64,000 nt of DNA. Source: Alphaproteobacteria bacterium. Its GTDB lineage: Bacteria; Pseudomonadota; Alphaproteobacteria; Rhodobacterales; Rhodobacteraceae. Positions 1 to 64,000 of this stretch are shown here, piece by piece. Made by a program: the position numbers and the translations under genes. Positions within the stretch are counted from its first letter, which is position 1, and every line of letters starts with the position of its first letter. The notes under the pieces are model-generated. The model was not told where the DNA came from, ran no database searches, and worked only from the letters and a program-made list of their open reading frames with translations. The stretch spans positions 34,985-98,984 of the forward strand of contig VGDH01000001.1 in the NCBI GenBank assembly GCA_016869835.1. The letters run 5' to 3'.

Positions 1-93
1 CGGCGTTTGCTCGACTAAAACTGTTTTGGCGTGAAATCGGGGGCTCGGACGCCTAAATCGGCGTCTCAGCCCCTTTGCATTTGGAACCCACAT

Positions 94-1101
94 ATGACCG
101 AAACCGTTTTGTTGACCGGAATTTCCGGTTTCATCGCCAAACATGTGGCCGCAAAACTCTTGACGGCAGGGCACGAGGTGCGCGGATCGCTTCGGCGGAT
201 GGACCGCGCCGATGAGGTGCGCGCCGCGCTGCAGCCGGTGGTCGGGACCGAGGCGCTGGAGAGGCTGTCCTTCGTGGCGCTGGATCTGGAAGACGAGGCG
301 GGGTGGCCCGAGGCAATGGCAGGCATTACGGCCTTGATCCACACCGCTTCGCCCTTTCCAGTTGCCCAACCGAAAGACCCACAGGTGTTGATCCGCCCGG
401 CGGTGGAAGGCACGCTGCGAGCGCTGCGCGCGGCAAGGGCGGCCGGGGTGGCGCGCGTTGTGCTGACCTCATCCACCGTGGCGGTTACCGATACGTCCAG
501 AACAGGGATGCAGGATGAAACCTGCTGGTGCGACCCGAAGGCGCCAGACACCTCGGCCTATGGCCAGTCAAAGACTTTGGCCGAACAGGCGGCTTGGGCC
601 TTTGCCTCTGACAACGGCTTGCAACTGACCACCATAAACCCGGGTTTTGTCATGGGCCCGCCGCTGGACCGGCATTACGGCAGTTCGATCAGGGTGATCG
701 CCCGCATCCTGCGTGGCAAGGACCCGATGGTGCCAATGCTGGATTTCCCGGTTGTCGATGTGCGCGATGTCGCCGAAATGCATCTGCGCGCACTTGAACG
801 CCCTGAGGTGGCAGGTATGAGAATACTGGCAGTTGCAGGCAATATGACCATGCCCGCCATGGCGGCCGAGCTGAAACGCGCCTACCCCAGCCGCCGCATC
901 ACCACCCGCGTTGCACCCATGCCCGTGCTCCACCTTCTCGCGCTCTTTGATCCGCAGATAAAGGCAATCCTGCCCGCTGTCGGCAGGTCGCATCCCATAT
1001 CGAATGCCCGCGCGCGGGAGGTTCTGGCGATGCGCTTCATCTCTCCAGAAGGGGCCTTGCGCACCAGTGCCGATTGGCTTTTGCAAAACGGCGGGCTTTA
1101 G
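94..1101 (+). CDS. NAD(P)-dependent epimerase/dehydratase-like reductase
   Basis: Extended short-chain dehydrogenase of the dihydroflavonol-4-reductase/aldehyde-reductase type, expected to be cytosolic. The N-terminus carries a dinucleotide-binding loop (TGISGFIAKHV), there is an active-site YGQSK (YxxxK), and TINPGFVMGPP is typical of this subgroup. The ORF track begins at 31, but homology begins at the ATG at 94 (MTETVLL), giving 335 aa, a normal length. It converges with the MFS gene and the two stops overlap by four bases. The substrate cannot be read from sequence. Confidence 0.8.
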   Translation: MTETVLLTGISGFIAKHVAAKLLTAGHEVRGSLRRMDRADEVRAALQPVVGTEALERLSFVALDLEDEAGWPEAMAGITALIHTASPFPVAQPKDPQVLIRPAVEGTLRALRAARAAGVARVVLTSSTVAVTDTSRTGMQDETCWCDPKAPDTSAYGQSKTLAEQAAWAFASDNGLQLTTINPGFVMGPPLDRHYGSSIRVIARILRGKDPMVPMLDFPVVDVRDVAEMHLRALERPEVAGMRILAVAGNMTMPAMAAELKRAYPSRRITTRVAPMPVLHLLALFDPQIKAILPAVGRSHPISNARAREVLAMRFISPEGALRTSADWLLQNGGL

Positions 1102-2315
1102 GCCCCGCCGCGCGAAGGCCGCAAGGTGCCAAGCCGCGGATGCAGATTGCGCGCCAGCCACCATGACAGGGCAAAGGCCGCGCCACTGGCGGCGAAAATC
1201 CCCGAAAGCGGAAACACCAACAGCACCAGATAGGCCGCACCCGGCGTCAGGATCCCCGAGACGTCGCGGAAACTCGAATAGACCGCCGCCATCTCGGCGC
1301 GCTCAGATGGCTTGACCGACATCAGGAACGGCAAGCCACCCACCACGTCCAGCATCACAAGGCCAAAGGACGCAAGGAACAAAAGGCCCAACGCCACCCA
1401 AGGCATCGGCGAAACCAGCGTTGCGGCGATGAAAAGACCGGCACAATAGGCCATGCTCCACAACAGGCTCCGCCGCACCGTGAACCGCCGCACAATCCCC
1501 GCCATCATGGGTGACAGCAAAAGCGTGGCATTGCTGATCGACAGCATGACACCACCCAGCTTGTCGCCCAGACCGCTCTCGATGCAAAAGACCGGCACAT
1601 AGACCACATAAACCCACCAGCCGCAGCTGCGGAACACGGCAAACAGCCAGCCGGTGATCAGGCGCGGTTGGCGGAAGAACCGTCCAAGATAGGCCAAGGG
1701 GTTGACTGCGGGCCCCTTGGCGCGGGTGATCTGCTTGCCATTGCCCAGCCGCAGATACCAGAACACCGCGAGCAAAAGCACCGCAAAGCCACCTGCCACC
1801 AGAAAGGGCAAAGGATCCCAGATGCTGCGCAGCCAGACCCCGGTCAGCGGTCCCACAGCCCAGGGAATAGCCGCGTAAATCATCTGCTGGCCTTGGGTCT
1901 TTCCCAGATCCGCTCGTGAGACATAATCCAGCACATAGGCGTTCAGGCAGACAAATGTCGTCACCGTCGCCATGGCAGAAATCAGAATGGCCGCCTGAAC
2001 CGAGGCCGGGGTGCCCATGACAAAAAGCGCCATTGCAACCACGTAAAGCCCGCAGCCCGCCGAATAGACCCAACGGCGCGGAAAGATCTGCGTCAGACGC
2101 GGCACCAGAAGACCCCAGAACAGCGTGATCACCCCTGCGATCAGATAGACCGTCGAAAGGTTGCTGGCCGAACCAAAGGCATCATAGACCGCAATCGGCA
2201 CGGTCGAGATCAAGGTTCCGCGCACGGCAGCCTCGATCCCTGACAAAAGGGCAAAATCAGTGATCTTAGGCGCACCCGAATAGCGCAGGTGCAAGGGGAT
2301 GTAACGCAAGGCCAT
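1098..2315 (-). CDS. MFS transporter
   Basis: A 405-residue integral inner-membrane protein with about twelve hydrophobic segments spread over the whole length and basic loops between them, as in the major facilitator superfamily. Short conserved patches such as PRLTQIFPRR and RRFTVRRSLL sit at cytoplasmic loop positions. It lies upstream of recO in the same orientation, separated by about 280 bases of recO plus a short spacer, so co-transcription is not evident. The substrate is not recognisable; drug or metabolite export is only a family-level guess. Confidence 0.75.
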   Translation of the reverse strand: MALRYIPLHLRYSGAPKITDFALLSGIEAAVRGTLISTVPIAVYDAFGSASNLSTVYLIAGVITLFWGLLVPRLTQIFPRRWVYSAGCGLYVVAMALFVMGTPASVQAAILISAMATVTTFVCLNAYVLDYVSRADLGKTQGQQMIYAAIPWAVGPLTGVWLRSIWDPLPFLVAGGFAVLLLAVFWYLRLGNGKQITRAKGPAVNPLAYLGRFFRQPRLITGWLFAVFRSCGWWVYVVYVPVFCIESGLGDKLGGVMLSISNATLLLSPMMAGIVRRFTVRRSLLWSMAYCAGLFIAATLVSPMPWVALGLLFLASFGLVMLDVVGGLPFLMSVKPSERAEMAAVYSSFRDVSGILTPGAAYLVLLVFPLSGIFAASGAAFALSWWLARNLHPRLGTLRPSRGGA

Positions 2316-2363
2316 GTTTTGACCTTAACCCGTTCTGCAATCAGGGCCGAGTCTGTCTGCGAC

Positions 2364-3083
2364 CTAGAAGGTCGCCAACAGCTCCAACAGCCGTTGCCGG
2401 GCTGCAGGCAAAGGTCGGCCCTGCAAGACCGGCGCAAGGCCACGATCCAGGAAATGCCCGGTCACCGCAAAGCCCTGTGCCAGCTCTGCCGCGCTTGCCT
2501 GCCCCTGCCCCAACAAGACCGCTGGCAATGGCAAAAGCCGCACCGCCCAGTCGCCCGCTCCTGCGGCACTCACCGCGCGCCCGGTTTTCGGGCTGACATA
2601 GACAAGACCTTCGCGCGTGCCCGTCACCGCACAGCGTCCAAGGTCAAGGCCAAAACCCAACTCCTCCAGCAATAGCGCTTCCCAGCGCAGGTAATCCCCC
2701 GGCCAGTCCCTGCCATTTTCGATTGCGGCCAGAAGGGCCATCGTGACGCGCCATAAGGCTGGACAGGGCTCTCGCTCTGGCAAGGCGACATGCAGCATGG
2801 CACAGATCGCGTTCAAGCCCGCCAGCGCCAACCGATCCCCCATCAACCCCGCGCGCGACTGCAGGGGTTCTACGGCAAAGACCCCCATATGCTCAGACAA
2901 CCGGGCCGCCCATGACACAGCCACCTGACTGCCGGGCTGCAACACGGCGGCCATACGCCGCGACGCGCCCCCGCGCACCACGCCTGCATGGCGGCCATGC
3001 GCCGCCGTAAAGACCTCGATGATCGCCGCCGTCTCGCCATGCGCCCGCACGGCAATGATGCAGCCTTCGTCCCGCCAATCCAT
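2364..3083 (-). CDS. recO: DNA repair protein RecO
   Basis: RecO works with RecF/RecR to load RecA on gapped DNA. The chosen start is the ATG giving MDWRDEGCIIAVRAHGE, the usual alphaproteobacterial RecO N-terminus (OB fold); the ORF track adds 12 spurious residues. The 239 aa match the family length. The C-terminal helical part (LERLTR..-like, LEELGFGLDLGRCAVTG) follows; the usual four-cysteine zinc site is not evident, as in many alphaproteobacteria. It is the last gene of the lepB-rnc-era-DUF1491-recO series. Confidence 0.9.
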   Translation of the reverse strand: MDWRDEGCIIAVRAHGETAAIIEVFTAAHGRHAGVVRGGASRRMAAVLQPGSQVAVSWAARLSEHMGVFAVEPLQSRAGLMGDRLALAGLNAICAMLHVALPEREPCPALWRVTMALLAAIENGRDWPGDYLRWEALLLEELGFGLDLGRCAVTGTREGLVYVSPKTGRAVSAAGAGDWAVRLLPLPAVLLGQGQASAAELAQGFAVTGHFLDRGLAPVLQGRPLPAARQRLLELLATF

Positions 3084-3122
3084 AAACCGACTATCAGGGT
3101 AGTGAAGGCGAAAAGACAAGCC

Positions 3123-3461
3123 TCAGCCGTCGGTCAGCCCCTTGGCATCCAACAATCCCATGCCACCCGCATCCTCGACATCGATCAGCCAGAGGTCAGG
3201 ATCGCGCCCCCGCTCACGCGCAAGAATCGCATCCACCTCCCGCTCCGCGCCCTCGGCGAGCACGGCCCAAGGCCGCGCTCCGGTTTCAAAATCGAACCGC
3301 CGCGCCAAGGCCGTCGCGCGGCCTTCGGCCTGCACCAGCTTCACGACAACCGCACCCGCGGTCGGATCGCCCTTGGCCACGACATAGGCAGCCAACCCCG
3401 CCGCCCGTAACCGCGCCAGATAGGCCGCCACCCACACCCCGGTTGCCAGACGCAGGCTCAT
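3123..3461 (-). CDS. DUF1491 family protein
   Basis: A 112-residue protein beginning MSLRLATGVWVAAYLARL, which matches the Rhodobacterales/alphaproteobacterial DUF1491 family of unknown function. No signal peptide or membrane segment is visible; it is likely a small cytosolic alpha/beta protein. It sits between era and recO, its usual place in these genomes. The ORF track start at 3479 lies inside a dispersed repeat, so the ATG at 3461 is preferred. Function unknown. Confidence 0.75.
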   Translation of the reverse strand: MSLRLATGVWVAAYLARLRAAGLAAYVVAKGDPTAGAVVVKLVQAEGRATALARRFDFETGARPWAVLAEGAEREVDAILARERGRDPDLWLIDVEDAGGMGLLDAKGLTDG

Positions 3462-3464
3462 GGT

Positions 3465-3499
3465 TTCATCTTGGCCCAAATACCCCCGCCGGAGGCTCC
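3465..3499 (+). repeat. Dispersed Rhodobacterales intergenic repeat, single arm
   Basis: The spacer between era and DUF1491 contains TTCATCTTGG, CCCAAATACCCCCGCC and GGAGGCTC. This is the same unit, in reverse orientation, as the copies near 21.6, 25.0 and 49.1 kb. It lies immediately upstream of the DUF1491 start codon. Read on the minus strand it gives a GC-rich half-hairpin followed by TATTTGGGCCAAGATGAA. Confidence 0.7.
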
Positions 3500-3563
3500 A
3501 GGATCGGCCACCAGCGCGCCCTTGGGCGGGTCGCCCGGAATTTGCGCAAATTCCGTCTCCGGA

Positions 3564-4481
3564 TCAGGCATCGCCATCCTTGAAATCCAACCCCATCTCG
3601 GAATAGCGCTCGGCCTCTTCCTGCCAGTTTTCCCGCACCTTCACCTGCAGGAACAGATGCACCTTGCGGTCGAGAAAGGCCGAGATTTCGGCCCGCGCCG
3701 CCGTGCCGATGGCCTTGATCGTCTCGCCGCCATGGCCCAGCACAATCCCCTTGTGCCCCTCGCGTGAGACATAGACCACCTGATCGATCCGGGTCGAACC
3801 GTCGGGCTTGTCCTCCCATTTCTCGGTTTCGACCGTCAGCTGATAGGGCAATTCCTCATGCAGCCGCAGCGTCAGCTTTTCGCGCGTCATTTCGGCGGCG
3901 ATCATGCGCATCGGCAGGTCGGCGATCTGGTCCTCAGGGTAGAACCAGGGGCCCTCTGGCACCTCAGCCGCCAGCCATTGCCGCAGATCGTCCACGCCAT
4001 GCCTGCGCTCGGCCGAGATCATGAAGGTCTTGGCAAAGGGGAACGCGTCGTTGACCTTCTGCGCCAACGCAAGCAGGACCTCGGCCTTCACCCGGTCGAT
4101 CTTGTTGATGGCAAGCGCCACCGGCTTGCCGCGCGGCATCTCATCGCGCATCCGCTCAATGATCGCCTCGACACCTTCGGTCAATCCGCGATGCGCCTCG
4201 ATCAGAAAAACAACAATATCGGCGTCTGAGGCCCCACCCCATGCCGCCTTGACCATCGACCGATCCAGCCGCCGCCGCGGCCGGAAAATGCCAGGCGTGT
4301 CGACGAATACGATCTGCGACGACCCCTCGATGGCAATCCCCCGGATCCGCGCCCGCGTGGTCTGCACCTTATGGGTCACGATGGACACCTTGGCGCCCAC
4401 CATCCGGTTCAAAAGCGTCGATTTTCCGGCGTTGGGTTCCCCGATCAGGGCCACAAATCCGGCGCGTGTCTTGTCAGTCAT
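3564..4481 (-). CDS. era: GTPase Era
   Basis: Ribosome-assembly GTPase that binds 16S rRNA near its 3' end. The G motifs are in order: GEPNAGKST (G1), DTPG (G3) and NKID (G4), all in the first 150 residues. A C-terminal KH domain includes [15 protein letters not shown]. The start is the ATG giving [14 protein letters not shown], which overlaps the rnc stop by eight bases. That overlap indicates translational coupling and yields 305 aa, the family length; the ORF-track N-terminal extension of 32 residues is rejected. Confidence 0.96.
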
Positions 4482-5163
4482 TCGATGTCTCCATCCGGGA
4501 CAACAGCGCCCGGGCTGCGGCCTGTTCGGCCGCGCGTTTGGTGCCGGCGCTGGCGCGTTCGGCCTCGCCGTGGTCAAGCTGGACCTCGACGGTGAATTGC
4601 GGGGCGTGGTCGGGGCCGGTGCGGCCGAGTTCGGTATAGGTAGGGGGCTTCATGCCGCGGGCTTGCGCCCATTCCTGCAAGCTGGTTTTGGGATCGCGGG
4701 CATCAACCTCGACTGCGGTGATCCGCTGGCCCCAAAGTCGCAGCACGAGGGCCTTGGCAGCCTCGAAGCCTGCGTCGAGATAGACGGCTGCAATCACCGC
4801 CTCCAAGGCATCGCCCAGAAGCGCCTCCTTGCGCCGTCCGCCCGAAAGCATCTCGGACCGGCCCAACTTCAACACCTCGCCCAGACCGATCTGACGGGCA
4901 ACCTCGGCGCAGGTCTCCTTGCGCACCAAGGCATTGAAGCGCGGGGCAAGTTGGCCCTCGGTTGCCGCGCCATCGGCCTGAAGCAGCGCCTCGGACATCA
5001 CGAGCCCCAAAACCCGGTCGCCCAGAAACTCCAGCCGCTGGTTGTCGGGCCGGGTGGGCGACGAGATGGACGAATGGGTAACTGCGCGTGCAAGCAAGGC
5101 AGGCTGGCGAAACTGGTGCCCGATGCGGCCCTGAAAGGCCAGGAGATCTGCCGAAAGCCTCAT
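4474..5163 (-). CDS. rnc: Ribonuclease III
   Basis: Double-strand-specific endoribonuclease that processes rRNA precursors and structured mRNAs. The signature [15 protein letters not shown] is present near residue 40, and a second catalytic acidic cluster, [15 protein letters not shown], near residue 110. A double-stranded RNA-binding domain ends the protein ([16 protein letters not shown]). The start is MRLSADLL; its ATG overlaps the upstream stop in an ATGA, so it is coupled to the signal-peptidase-like gene. 229 aa. Confidence 0.96.
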
Positions 5164-6176
5164 TCCAACGACCTCAAGACACGGTCTGCACGCCAATCCC
5201 AAACCGCCCAAAGCGAGGTACCCGCTGACGAGAACAGGATCCCCGTGGCCCGTCCTATCAGATTTTCTTGCGGCACAAAGCCCAAGCCTCCGGCCCCTTG
5301 GGCAAAGCGGCTGTCGGCCGAATTGTCGCGGTTGTCACCCATCAGGAACATCTGGCCATCGGGCACGGTGAAGGGGCCGATGTCATCTGCAAAGGCGCCG
5401 TCTTCGATATTGGCGATCTGATAGCCTGCGCCTTCGGGCAGGGTTTCGATCCAAAGCTGCTTTTCGCAGATGCCGCCGACGCCCACCACCACGTTGAAGC
5501 AGCGCGGCAGGCTGCCCAAGGGTCCTTCGGGGCCATAAGGTTCACGCAACAGACCGGCCTCTTCCTGTGGCACGGTTGCCCCGTTCAAGACCAGAAGGCC
5601 ACGCTGCACCGCGATCACATCTCCCGGCAGGCCAATCAACCGGTGGACCTGCTCTTGCCCCGTAACCGGATGTCGGAACACAATCACATCACCGCGCTGC
5701 AACGCCTCGGGCTTGAGATGTCGTACGACCAGATAGTCCCCGACGGCCAAGGTCGGCTTCATGGCTTCGGATGGGACCCAATAGGGTGCCCAGAAAAAAC
5801 GGCTGAAAGACAAGAAAGCAAGGATCACAAGACAAAGTGCGCCCGCCAGCTGCAACCCGGCATTGCCGTCATTGAACGGGCGCTCCGCGCGCAAAGCCAG
5901 AATGACGACCGATGCGACCAGACCCAGAACCGGAACGATCAAGACCAGGGCCCATAGCCCGCTGTGACCGGCATCATGCAACCGGCGCACGGCGGTGGCG
6001 GCCCACCAGACCTGCACAAGCCCGGCGAGGGGCACGACGAACCGACCATAATCAGGTGCGACGCGTTCGACGAGCACCGTGGCAGCAAGTGCTGCCAGCA
6101 TGACAAGGAAAACCCGCAAGGCCTGCTTGCGGGTTGCCGTTCCGTGCAGATCGAAAAGCGCCGTCAGAAAGGGCAT
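5160..6176 (-). CDS. DUF805-signal peptidase I fusion lacking catalytic Ser and Lys
   Basis: A two-part membrane protein of 338 aa. Residues 1-105 resemble DUF805: hydrophobic segments around a [10 protein letters not shown] motif. Residues 110-338 are an S26 signal peptidase I domain that keeps the box layout, including HRLIGLPGD and [12 protein letters not shown]. The catalytic serine box reads VPSEAMKPT where the active neighbour has IPSESMKST, so the nucleophile is Ala. The general-base lysine ([11 protein letters not shown] in the neighbour) is His. Both replacements were checked at codon level (GCC, CAC). It lies two bases downstream of lepB and overlaps rnc by four bases. Probably a proteolytically inactive paralogue; its role is unknown. 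Confidence 0.85.
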
Positions 6177-6178
6177 GC

Positions 6179-6958
6179 CTATTCGATGGCCTCATAATAG
6201 CGGTCGCTGCGCCAGGTCCAGAAATAAAGCATCCGACTGCCTGCAGATGAGAACATCACCCGATCCGCCCGGCCGATCAGGAATTCCTCGGACACAAACC
6301 CGACACCGCCCGACGATTGCGGATAACGGCTGTCGGTTGAATTGTCACGGTTATCGCCCATGAAGAAATAGTGCTTTTCCGGCACTGTATAGACATCGGT
6401 GTTATCGGGCAGGCCAGTGGAATCCCCGATGTTCAGAATGGTATGGGTCAGGCCGTTCGGCAGCGTCTCGCGAAAGCGCGGCTTTTCGCAGATTTCGCCC
6501 ATAGAGGGGGCATTGGCGCATCCGGGGCGGTTGGCCATGGGCCCCTGGGGCTCAAAGACCTCTTCGAACACGCCGTTGGCCACCTGCGGTGCTGCCGCGC
6601 CGTTGATGTAAAGCACGCCCTGCTTCATCTGGATCTGATCACCCGGCAGACCGATCAACCGCTTGATCATGTCGGACCCGTTCACCGGATGGCGGAATAC
6701 CACCACATCGCCGCGCTCGGGGTCATTGCCCAGGATACGGCCCGAAATCGGGCAAATGCCAAAGGGACAGGAATAGCGCGAATAGCCATAGGCCATCTTG
6801 TTGACGAAGATGAAGTCGCCGATCAGCAGCGTGGACTTCATCGACTCCGAGGGAATCCAGAAGGGCTGAAAGAACAGTGTGCGGAAGGCCCCCGCGATCA
6901 ACAGCGCCCAGACCACAGTCTTGATGGTCTCGCCAATTCCGCCTTCGGATTTTGCCAT
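6179..6958 (-). CDS. lepB: Signal peptidase I
   Basis: Inner-membrane serine/lysine protease that releases signal peptides from exported proteins. One N-terminal membrane segment (TVVWALLIAGAFRTLFFQPF) is followed by the Ser box IPSESMKSTLLIGD, the Lys box [11 protein letters not shown] and the [12 protein letters not shown] box. All catalytic positions are intact, unlike the downstream paralogue. 259 aa is a normal length. It heads the lepB, lepB-like, rnc, era run. The acpS gene often found between pdxJ and lepB in related genomes is not here; the 109-base spacer holds no ORF. Confidence 0.95.
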   Translation of the reverse strand: MAKSEGGIGETIKTVVWALLIAGAFRTLFFQPFWIPSESMKSTLLIGDFIFVNKMAYGYSRYSCPFGICPISGRILGNDPERGDVVVFRHPVNGSDMIKRLIGLPGDQIQMKQGVLYINGAAAPQVANGVFEEVFEPQGPMANRPGCANAPSMGEICEKPRFRETLPNGLTHTILNIGDSTGLPDNTDVYTVPEKHYFFMGDNRDNSTDSRYPQSSGGVGFVSEEFLIGRADRVMFSSAGSRMLYFWTWRSDRYYEAIE

Positions 6959-7067
6959 GATGGTCGCTTTCTTCCTGGATCTCGCCGGGCAACACCGGCG
7001 CTAAATGCGCGCCGGGCGCGGGGGAGTCAAGTTTGCGCTGGCTTTGGGCACCGTGTTGCCAGCGGCG

Positions 7068-7817
7068 TCATGCCCGGCGGTGCCGCGCCATATCGATGCG
7101 GCGACGCATTTCCTCGATCGCAGGACCCAGCCCCATGAACACCGCCTCGCCGATCAGGAAATGGCCAATGTTCAGCTCACGCAGTTCGGGAATGGCGGCG
7201 ATGGGCGCGACATTGTCATAGGTCAGACCATGTCCGGCATGCACCTCAAGCCCCAAGGAATGGGCAAGGGTCGCGCCACGCCGCAGGGCCTCAAGCTCGG
7301 CCTCGGCCTCGTCAATTTGGCCCTCGGCATGCAGGTCGGAATAATGGCCGGTGTGCAGTTCGACCACCGCCGCACCAATGCGAGCCGAGGCTTCGATCTG
7401 GCGCGGGTCATGCCCGATGAACATCGACACCCGACAGCCCGCATCACGCAGAGGGGCGATATATTGCGCCAGCCGGTTTTCGTCACCGGCCACGTCCAGC
7501 CCACCCTCGGTCGTCCGTTCCTCGCGCCGCTCGGGCACAAGGCAGACGGCATGAGGTCTCAACCGCAAGACGATGGCGGCCATCTCATCGGTTGCCGCAC
7601 ACTCGAAGTTCAACGGAATCCCGATTCCGGCCATCAGCGCATCCATATCGGCGTCACGAATATGACGCCGATCTTCCCGCAAGTGGGCCGTAATGCCATC
7701 TGCCCCGGCCGTTTCGGCCAAAAGGGCGGCCCGCAAAGGGTCAGGCCAAGCCGACCCGCGTGCATTGCGCACGGTGGCCACATGGTCGATGTTGACGCCT
7801 AGCCGCAGCTTTTCCAA
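7068..7817 (-). CDS. pdxJ: Pyridoxine 5'-phosphate synthase
   Basis: PdxJ condenses 3-amino-2-oxopropyl phosphate with deoxyxylulose 5-phosphate in vitamin B6 synthesis. The TIM-barrel N-terminus [18 protein letters not shown] and the conserved [12 protein letters not shown] are clear. No ATG fits: the track's ATG adds 56 unrelated residues. The best start is the TTG at 7817, preceded by AAGGAG six bases upstream, giving 249 aa, the family length. It follows the DUF2062 gene by a short spacer in the same orientation. Confidence 0.94.
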
Positions 7818-7836
7818 CGCCCGCTCCTTTTCTCTC

Positions 7837-8556
7837 TCAGTTCTGTGAATCGCCCGGACCTTTCCGGTCTGACTTGATGTCCAGCTTGTCGGCGTCGCGA
7901 TGCGGGCGCAAGCGGGCGGCGGCCTCGGCAATCGTAACCTTGAGTTTTGATCGCCGCTCTTTTCGGTCATCCGCCTTGGCGGCACGGGCTTTCTGATAGG
8001 CTTCGACCAGGGGGATCGTGATGTAATAGGCGATAAGGCTCAGGATGATGCCCGGCCCCAGAGCCCCAATGAAGTAAGGCCAGTAGATTTCGTGCCAGAA
8101 CTGGTAAAGCCCATCCCAGCGGGTAACCTCCGCCGTGAAAATGGCCGTGAAATTGAACCACAGGTCACTGGCCGCCTGTTCCGTCGCGCCGCTGATATAG
8201 TCCCAGGACAGGGGCTTTTCGATGCCCAGCATCCAATGACCCAAGGTCATGGCCAGAACGGCGAAGAACGGGGTCGTGACCGGATTGGTGTTGAAGGTGG
8301 CAAGCAGTGCGGCCAGCAGATTGCCGTTGATCGCCCGACTGGCCGCCCATGCGGCGATGAACTGCAATCCCGGCAAGGGGAGAAACCCGATCAAAGACCC
8401 GGCAAAAACGCCGCGCGCAATTCGGTGGGGTTGGTCGGGCAAACGGCGCATACGGTGCAGGACATAGCGCGTCGCGCGCTTGAAACCCGAGCGCGGATAA
8501 AGCTGCTCACGCAGCCATGCGCCCCAGGACAAGGGATCTCTGCGCTTGAAAACCAA
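7837..8556 (-). CDS. DUF2062 domain membrane protein
   Basis: Integral membrane protein with the DUF2062 pattern: basic N-terminus with [20 protein letters not shown], then hydrophobic segments including [23 protein letters not shown] in pieces. A charged C-terminal tail is rich in Lys/Arg. The start is uncertain: an ATG at 8601 lies just after the rsh stop, but a TTG at 8556 has GAAGGA six bases upstream and yields VFKRRDP, the usual N-terminus of Rhodobacterales homologues. Function unknown; it regularly accompanies rsh and pdxJ. Confidence 0.8.
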
Positions 8557-8604
8557 CCCTTTTTCCTTCTCTTGGGCCCGGATGGCCCTCTTTGCGCCCA
8601 ACGC

Positions 8605-10722
8605 TTAGGGCTTTCGCGTCACATCCCGATGACGGGCCACCTGTGCCACATCCGTCTCGGCTTCCAGCGCGGTCATGACCATGTGCAAATGTTCGACATC
8701 ACGCAAGTCGACATCAACGATCACCCGATAAAAATCTGGTTTGCGTTCTGTAAACCGCAGGTCCGAGATATTGGCCTTCTGCTCGCCGATCAAGGTGCAG
8801 ACCCGCCCCAATACCCCTGCATCGTTCGAGATCGTGATTTCAAGGCTGACAGTATTCACCGCCTTGTGACGGCCCGAATGCCAATGCAGATCGACCCAGC
8901 GCGCGGGCTGTTCTTCGAATTCCTCAAGCGCCGGACAGTCGATGGCATGGATTACCACACCCTGCCCTCGATAGGCGATGCCCACGATCCGTTCCCCCGG
9001 CAAGGGCTGGCAGCACTCGGCGCGGCGGAAGGTCTGGCTGTCATCAAGCCCGACAACGGGGCGGGCGGTGTCAACCTCTTCGGTCACGGTCAAGGACAGT
9101 TCGGGATAAAGCGTCTCGACCACCTTCCGTGCGGTCAATTCGGCCGATCCCAGCCGCGCCAGAAGATCAACCTCATCGGCTACGCCCAGCATCTTTGCCG
9201 CTGTGCGCAGCGCCTTGTCAGTGGCTTTCTTGCCCACATGCTCAAAGGCTGCGCGCACCAATTCCTGACCCAGCCGAACGAACCGACCCCGGTCCTCTTC
9301 GCGCAAGGACCGCCGGATCGCGGCCTTTGCGCGGCCCGTGGTCACGATGTCGATCCAGCTGGCTTGCGGGCGCTGGCCTTCGGCGGTGATGATTTCAACC
9401 GACTGGCCATTTTTCAGGCGCGTCCACAGCGGCACGCGGATGCCGTCCACCTTGGCCGAAACGCAGGAATTGCCGATACGCGTGTGGATGGAATAAGCGT
9501 AATCCAAGGGCGTCGCGCCGCGCGGCAACTGCACCACATCGCCTTTGGGCGTAAAGCAGAACACCTGATCGGAATACATCTCAAGCTTTACATGCTCGAG
9601 AAACTCATCGTGATCTTCCTCGTCCAGACGTTCCGTGAGGCTGGCGATCCACTTGGCAGGGTCCACCGCAAAGGGGTTCTTGGCGCGCACGCCCTCACGG
9701 TAAGACCAATGTGCCGCCACACCCGCCTCGGCCACCTCGTGCATCTCGCGGGTGCGGATCTGAACCTCTACCCGCTTGCCGTCACGGCCCGAGACCGTGG
9801 TGTGGATCGAGCGATATCCGTTGTTCTTCGGCTGACTGATGTAATCCTTGAACCGCCCCGGCACCGCGCGCCAGCGCTGGTGGATCACGCCCAGAATCCG
9901 GTAGCAATCCGCCACCGATCCGCAGATCACCCGAAAGCCATAGATGTCCGAGAGCCGGCTGAAGGCCAGGTCCTTTTCCTGCATCTTGCGCCAGATCGAA
10001 TAGGGCTTTTTGGCCCGGCCATAGACTGACGCCTCGATCTGCACCTTTTCCAGTTCGGTGCGGATATCAGCGGTGATCTTGTGAACCACATCGCCTGCCT
10101 CTTTCTGCAAGGTCAGAAAGCGGCGAATGATCGAGTTGCGCGCCTCGGGGTTCAGGACCTTGAAAGCCAGATCCTCCAACTCCTCACGCATCCACTGCAT
10201 CCCCATGCGCCCGGCGAGGGGGGCATAGATCTCCATCGTCTCACGGGCCTTCTGCGCCTGCTTTTCAGGTTTCATGCTGCGGATGGTGCGCATGTTGTGC
10301 AGCCGGTCGGCAAGTTTGACCAGGATCACTCGCAGGTCCTTGGACATCGCCATCAGAAGCTTGCGAAAGTTCTCGGCCTGCTGCGATTCGGTCGAAGAAA
10401 GCTGCAGGTTCGTCAGCTTGGTCACGCCATCCACCAATTCAGCCACTTCGGTGCCAAAAAGGCGTTCAACCTCGGAATAGGTGGACTTCGTATCCTCGAT
10501 GGTATCGTGCAACAGCGCGGTGACGATGGTGGCATCGTCAAGCTGCTGTTCGGTCAGAATGGCCGCAACGGCGACAGGATGGGTGAAATAGGGCTCGCCC
10601 GACTTGCGGAACTGACCCTCGTGCATCTGCATGCCATAGGCATAGGCCCGACGGATCAGGTCGGCATTGGAACGGGGATTGTAGTTGCGAACAAGGGCGA
10701 TGAGGTCTTCAACGTCGATCAT
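8605..10722 (-). CDS. rsh: Bifunctional (p)ppGpp synthetase/hydrolase Rsh
   Basis: Stringent-response enzyme that makes and degrades (p)ppGpp. Domains in order: HD hydrolase (about 25-180, HDTIEDT), RelA/SpoT synthetase (about 230-350, with the RFKD motif typical of bifunctional Rel/SpoT enzymes and PKNNGYRSIHTT), TGS (about 390-450, VFCFTPKGDVVQLPRGATPLDYA in short pieces) and a C-terminal ACT domain (VSLEITISNDAGVLGRVCTLI). 705 aa, full length. It lies 36 bases downstream of rpoZ, the usual rpoZ-rsh order. Confidence 0.96.
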   Translation of the reverse strand: MIDVEDLIALVRNYNPRSNADLIRRAYAYGMQMHEGQFRKSGEPYFTHPVAVAAILTEQQLDDATIVTALLHDTIEDTKSTYSEVERLFGTEVAELVDGVTKLTNLQLSSTESQQAENFRKLLMAMSKDLRVILVKLADRLHNMRTIRSMKPEKQAQKARETMEIYAPLAGRMGMQWMREELEDLAFKVLNPEARNSIIRRFLTLQKEAGDVVHKITADIRTELEKVQIEASVYGRAKKPYSIWRKMQEKDLAFSRLSDIYGFRVICGSVADCYRILGVIHQRWRAVPGRFKDYISQPKNNGYRSIHTTVSGRDGKRVEVQIRTREMHEVAEAGVAAHWSYREGVRAKNPFAVDPAKWIASLTERLDEEDHDEFLEHVKLEMYSDQVFCFTPKGDVVQLPRGATPLDYAYSIHTRIGNSCVSAKVDGIRVPLWTRLKNGQSVEIITAEGQRPQASWIDIVTTGRAKAAIRRSLREEDRGRFVRLGQELVRAAFEHVGKKATDKALRTAAKMLGVADEVDLLARLGSAELTARKVVETLYPELSLTVTEEVDTARPVVGLDDSQTFRRAECCQPLPGERIVGIAYRGQGVVIHAIDCPALEEFEEQPARWVDLHWHSGRHKAVNTVSLEITISNDAGVLGRVCTLIGEQKANISDLRFTERKPDFYRVIVDVDLRDVEHLHMVMTALEAETDVAQVARHRDVTRKP

Positions 10723-10758
10723 CTCCGCCCCGCCCGGCCTTGCGGCCTTGAGTCATGC

Positions 10759-11112
10759 TCAGTTTTCGCCCTGAGCTTCCATGAGCATGCGCAGCATCCG
10801 CTCTTCCGACATGTCATCGGTCATCGGGCGGTCAATCTCGCCCGACATCAAAAGCGCCATCTGATCTTCTTCCGGCTCGTCCACCTCGATCTGGGTCTGG
10901 TGGCTTTCGATCATCCGCTCGCGCAGGACGCCGGCCGACTGTGTTTCCTCGGCAATCTCGCGCAGGGCAACGACGGGGTTCTTGTCGTTGTCACGCTCGA
11001 CCGTGGGCAGCGAACCCGACTGGATCTCACGCGCCCGGTGGGCGGCAAGCATCACTAGTTCGAACCGGTTCGGAACCTTGTCAACGCAATCTTCGACCGT
11101 CACGCGGGCCAT
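10759..11112 (-). CDS. rpoZ: RNA polymerase omega subunit
   Basis: Small RNA polymerase assembly subunit. The N-terminus [27 protein letters not shown] matches alphaproteobacterial RpoZ, followed by [17 protein letters not shown]. 117 aa is typical for this class. The C-terminal half is acidic and glutamate-rich. It is upstream of rsh in the same orientation with a 36-base gap, so the two are likely co-transcribed, which also fits the known binding of ppGpp at the omega interface in other proteobacteria. Confidence 0.95.
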
Positions 11113-11185
11113 GGGATGCTCCAGTTGCCTTGGGAAAATTGAGCCGCCTATTTAGGCGCGAAACGGGGGCTTGACAAGCGCATAA

Positions 11186-11791
11186 TCAACCGGATGCGAC
11201 GGGCGGCCAAAGCAACGGCATTTGCACCACCTCGGCTCTTGCAGCGGCTGGTAAGGCGGCCAGCATCTCGGCCACGTTTTTGCCCAGCACCGGATGGCGC
11301 CAATCGGCGGCAACATCGGCCAACGGGACCAGCACAAAGGCCCGGTCCTGCAGGCGCGGATGCGGCAGGATCAGCCGATCCGGCGTCAGCCGCGCCTGAT
11401 CCTCGGGCGGCAAGTTGCGCCACCGCGTCTGTTCGACCCGGTCAGGCAACACGGTTTCCCCTATGCCCAGAAGATCGATGTCCAATGTCCGCGCCCCCCA
11501 GCGAACACGACGCTCGCGGCCAAAGCGGGCCTCGATCTCGTGCAGGGTTTGGAGTGCTGCGTCAGGGGCAATGATGCCCGGCGCCAGAACAAGGGCTGCG
11601 GCATTCACATAATCAGGGCCGGCACCAGCCGGGAAGCAGGGGGTGCGATAAAGCGCGCTAAGGCGCACCTCGGCCCCAAGACGCACGCCCAGCGCCTGCG
11701 CCGCCGCCGTGACAAGCTCTGCCGGGCTCAGCGCGCCATGGGGCTGATTGGCTCCAAAGGCCACCAAGAGTTGGGTTTGTGCGCTATCCAC
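11186..11791 (-). CDS. folK: 2-amino-4-hydroxy-6-hydroxymethyldihydropteridine diphosphokinase
   Basis: HPPK transfers pyrophosphate from ATP to hydroxymethyldihydropterin in folate synthesis. Family features are the N-terminal VAFGANQPHG, the ALYRTPCFPAGAGPDYVNAA segment and the signature RVRWGARTLDIDLLGIGE. It is 201 aa, slightly longer than the E. coli enzyme, as in other Rhodobacterales. It is followed by rpoZ in the same orientation and is divergent from the NYN gene. The start context shows no strong Shine-Dalgarno. Confidence 0.93.
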   Translation of the reverse strand: MDSAQTQLLVAFGANQPHGALSPAELVTAAAQALGVRLGAEVRLSALYRTPCFPAGAGPDYVNAAALVLAPGIIAPDAALQTLHEIEARFGRERRVRWGARTLDIDLLGIGETVLPDRVEQTRWRNLPPEDQARLTPDRLILPHPRLQDRAFVLVPLADVAADWRHPVLGKNVAEMLAALPAAARAEVVQMPLLWPPVASG

Positions 11792-11932
11792 CGATGCTGC
11801 CTTATCTTTAGTTAGTCTTGTCGCCTTGGCGGGGGCGCTGGTATCGAGCCTCGTTGGCTCAACGGATTTCTACATCACCAAGACCACTGACGGAAGTTCG
11901 ATTGGCGCAGACTCGATTAAGGGGAAAAGGGA

Positions 11933-12508
11933 ATGTTCTACAAGGACGAGCGGCTGGCGCTGTTCATCGACGGTTCAAACCTCTATGCGGCAGCAAAGTC
12001 GCTTGGATTCGACATCGACTATAAATTGCTGCGTCAAGAGTTCCTGCGTCGCGGAAAGCTGCTGCGTGCCTTCTATTACACCGCGCTTCTGGAGAATGAC
12101 GACTATTCCCCGATCCGCCCGCTGGTCGACTGGCTGCATTACAACGGCTTCACCATGCGCACGAAGCCGGCCAAGGAATACACCGACAGCCAGGGCCGCC
12201 GGAAGGTCAAGGGCAATATGGACATCGAACTGACCGTCGATGCCATGGAACTGGCCCAGCGCGTTGATCACATCGTGATCTTTTCCGGCGATGGCGATTT
12301 CCGTCCGCTGGTCGAAAGCCTCCAGCGTCAGGGCGTGCGGGTTTCGGTCGTGTCGACGATCCGCAGCCAGCCGCCGATGATCTCGGACGAACTGCGACGC
12401 CAGTGCGACAATTTCATCGAGCTTGATGAGCTGCGCGATGTCATCGGCCGCCCGCCACGCGACCCGCGCCCGCTGGATCGCGACGAGCTTCCCGTCGAAG
12501 GGAAGTGA
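11933..12508 (+). CDS. NYN domain protein, LabA/DUF88 family
   Basis: Predicted PIN-fold ribonuclease. Conserved acidic positions are visible in LFIDGSNLY (about residue 14), GNMDIELTVDAME (about residue 95) and IFSGDGDFRPLV (about residue 120), the three-carboxylate metal site of the NYN family. 191 aa; the C-terminal tail is Arg/Pro-rich (RPPRDPRPLDRDE). The ATG at 11933 has the purine-rich AAGGGGAAAAGGGA upstream. It is divergent from folK. LabA-like proteins are conserved in alphaproteobacteria; the RNA target is unknown. Confidence 0.85.
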   Translation: MFYKDERLALFIDGSNLYAAAKSLGFDIDYKLLRQEFLRRGKLLRAFYYTALLENDDYSPIRPLVDWLHYNGFTMRTKPAKEYTDSQGRRKVKGNMDIELTVDAMELAQRVDHIVIFSGDGDFRPLVESLQRQGVRVSVVSTIRSQPPMISDELRRQCDNFIELDELRDVIGRPPRDPRPLDRDELPVEGK

Positions 12509-12559
12509 TCGCGGATCATCGGCCTTGGAAGTTTGCCACCGCAGACATAGCTAGGGCCG

Positions 12560-12994
12560 ATGTGGTCTGAAGTGACAGCGTTATTGGGGATGTTTCTGGC
12601 GGCCTTTCTGGCCGCCACACCCATTCCCATGCAGTCAGAACTGGCCTTCATCGCACTGGCAGCGGGTGGCTGGTCGCTTTGGGCGCTTGTTGCGGTTGCA
12701 AGCCTTGGCAATGTGCTTGGCTCTTGTGTGACCTTTGCCGCAGGTCGGGGTCTTGGCGGGCTTGGGCTATGGCGCTGGTTCCATTTGCCCCCCGAAAAGA
12801 TGGCGCGCGCCGAAAGCTGGTTCGCGCGCTGGGGGCGCTGGTCGCTTTTGCTGTCCTGGCTGCCGGGCGGCGATCTTCTCGTGTTTCTGGCCGGAACCTT
12901 GCGGATGCCGATCCTGCCCTATGTCATTCTGATTACCCTGGCCAAGACGGGGCGCTATGTCATGCTTGCATTTGCCACCCAGGCTGCGCTTTGA
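12560..12994 (+). CDS. YqaA/DedA-like small membrane protein
   Basis: A 144-aa inner-membrane protein with four hydrophobic segments. The arrangement FLAATPIPMQSELAFIAL, GNVLGSCVTFAAGRGL and a re-entrant WLPGGDLLVFLAGTLRMP resembles the YqaA branch of the SNARE-associated/DedA superfamily, with GN..G and R.GRW..L-like patches. It lies 52 bases after the NYN gene in the same direction. Possible lipid or ion translocase role is family-level inference only. Confidence 0.75.
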   Translation: MWSEVTALLGMFLAAFLAATPIPMQSELAFIALAAGGWSLWALVAVASLGNVLGSCVTFAAGRGLGGLGLWRWFHLPPEKMARAESWFARWGRWSLLLSWLPGGDLLVFLAGTLRMPILPYVILITLAKTGRYVMLAFATQAAL

Positions 12995-13063
12995 CACAAT
13001 CCCCTCTGGACCAAAGCTGCGCGACACCTTAGCTCTGGACCAGCCCCGTTCAAAGGTGACCCC

Positions 13064-14017
13064 ATGAGCCTGCCGCCCCTGACCCTTTACCTTGCCGCGC
13101 CACGCGGCTTTTGCGCAGGCGTGGACCGGGCGATCAAGATCGTCGAACTGGCGATCGAGAAATGGGGCGCGCCGGTCTATGTGCGCCACGAGATCGTGCA
13201 CAACAAATTCGTGGTTGACGGGCTTCGCGCCAAGGGCGCGGTCTTTGTCGAAGAGCTGGACGAATGTCCCACCGACCGGCCGGTGATCTTTTCTGCCCAT
13301 GGCGTGCCAAAGGCCGTTCCGGTAGAGGCCGCCAGCCGCAACATGATTGCCGTCGATGCCACATGCCCCTTGGTGACCAAGGTCCATAATGAGGCCGCCC
13401 GGCACCACGAAAACGGCATCCAGATGATCATGATCGGCCATGAAGGCCACCCTGAGGTGATCGGCACCATGGGCCAATTGCCAGCCGGTGAGGTGCTTTT
13501 GGTCGAAACCACCGCCGATGTGGCCAGCCTCAAGGTGCGTGACGAGTCAAAGCTGGCCTTCATCACCCAGACAACGCTTTCGGTGGATGATACGGCCGAA
13601 ATCGCTGCCGCCCTGCAGGCGCGCTTTCCCCAGATCATCGCGCCGGCCCATGATGACATCTGCTATGCCACCACCAACCGGCAGGCAGCGGTCAAGGCGA
13701 TTGCGCCGAAGATCGATGCGCTTCTGGTTATCGGTGCGCCAAACTCGTCCAATTCCAAGCGCCTCGTCGAGGTCGGCAGCGCGGCGGGCTGCGGCTATAG
13801 CCAGTTGATCCAGCGGGCGGCTGACATTGACTGGCGGGCGCTGGAAGGCATTGGCGCGGTCGGCGTGACCGCCGGGGCTTCGGCGCCCGAGCTTCTGGTG
13901 AATGAGGTGATCGACGCCTTCCGGGCCCGCTATGCCACCACGGTGGAGCTGGCAGAAACCGCGCAGGAACATGTGGAATTCAAGGTGCCGCGCGTGCTGC
14001 GCAGCGCCGAGGGCTGA
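13064..14017 (+). CDS. ispH: 4-hydroxy-3-methylbut-2-enyl diphosphate reductase
   Basis: IspH (LytB) is the last enzyme of the MEP isoprenoid pathway; it reduces HMBPP to IPP and DMAPP with a [4Fe-4S] cluster. The three cluster cysteines occur in [21 protein letters not shown] and [11 protein letters not shown], and the catalytic glutamate motif in [10 protein letters not shown]. 317 aa is normal. The rnhA gene that often follows ispH in Rhodobacterales is absent; the next genes run in the opposite direction. Confidence 0.96.
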
Positions 14018-14097
14018 CAACGCATCGCTCATTGCTGTCTGCGACATTTTTCGCATGCGCCACCCGACGAGAAGCCGAAGGCGCCCGAGGAGGCTCG

Positions 14098-14484
14098 TCA
14101 GCCCATCGTTTCCAGACAATGCCGCGGGAATGCGCGTTTCAGCATGTCCAACTCGGCCCGCAGCAGATCCACCTCGGCGCGCAAGTCATCCTCCATCGCC
14201 ACCCCGGTAATGATGGTGAAATGCTGCAGTTTCTCGCCCGTTGCCGCATTGCGGATCAGAAAGGTCTGGACACCCTCGCTTAACACCTCAACCGGGACCG
14301 GCACCTGCACCAGCCATTCCCCCGCACGCTCTGGCACTGCCGTGACGGTTACCCCAGGCAAGGGTTTTTCCAGATGCTGGACGTCGATCGCCGGGGCCTC
14401 GGCGCTGCCTGAGATAACGCCCTCCCAGACGCCGGCGCGGATACGAGTCTTGGTCAGCGTCATTTCCGTCATCATCTGCCTCAC
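14098..14484 (-). CDS. Hypothetical protein
   Basis: A 128-residue protein I do not recognise. It has a beta-rich N-terminal half and ends in a short heptad-like helix (LRAEVDLLRAELDMLKRAF), which could dimerise. No signal peptide or membrane segment is visible. The GTG at 14484 overlaps the stop of the upstream DUF6478-like gene (GTGA), so the pair is probably translationally coupled; ATGs nine and twelve bases further in are alternative starts. Confidence 0.65.
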   Translation of the reverse strand: MRQMMTEMTLTKTRIRAGVWEGVISGSAEAPAIDVQHLEKPLPGVTVTAVPERAGEWLVQVPVPVEVLSEGVQTFLIRNAATGEKLQHFTIITGVAMEDDLRAEVDLLRAELDMLKRAFPRHCLETMG

Positions 14485-15254
14485 AGTTCCGCACGCGGCC
14501 GACGCGAGAAGGTGACATCGCGCAAGATCACCTGGTTCATTTCCGGCCCTTCAAAGATGAGGTCCACCCACAACCGTTCGACCCGTTTTTCGTTCATCTT
14601 GGAATAGGCAAGGTCGAACTCGACCATCACCTCTTCCTCGTTCAGCGGCAATTCCAGCACGATCTGTTCGACGTTCGGCCCATGCTTGATGTTCAACCGG
14701 GCAAAGATCTCGAGCGGTTTTTCCATCTCGACGATCACGTCCATTCGCAGAAAATGCTTTTGCCGCAAGCCACGGGTGGCCTCGTCGGGCAGATCCAGCA
14801 CAAGCGAGAGAAACGATCCGTCAAACCGAAACACGTCCATGCGAAAGCCAAAAGGCGCGATATCGGCCTCGCGCGTGTTGCGGATCTGGCGGACCGTCAA
14901 TTCGCTGCGGCGGCAATCGTAAAAGATCGTCGCGCCGGGATAGACCTCAGCCTTGGTGGGCACGGATGAAAACCCCGGAACCGGAATGGCCCCTTTCCAC
15001 AGGTTCGGGCGCCAGGCCCAATCGGTGCCCATCGGCTTGCGGATGATGTTCGAGCCGATGACCGGCAGGGCCAGCCGGTGTTCGGCCTCGTGGATCACAC
15101 AGTCAAGGTTGCGGCGCAGGGCGCGGGCCCGGGCGCGCATGCCGCGCAGCGATTCCAGATCGGTCGATTGGGCGGTATCGGCAGCCTGTCCCCAGCGCCG
15201 CAAGATTTTTCTGTGCAAGACCCTGTCGATGAACTTGGCGACGACCCCAGCCAT
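14481..15254 (-). CDS. DUF6478-like hypothetical protein
   Basis: A protein of 257 aa (from the ATG giving MAGVVAKFIDRVLHRK; the track start at 15305 adds 17 aa but has no ribosome site). It resembles a Rhodobacterales-restricted family annotated DUF6478. The body is rich in beta-strand segments with many charged residues (LNIKHGPNVEQIVLELPLNEEEV in part). No signal peptide is seen. It is coupled to the downstream 128-aa hypothetical gene. Function unknown. Confidence 0.6.
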   Translation of the reverse strand: MAGVVAKFIDRVLHRKILRRWGQAADTAQSTDLESLRGMRARARALRRNLDCVIHEAEHRLALPVIGSNIIRKPMGTDWAWRPNLWKGAIPVPGFSSVPTKAEVYPGATIFYDCRRSELTVRQIRNTREADIAPFGFRMDVFRFDGSFLSLVLDLPDEATRGLRQKHFLRMDVIVEMEKPLEIFARLNIKHGPNVEQIVLELPLNEEEVMVEFDLAYSKMNEKRVERLWVDLIFEGPEMNQVILRDVTFSRRPRAEL

Positions 15255-15384
15255 TCTCGTCCAATCTATTCCCAATAATGCCCTTTGGGCCAAATTTTTG
15301 CCCATAAAGAAACGATTCGCTTATCGCGTGAAATGGTTAAAGAGTTGGGATGGATCGGTCCACGGGAATATGGTTCTGGCCATG

Positions 15385-15969
15385 TCAAACACGGTTGGCG
15401 CGCTGCAAAGCTGCAATCGCGCGATCCAGAACCTTGCGGCCGGTTTCTTGTGAAAGGGTGCCATCGCCTGCATCCTTGACCGAGACCGAAACAAGCCGCC
15501 CCCGCAGCCCCATGACCGCGCGCCAATACTCTGGGTCGCCCCGTTCCTGCAGGCGCATCACAAAAACATCGCCGACAGACAAGGCCTCCAGCACCCGCAC
15601 CGAACCGGGTTGCCCCTTGGCCAACAAGGTTGCCCGACCCTCGACCGAGGTGAAGAATGCCGCAAGCTCGGCCCCGCCCGCCGTCATCACCCCAGCCGAT
15701 GCCGGGCCCCCAACCGCAACGCTGACCAGCGCCGGAGCTGTTGGGCTTTGCGCAAAGCAACGTCCGATCAGAAAGATGCCGCTGTTGTCAGTTTCGCGAC
15801 TGGCCTTGGCATCCAGACAATACCCCGTCGGCGCCGCAACCGTGAAACCGCCCTGCAAGACCGACTTGCTGGAAACGGTGCCAACTCCGGTGGCGCCGAC
15901 GCAGCCTGACAGGATCAGGCCGCAGATCAGGAATACCCAGATCGGATGTTTGATGTCGTGACGTCTCAT
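15385..15969 (-). CDS. Putative lipoprotein
   Basis: A 194-aa exported protein with a basic N-terminus, a hydrophobic stretch and a lipobox LILSGC, so the mature protein probably starts at the cysteine and is anchored to a membrane. The mature part contains a single conserved-looking beta/alpha domain ending in KVLDRAIAALQRA. I do not recognise the family. It is monocistronic: 79 bases separate it from the DUF6478-like gene and its 5' side faces the M23 peptidase gene divergently. Confidence 0.7.
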   Translation of the reverse strand: MRRHDIKHPIWVFLICGLILSGCVGATGVGTVSSKSVLQGGFTVAAPTGYCLDAKASRETDNSGIFLIGRCFAQSPTAPALVSVAVGGPASAGVMTAGGAELAAFFTSVEGRATLLAKGQPGSVRVLEALSVGDVFVMRLQERGDPEYWRAVMGLRGRLVSVSVKDAGDGTLSQETGRKVLDRAIAALQRANRV

Positions 15970-16146
15970 CAGTGCCGCTTTGCAAGGTCGTGCGGTTGGG
16001 CACGCTAATGCACCGCCCCTTCGGCCAACAAGCCGCAGCCGCGCCTTGGCGCATCAGATTTTTCAGACCGTTGCCGGCTCGCGCCGATTGCGGCTATGAC
16101 CTGTCCGTGACGAATTGCACAAAGCCCCCCACGAGCAGAGGACAGC

Positions 16147-17037
16147 ATGACACGCGCCGAAACCATCGCCACCGCGCTTGCCGGTCAGGCTGACCTTTAC
16201 ACCGCCCTGCGCGGCCTTGCGGCGCGCCTGCCGGATCTGACGCTGACCGAGGTCCTGCAAGCCGCCCCCAAGGTCGAGGCCAAGCGGCTGGCGGGTGTCG
16301 ATCAGGGTTTGCTGCGGGCCGTGATACGTCGGGGCCAGGGGCAGGCTGCCGCGCCCCAGGAACCGGCGCTGCGCCATTTTCTGGCGGACGCGCCCGTGGC
16401 CCCGCTGTTTTTGCCTGAAATCGCGAAAGGCCCTTCAATCGCGCTTTTGACGCGCAGTGAACGTCCCGAGATGCCCGCGTTTTCTGATCGTGCTTTCGAT
16501 CTTTGGTTTGCGTCCAAGAAAGTGCCCTATGGCCTTGGCAGTTACGGCGAAAAACGCTCGGTCTACGCCACCGACCAGTTCGCCGACAGCGCAAGCCCCG
16601 AGCGGCGCACCCATCATCTGGGAATCGATGTCTTTGCCCCGGCGATGACCCCGATCTACGCGCCGCTGCCCGGCAAAGTGGCCTTCGTCACCTATAATGC
16701 CGACCCTCTCGACTATGGCCACACCCTGATCTTGCAGCATGATGCGAACGGCGTGATCTTTCACACCCTATATGGCCATCTGGCCGGAACGCTGCCGAGC
16801 CTGTGCAAAGTGGGCGACACCGTCACCGCCGGACGGCTGATCGCCCATCTGGGCGACTGGCATGAAAACGGCGGCTGGGCGGCCCATATCCATTTCCAGA
16901 TCATGGCCGACATGCTAGAACAGACAACGGGGAACTTCTTCGGCGTCGGCCACGAAAGCCTGTGGAATGTCTGGCAGTCGATCTGCCCTGACCCCAACCT
17001 GATCTTGCGGCTGCCCGCGGATCGCTTCCACGTCTGA
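16147..17037 (+). CDS. M23 family metallopeptidase
   Basis: Peptidoglycan endopeptidase-like protein of 296 aa. The zinc site is seen as HHLGIDVFAP (HxxxD) near residue 157 and AHIHFQI (HxH) near residue 240, with YGHL between. There is no clear signal peptide or membrane anchor, so secretion is not supported. The sequence, including DWHENGGWAAHIHFQ and CPDPNLILRLP, resembles the stand-alone version of the M23 domain found fused to aminotransferases in some bacteria, so a cytosolic or non-cell-wall role is possible. Confidence 0.8.
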   Translation: MTRAETIATALAGQADLYTALRGLAARLPDLTLTEVLQAAPKVEAKRLAGVDQGLLRAVIRRGQGQAAAPQEPALRHFLADAPVAPLFLPEIAKGPSIALLTRSERPEMPAFSDRAFDLWFASKKVPYGLGSYGEKRSVYATDQFADSASPERRTHHLGIDVFAPAMTPIYAPLPGKVAFVTYNADPLDYGHTLILQHDANGVIFHTLYGHLAGTLPSLCKVGDTVTAGRLIAHLGDWHENGGWAAHIHFQIMADMLEQTTGNFFGVGHESLWNVWQSICPDPNLILRLPADRFHV

Positions 17038-17208
17038 CCGGGCCTCCGCGATGCGTGGCCCGCCAAGAGCCTCGAAGAGCCTCTTTCGTTTCCCTGCCAT
17101 GAACGATCCGCTGAATTACCCCGGATAGAACGCACCCGCGCCGCGAAGCTGCCCGATTTCGGGGTCAATAACGGTTCATCTGCCCACTCTGCTCGCTTGG
17201 GGAAACAA

Positions 17209-18114
17209 ATGGACCGACTGACTGAAATGGAAGCCTTTGCCACGGTCGTAGACCAAGGCGGCTTCACGGATGCCGCAAAGAAGATGGGGATTTCGAAATC
17301 TGCCGTTTCGAAACACGTCTAGGCGCTGGAGGCCCGCCTCGGCGCGCGGCTTCTAAACCGCACCACCCGCCGTGTCTCGCCGACCGAGATCGGCCTTGCC
17401 TATTACGACCGCGCCCGCCGCGTGCTGAATGACGCGGGCGAGGCCGATGCGCTGGTCACCTCGATGCAATCCGCCCCTTCGGGCCTGTTGCGCGTGTCGG
17501 TGGCCACCGATTTCGGGGTGAACCTGCTATCCCCCATTCTGGGCGATTTCCTTCTGGAATACCCCGATATCACTGTGAACATGGTGCTGAACAATCGCTA
17601 TGTTGAACTGATTTCAGAAGGCTTCGATGTGGCAATTCGTGTGGGCGAGTTGGAGGACAGCTCGCTGCGTGCTCGCAAGCTGACCGAAACCACGCGCCGG
17701 ATGATCGCCTCGCCGTCCTACTTCCAGAAATACGGGCGGCCGCTTAAGATTGATGATCTGAACGATCACAAACTGCTGCACTATTCCAATCAGGCCAATG
17801 GCAATGTCTGGAAGCTGACTGCACCTTCGGGCGAAAAGCGTCAGGTGCGCACGGCGGGCTGGCTTACCGTGAACGACGGCCAGTCGCTTCTCAACGCCGC
17901 CGTGTCCGGCCTTGGCATCGCCTATCTACCCTCGTTCCTTTATGCCGATGCGATGAAGGATGGCCTTGTCGAAGAGGCCATTCCGGGCCTTCCGGTTGAA
18001 ACCCTTGGCATTTATGCCGTCTACCCGCCGGGCCGCTTTACCCAGCCCAAGGTGCGCGCCTTCATCGACTTTCTGGCGCGGCGCTACATAGACAAGGGCC
18101 CCGATCAGTGGTGA
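17209..18114 (+). pseudogene. LysR family regulator interrupted by one in-frame TAG
   Basis: Reading from the ATG at 17209 gives a LysR N-terminal helix-turn-helix (MDRLTEMEAFATVVDQGGF...SKSAVSKHV), then TAG at codon 38 (17320-17322). The frame then continues without shift as ALEARLGARLLNRTTRRV and a full effector domain to 18114. The total of 301 codons is the normal length. The stop replaces a residue that is commonly Ser or Gln in this family. A fragment could restart at 17422 but would lack the DNA-binding domain. Either a recent pseudogene or a base-call error. It has no divergent target gene; the M23 gene lies upstream. Confidence 0.8.
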
Positions 18115-18128
18115 GGCGCTAAGCCCCC

Positions 18129-19142
18129 CTATCGCATGAGCAGATCGGTCGAGGTCACGATGACCTCGACCCTTCTGTTTTGGCGCCGCCCCTCCTCGGT
18201 CAGGTTGGTGGCACGGGGGTACAGCGGCCCCACGCCTTCGGCGGCCACCTGTTCGGGCAAGATGCCTGGCGCCCGGATCAAGGCCTGTCGCACGCTCTCG
18301 GCGCGCAGTCGCGACAACCGCAAGTTGGCCTCAAGCCCCCCCGAGGCATCGGTATGTCCCACAACCACGACCTGACGACGCGGATCTTCGCTTAACCACG
18401 CAGCAAGCTGCGACAGTGACCCATAGGCACCCCCGCTGAGGCTTGAGGCCCCCGGCTCAAAGACCAGATCGTCCAATGCTGCCGAGAGACCGGCCTCCAG
18501 ACCCGCAACCAGCTCGGGTGCCGCAGGGGCCGCAGTCAGGTCATCGGGCTTCGCCACTGGCTGAAGGTCGGGCTTGTCAGTCACAAGCGGCGGCTGCACC
18601 GGGCCAGAACCGCCTTGGCCCACAACGCGCGTCACCTGCACAAACCCGATCTGATCGGCCCGGCTGACCAGCAGTGCCAGATGGTGCCCAGCGCCGGACC
18701 GCGCGGAAAGATACCGGAAATCGCCCAGATTCACGTGCATGTCCGGCTCGGGCAGAACATCAAGCCCATAGCGGAAGTCAAAGCCGCCGCAGGCCTCGGC
18801 TTCACATTCGAAATCCACCTTGAGCCCCGCCACCAAAAGCTGATCGCGCAGATCGCTCATCAGTTGCAGGGTCGATCCCGCCTCAAGCGGTATCCGATAG
18901 GCCCTGATGTCGATGGCACCCTCGACGAGCTTTGTCGGCAAGACGCCGTTCTGAAAAGGACCGCTTGGCAATCGCAGCGATCCAAGCGGTTCAGCGCGGC
19001 TGGCGGCAAGCTGGGCCTGAGGTGGCAAGGCGAGATCATCTGCCTGTGTATAGGGGGCCGACAGCCCCACCGACAGCAGCACAAGCGCCACCTTGATGCA
19101 GGTGGTCAGCCAGAAGCGCCGGACAAGATTCGCTGTCAACAT
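18129..19142 (-). CDS. OmpA-family exported protein
   Basis: An exported envelope protein of 337 aa from the ATG at 19142, with a signal peptide (FWLTTCIKVALVLLSVGLSAPYTQA in part). The C-terminal third is an OmpA/MotB peptidoglycan-binding domain: DLVFEPGASSLSGG, VVVVGHTDASGG, NLRLSRLRAESVRQAL and RRQNRRVEVIV. The central part is unknown, with a Pro/Ala linker (KPDDLTAAPAAPE). The track's longer start reads back into the GNAT gene and is rejected. Same orientation as GNAT, 19 bases apart. Confidence 0.85.
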   Translation of the reverse strand: MLTANLVRRFWLTTCIKVALVLLSVGLSAPYTQADDLALPPQAQLAASRAEPLGSLRLPSGPFQNGVLPTKLVEGAIDIRAYRIPLEAGSTLQLMSDLRDQLLVAGLKVDFECEAEACGGFDFRYGLDVLPEPDMHVNLGDFRYLSARSGAGHHLALLVSRADQIGFVQVTRVVGQGGSGPVQPPLVTDKPDLQPVAKPDDLTAAPAAPELVAGLEAGLSAALDDLVFEPGASSLSGGAYGSLSQLAAWLSEDPRRQVVVVGHTDASGGLEANLRLSRLRAESVRQALIRAPGILPEQVAAEGVGPLYPRATNLTEEGRRQNRRVEVIVTSTDLLMR

Positions 19143-19161
19143 CACCTGACCTACCCGGGCG

Positions 19162-19869
19162 CTATGGTTGCCGGTAGTGGTAACGTCCAACCTCTTGCAT
19201 CCCCATCCGCGCATAAAGCGCGCGGGCTGGACCATTGGCTTCGGTCACCACCAATGACAGGCTATCAGCCCCTTGCGCCCCGGCCCAGACTGCCGCGGCG
19301 CGCAGCATATCCTGCGCGGAACCTTGCCGACGCAGCGCCGGGACAACCTCAAGCGCATGCAGCATGGCCTGCGTCCCATGACAGGCGACAAAGGCCACCC
19401 CCGAAACCCGATCATTGGCCCGCCCCAGGATGACGCATTTCGGGCCCTGTACCCGCTCCATCACCGCCAGCCGAGCCGGCCCGATCCCGGCATCGGCCCA
19501 GACCTGACGGGCGATCTGCATGGGCGGCCAATGTGGAAAGGTCGTCATGCGGCGCGGGCCTTCGCCCTGAAGCGCGCAAACTGGTGCGGCATAGGCGATG
19601 ACCGGATCAACAAGCCGATAGCCACGCCTCGCCAAGGCGGCATCCAGTGGCGCGTCATCCAGACGGATCAAGAACAGTGCCTGCCCGCCCATCGCGGCCT
19701 CGGCCCGATCAAGGTCATCCGGGCCCCACGGACCTTCGACGCTGGCAGCCGAAACCCGCTTGCCGCCGCCTTGACCCTCGCGCAACACGAAAGGTCCGCA
19801 AGCCCGCCGCGCAGCAGGCGGCCAGGTCGCCTCCATGATCTCGGCCAGGCTTTGCGGATCCAGCCTCAT
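19162..19869 (-). CDS. GNAT family N-acetyltransferase
   Basis: A 235-aa protein with a C-terminal GNAT fold: HALEVVPALRRQGSAQDMLRAA matches the acetyl-CoA-binding motif A (RRQGxx), followed by LVVTEANGPARALYARMGMQ. The N-terminal half may be a second, degenerate GNAT domain (ALFLIRLDDAPLDAALARRGY). The start is MRLDPQSL; its ATG overlaps the stop of the CinA-like gene in ATGA, so the two are coupled. The substrate is not predictable. Confidence 0.8.
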   Translation of the reverse strand: MRLDPQSLAEIMEATWPPAARRACGPFVLREGQGGGKRVSAASVEGPWGPDDLDRAEAAMGGQALFLIRLDDAPLDAALARRGYRLVDPVIAYAAPVCALQGEGPRRMTTFPHWPPMQIARQVWADAGIGPARLAVMERVQGPKCVILGRANDRVSGVAFVACHGTQAMLHALEVVPALRRQGSAQDMLRAAAVWAGAQGADSLSLVVTEANGPARALYARMGMQEVGRYHYRQP

Positions 19870-20585
19870 CCGAAAAGCGCACAAAGCCGGGTCATGGCCT
19901 GATCAAGCCGCCCCGGGTCCGTGCCCCGGATCACCAGATTGGTGCCATAGACCCCATTGGTGTTGAACGGGTAACTGCCCATCTGCAGGTCGGGAAACTC
20001 GGCGGCCAAGGCCCCGAAGTCGCCTGCAATCTCGCCTTCTCCCCGGTTCACCCGCAAGGACTGGCTCAAAAGCGGCGCCCCGCCGGTCAGCGTCGGTAAC
20101 AGGCTGGCCACCATGGCTTGAAAGATCGACGGCACACCGGCCATTACATGCACATTGCCCAGGGTGAAACCGGGCGCCGTGGAAATCGGGTTTTCAATCA
20201 GGGCGGCCCCATCAGGAATGCGGGCCATGCGCTGACGGGCCTCGTTGAAGGGCAGGCCTTGACGTTCGTAATGCGCGCCAAGCAGGGCCATGGCATCGGC
20301 GCGATGGGTGATGGGCACGCCAAAGGCGGCCGCAATCGCATCAGCAGTGATATCGTCATGCGTCGGACCGATGCCGCCGCTGGTGAAGAGATGGTCATGG
20401 GACCCGCGCAAGGCATTCACCGCTGCAATGATCGCCCCATGGTCATCGGCGACCACGCGCGCCTCGGCCAGACGGATGCCGATCCGCGTCAATTCGCCGG
20501 CCAGATAATGCATGTTGCTGTCGCGGGTCCGGCCGGACAGGATCTCATCCCCGATGACCAGCATCGCGGCGGTGGGGTTCGGCAT
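19866..20585 (-). CDS. CinA-like molybdopterin-binding domain protein
   Basis: A 239-aa competence/damage-inducible protein A type, MoaB/MogA-fold only. Motifs are LVIGDEILSGRTRDSN and FTSGGIGPTHDDITADAIA. It lacks the C-terminal amidase (PncC) domain of full CinA, which in many alphaproteobacteria is a separate gene. It may act as a nucleotide (ADP-ribose) pyrophosphatase as in other CinA N-domains, by family inference. It overlaps the GNAT gene by four bases and is divergent from map. Confidence 0.85.
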   Translation of the reverse strand: MPNPTAAMLVIGDEILSGRTRDSNMHYLAGELTRIGIRLAEARVVADDHGAIIAAVNALRGSHDHLFTSGGIGPTHDDITADAIAAAFGVPITHRADAMALLGAHYERQGLPFNEARQRMARIPDGAALIENPISTAPGFTLGNVHVMAGVPSIFQAMVASLLPTLTGGAPLLSQSLRVNRGEGEIAGDFGALAAEFPDLQMGSYPFNTNGVYGTNLVIRGTDPGRLDQAMTRLCALFG

Positions 20586-20697
20586 GATGTGCCTCCTTGA
20601 CTTCCCTCAGGGTATAGCCTTGCGCCGGGCCAAGGCAAACCCCTCTGGCCAAGCCCCGACGCTTGGCCTATCTAGGGCCAAGACCGGAGACAGACCC

Positions 20698-21504
20698 ATG
20701 TACGAAACCCGCGGCCGCGTGACCAAAGACGGCATTCGCATCTACGAGGATGCAGATTTTGCCGGCATGCGCGCGGCCGGTCGGGTTGCGGCAGAAATCC
20801 TCGACATGATGGGGCCTATGGTTGAACCGGGCGTGACCACCGCCGCCCTTGATGACTTCATCCGCGAGGAAATCGCCCGGCGCGGCGTGACATCGGCCAC
20901 CATCGGGTACAAGGGCTATCAGCACGCCTCCTGCATCTCGGTCAACCATGTGGTCTGCCATGGGATTCCGGGGACCAAGGTTCTGGCTGACGGCGACATC
21001 CTGAACATCGACGTGACCGTGATCGTTGACGGCTGGTTCGGCGACACAAGCCGGATGTATGTCTCAGGAACCGCCCCGCGCAAAGCCGAACGATTGATCG
21101 AGGTGACCCACGAAAGCCTGATGCGCGGGATTGCCGCCGTGAAACCCGGCAATACCTTTGGCGATATCGGTTACGCCATTCAGGCCTATGTCGAGGCCAA
21201 CCGGATGTCCGTGGTGCGCGACTTTTGCGGCCACGGCCTTGGCCGGGTGTTCCATGCGCCGCCAAATGTTCTGCACTACGGCCGCCCCGGCAAGGGTGCG
21301 GTTCTGGAAGAGGGCATGTTCTTTACCATCGAACCCATGGTCAACCTGGGCCGCCCCGAGACCAAGACCCTCGCCGACGACTGGACCGCTGTCACCCGCG
21401 ACAAGTCGCTCTCGGCGCAATTCGAACATTCCATCGGCGTGACCGCCACCGGCTGCGAGATCTTCACCCTGTCGCCGGCCGGCAAGTTCTTTCACACCCG
21501 ATAA
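20698..21504 (+). CDS. map: Type I methionine aminopeptidase
   Basis: Removes the initiator methionine from nascent proteins. The metal ligands are visible: LNIDVTVIVDGWFGDTSRMY (two Asp), GHGLGRVFH (His), FFTIEPMV (Glu) and QFEHSIGV (Glu). The start MYETRGRVTKDGIRIY at 20698 gives 268 aa, the family length; the track start at 20512 runs through the divergent CinA-like gene and is rejected. It converges with dnaE2 across a large inverted repeat. Confidence 0.95.
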   Translation: MYETRGRVTKDGIRIYEDADFAGMRAAGRVAAEILDMMGPMVEPGVTTAALDDFIREEIARRGVTSATIGYKGYQHASCISVNHVVCHGIPGTKVLADGDILNIDVTVIVDGWFGDTSRMYVSGTAPRKAERLIEVTHESLMRGIAAVKPGNTFGDIGYAIQAYVEANRMSVVRDFCGHGLGRVFHAPPNVLHYGRPGKGAVLEEGMFFTIEPMVNLGRPETKTLADDWTAVTRDKSLSAQFEHSIGVTATGCEIFTLSPAGKFFHTR

Positions 21505-21539
21505 CGCTCATCGAGCCCGTTCCGGGCACTCTTCGCCTG

Positions 21540-21622
21540 TTCATCTTGGTCCAAATACCCCCCGCGGAGCGTTCGACTTTGGCCGCGGAAGCCTCCGGCG
21601 GGGGTATTTTTGCCAAGATGAA
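21540..21622. repeat. Dispersed intergenic repeat, full inverted copy
   Basis: An 83-base near-palindrome between the convergent map and dnaE2 genes. The left arm is TTCATCTTGG then CCAAATACCCCCC; the right arm is GGGGGTATTTTT then GCCAAGATGAA. The centre holds GC-rich sub-palindromes (CCGCGG, CCTCCGGCGGGG). On both strands a GC-rich hairpin runs into a T-rich stretch, so it may serve as a bidirectional terminator. The same unit occurs singly near 3.5, 25.0 and 49.1 kb. Confidence 0.8.
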
Positions 21623-21628
21623 CCAATA

Positions 21629-24600
21629 TCAGTGGAAGTCACGGCTGGGAAACAGCACCTTGGCTTGGTCACGCGGGTGGAACTTTCGCGCGACGACTGC
21701 GCGGCGGGTTTCGTCGGCGCGACCTTCGGTTGGGTCGATCAGATGGCTGCGGCCAAGGCTTGAGAGCAAAGAGGAGACATCCTCGACCCGCTCTGCGATC
21801 AGATGTGTGATGGGGCCATCGCGTTCGAGCCGTCCGGTAACACGCAAAAGCCGACCCGCGATCACGGCGCGGCGGAAGGTTTCGTAGACGCGCGTCCAGA
21901 CCACCACGTTGGACACCCCGGTTTCATCCTCGAGCGTCAGGAAGATCACACCTGATGCCGTGCCGGGGCGTTGGCGGGTGATGACCAGCCCGGCGACGCT
22001 GACGCGGCCTTTGGTGGTGGGCAGGCGGTCATGGGGGGTCAGGCCCGGCAGGCGCGGGCGCAGGAGTTCCATGGGATGGCCGCGCAGCGACAAGCGCAGC
22101 GCAAGATAGTCTTCGATCATCTCCTGACCCAGGGTCATGCCGGGAAGAGTAACGCTGGGCTCCACCCCGCCCTCACCATCGGCACCGAACAGGGGCAGAG
22201 GAGCAGGCCCGCGCAGCGCTTTGGCAGCCCACAGCGCCTCGCGCCGGGTCAGGCCAAGGGGGGTGAAGGCATCGGCTTCGGCCAGGCGCTCCAGCACATC
22301 CGGCCCTACCCCAGCGCGACGCCAAAGGCTTTCAACATCCGGGTAGCCATTGCCCCGCGCCGCCACGATCCAGTCGGCATCTTCGGTTTTCATGCCCTTG
22401 ATCTGGCGAAAGCCCAAGCGCAGGGCAAGGCGGCCATCAGGCCGCGGTTCCAGCGTGCAGTCCCAATGTGAATGGTTCACCGAGATCGGGCGCACCTCGA
22501 CCCCGCTTTCGCGGGCATTGCGGACCAGTTGGGCGGGGGCGTAAAATCCCATCGGTTGGCTATTCAGCAGCGCACAGCTAAAGACGGCCTGATGGTGCCG
22601 CTTTAACCAGGCCGAGATATAGACCAGCCGGGCAAAGCTGGCCGCATGGCTTTCGGGAAAGCCATAGCTGCCGAACCCTTCGATCTGGGCAAAGCAGCGC
22701 TGCGCGAAATCAGCCTGATAACCGCGTTCCAGCATTCCGCTGATGAACCGGTCGCGAAACCCGCCGATGGTTCCCATACGCTTGAAGGTGGCAAGCGAGC
22801 GCCGCAGACGATCCGCCTCGGCCGGGGTAAAGCCTGCCGCGACCACGGCAATCTGCATGGCCTGTTCCTGGAACAAGGGCACGCCATAGGTGCGACCCAA
22901 GACCTCCATCATGGCAGGGCCCAGATCCTCGACCGGTTCGCGGCCCTGGCGACGATTGATGAACGGGTGCACCATGCCGCCCTGAATGGGGCCGGGGCGG
23001 ACAATGGCGACCTCGCAGACCAGATCGTAGAATTCCTGCGGCCGCATGCGGGGCAGGAAGTTCAGCTGTGCCCGGCTTTCCACCTGAAAGACCCCGATCG
23101 CATCGGCGCGGCAAAGCATGTCATAGACCGCCGGATCTTCGGCCGGGACATTGGCAAGGGTCAGGCCAAGGCCGCGATGCTGCGCCAAAAGGTCAAACGC
23201 CTTGCGGATGCAGGTCAGCATGCCCAGCGCGAGGATATCCACCTTGAGAAGCCCAAGCGCGTCGATGTCATCCTTGTCCCATTCGATGATGGTGCGATCC
23301 TCCATCGCGGCGTTCTCGATGGGGCAAAGCTCATCCAGCCGGCCTTGGGTGATGACAAAGCCGCCGACATGCTGGCTCAGGTGGCGCGGAAAGCCGATGA
23401 TGTCGCCGATCAACTGCAAGGCCAGCATCACGCGGCGGTCGGCAGGATCAAGCCCCGCGTCACGGACCCGGTCTGCCGAGGGGGCGGATGACGACCAGCC
23501 CCAGATTTGCCCCGACAGCCGGGCAATGACGTCCTGACTGAGACCCATCGCCTTGCCCACCTCGCGGATGGCTGCACGGGCGCGGAAATGGATCACCACC
23601 GCCGTCAGCCCCGCGCGGTCGCGGCCATAGCGGTCATAGATCCACTGGATCACCTCTTCGCGCCGTTCATGTTCGAAATCGACGTCGATATCCGGCGGCT
23701 CGCCACGCTCCTTCGAGATGAAGCGTTCAAAGATCAGCGTGATGGATTCGGGCGGCACCTCGGTGATGCCCAGAAGATAGCAAACCACGGAATTGGCCGC
23801 CGAGCCGCGCCCTTGGCACAGGATGCCCTTTGACCGTGCAAATTGCACGATGTCATGCACGGTGAGAAAATAGGGGGCGTAGGCGACCTCGCGGATGAGC
23901 GTCAGTTCCTTTTCCACCCGATGCACGATCTTCGGCGGCGCACCTGCGGGATAGCGCCAGAGCAATCCCTCGCGCGTCAGCCGCTCCAGCCGGTCTTGGG
24001 CGGGTTCACCATCCCGCGCCTCGTCAGGATATTGATAGCGCAGTTCGTCCAAGCTGAAACTGCAGCGGGTGGCAATGTCGATCGTGCGGCGCAGGGCGGC
24101 GGGATAGCGGTGAAAGAGCCGCGCCATTTCCGCACCCGATTTCAACCGGCGTTCGCCATTGGGCAGGCGGTTCTGGCCGATCTGGTCGATGGTGATGCCC
24201 AGCCGCAGGCATGTCAGCACATCGGCCAGAGGGCGGCGCGCGGCGCGATGCATCAGCACATCGCCCACCGCCACCATCGGCAGGCCGGTGATCTGGCAGG
24301 CCTGTGCCAGCTGATCGAGCCGCGATTGATCGCGTCCGTCATAGCGCGGAGCGGCACCGAGATAGGACATTGCGGGAAAGCGGCGGGCGATCTGCATGAG
24401 ATCGGTCTTTGGGCATGGCGTTGAAAGCGGATCGGGCGGCAGCGCGATGAGGACCATGCCCTGCCCCCATTCCAGAAGATCGGCCCGCGTCAGGTGGCAA
24501 TCCCCCTTGGGTGCCCGGCGTTTGCCCAAGGACAACAGCCGGGACAGCCGGGAATAGGCAGCCAGATCGGTGGGCAGGGCCAACCACTCTACCGCGCTGT

Positions 24601-25012
24601 CGGTCAGCACCAGCCGCGCGCCGATGATGAGACGCGGCAAGGATTGCACCACCGGCACCGGGGTTTCGGGCGCGCTTGCCTGACGGCTGGAGGGGTCTGT
24701 GCGGGCCTGCGAGCGGATGGCCGGGCCGTTATCGGATGCCTCGGCCGCAATCCGGCGCAGTTCCTTGAGTGCCGAGTAGGCCCGCACGACGCCCGCAAGC
24801 GAATTGCGGTCGGTGATGGCGATGGCCGTCAGCCCGAGTTCGGCGGCGCGGGTCACCAGTTCCTCGGGGTGGGAAGCCCCGGTCAGGAAGGTGAAATTCG
24901 AGGTGACGCAAAGCTCGGCATAAGGGGGGGCGTTGCCCCCGTCGCGACCCCGATCAGATCGGGGTAGCGACTCCCCCAGGGTATTTTTGCCAATGTGAAC
25001 AAGCGGGGTCAT
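21629..25012 (-). CDS. dnaE2: Error-prone DNA polymerase DnaE2 (ImuC)
   Basis: Translesion C-family polymerase of the SOS mutasome, 1127 aa. It contains a PHP domain (AELCVTSNFTFLTGASHPEEL), the polymerase core (GRGSAANSVVCYLLGIT, PPDIDVDFEHERREEV) and a C-terminal OB domain (VSVAGLVITRQRPGTASGVIFLTLEDE in part). The ATG at 25012 overlaps the imuB stop (ATGA). Between that ATG and the conserved PYAELCVTSNF start lie about 30 residues (HIGKNTLGESLPRSDRGRDG) encoded by a dispersed repeat. No alternative start is evident downstream, so translation probably includes the extension. Confidence 0.95.
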   Translation of the reverse strand: MTPLVHIGKNTLGESLPRSDRGRDGGNAPPYAELCVTSNFTFLTGASHPEELVTRAAELGLTAIAITDRNSLAGVVRAYSALKELRRIAAEASDNGPAIRSQARTDPSSRQASAPETPVPVVQSLPRLIIGARLVLTDSAVEWLALPTDLAAYSRLSRLLSLGKRRAPKGDCHLTRADLLEWGQGMVLIALPPDPLSTPCPKTDLMQIARRFPAMSYLGAAPRYDGRDQSRLDQLAQACQITGLPMVAVGDVLMHRAARRPLADVLTCLRLGITIDQIGQNRLPNGERRLKSGAEMARLFHRYPAALRRTIDIATRCSFSLDELRYQYPDEARDGEPAQDRLERLTREGLLWRYPAGAPPKIVHRVEKELTLIREVAYAPYFLTVHDIVQFARSKGILCQGRGSAANSVVCYLLGITEVPPESITLIFERFISKERGEPPDIDVDFEHERREEVIQWIYDRYGRDRAGLTAVVIHFRARAAIREVGKAMGLSQDVIARLSGQIWGWSSSAPSADRVRDAGLDPADRRVMLALQLIGDIIGFPRHLSQHVGGFVITQGRLDELCPIENAAMEDRTIIEWDKDDIDALGLLKVDILALGMLTCIRKAFDLLAQHRGLGLTLANVPAEDPAVYDMLCRADAIGVFQVESRAQLNFLPRMRPQEFYDLVCEVAIVRPGPIQGGMVHPFINRRQGREPVEDLGPAMMEVLGRTYGVPLFQEQAMQIAVVAAGFTPAEADRLRRSLATFKRMGTIGGFRDRFISGMLERGYQADFAQRCFAQIEGFGSYGFPESHAASFARLVYISAWLKRHHQAVFSCALLNSQPMGFYAPAQLVRNARESGVEVRPISVNHSHWDCTLEPRPDGRLALRLGFRQIKGMKTEDADWIVAARGNGYPDVESLWRRAGVGPDVLERLAEADAFTPLGLTRREALWAAKALRGPAPLPLFGADGEGGVEPSVTLPGMTLGQEMIEDYLALRLSLRGHPMELLRPRLPGLTPHDRLPTTKGRVSVAGLVITRQRPGTASGVIFLTLEDETGVSNVVVWTRVYETFRRAVIAGRLLRVTGRLERDGPITHLIAERVEDVSSLLSSLGRSHLIDPTEGRADETRRAVVARKFHPRDQAKVLFPSRDFH
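24935..25000 (-). repeat. Dispersed repeat inside the dnaE2 5' coding region
   Basis: Reading with dnaE2, the DNA contains TTCACATTGGCAAAAATACC, the same unit as in the intergenic copies (one variant base in the CAAGATG part). It is followed by two hairpins, CCCCGATC-T-GATCGGGG and GGGGGC-AAC-GCCCCC. All of it is in frame and encodes residues about 5-30 of DnaE2. Confidence 0.7.
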
Positions 25013-26505
25013 GCAAACTCCCCTTGGACATGCCAGTTCTGCGCCCCGCCCGGCGCGGGCCAACCCGGCGCTTGTGGGGTATGAAACAACCAGAGCCGCG
25101 GGCCTTCCTGTGTTTCGATCCGCCAATAGTCGCGCAGGCCCGTGCGCCAGTTCGGGTCATCAAACCACCATTCCGGCGCGATGCGTTCCGGTCCGGTGGC
25201 GCGCAGGGTGGTGAAGGACATGCGCCGCCAGCGAAAGCGGGCGGGGGGGCTGCCTTGGGCCGAGATGGGTTCAGGCGGAAAGAGGGTGATCGGGCGGGAA
25301 GGGCCGCGGCGGGCAGGAAGCGGCTCTGCCAGGCTATAGGCGGCGGGGGCGATGCGAAAACTGCGTTCGGGGATCAGGCTGTCGGCGGGCAAAAGCCGCA
25401 GCACCCGGTCAAAGCCGATGCGGTTGCCGAGCGAGGAGAGAAGATCGGCCAGCGCATCCGCATGACGCGGGGCCGGGCCCGTGCTGATCTGTTCGGGTGC
25501 CAGCGGTTCGGTGACGGGCGCGACAAGACGCAGCGATTCAATGCCAAAGCCTGCATCCACCTCATCGACGCCCTTGGCGAACAATGTGGCGATCCGGGCG
25601 GCATCGCGCATCGGGCGGGCAAGACCGATGTCAACCTGCGCCGTGGCATGATCGACACGGCCCAGTTCCAGCCGCATCCGCCGCGCGCCAAGGTGATGCT
25701 CTGCAAGCTTGGCGCAAAGCCGCTCCAGAAGGCGCGCAAGAGCGGCCATCACGTCCTCTTGTTTGCCGATCGGGTCGGGCAGGGTCATTCGCACGCCGAA
25801 ATGTGCCGGGTCACGGTCGGCAGCGAGAGGTTCGGGTTGCACGCCCAGCGCCTGATCCAGCCGGAGCAGAAGCCCCGCGCCAAACCGTCGCGCCAGAGGC
25901 GCACGGGGTTGGCCCAACAGATCGGCGATGCGCGACAGCCCCACACGGGCCAGGGCCTCGGCGGTGAGATGATCGATGCGCAGGGCCGCCACCGGCAAGT
26001 TGCCCATGCTTTCGGCCAGCCGCCCATCGGGCACGATGCCGCCACCGTGACGCGCGAGCGCATGGGCCGCTCCTCGGGTGCCGGCAATGGCGCTGACCGA
26101 ATGCAGACCCAGCCGATCAAGCTGCGCCTGCAGATCATCCCGCAGCGCCTGTTCGCCGCCAAAGAGATGCGGCACGCCCGAGATATCGGCCATCAGCCCA
26201 TCGGCCCCATCCTTGGCCACCATCGGGCCATAGCGGCCAGCCCAACGGCACAGAGACGTCAGCGCGGCCGCCTCACGCACCAGATCGGCAGGGCGGGTGG
26301 ACAGATCGGGACAGATCGCCCGCGCATCGGCCAGCGTCATGCCGCGCGCAAGACCCTGCGCCGAAGCCATCGGATTGAGGCAATGCAAATGGTCGGCATT
26401 GCCCGCCCGATGGGTCAGGGCAAAAGGCCCCTCAACGGGCCTGCGGCGCAGGCTCAGATCGCTCGCCAGTCGCGGAAACCAGATGGAAAGCAGCCGTCGT
26501 GCCAT
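25009..26505 (-). CDS. imuB: Y-family polymerase-like protein ImuB
   Basis: Inactive Y-family polymerase homologue that links the ImuA/DnaE2 mutasome to the beta clamp. The N-terminus MARRLLSIWFPRLASDLS and LFGGEQALRDDLQ, with LADARAICPDLSTRPAD, match ImuB rather than active DinB; the usual acidic catalytic cluster is not evident. 498 aa. Its stop overlaps the dnaE2 start by four bases, and its start overlaps the imuA 3' end by 74 bases, so the three are translationally linked. Confidence 0.92.
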   Translation of the reverse strand: MARRLLSIWFPRLASDLSLRRRPVEGPFALTHRAGNADHLHCLNPMASAQGLARGMTLADARAICPDLSTRPADLVREAAALTSLCRWAGRYGPMVAKDGADGLMADISGVPHLFGGEQALRDDLQAQLDRLGLHSVSAIAGTRGAAHALARHGGGIVPDGRLAESMGNLPVAALRIDHLTAEALARVGLSRIADLLGQPRAPLARRFGAGLLLRLDQALGVQPEPLAADRDPAHFGVRMTLPDPIGKQEDVMAALARLLERLCAKLAEHHLGARRMRLELGRVDHATAQVDIGLARPMRDAARIATLFAKGVDEVDAGFGIESLRLVAPVTEPLAPEQISTGPAPRHADALADLLSSLGNRIGFDRVLRLLPADSLIPERSFRIAPAAYSLAEPLPARRGPSRPITLFPPEPISAQGSPPARFRWRRMSFTTLRATGPERIAPEWWFDDPNWRTGLRDYWRIETQEGPRLWLFHTPQAPGWPAPGGAQNWHVQGEFA

Positions 26506-27034
26506 GCCAGTTCAAGATCCAATGTCCAATTGTTCTTTTTTTGTTCTTGTTAATGGACCAGGCATGCAGAGTCGAGTCCCCCGCAGCACCGGCACAGGGT
26601 TCGCAAGACCAGCGGGTTTCGGTGGCATTGCTGCCCGTCCCTTCGCGGATCAGCATCAGGCCGGTCGTCCGCCCCTCGGCCGCAGCCAGTTGCAAGCGTC
26701 GGCCTGCGGTCAGCGACAAGGGCCTGTCCGGTTCGGCGATGACAAGGCTGATCGGCGCGGCGCGCAGGGCCTCTTCGACGCACCACAGAAGATCGGTCTC
26801 ACCCGTGGGGCGCAGAAGATGCAAGCGTTCGGCCACACCCTGCGGCAGGCCGTGCAACATGGGCAGATCGGGCACATGCGCGGGCATCACCCAGACCAGG
26901 GGCCCTGGATGGCGCGCCGCCTGAAACAGCGCGAAGGCCCGGCGACCGCGGCCGCCCGCCTCATGCACGCGGCGCGGGCAAAGCTCGAAGGGATCGGCGG
27001 GCACCCGGTCAGATCGCAAAAGGTCAGGGCGCAT
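26432..27034 (-). CDS. imuA: SOS mutagenesis protein ImuA
   Basis: RecA-like accessory factor of the ImuABC mutasome, 200 aa from the ATG at 27034 (MRPDLLRSD). Family features include AFALFQAARHPGPLVWVMP, RLHLLRPTGETDLLWCVEEAL and ETRWSCEPC; the nucleotide-binding loop is degenerate, as in other alphaproteobacterial ImuA. It overlaps the SRAP stop by 11 bases and its last 74 bases overlap imuB in another frame, so the C-terminal tail after KNKKRT is probably constrained by imuB. The track's extra 29 N-terminal residues are rejected. Confidence 0.88.
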   Translation of the reverse strand: MRPDLLRSDRVPADPFELCPRRVHEAGGRGRRAFALFQAARHPGPLVWVMPAHVPDLPMLHGLPQGVAERLHLLRPTGETDLLWCVEEALRAAPISLVIAEPDRPLSLTAGRRLQLAAAEGRTTGLMLIREGTGSNATETRWSCEPCAGAAGDSTLHAWSINKNKKRTIGHWILNWHGTTAAFHLVSATGERSEPAPQAR

Positions 27035-27680
27035 CTTCACGGCTGCCTTCGGCCACGATGTCCAATTCGCCATCCGGGAGCGGGCGCTGCAGTTCCAGCG
27101 CACGCGTGATCGGCGCGCCAAGCCACTGCGCCCATTCGTCTGGTCGGGTCAGGATGACTGGCATCGCCTTGGGATGAACCCGCTCAACCTCACGGTTGGG
27201 CGGGCAGGTGAGGAAGGCGAAACAGGGCACCGTCACCTCCCCCTCTTTCAGCTTGCGGGTGGAGGTCCATTCGGTCCACAGGCCCGCAAAACAGGCCAAG
27301 GGGCGGTCGGGACCAAGGGCAAACCAGATGGGGTGATTGCGCGGAGCCCCTTCGCGGCTGTCAATCTCAGAAAAGCTGGTGAAAGGCACCAGACAGCGAT
27401 GCTCAACTCCCAGCCAGCGCCGCCAATGCGGCGAGGCAGTGTTGCGGATATTGGTCACGCCCGGATCGGTGCGCTTGCCTTCCAGAAACTGCGGTGGGGT
27501 CGGCATGCCCCAGCGCGCCCATGACAGATGGCAGCCCTGCGCGCGTGCCGTGATGATCGGCGCCGGGTAATCGGGAAAGATCCCCGACAGGGGCGGCAGA
27601 TTGCCCAGATCATCACTGACCACGTCAAAGACATGGCGCATCGCGTCTTGGGCTTTGGTTTGCGAATAAAGGTTGCACAT
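27024..27680 (-). CDS. SOS response-associated peptidase (SRAP/YedK)
   Basis: HMCES/YedK-type protein that crosslinks to abasic sites in single-stranded DNA through the N-terminal cysteine. The start MCNLYSQT places Cys2 as the nucleophile after Met removal; the track start 31 codons upstream would destroy this and is rejected. Other conserved patches are RWGMPTPP, FTSFSEID and HPKAMPVIL. 218 aa. It is the first gene of SRAP-imuA-imuB-dnaE2, 27 bases downstream of an SOS box, so the four genes are probably LexA-controlled. Confidence 0.92.
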   Translation of the reverse strand: MCNLYSQTKAQDAMRHVFDVVSDDLGNLPPLSGIFPDYPAPIITARAQGCHLSWARWGMPTPPQFLEGKRTDPGVTNIRNTASPHWRRWLGVEHRCLVPFTSFSEIDSREGAPRNHPIWFALGPDRPLACFAGLWTEWTSTRKLKEGEVTVPCFAFLTCPPNREVERVHPKAMPVILTRPDEWAQWLGAPITRALELQRPLPDGELDIVAEGSREDAP

Positions 27681-27706
27681 GGCGACCACTTTGGCGGAAT
27701 CATCTG

Positions 27707-27721
27707 GAACAATAGCGGAAC
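27707..27721 (-). promoter_or_regulatory. LexA (SOS) box, GTTC-N7-GTTC
   Basis: On the minus strand the sequence is GTTC-CGCTATT-GTTC, an exact match to the direct-repeat SOS box of alphaproteobacteria. It lies 27 bases upstream of the SRAP start codon and is the expected control site for the SRAP-imuA-imuB-dnaE2 operon. Confidence 0.88.
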
Positions 27722-27849
27722 ATTCGGGCATTTCAAACAGGGGGCGGAATTGCCACGCCTGCGCGGCCCACATCCCGGCCTTGGGTGACAGTCCGGCGCG
27801 CTTGGGCTAAGTTGGCACTAATTTCAGCACGCACAGGTTCCCGGCCCCA

Positions 27850-28602
27850 ATGTCGAAAAGCCCTTTTGTCATCATTACCCTGCCGCGCAGCGGATCCTAC
27901 CACCTGCGCGCGCTTCTCGACAGCGCGCCCGACATCCGCTGCTATGGCGAGATTTTCAAGGGCTCGGAGGTGGAACCGCCGCCCGAAGAAATGGCCTTTG
28001 TCGAACTGGGCAAGAAAGACACCGACAAGCGCGACGAAATGGGCATGGCGCTGTCGAACCGCCTGCGGAAAAAGACTGGTGCCGAGGGGATGATCTTTGG
28101 CTTCAAGGATTTCCGCTTCAACCTGACGCGGGTGAAGATCTATCAGCAGATGCTGAACTCAAAAGGCTGGCGGAAGGTGTTTTTGTTCCGCAACCCGATT
28201 GAGCGTTATATCTCGATGGAGCGGGCCGATCTGACGGGCGTTTTCGTGGTCACCGAAAAGAACAAGGACGCGGGCCTTGATCTGAAACGCCCCATCCGGT
28301 TTGACGCCGAGCGGTTTGAGAAGTCCATGGGCAGCCACCGCCGCCTGACCGAGGACGCGCAAAAGGCGCTGGAGAAGAACGGGCCAGAGGTGACGCATGT
28401 GCTGGACTATACCCGCATCAACGATCTGGCCGCCCGCAAGGCGCTAATGGCCTTTCTTGGCTCCAGCGGAGATGGCGCACTGCTTGCGTCGGACCACGTC
28501 AAGCAATTCACGGCATCTTTGGAAAGCGGCGTGGAAAACTGGGACGAGATGGCGGCCTATCTGGAGAGAACCCGGCAGATGGACCTGATGCCTGCACGGT
28601 AA
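27850..28602 (+). CDS. Sulfotransferase family protein
   Basis: PAPS-dependent sulfotransferase-like protein of 250 aa. The 5'-phosphosulfate-binding loop is ITLPRSGSYHLRALL near residue 9 and the 3'-phosphate-binding segment is VFLFRNPIERYISM near residue 117. No signal peptide is present, so it acts in the cytosol. It is monocistronic, divergent from the SOS operon. The acceptor is unknown; similar Stf0-like enzymes modify lipids, carbohydrates or Nod factors. Confidence 0.82.
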   Translation: MSKSPFVIITLPRSGSYHLRALLDSAPDIRCYGEIFKGSEVEPPPEEMAFVELGKKDTDKRDEMGMALSNRLRKKTGAEGMIFGFKDFRFNLTRVKIYQQMLNSKGWRKVFLFRNPIERYISMERADLTGVFVVTEKNKDAGLDLKRPIRFDAERFEKSMGSHRRLTEDAQKALEKNGPEVTHVLDYTRINDLAARKALMAFLGSSGDGALLASDHVKQFTASLESGVENWDEMAAYLERTRQMDLMPAR

Positions 28603-28714
28603 GGGTGGGGCCAAAGCGGGCTTTAGCCATCCATGCCACCGGAGATTGCAACGCCCCGCAGCTTGCATGAGCCGCAAGACATCCTATTTCCCTTGAAAAG
28701 AGATAGGACCCATC

Positions 28715-29779
28715 ATGTTCAGAAACCTCATCCCGGCGATTTCTGTTCTCTTGTCGTCAACCTCCTTTGCCATTGCCGAAACGCCGTTTGGGATCGAGGC
28801 CATTGCAAGCCTTGATAGGCCCTGGGCCATGGCAGTCTTGCCCCAGGGCGGGTTTCTGGTGACCGAAAAGGCAGGGCGGCTTGTCCATGTGGCCGCCTCG
28901 GGTGCCGTCGAGACGATTGCCGGTGCGCCGGTGGTAACGGATGAGGGGCAGGTCGGCCTTCACGACGTGGCCCTCGCGCCCGATTTCGAAACGTCCGGTC
29001 TGATCTATCTGACTTGGGTCGATGGGGCCGATGGGGGTGCATTGCACCTTGGGCGGGGCAAGCTGGACCTTGCCACACGGCAGCTGGCCGATCTCAGGCC
29101 GATCTGGCGCGCCACCCCCATGGGCGGCGACGGCCATCCCGGTGCGATGATCGCCTTTGGCCCCGATGGCCACCTTTATCTGACCTGCGGTGACCGGCAA
29201 CTGGGTGACCCGGCACAGGTGCTTCAGGATAGCCGCGGCAAGATCCTGCGCCTTGACGTTGACGGCGCGCCCGCAGCCGACAACCCCTTTCCCGATGCGC
29301 CCGAGGTCTGGACCCTTGGCCATCGCAACCCCTATGGCCTGACCTTTGACGATACCGGCAGGCTCTGGTCGCACGAGATGGGACCGCGCGGCGGGGATGA
29401 ACTTAATCTCGTCGTGCAGGGCCAGAACTACGGCTGGCCCGAAGTGTCGGAGGGACGCAAGTATAGCGGTCTGCCCATCCCCGATCACGCAACCCGGCCC
29501 GAGTTTACCCCGCCGGTGATCGCATGGCCGCCCACCGTCGCCCCTTCGGGCCTGATCCTTTATGACGGTGCGGCGTTCCCCGACTGGCAGGGCTCACTTC
29601 TTCTGGGCGGGCTTGCCTCTGAGGCGTTGATCCGCGTCGAAATCGGCCCCGACACTGCACGCGAGGTTGATCGCTGGGAGGTGGGTAACCGTATCCGCGA
29701 CGTGGCGACCGATGCCGACGGCACTGTCTATCTGTTGGAAGATGGCGATGGTGGCCGCCTTCTGCGGCTTACCCCTTAA
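28715..29779 (+). CDS. PQQ-dependent sugar dehydrogenase, exported
   Basis: Soluble aldose/glucose dehydrogenase-like beta-propeller, 354 aa, with a cleavable signal peptide (MFRNLIPAISVLLSSTSFAIA). Family motifs are GLHDVALAPDF (catalytic His), GHRNPYGLTFD, EMGPRGGDELNLV and GQNYGWPEVSEGRKYSG. It should oxidise sugars in the periplasm with PQQ. It ends inside the last bases of the convergent xthA gene (four-base overlap). No PQQ synthesis genes are in the window. Confidence 0.88.
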   Translation: MFRNLIPAISVLLSSTSFAIAETPFGIEAIASLDRPWAMAVLPQGGFLVTEKAGRLVHVAASGAVETIAGAPVVTDEGQVGLHDVALAPDFETSGLIYLTWVDGADGGALHLGRGKLDLATRQLADLRPIWRATPMGGDGHPGAMIAFGPDGHLYLTCGDRQLGDPAQVLQDSRGKILRLDVDGAPAADNPFPDAPEVWTLGHRNPYGLTFDDTGRLWSHEMGPRGGDELNLVVQGQNYGWPEVSEGRKYSGLPIPDHATRPEFTPPVIAWPPTVAPSGLILYDGAAFPDWQGSLLLGGLASEALIRVEIGPDTAREVDRWEVGNRIRDVATDADGTVYLLEDGDGGRLLRLTP

Positions 29780-30564
29780 AGATCAAACGTCGCAAATACC
29801 GGCACGTGGTCTGACGGCTGCTCCCATCCCCGCGCCGCGCGCAAGATGCGGCTGCCATGCGCCGCGCCCGCAATATCCGGCGTCGCCCAGACATGGTCCA
29901 GCCGGCGACCCTTGTCGGCGGCGTTCCAATCGGCGGCGCGGTAGCTCCACCAACTGTAAAGCTTGCCCTGCGGAACATCGGCGCGGGTGACATCGACCCA
30001 CTTCCCGGCCTCTTGCGTGTCAGTCAGGTGCGCCACCTCAATCGGGGTGTGCGACACGATCTTCAACAGCGACTTGTGATCCCAGACATCATCCTCGCGC
30101 GGGGCGATGTTCAGATCACCCACCAGTATCGACTTTTTCGGCATGTCCGCCCGAAACGCATCCCGCATCTCGGTCAGGAAATCGAGCTTCTGGCCGAATT
30201 TCTCGTTCTCCACCCGGTCGGGGATATCGCCCCCGGCAGGAACATAGAAATTGTGGATGGTCACGCCGTTTTCCAAACGCGCCGCCACATGCCGCGCATG
30301 GCCCAAGCTGGCGTAATCCTGACCGCCCGCTTCCTGCAACGGCAGCTTCGACAGGATCGCCACCCCATTATACCCCCTCTGCCCCCGCGCCACCATGTAG
30401 CGATAGCCAAGCGCCTGAAACTGTTCGACCGGGATCTTTTCGACCGGGCTTTTGCATTCCTGCAAGCACAGGACATCGGGCGCTTCCTCGGCCATCAGCT
30501 TGGCCACCAGCCCTTCGCGCAGGCGGACCGAATTGATGTTCCAGGTTGCAAGGGTAAAAGGCAT
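29776..30564 (-). CDS. xthA: Exodeoxyribonuclease III
   Basis: AP endonuclease/3'-5' exonuclease of base-excision repair, 262 aa. Motifs are ATWNINSVRLR, CLQECKSP, YNGVAILS, LVGDLNIAP and a C-terminal LDHVWATPDI...PSDHVPV. The start is the ATG giving MPFTLATWN; the track's 28 extra residues are rejected. The upstream 440 bases contain two candidate small RNAs on the same strand, the nearer ending in a terminator about 45 bases before this start, so xthA must have its own promoter or rely on readthrough. Confidence 0.94.
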   Translation of the reverse strand: MPFTLATWNINSVRLREGLVAKLMAEEAPDVLCLQECKSPVEKIPVEQFQALGYRYMVARGQRGYNGVAILSKLPLQEAGGQDYASLGHARHVAARLENGVTIHNFYVPAGGDIPDRVENEKFGQKLDFLTEMRDAFRADMPKKSILVGDLNIAPREDDVWDHKSLLKIVSHTPIEVAHLTDTQEAGKWVDVTRADVPQGKLYSWWSYRAADWNAADKGRRLDHVWATPDIAGAAHGSRILRAARGWEQPSDHVPVFATFDL

Positions 30565-30608
30565 GACGGTCTCCTTGGTGACCGTCCGCTTATGCCGCCC
30601 CACCCGAC

Positions 30609-30639
30609 AAAAAGAAAGCCCGGCCAAACGGGGCCGGGC
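30609..30639 (-). terminator. Intrinsic terminator of candidate RNA B
   Basis: Minus strand: an eight-base GC stem GCCCGGCC/GGCCGGGC with a short loop, followed directly by TTTCTTTTT. It lies upstream of xthA on the same strand. Confidence 0.75.
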
Positions 30640-30658
30640 GCAGTCCAACAGGGAGGTG
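30609..30658 (-). ncRNA. Candidate small RNA B, CCUCCCUGUUGGA motif plus terminator
   Basis: Predicted minus-strand transcript of about 50 nt. It begins near a TATTCA -10-like box, and a perfect FNR box is centred about 41 bases upstream of the assumed start. It carries CACCTCCCTGTTGGACT, which is complementary to Shine-Dalgarno sequences. It ends in GCCCGGCC-loop-GGCCGGGC followed by TTTCTTTTT. The same motif-plus-hairpin layout is repeated 220 bases upstream. No ORF fits. Not a family I can name; it resembles CCUCCUCCC-motif RNAs of Rhodobacter. Confidence 0.5.
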
Positions 30659-30692
30659 AGGACTGAATACCACGGAATCCGCGCGCCGCGAA

Positions 30693-30706
30693 TTGATGTA
30701 AATCAA
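30693..30706. promoter_or_regulatory. FNR/FnrL-type box TTGAT-N4-ATCAA
   Basis: TTGATGTAAATCAA, a perfect FNR palindrome, sits between the two candidate small RNAs. Its centre is about 41.5 bases from a plausible minus-strand start point near 30658, the classic class II activator spacing. This suggests oxygen-responsive control of candidate RNA B. Confidence 0.7.
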
Positions 30707-30828
30707 ATGTCCAGAAATCATGGTTTTTGCGCCACAATCCCTGGTTGCGCCCTGACAAGGCCCCTGCCCGCGCCAACCTCCGGTCTTGCCATGTCCGTAC
30801 TGCCGCACGCATGTCGCGGCTTCGGCTC

Positions 30829-30855
30829 AAAAAAACCGGGCGACAAAGCGCCCGG
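30829..30855 (-). terminator. Intrinsic terminator downstream of cenR / candidate RNA A
   Basis: Minus strand: CCGGGCG-CTTTGT-CGCCCGG followed by seven T residues, a strong Rho-independent terminator about 150 bases beyond the cenR stop. Confidence 0.85.
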
Positions 30856-30935
30856 CCAGTTCCAACAGGGAGGGATGCCGTGCCATGACCCCGACACGAC
30901 AAGGGGATAACTGCGGGATCAAGGGAGGGAGGAGT
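30829..30935 (-). ncRNA. Candidate small RNA A with two anti-Shine-Dalgarno motifs
   Basis: Minus-strand region downstream of cenR, about 100 nt. It contains CTCCTCCCTCCC near its 5' side and CATCCCTCCCTGTTGGAA just before a terminator hairpin. Both are C-rich stretches complementary to ribosome-binding sites. CCTCCCTGTTGGA is shared with candidate RNA B. The 5' end is uncertain; it could be a processed cenR 3' UTR or an independent transcript. Confidence 0.45.
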
Positions 30936-31006
30936 TCACCCGCATGAGCCAAAGATAAGCATCGATTCAGGCAACAATAAGTCCCAAACCGTTAACTTTT
31001 CGACAA

Positions 31007-31693
31007 TCACGCCACCAATTTGTAACCACCGCTTTCGGTGACCAGAAGGCGCGCGTTTGACGGGTCTGCCTCGATCTTTTGCCGCAGCCGGTAGATATGG
31101 GTTTCCAGCGTATGGGTGGTGACGCCGGCGTTATACCCCCAGACCTCATGCAGCAGGACATCGCGTGCCACCACGCTCGACTGGGCGCGGTAAAGGTATT
31201 TCAGGATGTTGGTTTCCTTATCAGTCAACCGCACCTTCTTGTCCTTGGCGTCGATCAAAAGCTTTTGCGCCGGCTTGAACGTATAGGGGCCAAGCTGGAG
31301 CACCGCATCTTCAGACTGTTCATGCGTCCGAAGCTGCGCCCGAATGCGCGCCAGAAGCACCGGAAACTTGAAGGGCTTGGTCACATAATCATTGGCCCCG
31401 CTATCAAGGCCCAGAATGGTGTCGCTGTCGCTGTCATGGCCCGTCAGCATCATGATCGGGCACTTCACACCGGCCTTGCGCATGCGCTTGCACAGCTCGC
31501 GCCCGTCGGTATCGGGCAGGCCGACATCCAGCACGACAAGATCGTATATCCCCTGCTTGATCTTCTCCATGCCCTCGGCACCGTTACGCGCCTCGAACAC
31601 GTCGAAATCCTCGGTCATCACCAGCTGTTCAGACAACGCCTCACGCAGGTCGTCGTCGTCGTCCACCAACAGGATCTTGCGCAAGGTCACCAT
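31007..31693 (-). CDS. cenR: OmpR-type response regulator, CenR-like
   Basis: Two-component regulator of 228 aa. The receiver domain has the acidic pocket VDDDDD, the phospho-acceptor in VVLDVGLPD, the T/K positions MLTGHDS and VTKPF. The C-terminal OmpR winged helix includes [17 protein letters not shown] and [23 protein letters not shown]. This pattern closely matches CenR, the essential cell-envelope regulator described in Caulobacter and Rhodobacter. The start is the ATG at 31693, with GGAGG five bases upstream. No kinase gene is adjacent. Assignment to CenR rather than another orphan regulator is by recall. Confidence 0.7.
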
Positions 31694-31847
31694 CTTGGCC
31701 TCCATCTTTCCCGGGCAGCCGCCCCGTTCGATCTTTAGATGCCCATCGGCCGTCTGTTCGGCAAGAATTGCAACAAATGCCTCACGCGGTCGTGTCATGC
31801 GGCGGCAGTATGTTTCAATTCCGAAATCTGCGGCCTATGTAGGGGCC

Positions 31848-32933
31848 ATGACCTTGCGCCCGACCCAGACTGAAACCCTTGCACGCGCCCGCAGCGATTT
31901 GCGGCTGGGCCTGCCGGTCGTTCTGGCAGGTGGCGGGCAAGCCGCGCTGGCCGTGGCCGTGGAAACACTGACAGCTGACCGCCTGACCGATCTGCGCAGG
32001 CTGGGGCCGATGGATCTGGCGCTAACCGCACGGCGGGCGGAAACGCTGAAAGCGCGCGCCTATGACGGTGATCTCGCGCGCATTGTCGTTCCAGATGAGG
32101 CCGACATGCGCTGGCTTTTGGCGGTGGCTGACCCGGCCGACGATCTGCGCGTGCCGATGAAGGGGCCGCTGCACAGTCGGCGCGAAGGTGATGCGGTGTT
32201 GCATCGGCTAGCGCTGTCGCTGGCAAAGTCCGCGCAATTGCTGCCGGCAGCCGTTCTGGTGCCGGTGGCCGATGGCATGGCCTTTGCCGCCACCCATGCC
32301 CTGACCCTTCTGGCCGAGGTGGAGACAACCGAGCTTGACCGTCTGGCTCCATTTGCCCCGGTGATTTCCGCCCGCCTGCCGATGATGGCCAGCAACGCAG
32401 GCCGCGTGCACGTCTTTCGCCCCGACGATGGCGGCGCAGAGCATTACGCCATTGAGGTCGGTCGCCCGGACCGGGATGCGCCGGTTCTAGCGCGGCTTCA
32501 TTCAGCCTGCTTTACCGGCGATGTGCTGGGCAGCCTGAAATGCGATTGCGGGCCCCAGTTGCGGGCCGCCCTGGCGCAGATGGGGGCGGAAGGTGCGGGC
32601 GTGCTGCTTTATCTCAACCAGGAAGGCCGCGGCATCGGCCTTGCCAACAAGATGCGCGCCTATTCCTTGCAAGACCAAGGCTTTGACACGGTCGAGGCCA
32701 ACCACCGGCTCGGGTTCGAAGATGATGAGCGCGATTTCCGGATCGGGGCGGAAATCCTGCAGCGGATGGGCTTTTCCAAAGTGCGCCTGCTGACAAACAA
32801 TCCCCGTAAACTGGACATGCTGGCCGCCTGTGGGCTGGACGTCATCGAACGGGTGCCACTGAAGGTGGGCGAAACCCTGGAAAACGCGGCCTATCTGGCG
32901 ACCAAGGCCGCGAAGTCGGGGCATCTGCTGTGA
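31848..32933 (+). CDS. ribA: GTP cyclohydrolase II
   Basis: Opens the GTP imidazole ring, first step of riboflavin synthesis. The C-terminal 200 residues are the RibA domain: zinc cysteines in [15 protein letters not shown] and the motif [15 protein letters not shown]. The N-terminal 150 residues are an extra alphaproteobacterial domain without the DHBP synthase catalytic motifs, so it is not a bifunctional RibBA. 361 aa from the ATG at 31848. It is divergent from cenR and overlaps the L,D-transpeptidase gene. Confidence 0.92.
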
Positions 32934-33430
32934 AACCCGCCGATCTGGTCGTGACCCCGATGGGCGTGCGGTTTCTCAACCGGATGTTTCCCTGCAGCAT
33001 TGGCCGTGGCGGGATCGTCCCGGCCCGCCGTAAACGCGAAGGCGACGGCGGTACGCCGACAGGGGTGCATCGCATCGTCGGGATGCTCTACCGTCCCGAC
33101 CGCATGGCGCAGCCCGCCGACTGGGCATTGCCCATCGGCCCGATGGATCTGTGGTCGGATGACCCAAAAGACCCCGATTACAACCTGATGGTTCGCGCCT
33201 CCCATGGGTTTTCCCACGAAAAGCTGCGCCGCGCCGATCCGCTTTACGATCTGGTGATCCTGACTGATTGGAACTGGCCCATGGCCGTGCCCGGCCGCGG
33301 CTCGGCCATCTTCCTGCACCGTTGGCGCCGGCCCGGCTATCCCACCGCAGGCTGCGTCGCCTTCGCGCCGCAAGACCTTCTGTGGATCGCCCGGCGCATC
33401 ACCTATGGCACAAGGCTGATCGTCCGCTGA
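32930..33430 (+). CDS. L,D-transpeptidase family protein (YkuD)
   Basis: A 166-aa YkuD-domain protein. The active-site signature appears as [18 protein letters not shown], with His and the nucleophilic Cys in place (the family SxGC is TAGC here). No signal peptide is visible, so export is not explained; many Rhodobacterales members also lack one. The GTG start overlaps the ribA stop by four bases, implying translational coupling. A peptidoglycan-crosslink role is inferred from the family. Confidence 0.82.
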
Positions 33431-33504
33431 CCTCCTCGAGCATGTCATGCACTCGTCGGATCGCCCGCACGAGGAGTGCCCGAAAGGCTCGAAGAGTTAA
33501 TCCG

Positions 33505-34710
33505 TCAAACCCGCTCGATCAGCACCGCCGTGCCTTGGCCGACACCCACGCACATGGTCGCCAGCCCATAGCGCCCGCCGGTCCGCGCCAATTCCAGCGC
33601 TGCCGTGCCCACAATCCGCGCCCCGGTCATGCCCAAGGGATGCCCAAGCGCAATTGCCCCGCCATTGGGGTTCACGCGTGGATCATCATCGGAAATCGCC
33701 AACCCCCGCAGCACCGCCAAACCCTGCGCAGCAAAGGCTTCGTTCAGCTCGATCACCGACAGGTCATCCAACCCAACCCCCTGCTGCGCCAAAAGCTTTT
33801 GCACCGCAGGCACCGGCCCATAGCCCATGACGCGCGGCGCAACCCCCGCCGCCGCCGCCCCCAAGATCCGCGCGATCGGGCGCAAGCCATTGGCCTTTGC
33901 CACCTCGGCGCTGGCAATAATCATCGCCGCCGCCCCGTCGTTCACGCCGCTTGCATTGCCCGCCGTCACCGTGCCATCCGCCCGCGTGATGGGACGCAGC
34001 TTTGCCAGATCTTCGGCCCGGGTATCGGCGCGCGGGTGCTCGTCCTGGCTGACTTCCGCGCTCTTGCCCCGCCCAAGGTCCAGCGTCACCGGCACGATCT
34101 CGGCCCCCAGCCGCCCATTCGCCTGCGCCGCCCCGGCAAGGCGCTGTGAACGCACAGCAAAGGCATCCTGATCAGGGCGGCTGATCCCGTATTGGTCGGC
34201 AAGGTTTTCGGCCGTCTCGGGCATCGAATCCGTGCCATAGTCCGCCTGCATCTTGGGGTTCACAAACCGCCAGCCAATGGTCGAATCCGCCACCTCGGCC
34301 ACCCGCGAAAAGGCAGATGTTGCCTTGGGCATGACCAAAGGCGCCCGGGTCATGCTTTCCACGCCCCCCGCTATGGCAAGGCCGATCTCTCCTGCCTTGA
34401 TCGCGCGCGCAGCCGCCGCAACCGCCTCCATGCCGCTGCCGCACAGCCGGTTCACCGTCACCCCCGGTACCGTCTCGGGCAGACCGGCCAACAAGAGCGC
34501 CATCCGCGCCACGTTGCGATTGTCCTCGCCCGCCTGATTGGCGCAGCCAAGCCAGACCTCTTCCACCGCTGCCGGGTTCGTGCCCGGATTGCGCGCCAGC
34601 AGGGCAGTCAAGGGAATGGCTGCCAGATCATCGGTGCGCACCTGCGCCAAAGCGCCGGCATAACGGCCGATGGGAGTGCGGACATAATCGCAGATGAACG
34701 CGTCGGGCAT
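33505..34710 (-). CDS. pcaF: 3-oxoadipyl-CoA thiolase-type acetyl-CoA acyltransferase
   Basis: Thiolase of 401 aa. It has the nucleophile Cys in [26 protein letters not shown], the NEAFAAQ His-region motif, [10 protein letters not shown] and the C-terminal CVGVGQG. The stretch [29 protein letters not shown] matches PcaF/PaaJ thiolases better than PhaA. It should cleave 3-oxoadipyl-CoA to succinyl-CoA and acetyl-CoA. It stands alone, about 7 kb from the pca operon, with no pcaI/pcaJ nearby. Confidence 0.8.
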
Positions 34711-34786
34711 GGGGGCCTCCTTATGTTGCTTCTAAAGTCCTTCGAACTTGAAGCAATTGCAAGGCCGGGTTTGGCGTGAGCAAATG

Positions 34787-34811
34787 AAAAGGGCCGGGGA
34801 AGCCCCGGCCC
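34787..34811 (-). terminator. Terminator of the SQR-DUF5368 unit
   Basis: Minus strand: GGGCCGGGG-CTT-CCCCGGCCC, a near-perfect nine-base GC stem followed by TTTTC. It lies about 20 bases beyond the DUF5368 stop. Confidence 0.8.
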
Positions 34812-34832
34812 GTTCAACCGCCTTTTCAACGC

Positions 34833-35183
34833 CTACTCGGCCTTGCGACGGATCAACGACTGAGCCGTGTAGACCAAGATGGCCAAACCTACGGCAACCA
34901 GCACGGCAACGCCCAACAGCACGATCACATCAATCGGCCCGCCAATGTCCTTGAACCCTGACGAGGTGTTGCCCTGCACGAACAGGACAGCCGCAATGGC
35001 CCCGATGGGCATGGAAAGCTGCGCCCAAAGGAATTTGCGCATGGACAGCGACCGGTCGCGGATCAGGACGAAGACATAAAGCGCCGTGATGGCCACGGCT
35101 GCCGCAACCAGCGCCCAGAAAAGGCCGCGGCCGAACATTTCCTCAAACACCGCGATCAGGGTGGAAAGTGTGAGTTCCTTCAT
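34833..35183 (-). CDS. DUF5368-like small membrane protein
   Basis: A 116-aa integral membrane protein with three hydrophobic segments (LFWALVAAAVAITALYVFVLI, LSMPIGAIAAVLFVQ, IDVIVLLGVAVLVAVGLAILV in part). It resembles the family annotated DUF5368, found beside sulfide:quinone oxidoreductase-like flavoproteins in Rhodobacteraceae. It is 12 bases downstream of the interrupted SQR gene and followed by a strong terminator, so the two form one operon. It may anchor or serve as quinone-side partner of the flavoprotein; this is inference. Confidence 0.65.
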   Translation of the reverse strand: MKELTLSTLIAVFEEMFGRGLFWALVAAAVAITALYVFVLIRDRSLSMRKFLWAQLSMPIGAIAAVLFVQGNTSSGFKDIGGPIDVIVLLGVAVLVAVGLAILVYTAQSLIRRKAE

Positions 35184-35194
35184 GGCTTGCCCTC

Positions 35195-36538
35195 TTACGC
35201 CTTGCCACGCAGCATGGCGTTATAAGTGGCTTTCAGCGCCACCTCTTTCATCAACCAGCTGATCCACAGCTCTTCCAGGGGCGCGATCGCACCGGGGAAG
35301 CTGGGAACCAGATTGTTGTTGTAGTCGAACTCGACCAGCATCGCGCGGCCGACCCGGGTGATCAGCGGGCACGATGTGTAACCGTCATAGGTGGCGGTGC
35401 CTTCTTTCCCCTCGATCGCGGCGATCAGGTGATCTTCGACCACCGGAACCTGCCATTTGACCGAGGCTGCCGTCTTGCCCTTGGGCACGCCCGCCACATC
35501 GCCCAGCGCGAAAATCTCGGGATAGCGCAGATGGCGCAGGGTTTTCTGGTCACATTCCACCCTGCCCTGGTCGGCCCATTTGTCGGCCTAGGAAAGACCT
35601 GACTGGCGGATCACTTCGGGCGCGCGCTGAGGCGGGATGACATGCAAATAGTTATAGGGCATGTCGACCGTGGTCTTGACCTCGGCCTTGGTGGTGGCGT
35701 CGATCTCGGTCTTTTCAAAGGTCGCAACCTTCTTGCCCGGCTCCATCGACAGCATCTTGTGGCTCATATGGGTCTTGATGCCACGCTGGCCAAACAGCAT
35801 CCGCACCTTCTCGGCGACGATCGGCACACCGAACAGCGCCCCTTGCGGCGCGGTGTAGTGAACTTCGTACTTGCCCGCCGCTCCACCCCGGCTCGCGATG
35901 TCTTCCACAAGGAAGGCATGTTTCAAGGGCGCCCCGGCGCATTTCATTTCGGTCGCCGGGCGCGTCATCAGCGCGATACCACCTTCTTCGGTGAATTTCT
36001 GCGCCGCTTCCCAGGTTTTCGCGGCATATTCCGGACCAGAGTAAAGCGCACCGATCCCGTTGGTGCCGACCATATCCAGCGAAAAGCCGGGGATAGCGTC
36101 ATAGTCCAGCACAAGGCCCGGCGCGACGATCAGGAAGTCACAGCCCAGCTTGGTGCCGCCTTCGGTCGCAACCGTCTTGGCGACTGGATCAATCGCCGCC
36201 GCCTTTTCGGCCACCAGCGTGACGCCCTTGGGCAGCCAGTCGGTCGTCTGGCTGACAGTGTAATTCGCGGGCTTCAAACCGGCCGCGACAAGGCTGAGCC
36301 CCGGCTGATAAAGTTGCTCCTTGCGACCGTCGATGATGGTGATCTCGGCCCCATCCAACCGTTCAACCAGCCGGTTCACCAGCGCCGTGCCGACAGCACC
36401 AGCCCCGATCACCACGATCTTTGCCTTGGTCGCCACCTTGGCCGCCGAAGCCGACGCGCCAAGGGCGGCAAGGCCCGCACCCGCCATCGCCAGCCCAAGG
36501 AAGCCGCGCCGCGTAGGGATGAACCTGCGTTCCATCAT
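35195..36538 (-). pseudogene. Tat-exported sulfide:quinone oxidoreductase-like flavoprotein, interrupted by TAG
   Basis: One frame of 447 sense-length codons holds a twin-arginine signal (PTRRGFLGLAMAG), an FAD-binding motif (VVIGAGAVGTALVNRL) and the SQR cysteines in EMKCAGAPLKH and DGYTSCPLITR. The second FAD segment is EIFALGDVAGVPKGKT. A TAG at codon 317 (35588-35590) splits it into the two track ORFs; the frame is unchanged. The start is the ATG at 36538 with GGAGG eight bases upstream. If intact it would oxidise sulfide to polysulfide or sulfur at the periplasmic face. A recent nonsense mutation or a base-call error is equally possible. Confidence 0.8.
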
Positions 36539-36592
36539 CTGTCTCGCCTCCGTCGTAATCCGATGTCCCTCGCACATGATTTACCGCCCGTC

Positions 36593-36606
36593 ATTGATCT
36601 GGATCA
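36593..36606. promoter_or_regulatory. FNR/FnrL-type box in the SQR-SulP divergent promoter
   Basis: TTGATCTGGATCAA is a perfect FNR palindrome. It is 55 bases upstream of the SQR start and 76 bases upstream of the SulP start, immediately next to an AT-rich palindrome with promoter-like hexamers. Confidence 0.7.
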
Positions 36607-36607
36607 A

Positions 36608-36629
36608 TATATATTATAATATATGCATA
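36608..36629. promoter_or_regulatory. AT-rich palindrome with bidirectional TATAAT
   Basis: ATATATTATAATATAT is a perfect 16-base palindrome overlapping a second one, ATATGCATAT. TATAAT can be read on both strands, so it may supply the -10 of both divergent promoters. In such a GC-rich genome this is a strong outlier. It could also be the operator of an ArsR-family sulfide sensor (SqrR/BigR type), but no such gene is in the window. Confidence 0.55.
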
Positions 36630-36681
36630 TGTAATCTTCGCGCGCGATGGCTACCTTGCGACGGCGCTCAACGAACTGCTG

Positions 36682-38436
36682 ATGTCACGACAAAAGGAAC
36701 CCAAGGTGAGACGACCTCTTTCGGCCGACCTAGCGCGGCTGTTGCCGATCCTGTCCTGGTCAAGGACCTATTCGCGCAAGGATGCGGCACAGGACGGCCT
36801 TGCCGCGGTGATCGTGACGATCATGCTGATTCCCCAGTCTCTCGCATATGCCATGCTGGCGGGCATGCCGCCTGAGGCCGGGCTTTATGCCTCGATCCTG
36901 CCGATCGTCGCCTACGCGCTTTTCGGGTCAAGCCGGGTGCTGGCCGTGGGTCCGGTGGCCGTGATCTCGCTGCTGACCGCAGCAAGGCTGGGAACCGTCG
37001 CACAAAGCGGGACAGCCGCTTACGCCGCCGCAGCCATGGTTCTTGCAGCGCTGTTCGGGGCAATGCTTTTGGCCATGGGCCTCTTGCGGATGGGCTTCAT
37101 CGCAAACTTCCTGTCGCATCCGGTCATTGCCGGGTTCATCACCGCTTCTGGCGTGCTGATCGCAGTGGGCCAGCTTGGACCGCTGACCGGAATCAAGATG
37201 ACCGGGGCTTCGTTGCCCGAGCTTTTCGAAAGCCTTTCGGCGGGCAAAGCGGGGTTCAATGTGCAGACGCTGATCATCGGCGGGCTGGGCGTGGCGTTTC
37301 TCATTTGGGTTCGGTGGCGCATGAAGCATGCCTTGCGCGCCTTGGGGGTGGGCGCGGCAGTGGCCGATGGGCTGACCAAGGCCGGGCAGGTGATCGCCGT
37401 TGCCGCATCAACACTTGCGGTCTGGGCCCTGGGGCTGGATGTGGCCGTGGTGGGCACGGTGCCTGCCGCTTTGCCGCCCCTGACAATCCCAGACTTCGAC
37501 ATTGCGCTGATCCGTGATTTGGCAATGCCTGCCTTTCTGATCTCGATCGTGGGGTTTGTGGAATCGGTTTCGGTGGCGCAGACACTTGCGGCGCGCAAGC
37601 GCCAGCGGATCCGCCCGGATCAGGAACTGATCGGGCTGGGCGCGGCGAACCTGGCCGCAGGGTTCAGCGGCGGCTTTCCGGTGACAGGGGGCTTTGCCCG
37701 CTCGGTCGTGAATGCCGATGCGGGTGCCGTCACATCCGCAGCAGGCATCTATACCGCCCTGGGCCTGGCGATCGCCGCGCTGGCACTGACGCCGTTTCTC
37801 TACTTCCTGCCCAAGGCGACGCTCGCCGCCACGATCATCGTGGCGGTGCTTGGCCTTGTGGATCTGTCGATCCTGAAAAAGACCTGGGCTTATTCACGCG
37901 CCGACTTCGTGGCCGTGGCGGGGACAATCCTCATCACGCTGGCATTGGGTGTCGAGGCCGGCATTTCGACCGGTGTCCTCTTATCGATCGGGCTGCACCT
38001 GTGGCGCAGTTCACGTCCACATGTGGCCGAGGTGGGCCTTGTTGCCGGCACCGAGCATTTCCGCAACATCCTGCGCTATGAGGTGATCACCGACCCGACT
38101 GTCCTAAGCCTGCAGATCGACGAAAGCCTTTACTTCGCCAATACCCGATATCTCGAAGACCTGATCCTTGCCCGCACCGCCGAGGATTCAGCCCTGCGCC
38201 ATGTGATCCTGATGTGTTCGGCGGTGAATGAAATCGACATGACCGCGCTTGAGACGCTGGAAGCCCTGATGGCGCATCTGAAAGACCGCGGCATCGCGCT
38301 GCATTTGTCAGAAGTGAAAGGCCCGGTCATGGACCGCCTGCAAAGGTCAAGCTTTCTGGACCATTTGACCGGCAAGGTGTTTCTCAGCCAGCACGCGGCC
38401 TTTGCGGCTTTGCGGACAGGCAATCAAGACGCCTAG
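36682..38436 (+). CDS. SulP family anion transporter with STAS domain
   Basis: A 584-aa inner-membrane carrier. The SulP signature region includes DGLAAVIVTIMLIPQSLAYAMLAG and GLYASILPIVAYALFGSSR in part, followed by about 12 membrane segments. A C-terminal STAS domain (about 440-580) has HVILMCSAVNEIDMTALETLE. Sulfate is the likely substrate given the divergent SQR gene, but bicarbonate and dicarboxylate SulP carriers exist. It is expressed from the shared 140-base promoter region. Confidence 0.88.
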   Translation: MSRQKEPKVRRPLSADLARLLPILSWSRTYSRKDAAQDGLAAVIVTIMLIPQSLAYAMLAGMPPEAGLYASILPIVAYALFGSSRVLAVGPVAVISLLTAARLGTVAQSGTAAYAAAAMVLAALFGAMLLAMGLLRMGFIANFLSHPVIAGFITASGVLIAVGQLGPLTGIKMTGASLPELFESLSAGKAGFNVQTLIIGGLGVAFLIWVRWRMKHALRALGVGAAVADGLTKAGQVIAVAASTLAVWALGLDVAVVGTVPAALPPLTIPDFDIALIRDLAMPAFLISIVGFVESVSVAQTLAARKRQRIRPDQELIGLGAANLAAGFSGGFPVTGGFARSVVNADAGAVTSAAGIYTALGLAIAALALTPFLYFLPKATLAATIIVAVLGLVDLSILKKTWAYSRADFVAVAGTILITLALGVEAGISTGVLLSIGLHLWRSSRPHVAEVGLVAGTEHFRNILRYEVITDPTVLSLQIDESLYFANTRYLEDLILARTAEDSALRHVILMCSAVNEIDMTALETLEALMAHLKDRGIALHLSEVKGPVMDRLQRSSFLDHLTGKVFLSQHAAFAALRTGNQDA

Positions 38437-38607
38437 CCGCATCGGATCCTTCGGGAGGGGGCGCGGAACCTGTCGCCACGGACGATCAACCCTGGCCCCT
38501 GAAGCCCGGCAGAACCCAAAGCTGTCTGCCGACCCGTTTGTAAGGCTGGACCTTGGACGCGACCCAAGGCAAACTGTCGCGTGGGCGGATGGAATTGGGG
38601 GGCGTAA

Positions 38608-39360
38608 TTGGACCTGAATTCGGATCTGGGCGAGAGCTTTGGCCCTTGGTCTATGGGTGACGACGCGGCCATGCTCGAGGTTGTCACCTCGGCCAATATC
38701 GCCTGCGGCGGGCATGCCAGCGACCCTGACACCATGTTTGCAACGCTGCGTCTTGCGGCCGAGCGTGGGGTCGTGATCGGCGCCCATCCCGGCTATGCCG
38801 ACCCTCTCGGCTTTGGTCGCCGGGTCATTCCGATGGAACCGGCCGAGATAACCCGGATGGTGGCCGCCCAGGTCGGTGCATTGCAGGGTGTTGCCGCACT
38901 GGCCGGGGCCAAGGTGTCTTATGTCAAGGCGCATGGCGCATTGGCAAATCTGGCCGCCGACCGGCGTGACGTGGCCGATGCCATCGCAGCAGCGGTCAAG
39001 GCCCTGCCGGGCAATCTGGCGATTCTGGCGATTTCGGGCACAGAGCTTGAGGTGGCCGGCCGCGCAGCGGGACTGCCGACCTACTGTGAAATCTTTGCCG
39101 ACCGCGCCTATCTGCCTAACGGCCGCCTGGTTCCCCGTTCGCGCGCTGATGCCATGGTGCATGGGGCAAAGGCGGCGGCGGATCGGTTGATCGGCTTTTT
39201 GGACAGTGGCCGGATGCCAGTGGTCGGGGCCGATCCCATTCCGCTGGCCGCGCAGTCGATCTGTGTGCATGGCGACAGCCCGGATGCCGTTGCGATGGCA
39301 CGCGAAATCCGGATGCGCCTTCAAGCAGCAGGGGTGGTTCTGGCCCCGTTCCAACAATGA
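38608..39360 (+). CDS. pxpA: 5-oxoprolinase subunit A (LamB/YcsF family)
   Basis: PxpA with PxpBC hydrolyses 5-oxoproline to glutamate using ATP. The N-terminus LDLNSDLGESFGPW and SANIACGGHASDP are diagnostic of the YcsF family. 250 aa. The start codon is TTG at 38608, with a GGGGGG purine run upstream; no ATG fits the homology. Its stop overlaps the pxpB start (ATGA). First gene of pxpABC. Confidence 0.92.
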   Translation: MDLNSDLGESFGPWSMGDDAAMLEVVTSANIACGGHASDPDTMFATLRLAAERGVVIGAHPGYADPLGFGRRVIPMEPAEITRMVAAQVGALQGVAALAGAKVSYVKAHGALANLAADRRDVADAIAAAVKALPGNLAILAISGTELEVAGRAAGLPTYCEIFADRAYLPNGRLVPRSRADAMVHGAKAAADRLIGFLDSGRMPVVGADPIPLAAQSICVHGDSPDAVAMAREIRMRLQAAGVVLAPFQQ

Positions 39361-40001
39361 AGTGGCCGATCTTTCGCCCGGTGGCCGAACACGGGCTTCT
39401 GGTCGAGTTAGGCGACCGGATCGACCCGTTGACCCATGCCGCAGTGCTGGCTCTGGATCGCGCCCTTGCCGCGCGACCCTTTTCAGGCTTTGCCGAGGCG
39501 GTTCCCGCCTATGTCAATCTCCTTGTGCGCTTTGACCCCCTGATCACCGATCACCGCGCGGTCGAGACGGCGCTACGGGCGTTGCTGAGGGCGCCCGATA
39601 CCCCCGTCGATGCAAAAGCAGTCCGGCGGGTGGACGTGGTCTATGACGGCCCCGATCTGGACGAGGTGGCGCGGCGTACGGGCCTGTCACCCGAGGCGGT
39701 GATTGCCGCGCATCTTGGCGGGTCCTATCAGGTGGCCCTTTACGGCTTTGCGCCGGGATATGCCTATCTTTCAGGCGTGCCGCAGGAAATTGCCTTGCCG
39801 CGCAAAGAGGCGGCGTTGCGGGGGGTGCCGGCCGGTTCGGTCATCATCGCGGCCGGGCAATGCATCGTGACCACGCTGACCATGCCGACAGGCTGGTGGA
39901 TCATCGGTCATTCCCCCACGGTGATCCTTGATGCCCAAGGGGCGCGGCCCTTCCTTTTTGATGTGGGCGACCGGGTGGAATTCCGGCGGGTGGCATCATG
40001 A
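39357..40001 (+). CDS. pxpB: 5-oxoprolinase subunit B (allophanate hydrolase subunit 1 family)
   Basis: A 214-aa carboxyltransferase-domain C/D subunit (KipI-like). Typical patches are PVAEHGLLVELGD near the start, GFAPGYAYLSGVP and VPAGSVIIAAGQCIV. ATG overlaps the pxpA stop by four bases and the stop overlaps pxpC by four, so the three subunits are translationally coupled, as expected for a stoichiometric complex. Confidence 0.92.
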   Translation: MKWPIFRPVAEHGLLVELGDRIDPLTHAAVLALDRALAARPFSGFAEAVPAYVNLLVRFDPLITDHRAVETALRALLRAPDTPVDAKAVRRVDVVYDGPDLDEVARRTGLSPEAVIAAHLGGSYQVALYGFAPGYAYLSGVPQEIALPRKEAALRGVPAGSVIIAAGQCIVTTLTMPTGWWIIGHSPTVILDAQGARPFLFDVGDRVEFRRVAS

Positions 40002-40954
40002 CCGCGCGGATGATTGTCCGGTTTGCCGGGCCGCATGTGTCGGTGCAGGATGGCGGTCGGCCTGGGCTGGCGCGGTTTGGGGTGCCCACCTCGGGCGCGA
40101 TGGACCGGCTCGCCATGGCGGCGGCCAACACGGCGGTGGGCAATGATCCGGGGGCAGCCTGCATCGAGATATCACTCGGCGGGTTGCAACTTGATTGCCT
40201 CGAAGGTCCGGTCAGCTTTGCAGTCGCAGGGGGCGGGTTCATTGTCGAACACACCGCGCAAACAGGCGGGGCACAGAAAGAAGGCGGGCAGAAAGGCGGC
40301 TCTTGGCAGGTGACCACCCTGCAAGCCGGTGAACGGCTGGTCATCCGGCGGGGGCCTTGGGGGGCCTGGTGCTATCTTGCCTTCGCCGGAAAGATGGCAG
40401 CAACGGAATGGCTCGGCTCGGCCGCGACACATTCGCAATCGGGCCTCGGCGGCGGCCAGGTGGTCAGCGGAGCCGAAATCACGGTCTTCGAACCGCGTCT
40501 GGTTGAGGGGCGGGTTATCCCTTGTCCGGCCTTTGCCCGGCCGATGACCGAACTGCGCGCCACGCTTGGCCCGCAGGACCGGTTCTTTGCGCCCGATCAG
40601 ATCGCCCTTCTCGAAGCGGCAGTCTGGCGGCTCAGCGGCGCATATGACCGGATGGGCGTGCGTCTGACCGGTCCCTTGCTGGTGCCCCGGGCGCGGCTGG
40701 ACATGCCTTCGGAACCGGTGGCGCGCGGGTCGGTTCAGGTGGCGGGTGATGGGGTGGCGACGGTTCTGCTTGCAGATCACCAGACCACCGGCGGCTATCC
40801 CAAGATTGTCACCGTGCTTGACAGCGACCTTGACCGTTTTGCCCAGTTGCGCCCCGGAGATGCCTTCCGTTTCAGACTTGTCACGCCACTGGCCGGGCTG
40901 AACCAGTCGCGGATGATGCGGACCATGCGCGCGCGCTGGCTGGAAGGCCGCTAA
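39998..40954 (+). CDS. pxpC: 5-oxoprolinase subunit C (allophanate hydrolase subunit 2 family)
   Basis: A 318-aa biotin-dependent carboxylase-like domain (KipA/PxpC). Key patches are SVQDGGRPGLARFGVPTSGAMD, YDRMGVRLTGP and a C-terminal TTGGYPKIVTVLDSDLDRFAQL in part. It completes PxpABC. Its stop overlaps by four bases the stop of the convergent pcaQ gene. A short Lys/Gly-rich insert (QKEGGQKGGSW) is seen around residue 90. Confidence 0.92.
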   Translation: MTARMIVRFAGPHVSVQDGGRPGLARFGVPTSGAMDRLAMAAANTAVGNDPGAACIEISLGGLQLDCLEGPVSFAVAGGGFIVEHTAQTGGAQKEGGQKGGSWQVTTLQAGERLVIRRGPWGAWCYLAFAGKMAATEWLGSAATHSQSGLGGGQVVSGAEITVFEPRLVEGRVIPCPAFARPMTELRATLGPQDRFFAPDQIALLEAAVWRLSGAYDRMGVRLTGPLLVPRARLDMPSEPVARGSVQVAGDGVATVLLADHQTTGGYPKIVTVLDSDLDRFAQLRPGDAFRFRLVTPLAGLNQSRMMRTMRARWLEGR

Positions 40955-41874
40955 AGCCAGTCACCGGCCTTCACACCATCGCGCGCCAATTGCGCCAGAA
41001 GATCAATCGCCGGATGCGCTGGCCCGGCCTGTCGACGCGTCAGGCCGACCGCGCCCGAAAGATAGCGCGCATCCGTGGGCACGCGCACAAGCTCGCCACG
41101 TTCAATATCCTCGGCAACAACCCCGCGCGATATGAACCAGACCGCATCTGAGCCAAGCAATAGCCCTCGCGCCAGGGGCAGCGCCACGGTTTCACAGGCC
41201 GGTCGCAGACCGGCAAGCCCAAGGCTGACCAGGTAATCGTCCACTGGCGCGCGGATGATTGCGCCTTCAGGCGGCAGGATCACCGGGCATTGGGACAAAG
41301 CGCGGCGCGGGTCCTTGGCAAATGGGTGGCCGTGCCGGGCGACCAGCGCGATTTCCTCGTCATAAAGATGCTCGAAGGCAAGGCCCGTCATCTCGCGCGC
41401 ACCGGGCAGGCGGCCGATCATCAGATCCAGCGCCCCATCCCGCAACAGTCCGGTCAGATAGCTGTGCGGGCCAGTGGTAACGGTCAACAGAAGATCGGGG
41501 GCAAGGTCGCGCAAACGCAGGGCAATCCGTGGGAAAAGCCGGGTGGCGGCTGTGGGCAAGACCCCCACCATCAACCGCCCCGCAGCCGCGCCCGGTCGCA
41601 GCGACGCCGCGGCGGTTTCAAGCGACTGAATGGCAAGGGCCGCATGCTGACGAAACAACGCGCCCTGTTCGGTCAGCACCATACGCCGGTTTTCCCGCCG
41701 GAAAAGCGTCGCTCCCAAAAGCGTCTCGGCTTCGGCGAGGGTGCGCGACAGGGCAGGCTGGGTGATCCCCTGCGCGCGCGCGACCTTCGAAAGGCTGCCT
41801 GTGTCGGCAATCGCCAGAATGGCGCGGATATGGCGCAGCTTAAGGTTGGGATGTATACCAAAATTGTTATTCAT
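40951..41874 (-). CDS. pcaQ: LysR family activator, PcaQ-like
   Basis: A 307-aa LysR regulator. The N-terminal helix-turn-helix is KLRHIRAILAIADTGSLSKVARAQGITQPALSRTLAEAE in part, and the effector domain follows with GRLMVGVLPTAATRLFPR. Its divergent position next to pcaDCHGB and the KLRHI N-terminus match PcaQ, which activates pca genes in response to 3-carboxymuconate or related intermediates in other alphaproteobacteria. Intact, in contrast to the broken LysR gene near 17 kb. Confidence 0.88.
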   Translation of the reverse strand: MNNNFGIHPNLKLRHIRAILAIADTGSLSKVARAQGITQPALSRTLAEAETLLGATLFRRENRRMVLTEQGALFRQHAALAIQSLETAAASLRPGAAAGRLMVGVLPTAATRLFPRIALRLRDLAPDLLLTVTTGPHSYLTGLLRDGALDLMIGRLPGAREMTGLAFEHLYDEEIALVARHGHPFAKDPRRALSQCPVILPPEGAIIRAPVDDYLVSLGLAGLRPACETVALPLARGLLLGSDAVWFISRGVVAEDIERGELVRVPTDARYLSGAVGLTRRQAGPAHPAIDLLAQLARDGVKAGDWL

Positions 41875-41887
41875 ATTGGCGCACTTT

Positions 41888-41924
41888 GCATTATCCTGTG
41901 CCGAATTCGCCTGATAAGTTATGC
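41888..41924. promoter_or_regulatory. Candidate PcaQ operator
   Basis: The 66-base pcaQ-pcaD spacer contains the interrupted inverted repeat GCATTATC ... GATAAGTTATGC and the short palindrome ATAAGTTAT. Dyads of this kind between a LysR gene and its target are typical operators. GGAGG lies five bases before the pcaD ATG. Confidence 0.4.
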
Positions 41925-41940
41925 GTCAACGGAGGACCCC

Positions 41941-42713
41941 ATGCAAGTTCTGACGCGGCCCTGGGGGGCGATGCATTACCGGATCGACGGTGCGGCCAAA
42001 GGGCCGACCGTGGTGTTCGGCAATTCCCTCGGCACCGACCTGCGGCTTTGGGATGCGCTTTTGCCCCATCTGCCATCCGAATTTCGCTATGTCCGCCATG
42101 ACAAGCGCGGCCATGGGCTCTCTGACCTTGGCGGTCGGGCCAGCGCCGCCGACCTAGCCGACGACGCCGCCGCACTGATCAAGCATGTCGGAGGCCCGGT
42201 CATCTTCGTCGGCCTGTCCATCGGCGGGCTGATCGCCCAAACGCTTGCCGCCCGCCGCCCTGACCTGGTCAAGGCGATCGTGATCTCCAATTCCGCCACC
42301 AAACTTGGCACCGCCGAGACATGGCAGGCCCGCATCGACGCCATTCGCGCGGGCGGCCTTGTCTCTATTGCCGATGCGGTGATGGAACGGTGGTTCGCCC
42401 CAGCTTTCCGCGCGTCTCCCGCCGTCATCCCATGGCGCAACATGATGATCCGCACACCTGACGAGGGCTATATCGCCGCCTGTCAGGCCCTTGCCGCCGC
42501 CGACCAGACCGAGGCGACGCGCGCCCTGCGCCTGCCCACCCTTGTCATCGCTGGCCAGGAAGACGGTTCCACCCCACCCGCCCTTGTCCGCGCCACCGCC
42601 GACCTCATCCCTGGTGCTACCTTCCACATCATTCCCGGCACCGGCCATCTGCCTTGCGTCGAAAACCCCGCCGCATATGCCGCGATCCTGTCGCCTTTCC
42701 TGAAAGCCCACGC

Positions 42714-42717
<4 letters not shown>
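41941..42717 (+). CDS. pcaD: 3-oxoadipate enol-lactonase
   Basis: Alpha/beta hydrolase of 258 aa that hydrolyses 3-oxoadipate enol-lactone. The nucleophile elbow is GLSIGG, the oxyanion region is FGNSLGTDLRLWD, the catalytic acid lies near AGQEDGSTPP and the His in GTGHLPCVE. The start is the ATG at 41941, with GGAGG five bases upstream; the track ORF beginning at 41290 includes the pcaQ antisense. First gene of the pca operon, coupled to pcaC by ATGA overlap. Confidence 0.93.
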
Positions 42718-43840
<1,123 letters not shown>

Positions 43841-43885
43841 GCATGTTCAGGAAAAGTAGGAACCGGTTTTCCGGTTCGAACATGC
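43841..43885. repeat. Alphaproteobacterial intergenic palindrome between pcaH and pcaG
   Basis: Nested inverted repeat: outer arms GCATGTTC/GAACATGC and inner hairpin GAACCGG-TTTT-CCGGTTC, with AGGAAAAGTAG between. It resembles a widespread alphaproteobacterial REP-like element I know from rhizobial genomes. It is inside the pca operon, 18 bases before the pcaG start. Confidence 0.7.
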
Positions 43886-43903
43886 GAACACTGGAGAAAA
43901 GTC

Positions 43904-44515
43904 ATGCCGCAACCGCTTGATTACCTGAAAGAAACTCCCTCGCAAACCGCCGGGCCTTACGTCCACATCGGCCTCGCCCCCGGCGCGGCGGGGTTCCAGA
44001 TTTTCGAACGTGAACTCGGTTGGGACATCGCGGGCCCCGACGCCCCGGGCGAACGGATCAGGGTAGAGGGCGTGGTGCTGGACGGCACCGTCGCCCCGGT
44101 GAAAGACGTGATGCTGGAGGTCTGGCAGGCTGACGCCAATGGCATCTACCCCCACCCCGAAGACCCCCGCGCCACGCAAGTCGCCAAAGGGTTCCGCGGT
44201 TGGGGCCGGGTGATTACCGATTTCGACACCGGCCTTTGGGCGTTCGACACCATCAAGCCCGGCCCTGTCATGGGCCGCAATGGCCGCCCGATGTCGCCGC
44301 ATCTGAACCTCTGGATCGTGGCGCGCGGGATCAATATCGGTCTCAACACCCGGATGTATTTCGAAGATGAGGACAACAGCGCCGACCCGGTTCTTGGCCT
44401 CATCGAACAGGCCCACCGCCGCGAAACCCTTCTGGCCAGCAAGGTTTCTCCCGGTCATTACCGGTTCGACATCCGCTTGCAAGGCGAAGGCGAAACCGTG
44501 TTCATGGATATTTAA
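43904..44515 (+). CDS. pcaG: Protocatechuate 3,4-dioxygenase alpha subunit
   Basis: Structural partner of PcaH, 203 aa. It has the N-terminal PSQTAGPYVHIGLAPGAAG and LEVWQADANGIYPHPED, with the alpha-subunit C-terminal HYRFDIRLQGEGETVF. It lacks the iron-ligand set, as expected for the alpha subunit. It is followed at once by the BKACE gene (stop and next ATG adjacent). Confidence 0.95.
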   Translation: MPQPLDYLKETPSQTAGPYVHIGLAPGAAGFQIFERELGWDIAGPDAPGERIRVEGVVLDGTVAPVKDVMLEVWQADANGIYPHPEDPRATQVAKGFRGWGRVITDFDTGLWAFDTIKPGPVMGRNGRPMSPHLNLWIVARGINIGLNTRMYFEDEDNSADPVLGLIEQAHRRETLLASKVSPGHYRFDIRLQGEGETVFMDI

Positions 44516-45364
44516 ATGTATGATATAAAAGGCAAACCCTGCATCATCTGCGTGGCGATCACCGGCTCTTTGCCGACCAAGGAAAACAACCCGGCCGTGC
44601 CGATCACCATTGCCGAACAGGTGGACTCGACGCATGAGGCGTTCGAGGCCGGTGCCACCATCGCCCATTGCCACGTCCGCGATGATGAGGGCAAGCCGAC
44701 ATCGGACCCCGAACGCTTTGCCCGCTTGAAAGAGGGCATCGAGAAGCACTGCCCTGGTATGATCGTGCAGCTGTCCACCGGGGGCCGGTCCGGCGCGGGC
44801 CAAGCGCGCGGTGGCATGCTGCCCCTTCGCCCCGACATGGCCAGCCTCTCGGTCGGCTCCAACAACTTCCCGACCCGCGTCTATGAAAACCCGCCGGATC
44901 TGGTGGATTGGCTGGCCGCCGAGATGCTCGAATACAACGTCAAGCCCGAGGTAGAGGCGTTTGACCTGTCGCACATCCTGAAAGCCAAGGAGATGCAGAC
45001 CAAGGGCCAGCTTGCCGGCACGCCTTACGTCCAATTTGTCATGGGCGTGAAAAACGCCATGCCCGCCGACCGCGATGTGTTCGATTACTACATCCGCACC
45101 GTTGAACGGTTGTTCGGAAAAGATGCGCCGTGGTGCGCGGCGGGGATTGGGCCGAACCAGATCGTACTGAACGACTGGGCCGTGTCCTCGGGCGGACATG
45201 CGCGAACCGGGTTGGAGGACAACGTGCGGATCGACCGCGATACGCTTGCCCCCTCCAACGCGGCGCTGGTCCGGCGCGTCGTGGACCTCTGCGCCAAATT
45301 TGAACGCCCGGTTGCGAATTGGCGGCAGGCGCGGCAGATACTGGGGCTGGCCGCCCTGCAGTAA
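44516..45364 (+). CDS. BKACE family beta-keto acid cleavage enzyme
   Basis: A 282-aa DUF849/3-keto-5-aminohexanoate cleavage-type TIM barrel that condenses a beta-keto acid with acetyl-CoA, giving acetoacetate and a CoA ester. The zinc histidines are in AHCHVRDDEG and the catalytic Glu region in RTGLEDNVRID. It lies between pcaG and pcaB with no gap, so the likely substrate is 3-oxoadipate, which would give acetoacetate and succinyl-CoA and bypass PcaIJ/PcaF. Substrate is inferred from context only. Confidence 0.85.
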   Translation: MYDIKGKPCIICVAITGSLPTKENNPAVPITIAEQVDSTHEAFEAGATIAHCHVRDDEGKPTSDPERFARLKEGIEKHCPGMIVQLSTGGRSGAGQARGGMLPLRPDMASLSVGSNNFPTRVYENPPDLVDWLAAEMLEYNVKPEVEAFDLSHILKAKEMQTKGQLAGTPYVQFVMGVKNAMPADRDVFDYYIRTVERLFGKDAPWCAAGIGPNQIVLNDWAVSSGGHARTGLEDNVRIDRDTLAPSNAALVRRVVDLCAKFERPVANWRQARQILGLAALQ

Positions 45365-45373
45365 GGACACCCC

Positions 45374-46705
45374 ATGCCAGCATCGCCCGCCGACAGCCCG
45401 CTCTATGCTCGCCTTTTCGGCGATGACGAGGCCGCGCGGCTGTTTTCCGACAGCGCCGAGGTGCGGGCGATGCTGCTGGTGGAAGGCGCACTCGCCCAGG
45501 TGCAGGGGGCTTTGGGACTAATTCCGGCAGAAAGTGCCGCCTTCCTGCACCGCGCCTCGTTCGAGGTACAGATTGACCCTTCGGCTTTGGCCGCGGAAAC
45601 CGCCACCAACGGCGTGCCGGTTCCGGCGCTCGTCACCGCCTTCCGCACCGGCTGCAACGCCCCCGACCACGCCGCTTTTGCCCATTGGGGCGCGACAAGC
45701 CAGGACATCATGGACAGCGCTTTGGCCCTGCGGCTGAAACGTCTTTTGGAGCTTTGGGAAACCCGGCTAGACGCCCTCTGCGCCGCCCTCGGGACCTTGG
45801 CCGAAACTCACGCCACCCTCCCCATGGCCGCGCGCACCTATGGCCAGTTGGCCACGCCCACCAGTTTCGGCGCGGTCGTCTCGAGTTGGGGTTGGCCTTT
45901 GCTCGCCCAACGTCAGGCGCTTGAAACCATGCGCCCGGCACTTCTGCGCGTCTCACTTTCTGGAGCCGCTGGCACCCTATCGGCAATGGGTGACAAGGGG
46001 CCAGAGGTCCGGGCTGAACTGGCAAAGGCGCTGGGCCTCATCGACCCTGGCCACAGTTGGCACGCAGACCGCACCGGCATCGGCGCCTTGGCGGGCTGGA
46101 TGGCGACCGCGGCCGCCGCCCTGGGCAAGCTGGGTGAGGATCTGATTTTGCTCACCCAATCCGGCATCAGTGAAGTTGCCCTCGCGGGCGCAGGTGGCTC
46201 ATCGACCATGCCGCAAAAGCAAAACCCGGTCGGCCCCTCGGTCCTTGTCGCCCTTGCCCGGCAGGTCGCGGGCCTTGCCGGAACGCTGACAAGCGCGGGC
46301 CTACACCGCCAACAACGGGACGGAGCGGCCTGGTTCACTGAATGGCTGACCCTGCCACAAGCCTGCATCCTGACCAGCCGCGCGATGGGCCTTGCGCTTG
46401 AAGTCGTGCCGAAAATCTCACCCGACCCTGCCGCAATGGCCCGGAACCTGACCGCAGGCGGCAGCTTGATTCATGCCGAGGCGTTGAGTTTCGCGCTTGC
46501 CACTCGCATGCCGCGCCCCGAGGCGCAGGCGGCGATCAAGCGGCTCTGCCAAGAGGTCGAGACAAGCGGCGCAGACCTGACTGATCTGGCAGCGCGCGAC
46601 TACCCCGGGACGGATTGGCAGGCCGTTCTGACACAAGGCGGGTTGGGTCAGGCCCCCGCCGAGGCGCGTGCCTTCGCCGCTGCGGCGGCGCCAAAACCGG
46701 ACTGA
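45374..46705 (+). CDS. pcaB: 3-carboxy-cis,cis-muconate cycloisomerase
   Basis: Fumarase/aspartase-superfamily enzyme, 443 aa. The superfamily signature is GSSTMPQKQNPVGPS, with AHWGATSQDIMDSA and ARTYGQLATPTSFG. It converts 3-carboxymuconate to 4-carboxymuconolactone. Last gene of the pcaDCHG-BKACE-pcaB operon, nine bases after BKACE. It converges with the CoA transferase gene. Confidence 0.93.
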   Translation: MPASPADSPLYARLFGDDEAARLFSDSAEVRAMLLVEGALAQVQGALGLIPAESAAFLHRASFEVQIDPSALAAETATNGVPVPALVTAFRTGCNAPDHAAFAHWGATSQDIMDSALALRLKRLLELWETRLDALCAALGTLAETHATLPMAARTYGQLATPTSFGAVVSSWGWPLLAQRQALETMRPALLRVSLSGAAGTLSAMGDKGPEVRAELAKALGLIDPGHSWHADRTGIGALAGWMATAAAALGKLGEDLILLTQSGISEVALAGAGGSSTMPQKQNPVGPSVLVALARQVAGLAGTLTSAGLHRQQRDGAAWFTEWLTLPQACILTSRAMGLALEVVPKISPDPAAMARNLTAGGSLIHAEALSFALATRMPRPEAQAAIKRLCQEVETSGADLTDLAARDYPGTDWQAVLTQGGLGQAPAEARAFAAAAAPKPD

Positions 46706-46711
46706 ACCGAC

Positions 46712-47839
46712 TTAACCCAGCACCTCGTCCTGATGTTCGCCCAGTTTGGGAGCCGGGCGATCCAAGGCCAGGTCGGCAGCGGAAAAGGTCATTGGGCTGC
46801 GCACGCCGGGCAGACCGCCGGGGGCGATCTTCAAGCCGCGCGCCTGAACCTGGGGATCTTCGAACACCTCGGCCAGATCATTGATCGGCCCGGCGGGAAC
46901 GCCCTGATCCTCACAGGCCTGCAACAGATCGGCCTTGGCCCAGGCCCGGGTTGCGCCTGTAATGCGTGCCGTCATCTCTTGGCGGTTGGCGATGCGGTCG
47001 GCATTGGTCAGGAACTGCGGCGCGCGCGCCATGTCATCAAGACCCAGAATGGCGCAAAGCCTTTGATACTGGGCGTCATTTCCAGTTGCCAGAATGATCC
47101 AGCCATCGGCGCAGTCAAAAACCGCATAGGGCGCCAGATTGGGGTGGGCATTGCCCATCAGACCCGGCGCCTTGCCCGAGACAAGGTAGTTCATCGCCTG
47201 ATTGGCCATGATCGAGGTGGCCACATCCAGAAGCGCCATGTCGATGTGCTGACCCTTCCCCGTCACCCCGCGCTGCACCAAGGCCGCCAGAATGGCGGTG
47301 GCGGAATAAACCCCTGTGAAGATGTCTGTGACGGCGACACCCACCTTTTGTGGCTGCCCTTCGGGGGCGCCAGTCACGCTCATCAACCCGGCCATGCCCT
47401 GAATGATGAAATCATAGCCCGCGCGATGGGCATAGGGGCCGGTCTGGCCAAAGCCGGTGATCGAACAATAGACCAGACGCGGATTCACTTTTGACAGGCT
47501 GGCGTAATCCAGCCCGTATTTGGCCAGCCCACCGACCTTGAAATTCTCGATCACCACATCGGCATCGGCCACCAGACGGCGCACCGTCTCCTGCCCCTCA
47601 GCCGTGCGGAAATCGCAGGTGATACCCCGCTTGCCCCGGTTGGTGGCGTGGAAATAGGCCGCCGATTTCTCGCCGTCCCGGTCGATGAAAGGGGGCCCCC
47701 AGCGGCGGGTGTCATCACCTTCGGGGGCCTCGACCTTGATCACGTCAGCGCCGAGATCGGCCAGGGTCTGGCCCGCCCAAGGGCCTGCGAGAATACGGGC
47801 AAGCTCGACTACCTTGATGCCGGACAAGGGGGAGGTCAT
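46712..47839 (-). CDS. CaiB/BaiF family CoA transferase
   Basis: Type III (family III) acyl-CoA transferase, 375 aa. N-terminal LSGIKVVELARILAGPWAGQTLADLGADVIKVE in part, GDDTRRWGPPF, the catalytic-loop Asp region and GYDFIIQGMAGLMSVTG are typical. The substrate is unknown; its closeness to the pca operon may be chance, since it is on the other strand and adjacent to the dsbA-like gene (one base apart). Confidence 0.88.
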   Translation of the reverse strand: MTSPLSGIKVVELARILAGPWAGQTLADLGADVIKVEAPEGDDTRRWGPPFIDRDGEKSAAYFHATNRGKRGITCDFRTAEGQETVRRLVADADVVIENFKVGGLAKYGLDYASLSKVNPRLVYCSITGFGQTGPYAHRAGYDFIIQGMAGLMSVTGAPEGQPQKVGVAVTDIFTGVYSATAILAALVQRGVTGKGQHIDMALLDVATSIMANQAMNYLVSGKAPGLMGNAHPNLAPYAVFDCADGWIILATGNDAQYQRLCAILGLDDMARAPQFLTNADRIANRQEMTARITGATRAWAKADLLQACEDQGVPAGPINDLAEVFEDPQVQARGLKIAPGGLPGVRSPMTFSAADLALDRPAPKLGEHQDEVLG

Positions 47840-47840
47840 G

Positions 47841-48470
47841 TTACTTTGCCAGCTCCGCCTGGATCAGCGCCTTGAGCGCGGCATAGTCCATGTTGGAATG
47901 CTTGGTGCCGTTGATGAACAGGGTCGGTGTGCCTTCGACACCGTCGGCCTTCATGTTCTCTTCAAACCGCGCAACCATCGCCTCGGCCTTCGCCCCATCC
48001 TTAATGCAGGCATCCAGCGTGGCATCGTCCATCCCGGCGGTGCGACCGATCTTCTTGAGATTTTCCACCACGACATTCGGATCATCCGATCCGGCCCATT
48101 CCTGCTGGGTTTCAAACAGGATGTCGGTGATCCCGAAATAGCGCATGTCACCGCCGCAGCGCGCCATCATCGCGGCCCAAAGGCCGTAACGGTCAAAATA
48201 GACCTCACGAAGGGTAAATTCGACCTTGCCGGTGTCGATGTAGTCCGCCTTCAGGGGTTTGAAGGTGGTGGCGTGGAAATTGGCGCAATGCGAACAGGTG
48301 AACGAGGCGTATTCGGTGATCTTCACCGGCGCATCCGGGCTGCCAAGGGTGAAATCCTTGATCTCGACCGGCGTTTCGGGTGCCGCCTCTTGGGCAGAGG
48401 CGGCATCGCCCAGCCCCAGGGCAAGCGTCAGGGCCAGAAAACCGGATGCAAGAAGTTTGGTCATTGTCAT
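47841..48470 (-). CDS. DsbA family periplasmic thioredoxin-like protein
   Basis: A 209-aa exported protein with signal peptide (LLASGFLALTLALGLGDAASA). The thioredoxin active site is FTCSHCANFH, the cis-Pro loop is VEGTPTLF, and extra cysteines occur in MARCGGD and LDACIKD, which may form a second disulfide. It belongs to the DsbA/ScsC-like group next to mutY and dciA in many alphaproteobacteria, where smc usually follows; smc is not in this window. Confidence 0.9.
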   Translation of the reverse strand: MTMTKLLASGFLALTLALGLGDAASAQEAAPETPVEIKDFTLGSPDAPVKITEYASFTCSHCANFHATTFKPLKADYIDTGKVEFTLREVYFDRYGLWAAMMARCGGDMRYFGITDILFETQQEWAGSDDPNVVVENLKKIGRTAGMDDATLDACIKDGAKAEAMVARFEENMKADGVEGTPTLFINGTKHSNMDYAALKALIQAELAK

Positions 48471-49000
48471 GCGCCTTCCTTTGGATTGCGACGAGTTAAG
48501 ATGTTTTGCGCCATGGCTTCAAGGGCTGCACGCAAGGCAGGGTCCTTGACGGGGGCGGCGGTTTCGGCGGCCTTGGCCAGCGTCACCGGATCGGGCGGCG
48601 CGGGCGTTTTGGGCGCGGGACGGAATTCAGCCTGCCCCTCGGCAAACCCCGAGGCTGCCGTCTGGGTGATGAGGATGCGCGAGATTGCGGCATAGCCATA
48701 GGCGGCATTGACCCGTTCGCGCAGGCGGTCCTTCTGCATCTCGACCATCGGGGCCATGGCACCGGTGGTCAGAAGCGTGAGCGAGGCACCCATCCCCTCG
48801 CGCCCATACCCCACCTTCACTGGCCGGGTGCAGCGGGCAAGCTCTTCGCCCGCGATCTCGGCCCAATGCGTCAAAAGACGTGCCACCGCAAAACCACGCG
48901 ACTCTCCGACACTACGGATCTGATGTTTGAGCAGCCCACCGGTGGGTTCAAAGCCGCGCTCACGGCGGGCAGGGGGGGAAGCGCTGGGTGTGCGGGCCAT
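48467..49000 (-). CDS. DciA-like DUF721 protein
   Basis: A 177-aa protein with the DUF721 module near the N-terminus (VARLLTHWAEIAGEELARCTRPVKV in part), followed by RLRERVNAAYGYAAISRILI. DciA proteins load or interact with the replicative helicase in bacteria that lack DnaC. The C-terminal part is a Pro/Ala-rich linker with a final helix (ALRAALEAMAQNIL). It overlaps the dsbA-like gene by four bases. Confidence 0.82.
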   Translation of the reverse strand: MARTPSASPPARRERGFEPTGGLLKHQIRSVGESRGFAVARLLTHWAEIAGEELARCTRPVKVGYGREGMGASLTLLTTGAMAPMVEMQKDRLRERVNAAYGYAAISRILITQTAASGFAEGQAEFRPAPKTPAPPDPVTLAKAAETAAPVKDPALRAALEAMAQNILTRRNPKEGA

Positions 49001-49075
49001 CTGGTCCTGTCCGAAATTGCGTCTATTGTAGGGGGCAGAGCAGCGAAAGGGAACCGCAATGCTTGGGGCCAGCAG

Positions 49076-49126
49076 CCGGGGGTTTCACACCCCCGGACCC
49101 CCGTGGGGTATTTTCGCCAAGATGAA
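49076..49126. repeat. Dispersed intergenic repeat, hairpin form
   Basis: CCGGGGG-TTTCACA-CCCCCGG hairpin followed by ACCCCCGTGGGGTATTTTCGCCAAGATGAAA. It is the same TATTTT.GCCAAGATGAA unit as the copies near 3.5, 21.6 and 25.0 kb. It lies in the 193-base divergent spacer between dciA and mutY. Confidence 0.75.
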
Positions 49127-49193
49127 ACCAAATTTGAATCAAATGGTTGGCAGCTTTTGTCTAGGGTTGGGGCTGGGAAGCGGGGGGTAAATC

Positions 49194-50276
49194 TTGCGTG
49201 AGGCGGTCTGTGAGACGACCGAGGCGATGATCGGGCGCGCGCTTTTGCAATGGTATGACGCGAACGCACGCGTGATGCCTTGGCGCGTCGGTCCCTTGGA
49301 GCGGCGGCAGGGGGTTCGGCCTGATCCTTATCATGTCTGGCTGTCAGAGGTGATGTTGCAGCAGACCACGGTGGCAGCTGTGCGCGACTATTTCCGGCGC
49401 TTTGTGGCGCTTTGGCCTTCGGTTGCGGATCTGGCTGCGGCCGAGGATGCGGCCGTGATGCGGGAATGGGCCGGACTTGGCTATTACGCACGGGCACGGA
49501 ACCTTCTGGCCTGTGCGCGGGCGGTGGTGCGAGAGCATGGCGGACGGTTTCCAGATACCGTGGAGGGTTTGCTTGGATTGCCCGGGGTCGGGCCCTACAC
49601 GGCGGCGGCTGTGGCGGCGATCGCCTTTGAACGGGCGGCCGTGGTGGTGGATGGCAATGTCGAACGGGTCTGTGCGCGGCTTTTTGCGGTGGAGACCGCG
49701 CTTCCCGTGGCCAAGCCCGAGTTGGTGCAGCTGGCGGGGCAGCTGACGCCTGAGGGCCGGCCTGGCGATCATGCACAGGCAATGATGGATCTGGGGGCCA
49801 CGATCTGTAGCCCGCGCAAACCCGCCTGCGGGATCTGTCCCGTAATGGAATTCTGCAAAGGGCGCGCGGCGGGAATTGCATTTGAGCTACCACGCAAGGC
49901 GGCCAAGCCGGTCAAGCCGTTGCGCCGGGGCGTGGTCTGGGTGGCCATGCGTCCGGATGGAGCGGTCTTGCTGGAGGACCGGCCGCCCCGCGGCCTGCTG
50001 GGTGGAATGCCGGGGTTTCCGGGCGATGGCTGGGATGGGCGGGGGAGCGATGCCCCCATGGCGGCCGATTGGCAGGAGCTGGGCACGGTTCGCCACACCT
50101 TCACCCATTGCCATCTGGAATTGAACGTGCGCGCTGCTGTGACCGAGGCAAACCCGGAACGCGGGGCTTTTGTGCCGCGTGCGGCCTTTCAACCCGACGC
50201 GCTTCCGACCCTCATGCGCAAGGTCTGGCAGGTTGCGACCGCTAGCGCGGTTGAGTCGGGGCTGGGATCAGCCTAA
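49194..50276 (+). CDS. mutY: A/G-specific adenine glycosylase
   Basis: Base-excision enzyme removing adenine opposite 8-oxoguanine, 360 aa. Motifs are EVMLQQTTVAAV, the helix-hairpin-helix LPGVGPYTAAAVAAIAF, the [4Fe-4S] cluster CSPRKPACGICPVMEFC (C-x6-C-x2-C-x5-C) and a C-terminal NUDIX-like MutT domain ending in LGTVRHTFTHCHLEL. The start is TTG at 49194 after a GGGGGG run; an ATG at 49227 is the alternative. Divergent from dciA. Confidence 0.94.
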   Translation: MREAVCETTEAMIGRALLQWYDANARVMPWRVGPLERRQGVRPDPYHVWLSEVMLQQTTVAAVRDYFRRFVALWPSVADLAAAEDAAVMREWAGLGYYARARNLLACARAVVREHGGRFPDTVEGLLGLPGVGPYTAAAVAAIAFERAAVVVDGNVERVCARLFAVETALPVAKPELVQLAGQLTPEGRPGDHAQAMMDLGATICSPRKPACGICPVMEFCKGRAAGIAFELPRKAAKPVKPLRRGVVWVAMRPDGAVLLEDRPPRGLLGGMPGFPGDGWDGRGSDAPMAADWQELGTVRHTFTHCHLELNVRAAVTEANPERGAFVPRAAFQPDALPTLMRKVWQVATASAVESGLGSA

Positions 50277-50303
50277 GGTTGGGCATCTCGTCCGGAGACT
50301 GTG

Positions 50304-51422
50304 ATGACCTCGTTTGGCGCGTTTCGCAAAGCCTTGCCCTTCTGGCTTTCGTTGGGGCTGGTGCCATTGGCTGCCTTGGCCATCGGCCAGGGCGGATGGA
50401 CGGTGCTGCTGCTGCCCGCATATGCTTGGGCCCTTGTCACGGTGCTTGACCTGCTTCTGGGCCGCAACGAGGAAAATCCCGATCCGCAAACCGACGAGGC
50501 TGAGCTATTCTGGTATCGGCTGATCACCCTGGCCTGGTTTCCGGTGCAGGCGCTTTTGATCTATGGCGCAATCTGGTGGGTGGCCCAGGGCGAACGCGGC
50601 TGGGCCGAGACCATCGGCCTGATGTTCGGGGTCGGGGTGGTTTCGGGAACCATCGGCATCGTCTATGCCCATGAGCTTTTGCATCAAAGAAACCGGGTTG
50701 AACGCTGGCTGGGCGATCTCTTGCTGGCCACCGTGCTTTACAGCCATTTCCGCACCGAACATCTTTTGGTGCATCACAGCCATGTCGGCACCCCGCGCGA
50801 TGCGGTGACGGCGCGCTATAACGAGGGTTTTCACAGGTTCTTTTTGCGGGTCCTTCTCGCCTGCCCTGGGTCGGCCTGGTGAGCCGAGGCCGAGCGGCTT
50901 GCCAAGGTGGGGCGGCCGGTTTGGCATCTGTCCAACCCGTTGTGGCGCTATGCAGCCTTGCAGGGGTTGGCTGTTCTATTGGCCTATCTGGTGGGTGGCT
51001 GGTTCGGGATTGTCCTTTTCGTCCTGCAGGCGTTCTTTGCCGTCTGGCAGTTGGAACTGACCAATTACGTCGAACACTATGGGCTGTTGCGGCAGAAACT
51101 GCCCAATGGCAGGTATGAGCCCGTCCGTCCGCATCACAGCTGGAACGCACCGCAAAGGGCGTCGAACTGGCTGCTCATCAACCTGCAGCGCCATTCCGAC
51201 CACCATTACAAGCCCGACCGCCGCTTTCCTCTTTTGCAGACCTATGACGAGCACGAGGCTCCGATGCTGCCGATGGGCTATCCTGCAATGGGGGTTCTGG
51301 CGATGATCCCGCCCCTCTGGCGACGTCGGATGAACCCACGGGTTCGTGCCTGGCGGCGGCGGTTCTATCCGGAAGTGACCGATTGGCATGCCTCGGGTTC
51401 AGAAGAAAAGGCCCCGGCATGA
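50304..51422 (+). pseudogene. alkB: Alkane 1-monooxygenase (AlkB-like), interrupted by TGA
   Basis: Membrane non-heme di-iron hydroxylase of 372 codons. All histidine boxes are present: AHELLHQRNR, EHLLVHHSHVGTP and LQRHSDHHYKPDR, plus NYVEHYGLLR. A TGA at codon 193 (50880-50882) lies after GSAW and before AEAERLA; the frame is unchanged across it. The residue is commonly Arg in the family (CGA would need one change). ATG at 50304 with CCGGAG upstream. Recent nonsense mutation or base-call error. Located 28 bases after mutY. Confidence 0.82.
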
Positions 51423-51436
51423 AACCATGCCGGGGC
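51411..51436 (-). terminator. Intrinsic terminator of ccrM
   Basis: Minus strand: GCCCCGGCATG-GTTT-CATGCCGGGGC followed by CCTTTTC. A perfect 11-base stem, about 70 bases beyond the ccrM stop and overlapping the alkB stop on the other strand. Confidence 0.8.
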
Positions 51437-51503
51437 GAGTTGTGCCGCAGGCGGACCACGGCACAGGCGTAAAGCGAATTTCGGAAAATCCCGTGGCGGG
51501 CGA

Positions 51504-52719
<1,216 letters not shown>

Positions 52720-52721
<2 letters not shown>

Positions 52722-53358
52722 AATCACTTACAGAAACATCTTGATACAAGATATTGTGGACGGGCCGGAACGAACGTCTATGCCAAGGGGTCACCCCAAG
52801 ATTTAGGAGCGCCTCAAGATGCTGTTTTGTCGGGTATCCGGCGTTGATCTCCCAGCCATAGCCGGGGTGCTGTTGCGCCAAATCCACCATGATGCGGTCA
52901 CGCGTCACCTTGGCTATGATCGAGGCGGCGGCGATGGAAAGGGATCTGGCGTCACCCTTCACAATCGCCTCGGCCCGGCCAGTCAGCCCGGCGGGAATCA
53001 AATTGCCGTCGACCAGCACATGGGCAGGCGCAGTCGCAAGCCCTGCAACGGCGCGCTCCATTGCCAACTGGCTGGCCCGCAGGATATTGAGCGCGTCGAT
53101 TTCTTCCACCGTCGCATGGGCGACGGACACCTGCGCGACGGTCATGATTTCAGAGTAAAGCCGATCCCGTCTTGCAGCAGAAAGCGCCTTGCTGTCGCCC
53201 AGACCTTGCGGAATGCGTGCCGGGTCAAGGATCACCGCCGCCGCCGTTACTGGCCCTGCCAAGGGGCCCCGGCCAACCTCATCAACCCCCGCTACCGGCA
53301 GAAGCCTGCGGTCATGGGCGGCGGTTTCAAAACTGAAATCGGGGGGTATGCGGGCCAT
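52720..53358 (-). CDS. rnhB: Ribonuclease HII
   Basis: Removes ribonucleotides from DNA/RNA hybrids, 212 aa. The signature is [15 protein letters not shown] near residue 23, with downstream metal ligands in HVLVDGN and [11 protein letters not shown]. It precedes ccrM in the same orientation, with an 88-base spacer holding GANTC sites. A terminator separates it from the upstream 68-aa gene. Confidence 0.94.
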
Positions 53359-53385
53359 GACCCAGACTTAGCCAAGACCGGTGGG

Positions 53386-53430
53386 AAAAAGAAGGGGCGG
53401 GATGCGAGGGGGCTTTGCAACCCCGCCCCC
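53386..53430 (-). terminator. Intrinsic terminator after the 68-aa membrane protein gene
   Basis: Minus strand: stem GGGGCGGG ... CCCGCCCC with an inner GGGG/CCCC pairing, followed by TTCTTTTT. It lies just beyond the stop of the 68-aa ORF and upstream of rnhB. Confidence 0.7.
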
Positions 53431-53452
53431 AGACGACCGAACCTTCGGACCG

Positions 53453-53659
53453 TCAATTGCGACCGCAGGCGGCAGTGCTTGTTTCAACAGAAGTGGCGCA
53501 AACCCCGCGACCGGCCTCAACCGGGATGGAACTGGCAAGGATCAGTGTGACAGCCACGGCAAAGCCGGTGAACCCGGCCATCAGGCACGCGATCGGATCG
53601 TGATGCTGCAGACCGAAAAGGGTTCCTGCACGGGAAAGCGGGGTGCTGTGACGGTTCAT
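53453..53659 (-). CDS. Small single-span membrane protein, 68 aa
   Basis: Present in the track only as the tail of a longer ORF. The ATG at 53659 has GGAGG five bases upstream, and a terminator follows the stop, so it looks like an independent small gene. The protein MNRHSTPLSR... has a hydrophobic core (ACLMAGFTGFAVAVTLILAS) with cysteines in the C-terminal part (GVCATS, TAACGRN). I do not recognise a family; possible roles are unknown. Confidence 0.6.
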   Translation of the reverse strand: MNRHSTPLSRAGTLFGLQHHDPIACLMAGFTGFAVAVTLILASSIPVEAGRGVCATSVETSTAACGRN

Positions 53660-53840
53660 CTGTGCCTCCGTTCTGGTGCCCGACGGCATCGGGTCTTGCC
53701 CGCCAACCCTGCCCCCCGCGATGAAAGCCAAGCAATAACGGCCCATTGCTAGGCGATAACATCGGGCAAAACCCCTTTGGATATTGAATAGCCCGTGCAA
53801 GATGCGCAGGATGGCCCTGCCCTTTATGGAGTGTGCTGCT

Positions 53841-54131
53841 ATGCCGCGCCTTTTGATGCCTTTGGCCGCCGCAATGACCATGTTGACCTTGGCGGCCCTG
53901 CCCGCTGAGGCCGAATGTTATGCCGATTACAAGGCAAAGCAGGATGATCCCCTGCGCCTGCATTATGGAGTGGCGCAGGTATCGGTCTGCGACAAGGCCG
54001 CCGCCGAGGCCGAGCTCGCGCCCCGCCTTGCTGCGGCAGGCTGGGTATTGTTGAATGTTCTTGGGGTCTTTGGGCCGGAAGGTCTGGAGGAAAGGAAAGC
54101 CAGTGCCGCAGAATACTTCCTTCGCTTCTGA
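53841..54131 (+). CDS. Small exported protein of unknown function
   Basis: A 96-aa protein with a signal peptide (LLMPLAAAMTMLTLAALPAEA) and a mature part of about 70 aa with two cysteines (AECYADYKA, VSVCDKA) that may form a disulfide. The start at 53841 is preferred over the track start 19 codons upstream. Its 3' end overlaps the next gene by 29 bases, so it may be a periplasmic partner of that membrane regulator. Confidence 0.65.
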   Translation: MPRLLMPLAAAMTMLTLAALPAEAECYADYKAKQDDPLRLHYGVAQVSVCDKAAAEAELAPRLAAAGWVLLNVLGVFGPEGLEERKASAAEYFLRF

Positions 54132-54807
54132 CAGTCTGCGGGCGGGCAACCGCGTGGTTGCCTTTGGCATTGCCGCAATTGTCGTGATCCTGCTGGGCGC
54201 GGCTGTGTTCCTGTTCATGAACCTGCCCGACGCCAACGCCTTCAACGCCAAGGTCGAGCGGCTGTTCGTGGAAAACGACAACCTGACGACCGGGGCCGAG
54301 ATCAAGCTTTTGGAAATTCTTGCCCAGTCCGGAACATCGTTTTCCGAAGTTCTGGTCAGCTATCGCAGCGTGATCTTCGTGCTATTGGTGTTCTCCACCG
54401 CGCTCTTGATCGCGAGCCTTGTGTTTCTGGTCACCATCATTGCGCTCAACCGCCGGATTTCAGCGATCCAGCGGTCGGGGATACAGGTGGCCTCAATGCT
54501 CATCAGCCGCGAGGGTCGGGCGGTCTATATCAATGACATGGAATTTGCGCTGACCGAGGCGGCGCTGGAAACCCTTGCCGTTCTGGCCGAGGCGCGGATG
54601 GACGACGAGGTGCTGACCGGGGCGCAGATCGAAGCGGTGATTTCGGGCCGCCATGAGGCCGATTGCGACGAGGCCGCCGGCGCCACCCGGGTAAAGCGTC
54701 TGCGCGATGCCTTGGGCAACCAATTGGTCAGCGAGCTTCTGGTCAAGACCGTCGCGCGGCGCGGCTATATGCTGGCGGTGGGCAAGGATGTTCTAAAGAT
54801 GATCTGA
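54103..54807 (+). CDS. Membrane-tethered winged-helix regulator
   Basis: A 234-aa protein from the GTG at 54103 (AGGA six bases upstream; VPQNTSFASDS). Two membrane segments (FGIAAIVVILLGAAVFLFMNL and VIFVLLVFSTALLIASLVFLV) flank a 45-residue loop that should be periplasmic. The cytoplasmic C-terminal 100 residues match an OmpR-type winged helix: ALTEAALETLAVLAE, TRVKRLRDALG and VARRGYMLAVG. No receiver domain. Both ends face the cytosol, so it resembles a one-component membrane regulator (ToxR/CadC idea, reversed domain order). Target unknown; RND genes follow. Confidence 0.7.
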   Translation: MPQNTSFASDSLRAGNRVVAFGIAAIVVILLGAAVFLFMNLPDANAFNAKVERLFVENDNLTTGAEIKLLEILAQSGTSFSEVLVSYRSVIFVLLVFSTALLIASLVFLVTIIALNRRISAIQRSGIQVASMLISREGRAVYINDMEFALTEAALETLAVLAEARMDDEVLTGAQIEAVISGRHEADCDEAAGATRVKRLRDALGNQLVSELLVKTVARRGYMLAVGKDVLKMI

Positions 54808-54947
54808 CGGGCCTGGCAGGGCGGCCAAATCCATGGCCAGACCGGGCTTGCCATTGACCTTTGGTGAAAAGCGGTGATCTTTCCCGCCACAGGCCCCGAA
54901 CGGCTGGCAGATCCGGCCGCGTGGCAGCTATTGCAAAGGCATCCGAC

Positions 54948-56078
54948 ATGATCGCGCGCGTTCCCCCTCACCGGTTTTTGGCTTTGGTGGTCTTTGTTGC
55001 AGCCGCGCTTTGGGTGGCAACCGGGCACTTTGCCGCCGTGGGCAGCGAAACGCCTGAGCCCGGGGCGACCAAGGCCGCCTCGGAACCTGTGGCTGAAACC
55101 CCAAAGCGCACCGTTGCCGTGGTGCGCGCCGAGGTGGCGGACTATGCCCGCCAGATCCGCATTTCGGGCGTGACCGAGGCAGACAAGCTGGCGGTTCTAG
55201 CCGCAAGGTCAAACGGCGTGGTGCAGGAGCTGACCGCCAAGCCGGGCGACACGGTCACGCAGGGTGCCGTGGTGATGCTGCTGGAAGGCGAAGATGTGCG
55301 CGCCGCCGTGAAAACGGCCGAGGACCAATTGGCCCAGGCCGCCGAACAGCTTGCTGTGGGCGAGGCGTTGAACGCCAAGGGCAGCCTGCCCGAAACCCAA
55401 CTGACCGCGCGTCGTGCCGCGAAATCGGCCGCCGAAGGTGCACTGAGCCAGGCGCAGGCCGACGCGGATCGGCTGTCACTGGTTGCCCCATTTTCGGGAA
55501 CCGTGGACGCGGTGAACGTGGAAGAGGGCGAGTGGGTCCAGCAAGGCACCCCGATTGCGACGCTGATCGCGCTTGATCCGATCATCGTAAAGGCCGAGGT
55601 GGCCGAACGTGACGTGATTCATGTTTCAGTTGGTGCCAAGGCGCGCGTGCGGCTGGTGTCAGGGGTGGAACTGGAAGGCACTGTGAAACATCTGGCACGC
55701 AAAGCCAGCGACAAGACGCGCACTTTTGCCATTGAGGTGGATCTGCCGAACCCCGAAGGCGCGATCCCTTCGGGCATGACAGCCGAACTGCGCCTTACCG
55801 CTGCGACCCAGCCGGCGCTGACCGTGCCGCGATCGGTGCTGACGCTGAACGAGGCGGGGCAAATCGGCCTGCGCGTGGTGGAAGAAGGCGACATCGCCGC
55901 ATTTGTCCCGGTTGAGCTGATTGACGATATCGACGGCGGCTTCGTTGTCACCGGTGTGCCGCAGGGCGCCCGCGTGATCGTGGCGGGGCAAGATCTGGTG
56001 CGCGATGGCGATCCGGTTGTCGTGCAGGAACTGACCCGGGCACAGGCCGAGGCCGCCCAGAAGGCCGCACAGCCATGA
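54948..56078 (+). CDS. RND efflux periplasmic adaptor subunit
   Basis: Membrane-fusion protein of 376 aa with an N-terminal membrane/signal segment (RFLALVVFVAAALWVATG), a split lipoyl domain (SNGVVQELTAKPGDTVTQGAV and LVAPFSGTVDAVNVEEGEWVQQG in part) around a helical hairpin of Ala/Glu-rich repeats, and a beta-barrel domain. The start is the ATG at 54948 (MIARVPPHRF). It overlaps the permease gene by ATGA, so the two are coupled. No outer-membrane factor gene is adjacent. Confidence 0.9.
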   Translation: MIARVPPHRFLALVVFVAAALWVATGHFAAVGSETPEPGATKAASEPVAETPKRTVAVVRAEVADYARQIRISGVTEADKLAVLAARSNGVVQELTAKPGDTVTQGAVVMLLEGEDVRAAVKTAEDQLAQAAEQLAVGEALNAKGSLPETQLTARRAAKSAAEGALSQAQADADRLSLVAPFSGTVDAVNVEEGEWVQQGTPIATLIALDPIIVKAEVAERDVIHVSVGAKARVRLVSGVELEGTVKHLARKASDKTRTFAIEVDLPNPEGAIPSGMTAELRLTAATQPALTVPRSVLTLNEAGQIGLRVVEEGDIAAFVPVELIDDIDGGFVVTGVPQGARVIVAGQDLVRDGDPVVVQELTRAQAEAAQKAAQP

Positions 56079-59000
56079 AGATTGTCGAACTTGCCATTCG
56101 CAATACACGGCTGACGCTTTCGATCCTGGCGTTTCTGATCCTGTCGGGAACCATGGCCTATATGACCATCCCGAAAGAGGCCGAACCGGATATCCAGATC
56201 CCGATCATCTATGTCTCGGTCCATTACGAAGGCATCTCGCCCGAGGACAGCGAGCGGCTGATCCTGCGGCCACTTGAGACAGCGCTGAAGTCCATTCAGG
56301 GCGTCAAGAAGATGACCGGCACCGCCTATCAGGGCGGCGGCAACATGTTGATGGAGTTTCAGGCCGGGGCAAATCTGGACAAGGCCCTGACCGATGTGCG
56401 CAACAAGGTGGATGACGCGCGCCGCGACCTTCCGTCCGAAGCCGATGAGCCAACGGTCAGCGAGGTGAACATCTCGGAGTTTCCGGTGCTGGTCGTCACC
56501 TTGTCTGGCGATGTCCCGGAACGGGTTCTGACTGCCGCCGGACGCAATCTGCGCGACCGGATCGAAGAGATTTCGGGCGTGCTGGAGGCACGGCTGCAAG
56601 GCACCCGCGACGATGTCGTCGAGGTCATCGTCGATCCGGCCAAACTGTCGTCATATGGCCTGCGCCCCGACACCATGATTGCAGGGGTCATGGCCAACAA
56701 CCAGCTGATCGCTGCCGGTGCGATGGAAGGGACCGAGGGGCGTTATGCGATAAAGGTGCCCTCGCTGATCGAAACCATCGAAGATGTGGCGCGCCTGCCC
56801 GTGGTCGCGTCAGAAACGGCTGTCGTCCGGGCTATGGACATTGCCGAAATCCGTCCGACACTGAAAGATCCGGAGAACATCACCCGGCTGGATGGCAAAT
56901 CTGCCGTGGCGATTGAGGTTTCAAAACGCGTTGGCGCCAATCTGATCGAAACGGTGGATGCGGTGCGCGCGGTGACCGACGCCGTGGCCAAGGACCTGCC
57001 CGAAGGGGTCGAGGTGTCCTTCAGCCAAGACAAGTCGATCACCATTCGCCAGCTTCTGGCCGACCTGCAGAATTCGGTCCTGACGGCCGTGGTTCTGGTC
57101 TTCATCGTCATTCTCTATGCCCTGACCGTGCGCTCTTCCATCCTCATCGGGCTGGCCATTCCGGCAAGTTTTCTGATGGGGACTCTGGGGCTGCAGATGG
57201 CGGGTCTGACGGTCAACCTTGTGGTGCTGTTCAGCCTGATCCTTGCGGTCGGCATGCTGGTTGACGACGCGATCATCGTCGTGGAATATGCCGAACGTCG
57301 CATGGCGGAAGGTCAGGATCGCAAGGCCGCCTTCCTTGAGGCCAGCCGCAAGATGGCTGGACCGGTCACTGCCTCGACCATGACGCGGATCGCCGCCTTC
57401 TCGCCTTTGCTGTTCTGGCCCGGCGTGGTGGGCGAGTTCATGAAATTCATGCCGATCACCCTGATCGCGACGCTCTCGGCTAGCATGCTTTACGCGCTGG
57501 TCTTTGTGCCGGTTCTGGGCACGCTGATTGCCCGTCCGTTCAAGGAACCGCCGCGCAAGAAGGATGGGGCCTATATGGCGCTGGTGGCCCGGGCCATTCG
57601 CCACCCCTGGATCGTGCTGATGCTGGCTGTTGGCAGCCTGATCGCCGTTCCGGTGATCTATGGCAAGGTCGGCAAGGGGGTAGAGTTCTTCCCCAATGTC
57701 GAACCGGAGTATGGGCTGCTGTATGTCAAGGCGCGCGGCAACCTGTCGATCCATGAAAAGGATGCACTGGTGCAACTGGCCGAGGCGCGGATCCTGGGCT
57801 GGCCAGGGGTAAAAACCGTCTACACCCGTGTTGGTGCCGGGGGTGGGGCCGGAAACGAAGGCCCGGCCGATGCGATTGGCGTCATTCAGTATGAATTCGT
57901 CGACTGGCGCGAGCGCAAGAACGCCAACGAGATCCTCAACGATCTGCGCGCGGCCATGGTTGGTATTCCCGGCGTGGATATCGAGGTTTCGGTGCCCCAG
58001 GCCGGCCCGCCGACCGGCAAGGCCATTCAGCTGCGCCTTTCGGCGGATGATCCGGCCGGTCTGAACGATCTGGCGGCCGATCTGGCGGGCAGGATCGCGG
58101 CGATACCGGATGTGATTGACGTGTCAAACGGCCTGCCCCTGCCCGGCATCGACTGGCAATTGCGCGTGGATCGTGGCGAGGCGGCGCGCTATGGGGCCTC
58201 GCCAGGGGCGGTTGGGGCGGTGGTGCAGATGGTCACCTCGGGGCTGAAACTGTCGGAATACCGCCCGGCAGGCAGCGATGATGCGGTGGATATCGTGCTG
58301 CGCTTGCCGCCTGACCAACGCAATATCGCCGCCCTTGACCAGTTGCGCATCGAAACGCCGGATGGGCCGGTGCCGATCTCGAATTTCGTCACGCGCGAGC
58401 CTGCCGCCACGGTCGGCACGCTGACCCGTATCGACGGCGCGCGCACCATCACCATTCAGGCGGGCATCGCGGCGGGCGTGCAGGAACAGCCGGTGCGCGA
58501 TGCGGTCGCAGCCCTTGTCACCGCTGAATTCGCTGCGCGCGGGCTGACGGCACAGGGCATCCGGTGGACCATGGCGGGCGAGGATGAAGAGCAGGCCGAG
58601 GCCGGTGCCTTCCTGTCAAAGGCCTTTGGTGCCGCTATCTTCCTGATCTTCGGGGTCCTTCTTGCACAGTTCAACAAATTCACCTCAGTCGGTATTGTCC
58701 TATCGGCGGTGGTCATGTCGACGATCGGGGTATTCCTTGGCCTGATGATCATGGGCCAGCCCTTTGGTGTGGTCATGACCGGCATCGGGATCATCGCCTT
58801 GGCTGGGGTGGTGGTGAACAACAACATCGTGCTGATCGCCACCTATGACGATCTGCGCCACCACGGGATGGGCAAGGTGGAGGCGATCCTCGAAACCTGC
58901 CGCGAGCGGGCACGACCTGTGGTCCTTACCGCCTTGACCGCGATTTTCGGTGTGCTGCCCATTGCCTTCGGCCTGAACCTTGAACTTCTGAGCCATGAGA

Positions 59001-59185
59001 CGACCTATGGCGCGCCTTCAACGCAGTGGTGGATCTCGCTCTCATCAGCCATCGTTTATGGTTTGGCCTTCGCCACCGTCCTGACCTTGGTCGTCACGCC
59101 CTCAATGTTGATGCTGGTGACGCCCGATGATGCCAGAAAACCGCGTCGTAAATGGTGGCTTTTCGGGCCGCGCGTCGCCGCATGA
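56075..59185 (+). CDS. RND family efflux permease
   Basis: Inner-membrane proton-driven pump of 1036 aa with the AcrB layout: TM1 (LTLSILAFLILSGTMAYMTIPKEAEPDI in part), two large periplasmic loops and two sets of TM segments. The proton-relay Asp pair is recognisable in ILAVGMLVDDAIIVVEYAERR; GVVVNNNIVLIATYDDLR is the symmetric TM10 site. Substrate unknown; drugs, lipids or metals are possible. A GC-rich hairpin follows the stop. Confidence 0.92.
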   Translation: MKIVELAIRNTRLTLSILAFLILSGTMAYMTIPKEAEPDIQIPIIYVSVHYEGISPEDSERLILRPLETALKSIQGVKKMTGTAYQGGGNMLMEFQAGANLDKALTDVRNKVDDARRDLPSEADEPTVSEVNISEFPVLVVTLSGDVPERVLTAAGRNLRDRIEEISGVLEARLQGTRDDVVEVIVDPAKLSSYGLRPDTMIAGVMANNQLIAAGAMEGTEGRYAIKVPSLIETIEDVARLPVVASETAVVRAMDIAEIRPTLKDPENITRLDGKSAVAIEVSKRVGANLIETVDAVRAVTDAVAKDLPEGVEVSFSQDKSITIRQLLADLQNSVLTAVVLVFIVILYALTVRSSILIGLAIPASFLMGTLGLQMAGLTVNLVVLFSLILAVGMLVDDAIIVVEYAERRMAEGQDRKAAFLEASRKMAGPVTASTMTRIAAFSPLLFWPGVVGEFMKFMPITLIATLSASMLYALVFVPVLGTLIARPFKEPPRKKDGAYMALVARAIRHPWIVLMLAVGSLIAVPVIYGKVGKGVEFFPNVEPEYGLLYVKARGNLSIHEKDALVQLAEARILGWPGVKTVYTRVGAGGGAGNEGPADAIGVIQYEFVDWRERKNANEILNDLRAAMVGIPGVDIEVSVPQAGPPTGKAIQLRLSADDPAGLNDLAADLAGRIAAIPDVIDVSNGLPLPGIDWQLRVDRGEAARYGASPGAVGAVVQMVTSGLKLSEYRPAGSDDAVDIVLRLPPDQRNIAALDQLRIETPDGPVPISNFVTREPAATVGTLTRIDGARTITIQAGIAAGVQEQPVRDAVAALVTAEFAARGLTAQGIRWTMAGEDEEQAEAGAFLSKAFGAAIFLIFGVLLAQFNKFTSVGIVLSAVVMSTIGVFLGLMIMGQPFGVVMTGIGIIALAGVVVNNNIVLIATYDDLRHHGMGKVEAILETCRERARPVVLTALTAIFGVLPIAFGLNLELLSHETTYGAPSTQWWISLSSAIVYGLAFATVLTLVVTPSMLMLVTPDDARKPRRKWWLFGPRVAA

Positions 59186-59203
59186 GACAACCGCGCCAGA
59201 CCT

Positions 59204-59235
59204 GCCCCCTGCCCCTTCGTGGGGGGGAAGGGGGC
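59204..59235. terminator. GC-rich hairpin between RND permease and enoyl-CoA hydratase
   Basis: GCCCCCTGCCCC-TTCG-TGGGGGGGAAGGGGGC forms a long GC stem capped by a TTCG tetraloop between two convergent genes. The T-tract is weak, so it may act with Rho or as an mRNA-stabilising stem-loop. Confidence 0.5.
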
Positions 59236-59247
59236 GCCCTTGCTTTG

Positions 59248-59862
59248 TCAACCGATCATCTTCTTGATCGCCGCCGCATGGCCGGGTTTTGCCGAAAGCA
59301 CATCGGCAGCGAAGGCCCGCGCGGTTTCCATCAGCACTTCGGGCGAAACCACGCGGTCAATCAGCCCCATCGTCAGCGCGTCATCCGCATCGACTTTCTG
59401 CCCAGCCATCAGGATCAGCTTGGCCCGCGCCGGCCCGACAAGCGCCACCAGACGCGCCGGGTCTGACGGCTGCGGCAGAAAGCCCAGCTTCATGACCGGA
59501 TAAAAGAACTTGGCCCCCGGCACCGCAATCCGCAGATCACAGGCTAGCGCCATCCCCATCGAACCGCCCGCAAGGGTTCCGTTCATCGCGGCAATGCTCA
59601 GTCCGGGAAAAGCCGCGATTGCCGCCGAAAGCCGCTCCCAGACCGGATCTGTCGCCAAACCGGCGCGGGCGTCGTCAAGATCGGCTCCGGCGGAAAAGAC
59701 CTTGCCGATCCCGGTCAGGATCAGCACCGCGACACCCGCCGTCGCTGCCGCTTCGACCGTGTCAGCCAGCGTTGTCAGCATGGCCTTGGTTACCGAATTG
59801 GCCTTGTCGGGCCGGTTCAGTGTCAGGACCCAAAGCCCACTTTCTTTTGTTACCTCGATCAT
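59248..59862 (-). CDS. Enoyl-CoA hydratase/isomerase family protein
   Basis: Crotonase-fold protein of 204 aa, shorter than the usual 255-265 aa. The CoA-oxyanion motif GKVFSAGADLDDA and the second loop AMNGTLAGGSMGMALACDLRIA are present. It ends in AAIKKMIG without the usual C-terminal trimerisation helices. The ATG overlaps the SDR stop by one base (TGATG), so the two form an operon. Substrate unknown. Confidence 0.85.
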   Translation of the reverse strand: MIEVTKESGLWVLTLNRPDKANSVTKAMLTTLADTVEAAATAGVAVLILTGIGKVFSAGADLDDARAGLATDPVWERLSAAIAAFPGLSIAAMNGTLAGGSMGMALACDLRIAVPGAKFFYPVMKLGFLPQPSDPARLVALVGPARAKLILMAGQKVDADDALTMGLIDRVVSPEVLMETARAFAADVLSAKPGHAAAIKKMIG

Positions 59863-60605
59863 CAGATCAAGCCCACCGCCCTGCGCACCGCCTCATCGCG
59901 CAAGCTGACATCGTTGCCAAGCCATGGGTCTGCCTCTGGCCCGCACATCCAGACCAGCGCACGCGCTGGCCAGTCGGCGGGGATATGCACCGCCGGGTCA
60001 AGCTGGCTGACCGGGTTGATGCCGCTGGCCTTGATCTTCACCTGCATCTCGGTCGCCACCGTGCCGGGCGACAGGCCAAGAACACGGATACCATGCGGCC
60101 CCTCTTCCAGATGCGCAGCCTGCGTCAGCATCAAGGCCCCCGCCTTGCCCGCGCAATAGCTGGACCAGCCTTCAAGCGCATTTCGCGCCGCCCCGGAAGA
60201 GACGTTGATGATCGTGCCACCACCTTGTCCCCGCATCACCGGGATCGCCGCGCGCATCCCGTGAAAGACGCCCTTGAGGTTCACGTCAATCGCCTGGCCC
60301 CAAGCGGTCGGGTCGGCATCAGAAAGCCGCGCGATAGGGTCGATCGTGCCGGCGTTATTCACCAACGCATCCAGCCGACCGAACCTTTGCACCACCGTTG
60401 CAACCGCTTGCTCGACCGAGGTCCAATCGGCCACATCACAGCGCATGGCCAGCGCCTCCGCGCCAATCTCTGCGGCCAACGCGTCGATCTCGCGCTGACT
60501 GCGCGCCAAGAGCGCTACCTTGGCCCCTGCTGCGGCAAAAGCCCGCGCTGCGGCTGCCCCGATGCCCCGGCTCGCTCCGGTAATGGCCACCACTTTTCCT
60601 TGCAT
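59862..60605 (-). CDS. Short-chain dehydrogenase/reductase
   Basis: Classical SDR of 247 aa. NAD(P) motif TGASRGIG near residue 9, DVADWTS, NNAGT, catalytic Ser in NVSSGAA and Tyr-Lys in YCAGK (YxxxK). The start is MQGKVVAITGAS at 60605; the track's 67 extra residues are rejected. Coupled to the enoyl-CoA hydratase gene. Together they may act on a hydroxyacyl-CoA-like substrate, which is inference. Confidence 0.9.
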   Translation of the reverse strand: MQGKVVAITGASRGIGAAAARAFAAAGAKVALLARSQREIDALAAEIGAEALAMRCDVADWTSVEQAVATVVQRFGRLDALVNNAGTIDPIARLSDADPTAWGQAIDVNLKGVFHGMRAAIPVMRGQGGGTIINVSSGAARNALEGWSSYCAGKAGALMLTQAAHLEEGPHGIRVLGLSPGTVATEMQVKIKASGINPVSQLDPAVHIPADWPARALVWMCGPEADPWLGNDVSLRDEAVRRAVGLI

Positions 60606-60729
60606 GTGCCGCCCATTTGACCCCGCTCTCCCTTTGTTAGCCCAGCCCGACCCAGAAGTGAAACCCTTGACCCGCGTCTGCTCAACAGGGATGCTGAGCC
60701 AAATCATTATGCATTTGATCGGGGTCAAC

Positions 60730-62214
60730 ATGAAACACTTGAAGCTGGCGGGAAGCGCCGCTGTTCTGGCCGTTCTGGTAGCGAACACCGCCTTGGCGGA
60801 TGTCACTCCGGAAGAGGTCTGGCAGAATTGGCAGGACTTCTACACCTCGTCTGGAAGCACGGTGACCACCGGGTCGGTGGCACGCGAGGGTGACACGCTG
60901 GTGATCAGCGATTTCCGGGCCAGCGCCGAGGACGAAGCCGGGACCAGCCAGACCACACTGGCCGAAATCAGGCTGCGTGACGCTGGCGATGGCTCGGTCG
61001 AAGTGACAATGTCCGAGGAAATGACCTTTGACTTTGTCGGACCGGCGCTGGAAGGCGAGGGGACCTCGGGTGCGACGGGCGTCGTCAAGATGCCGGGCCT
61101 GACCGGAACAGTTTCCGGCGACGTCGCCGACATGGCCTATGCCTTTACCATGCCCAGCGTGGAAGTCACGCTTGAGCCGCAGGAAGACGGCACGGCTGCA
61201 GGCAAGGTGACGGTCCTGTTGTCCGACAGCACATCCACCTATCAGCTAAGCGGCCCGCCCGAGGCGATGGTGCTGGCGGGCGGCTTTGGCGCAGCCTCGG
61301 CCGCCTTCAACATGGAAATCACCGATGAGACGGGCAATTTCGTCGGGTCGTTGAACGTGGCCGATCTGGACGGCAGGATCTCGGGCAATCTGGCGGGTGT
61401 CGAGGAAGAAGAGATTGCCAACGCTTTGGCCAAAGGCTTTGCGCTGGATATGGCCATGACCTATGGCGCCTTGAATTACGACTTCGACATTGCCGATGAA
61501 ACCGCCCCGGCCAAGCTTGCCGGCGGGTCCGAGGGCGGGTCGTTCCAACTGGGTATGGACGCTGCTCAAATGCTGTTGTCCGGGGGCGGGAAGGCGGTCA
61601 GCATGGCGGTGTCGGGCGGCGATTTGCCTTTCCCCGAGTTGAAGGTCAGCTATGGCGAAAGCGGCTTCAACCTGACAATGCCGCTGGCAAAAGGCGATAC
61701 GCCGCAGGATTTCGCTTTCCTGACCAAGATCGTCGACCTGCAAGTGTCTGACGAAATCTGGGACATGTTCGACCCCGCCCGCACCCTGCCGCGCGATCCG
61801 GCAACGCTGGTGATTGATACCGCCGGGCAGGCGCTCTTGAAATCGGATCTGATGGCAACGCCCGATGGGGCCCAACCTGACGCCGAATTGCACGCCTTGT
61901 CGGTCAATGACCTGACCGCCCGCTTCGCCGGGGCCGAGTTGACCGGAGCAGGCGACTTTACCTTTGACAATACCGACCTGACCACCTTTCAAGGCATGCC
62001 CGCACCAACCGGCAAACTTGAACTGAAGCTTGTCGGTGGCAACACGCTCCTCGACAAGCTGGTGGCCATGGGGCTTGTGGCCGAGGAAGAGGCGATGGGC
62101 GCGCGGATGATGATCGCCATGTTCGCCAATCCCGGTGCGGGCGAGGATGAGCTGACCTCGGTTCTCGAGTTCAAGGACAAGGGCTTTTTCGCCAACGGCC
62201 AACAACTGCAATAA
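60730..62214 (+). CDS. DUF2125 family exported protein
   Basis: A 494-aa protein with a signal peptide (KLAGSAAVLAVLVANTALA) and a long beta-rich mature part with repeated short strands (for example GDTLVISDFRA, GLTGTVSGDVAD, LDGRISGNLAGVEEEE). It matches the DUF2125 family of alphaproteobacterial envelope proteins of unknown function. The ATG at 60730 is preferred; the track extension is antisense to the SDR. Followed by a terminator. Confidence 0.75.
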   Translation: MKHLKLAGSAAVLAVLVANTALADVTPEEVWQNWQDFYTSSGSTVTTGSVAREGDTLVISDFRASAEDEAGTSQTTLAEIRLRDAGDGSVEVTMSEEMTFDFVGPALEGEGTSGATGVVKMPGLTGTVSGDVADMAYAFTMPSVEVTLEPQEDGTAAGKVTVLLSDSTSTYQLSGPPEAMVLAGGFGAASAAFNMEITDETGNFVGSLNVADLDGRISGNLAGVEEEEIANALAKGFALDMAMTYGALNYDFDIADETAPAKLAGGSEGGSFQLGMDAAQMLLSGGGKAVSMAVSGGDLPFPELKVSYGESGFNLTMPLAKGDTPQDFAFLTKIVDLQVSDEIWDMFDPARTLPRDPATLVIDTAGQALLKSDLMATPDGAQPDAELHALSVNDLTARFAGAELTGAGDFTFDNTDLTTFQGMPAPTGKLELKLVGGNTLLDKLVAMGLVAEEEAMGARMMIAMFANPGAGEDELTSVLEFKDKGFFANGQQLQ

Positions 62215-62231
62215 CCGAAGCTGACCGCGCG

Positions 62232-62263
62232 GGGCCGCCCATGGTGCCGGGCGGCCCTTTGCT
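62232..62263 (+). terminator. Intrinsic terminator after the DUF2125 gene
   Basis: GGGCCGCCC-ATGGTGCC-GGGCGGCCC followed by TTTGCTTT, 17 bases after the stop. A nine-base GC stem. Confidence 0.8.
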
Positions 62264-62333
62264 TTGGGGGTTGCAGAGCGCCCCCCCTTATGGCCCAAGT
62301 GTGGCCCGAAAGGGTGAACCAGCGGAGATCCCA

Positions 62334-63677
62334 ATGACCGAAACACTTGAGCGCCTGACCCATGCCCTTTTGGCAGTGGCAAAAAAGGCCGGGGCAGAGG
62401 CCGCTGATGCGATGGCGGTCGACGGGCGATCGACGTCGATCGACATCCGCGCCGGGGCTCTGGAACAGGCGGAACGCTCCGAGGCGGTGGAAATCGGGCT
62501 TCGCGTGCTGATCGGCGGTCGGCAGGCCTGCGTCTCGGCCTCGGACATTTCTGATGCCACGGTGGCCGCACTGGCCGAACGCGCGGTCGCCATGGCCCGC
62601 GAAGCGCCCGATGATCCGACCGCAGGCCTTGCCGATCCGTCGCAGATTGCCAGGGGCTGGGACCTTCCCTCGCTGGAACTGGCCGATCCTGCCGAGGAAC
62701 CCGGTGCCGCCGCGCTTGAGGCCGATGCCCGCGCCGCCGAGGCCGGCGCCATGGCACAGCGCGGCATCACCCAGGTGCAGGCCAGCGCCGGCTATTCGGC
62801 CCGTCGGGTACATCTGGCGGCCAGCAACGGATTCTCCGGCCATTATGCCCGCACCAGCCGTTCGGTCTCGGCGGTTGCCTTCACGGGGGAAGGCACCGCC
62901 ATGGAGCGCGACTATGCGGGCGAAGGACGGGTGTTTCAGGCCGATCTGCCGGGTGCAACTGCCATCGGAACGCTGGCAGCTGAACGCGCGCTCGCCCGCG
63001 CCGGGGCGGTTCGGCCCAAGACCGGCCATTTTCCTGTGCTGTTTGATGAACGTATCGCCGCCTCATTGGTTGGTCACCTGCTGTCAGCCGTGAACGGCAC
63101 CTCGATCGCGCGGGGGGCAAGCTGGCTTGGCGATGCGTTGGGCGCACAGGTCTTGCCCAAGGGGATGTCAATTATCGAAGACCCGCTGCGTCCACGCATC
63201 TCGGGCTCTCGTCCCTTTGATGCCGAAGGCCTGCCAACACGAAAGCGAATGATCGTTCAGGATGGAATCTTGATGGGCTGGACGCTGGATCTGGCCACCG
63301 GGCGCAAACTCGGCATGCCCTCAACCGCCAATGCGGCGCGTGGCACATCTTCTCCGCCTTCACCGGCAACCTCGAACATTGATCTGACACCGGGCCCTCT
63401 GACCCGCGAGGTCTTGATTGCCGAAATGCGCACCGGGCTTTTGGTGACATCGCTCATCGGCTCTACCATCAATCCGACAACCGGCGACTATTCGCGCGGT
63501 GCGGCGGGGTTCTGGGTTGAAAACGGCGAGGTGCAGTTTCCGGTCAACGAATGTACGATTGCAGGAAATTTGCGCGACATGCTGCGCAGCATGATCGCAG
63601 CGAACGACGCGCGCGCGCATCTGTCGACACGCGTCCCCAGCCTTCTGGTCGAGGGATTGACCATTGCCGGCGCATGA
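62334..63677 (+). CDS. pmbA: TldD/PmbA family protein
   Basis: PmbA (TldE)-like subunit of the TldD/E protease or regulator system, 447 aa. N-terminal DAMAVDGRSTSIDIRAGALEQAERSE and the core repeats match the family. C-terminal SNIDLTPGPLTREVL and SRGAAGFWVENGEVQFPVNECTIAGNL are diagnostic. It lacks the HExxxH zinc motif of TldD, as expected for PmbA. The start at 62334 has CGGAG six bases upstream. It overlaps the cysQ start. Confidence 0.9.
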   Translation: MTETLERLTHALLAVAKKAGAEAADAMAVDGRSTSIDIRAGALEQAERSEAVEIGLRVLIGGRQACVSASDISDATVAALAERAVAMAREAPDDPTAGLADPSQIARGWDLPSLELADPAEEPGAAALEADARAAEAGAMAQRGITQVQASAGYSARRVHLAASNGFSGHYARTSRSVSAVAFTGEGTAMERDYAGEGRVFQADLPGATAIGTLAAERALARAGAVRPKTGHFPVLFDERIAASLVGHLLSAVNGTSIARGASWLGDALGAQVLPKGMSIIEDPLRPRISGSRPFDAEGLPTRKRMIVQDGILMGWTLDLATGRKLGMPSTANAARGTSSPPSPATSNIDLTPGPLTREVLIAEMRTGLLVTSLIGSTINPTTGDYSRGAAGFWVENGEVQFPVNECTIAGNLRDMLRSMIAANDARAHLSTRVPSLLVEGLTIAGA

Positions 63678-64000
63678 TCTTTCCCTGATCTCCGAGGCCG
63701 TGCGCGAGGCGGGTGCGGTTGCGATGCGATTTTGGAAAGCCGATCCGAAGGTCTGGGAAAAACCCGGCCTTGGCCCGGTCACCGAGGCGGATCTGGCGGT
63801 GAATGACCTTCTGGCCAGCCGTTTGCGCAAGGAGCGCCCCGGATATGGCTGGCTGTCTGAAGAAAGTCCGGACGATCTGACAAGGCTGAATACTGAACGA
63901 ACGTTCATATTGGACCCGATTGATGGCACAAGGGCCTTCGTCGCCGGTGAAAGGCATTTTTCAATTTCGGTTGGGTTGGTCGAGAAGGGCAAGGTCATCG
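63664..64000 (+). CDS. cysQ: Inositol monophosphatase family protein, CysQ-like (partial)
   Basis: The 5' part of a 3'(2'),5'-bisphosphate nucleotidase, cut by the window end (112 codons visible). Metal-binding motifs are PVTEADLAVNDLL, SEESPDD and the signature FILDPIDGTRAFVAG. Start is TTG at 63664 inside the pmbA 3' end (14-base overlap), giving LPAHDLSLI; no ATG fits. CysQ recycles PAP from sulfate assimilation and sulfotransfer. CysQ rather than another IMPase is the best reading but unproved. Confidence 0.8.
   Translation, partial: MPAHDLSLISEAVREAGAVAMRFWKADPKVWEKPGLGPVTEADLAVNDLLASRLRKERPGYGWLSEESPDDLTRLNTERTFILDPIDGTRAFVAGERHFSISVGLVEKGKVI

Follow-up and report, generated by a model that had tools for sequence, protein, structure and literature searches.

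The intergenic region between cenR and xthA probably carries two small-RNA genes of one seed family, the known sRNA SorX and a short paralogue with its own FNR-type promoter, which would place a single seed under two stress signals. We put the probability of this reading as a whole at roughly two in three. SorX is known already; the downstream copy is new, and its link to oxygen is testable. Both elements lie on the minus strand of the window, by which we mean the whole 64-kb stretch of DNA analysed, in the following setting.

31007..31690, minus strand: cenR (ompR-1 / RSP_0847-type OmpR response regulator), the SorX host gene; ORF of an OmpR/MtrA-type response regulator
30861..30873, minus strand: shared seed CCTCCCTGTTGGA, copy 1; exact match, invariant in 32 aligned SorX sequences
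30644..30656, minus strand: shared seed CCTCCCTGTTGGA, copy 2; exact match, ACCTCCCTGTTGGAC invariant in 12 copy-2 sequences
29776..30564, minus strand: xthA (exodeoxyribonuclease III), the downstream neighbour; TIGR00633, 161 bits, cut-off 99

The duplicated layout reported by an earlier sequence-only reading is real, with motif, GC hairpin and T-run occurring twice on this strand between cenR and xthA. The two exact copies of the 13-mer CCTCCCTGTTGGA (30873-30861 and 30656-30644) are spaced 217 nt apart and are its only exact matches in the window; the 3.14-Mb genome holds three, namely SorX, the downstream element and a SorY-type copy. Behind the motifs lie GC-rich hairpins (30857-30834 and 30639-30618), each followed by a T-run, and terminator-like sites numbered 6 in a 2.5-kb stretch against 2.3 in shuffles. 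As the same reading had stated, there is no credible ORF: those listed are overlapping frames, and xthA begins at the ATG at 30564, preceded by AAGGAG. CenR identity across 80 named loci was 82-93%, and RSP_0847 and CenR have been treated together (PMC9275681).

The upstream element is the already known sRNA SorX, because its Rfam score exceeds the cut-off and it lies behind the ompR-type cenR. Its features are listed below together with a possible structure in the leader.

30828..30906, minus strand: SorX small RNA; Rfam RF02784, 56.5 bits, gathering threshold 46.6
30827..30857, minus strand: SorX intrinsic terminator; terminator search and fold
30876..30906, minus strand: SorX 5' domain, predicted H-type pseudoknot; co-switching of the S1 strands
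30912..30944, minus strand: possible stem-loop TGCGGG..CCCGCA in the pre-SorX leader, C-rich loop with CTCCTCCCTCCC (30934-30923); four-congener comparison

SorX was the only Rfam match at the gathering threshold in the searched stretch. The element stands directly 3' of the cenR/RSP_0847-type gene, SorX's own place, and resembles SorX of Rhodobacter sphaeroides (RSs2461) in score, host gene, 5' hairpin, motif and terminator. The arrangement had been described as unrecognised, which holds for the undescribed downstream copy and fails for the upstream one. Hfq binding, RNase E maturation and repression of potA are established for R. sphaeroides SorX (PMC9438474, PMC6238624), which is processed from the cenR 3' UTR and whose mapped pre-SorX 5' end is described as processed (PMC6238624). 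RSs2461 is the product of a co-transcript with RSP_0847 (PMC3320616), and we therefore equate it with SorX.

The sequence-only reading had likened the motif to that of the CcsR RNAs. CcsR RNAs carry their C-rich motif in a hairpin loop. That both elements are of CcsR type is suggested by the C-rich, anti-Shine-Dalgarno nature of the motif and by the genus-specific extra CTCCTCCCTCCC, which that reading had rightly noted (it lies at 30934-30923, minus strand) and which falls in the possible loop before SorX; this stem-loop was seen in the genus only and is absent from the minimum-energy fold, and we give it little weight. CcsR1-4 of R. sphaeroides are likewise stress-related sRNAs of the same lineage with a C-rich motif, but they derive from the ccaF1 3' UTR (PMC8625941) and are another RNA at another locus. 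Here the fold places the motif in an unpaired linker between two hairpins, outside any loop, the host gene is cenR, and only SorX reached the Rfam gathering threshold. The CcsR explanation is highly improbable, and we rejected the relationship.

We propose that the SorX 5' domain is a conserved H-type pseudoknot, because the two strands of its stem S1 switch together across lineages. S1 would pair CCCC (30906-30903) with GGGG (30892-30889), and S2 would pair 30901-30893 with 30884-30876. The hairpin-loop GGGG faces the upstream CCCC in this genome and CGGG faces CCCG in other lineages, the change between CCCC:GGGG and CCCG:CGGG being concerted at all 57 scorable loci. The best CenR tree requires at least five S1 switches, of which two fall on well supported branches. 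A permissive shuffle test allowing G-U pairs gave no separation (73 vs 72.4), and support was taken from the strict co-switch count in its place. The mature 5' end of R. sphaeroides SorX, which depends on RNase E (PMC6238624), sits just before the first pseudoknot strand. Just 3' of cenR, a block CTTATTGTTGCC.GAATC..TATCTT (window positions ~30950-30995, minus strand) is kept in many Rhodobacter/Tabrizicola-type loci; it is a possible promoter of SorX itself.

Selection on the motif, as claimed from the sequence, agrees with its distribution. The exact 13-mer occurs in 280 of 298 family genomes (94%), usually in two copies, against about 5 genomes for the reversed control pattern, although simple counts of this kind are inflated by phylogenetic dependence. 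At least one exact copy lies behind cenR in 54 of 80 named cenR loci, and two or three lie there in 11 of the 80; the motif is conserved where the cenR-xthA order is kept, which is one of the checks that the earlier reading had named for its proposal. Most genomes have one copy behind cenR and one behind a LysR gene. All four congeners retain copy 2 between cenR and xthA, as do G122 (another genus) and other genera; the SorX motif itself has one mismatch in G299. An oppositely oriented MFS transporter gene separates the copies by ~1.4 kb in G179, G299, G122 and several named loci and is absent from the window and G298, and the tight tandem spacing is therefore probably secondary. Five exact copies of the motif occur in one further genome (G275; L071, L080-L082), where a tandem pair lies behind cenR.

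The third copy in the genome lies on contig 44 (L002 1541-1582), flanked by a LysR gene and a sigma-factor-like gene. Its score against the SorX model, 49.8 bits, is over the SorX cut-off; by its place behind the LysR gene we assign it to the SorY type. The Rfam SorY consensus contains the same ACCUCCCUGUUGGACU, and the R. sphaeroides-like genome G051 has two exact motifs at the published SorX and SorY places. From these comparisons, CCTCCCTGTTGGA is the invariant core common to SorX and SorY. SorX (RF02784) and SorY (RF02651) share the seed and cross-match, and the Rfam output gave no common clan. The motif letters had no match in the literature searched; the primary SorX and SorY descriptions, in which the pseudoknot or the motif kinship may stand, were outside its scope.

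The downstream element is, on comparative grounds, an undescribed and very short SorX relative with the same 13-base targeting sequence and a promoter of its own. The predicted features are as follows.

30609..30657, minus strand: downstream small RNA (copy 2), predicted 49 nt with the seed at its start; fold -20.5 kcal/mol, z -2.96
30609..30639, minus strand: copy-2 intrinsic terminator; 8 G-C pairs, then TTTCTTTTT
30664..30672, minus strand: extended -10 element TGGTATTCA, TGnTA conserved; near-invariant columns T70 G71. T73 A74, alignment A1
30693..30706, minus strand: FNR-type box TTGATttacATCAA, perfect, centred at -41.5/-42.5 of the predicted start; pattern search and alignment A1
30718..30739, minus strand: conserved block GATTGTGGCGCAAAAACCATGA, ~62-83 nt upstream of the copy-2 motif; alignment A1

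The predicted fold leaves the seed largely unpaired. As in the SorX/SorY seed group, the ACCUCCCUGUUGGA seed is followed by an intrinsic terminator. Copy 2 resembles SorX in motif, terminator layout and locus, but it is without the 5' hairpin/pseudoknot, scores below the cut-off (32.0 bits; cut-off 46.6) and has a predicted FNR-type promoter starting at the motif. With SorY it shares an identical ACCUCCCUGUUGGACU core before the terminator and an own promoter in place of processing, whereas SorY follows a LysR gene and has a long 5' hairpin, and copy 2, at cenR-xthA, reaches 29.1 bits against a SorY cut-off of 111. No consistent SorX-type 5' hairpin or pseudoknot was found for copy 2 in alignment A1, where the conserved positions fit the extended -10. 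A SorX-like 5' hairpin, clear in G179 only and inconsistent elsewhere, was rejected for this copy.

The low Rfam score and the lost hairpin would also be expected if duplication of SorX had left an unexpressed relic, no more than a terminator and a remnant motif. We regard a relic as quite unlikely: ACCTCCCTGTTGGAC is invariant across 12 diverged copy-2 sequences while the adjoining sequence drifts (alignment A1), and the box and -10 are conserved as well. The earlier claim of two small-RNA genes is supported by the sequence evidence.

The copy-2 promoter looks oxygen-controlled and of the FNR type. The extended -10 (TGnTA) ends 11 nt before the A of ACC in alignment A1, and with A74 taken as -11 the +1 position falls on A85, the A of ACCTCCC. 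Box and extended -10 independently give one start, 30658/30657, and hence a 49-nt RNA. A box centred near -41.5 of the predicted start is a feature of FNR/FnrL-dependent sRNAs, and an FNR-type box, TTGATTTnnnTCAA, is found in four congeners and some other genera (alignment A1). Perfect FNR boxes precede motif copies at cenR-xthA 15 times, compared with 0.025 expected from dinucleotide shuffles, and fall into two classes by distance to the motif, 34-36 and 64-73 nt. When 397 genomes were searched for the box and motif with 20-50 nt permitted between them, all 11 matches lay at cenR-xthA with a spacing of 35-39 nt, and the control gave 0. Only some of the second copies have a good box, which several copy-2 loci lack (L087, L092, L093, L102, G122).

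In roseobacter-type loci the box lies ~30 nt further upstream, and in 7 of 10 inspected loci of the far-box class the expected class II start is the A preceding the first SorX pseudoknot strand. R. sphaeroides has a degenerate box, TTGCGTGAGATCAA, which lies at the stop codon of cenR and 41.5 nt before the start expected from TATAAA, a prediction that differs from the mapped pre-SorX 5' end. The RSs2461 (SorX) promoter was among the sRNA promoters bound in R. sphaeroides FnrL ChIP-seq, the effect of binding being untested there (PMC4263372). At locus L127, three motif copies lie behind cenR at offsets of 49, 763 and 894 from the end of that gene. The third has an FNR box 35 nt upstream and may have acquired the same promoter geometry independently. 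Copy 2 would work like FnrS of E. coli, a short sRNA with an expected FNR-activated promoter serving low oxygen, but no sequence relation between the two was found and copy 2 is not a member.

Because the related regulators FixK, Dnr and CrpK recognise boxes of a similar kind, the activator may be one other than FnrL. The draft assembly to which the window belongs (217 contigs) yielded neither fnrL nor the neighbouring hemN, an absence that may reflect either an assembly gap or loss. Three congeners have fnrL, and the genome itself keeps perfect FNR boxes, one of them upstream of a gene resembling cytochrome c oxidase subunit I (L237).

These promoter elements bear on two further explanations. 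Both elements could lie in one long cenR 3' UTR, with read-through of the SorX terminator yielding copy 2 as a second SorX-like processing product; they are on the same strand in the same order, 217 nt apart, and R. sphaeroides SorX itself is processed from that UTR (PMC6238624). We consider this unlikely but not negligible, since a strong terminator ends SorX, relatives have the oppositely oriented MFS gene between the copies, and copy 2 has its own FNR box and extended -10. Alternatively, the box might serve the divergent MFS gene, with copy 2 constitutive or under another factor, as the position of the box between MFS gene and copy 2 in G179 and G299 would allow. Retention of the box where the MFS gene is missing (window, G298, L090, L103) and its fixed distance to the motif make this unlikely. 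The block GATTGTGGCGCAAAAACCATGA is also kept, whether or not a locus has the MFS gene, and may be a second regulatory site.

The anti-Shine-Dalgarno character ascribed to the motif was right. The seed is predicted to pair with the ribosome-binding site of a polyamine-transporter gene. The best start-codon site for the seed in this genome, CCAACTGGGAG, precedes a polyamine-type substrate-binding gene downstream of a potA-like ABC ATPase gene. Predicted pairing there is -18.3 kcal/mol, and -15.4 to -16.9 in three relatives, compared with -11.3 +/- 2.2 for cenR/xthA sites. Similar sites are kept in the orthologues of G298, G179 and G122 and in one R. sphaeroides homologue. The target search proposed earlier yielded this one site: it was the only one of 26 complementarity sites inspected in the genome to lie at a convincing start codon, and the genome-wide search for seed complements gave no clear excess besides it. 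The site fits because SorX represses potA of the polyamine transporter in R. sphaeroides (PMC9438474), and ribosome-binding sites of polyamine transporters are the likely shared targets.

From these features we infer transcription, FnrL dependence, Hfq dependence and targets in the following mechanism. SorX would derive from the cenR transcript's 3' end. Transcription of copy 2 would be driven by an FNR-type (class II) promoter of its own and run from the seed to its own terminator. Both RNAs would expose ACCUCCCUGUUGGA as an unpaired anti-Shine-Dalgarno seed, which would block translation by covering the ribosome-binding site of their common targets, most likely polyamine ABC-transporter mRNA. 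SorX would serve photo-oxidative stress (RpoHI/II) and the downstream copy low oxygen.

With slightly less than even confidence, we suggest that the short copy belongs with SorX and SorY in a single family whose seed is invariant and whose promoters and 5' ends can be exchanged, able to switch off the same transporter regulon via RpoH (photo-oxidative stress) or FnrL (low oxygen); the copy described here would be a minimal sRNA of 49 nt with the seed as its 5' end. Such a family would tie the separately named SorX and SorY and an undescribed third RNA to one seed, found unchanged in 94% of the sampled family genomes. It would also connect the sRNAs at cenR-xthA with oxygen sensing across many genera, a link that in R. 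sphaeroides has so far been a ChIP peak. One targeting sequence may therefore be used under two different stress signals.
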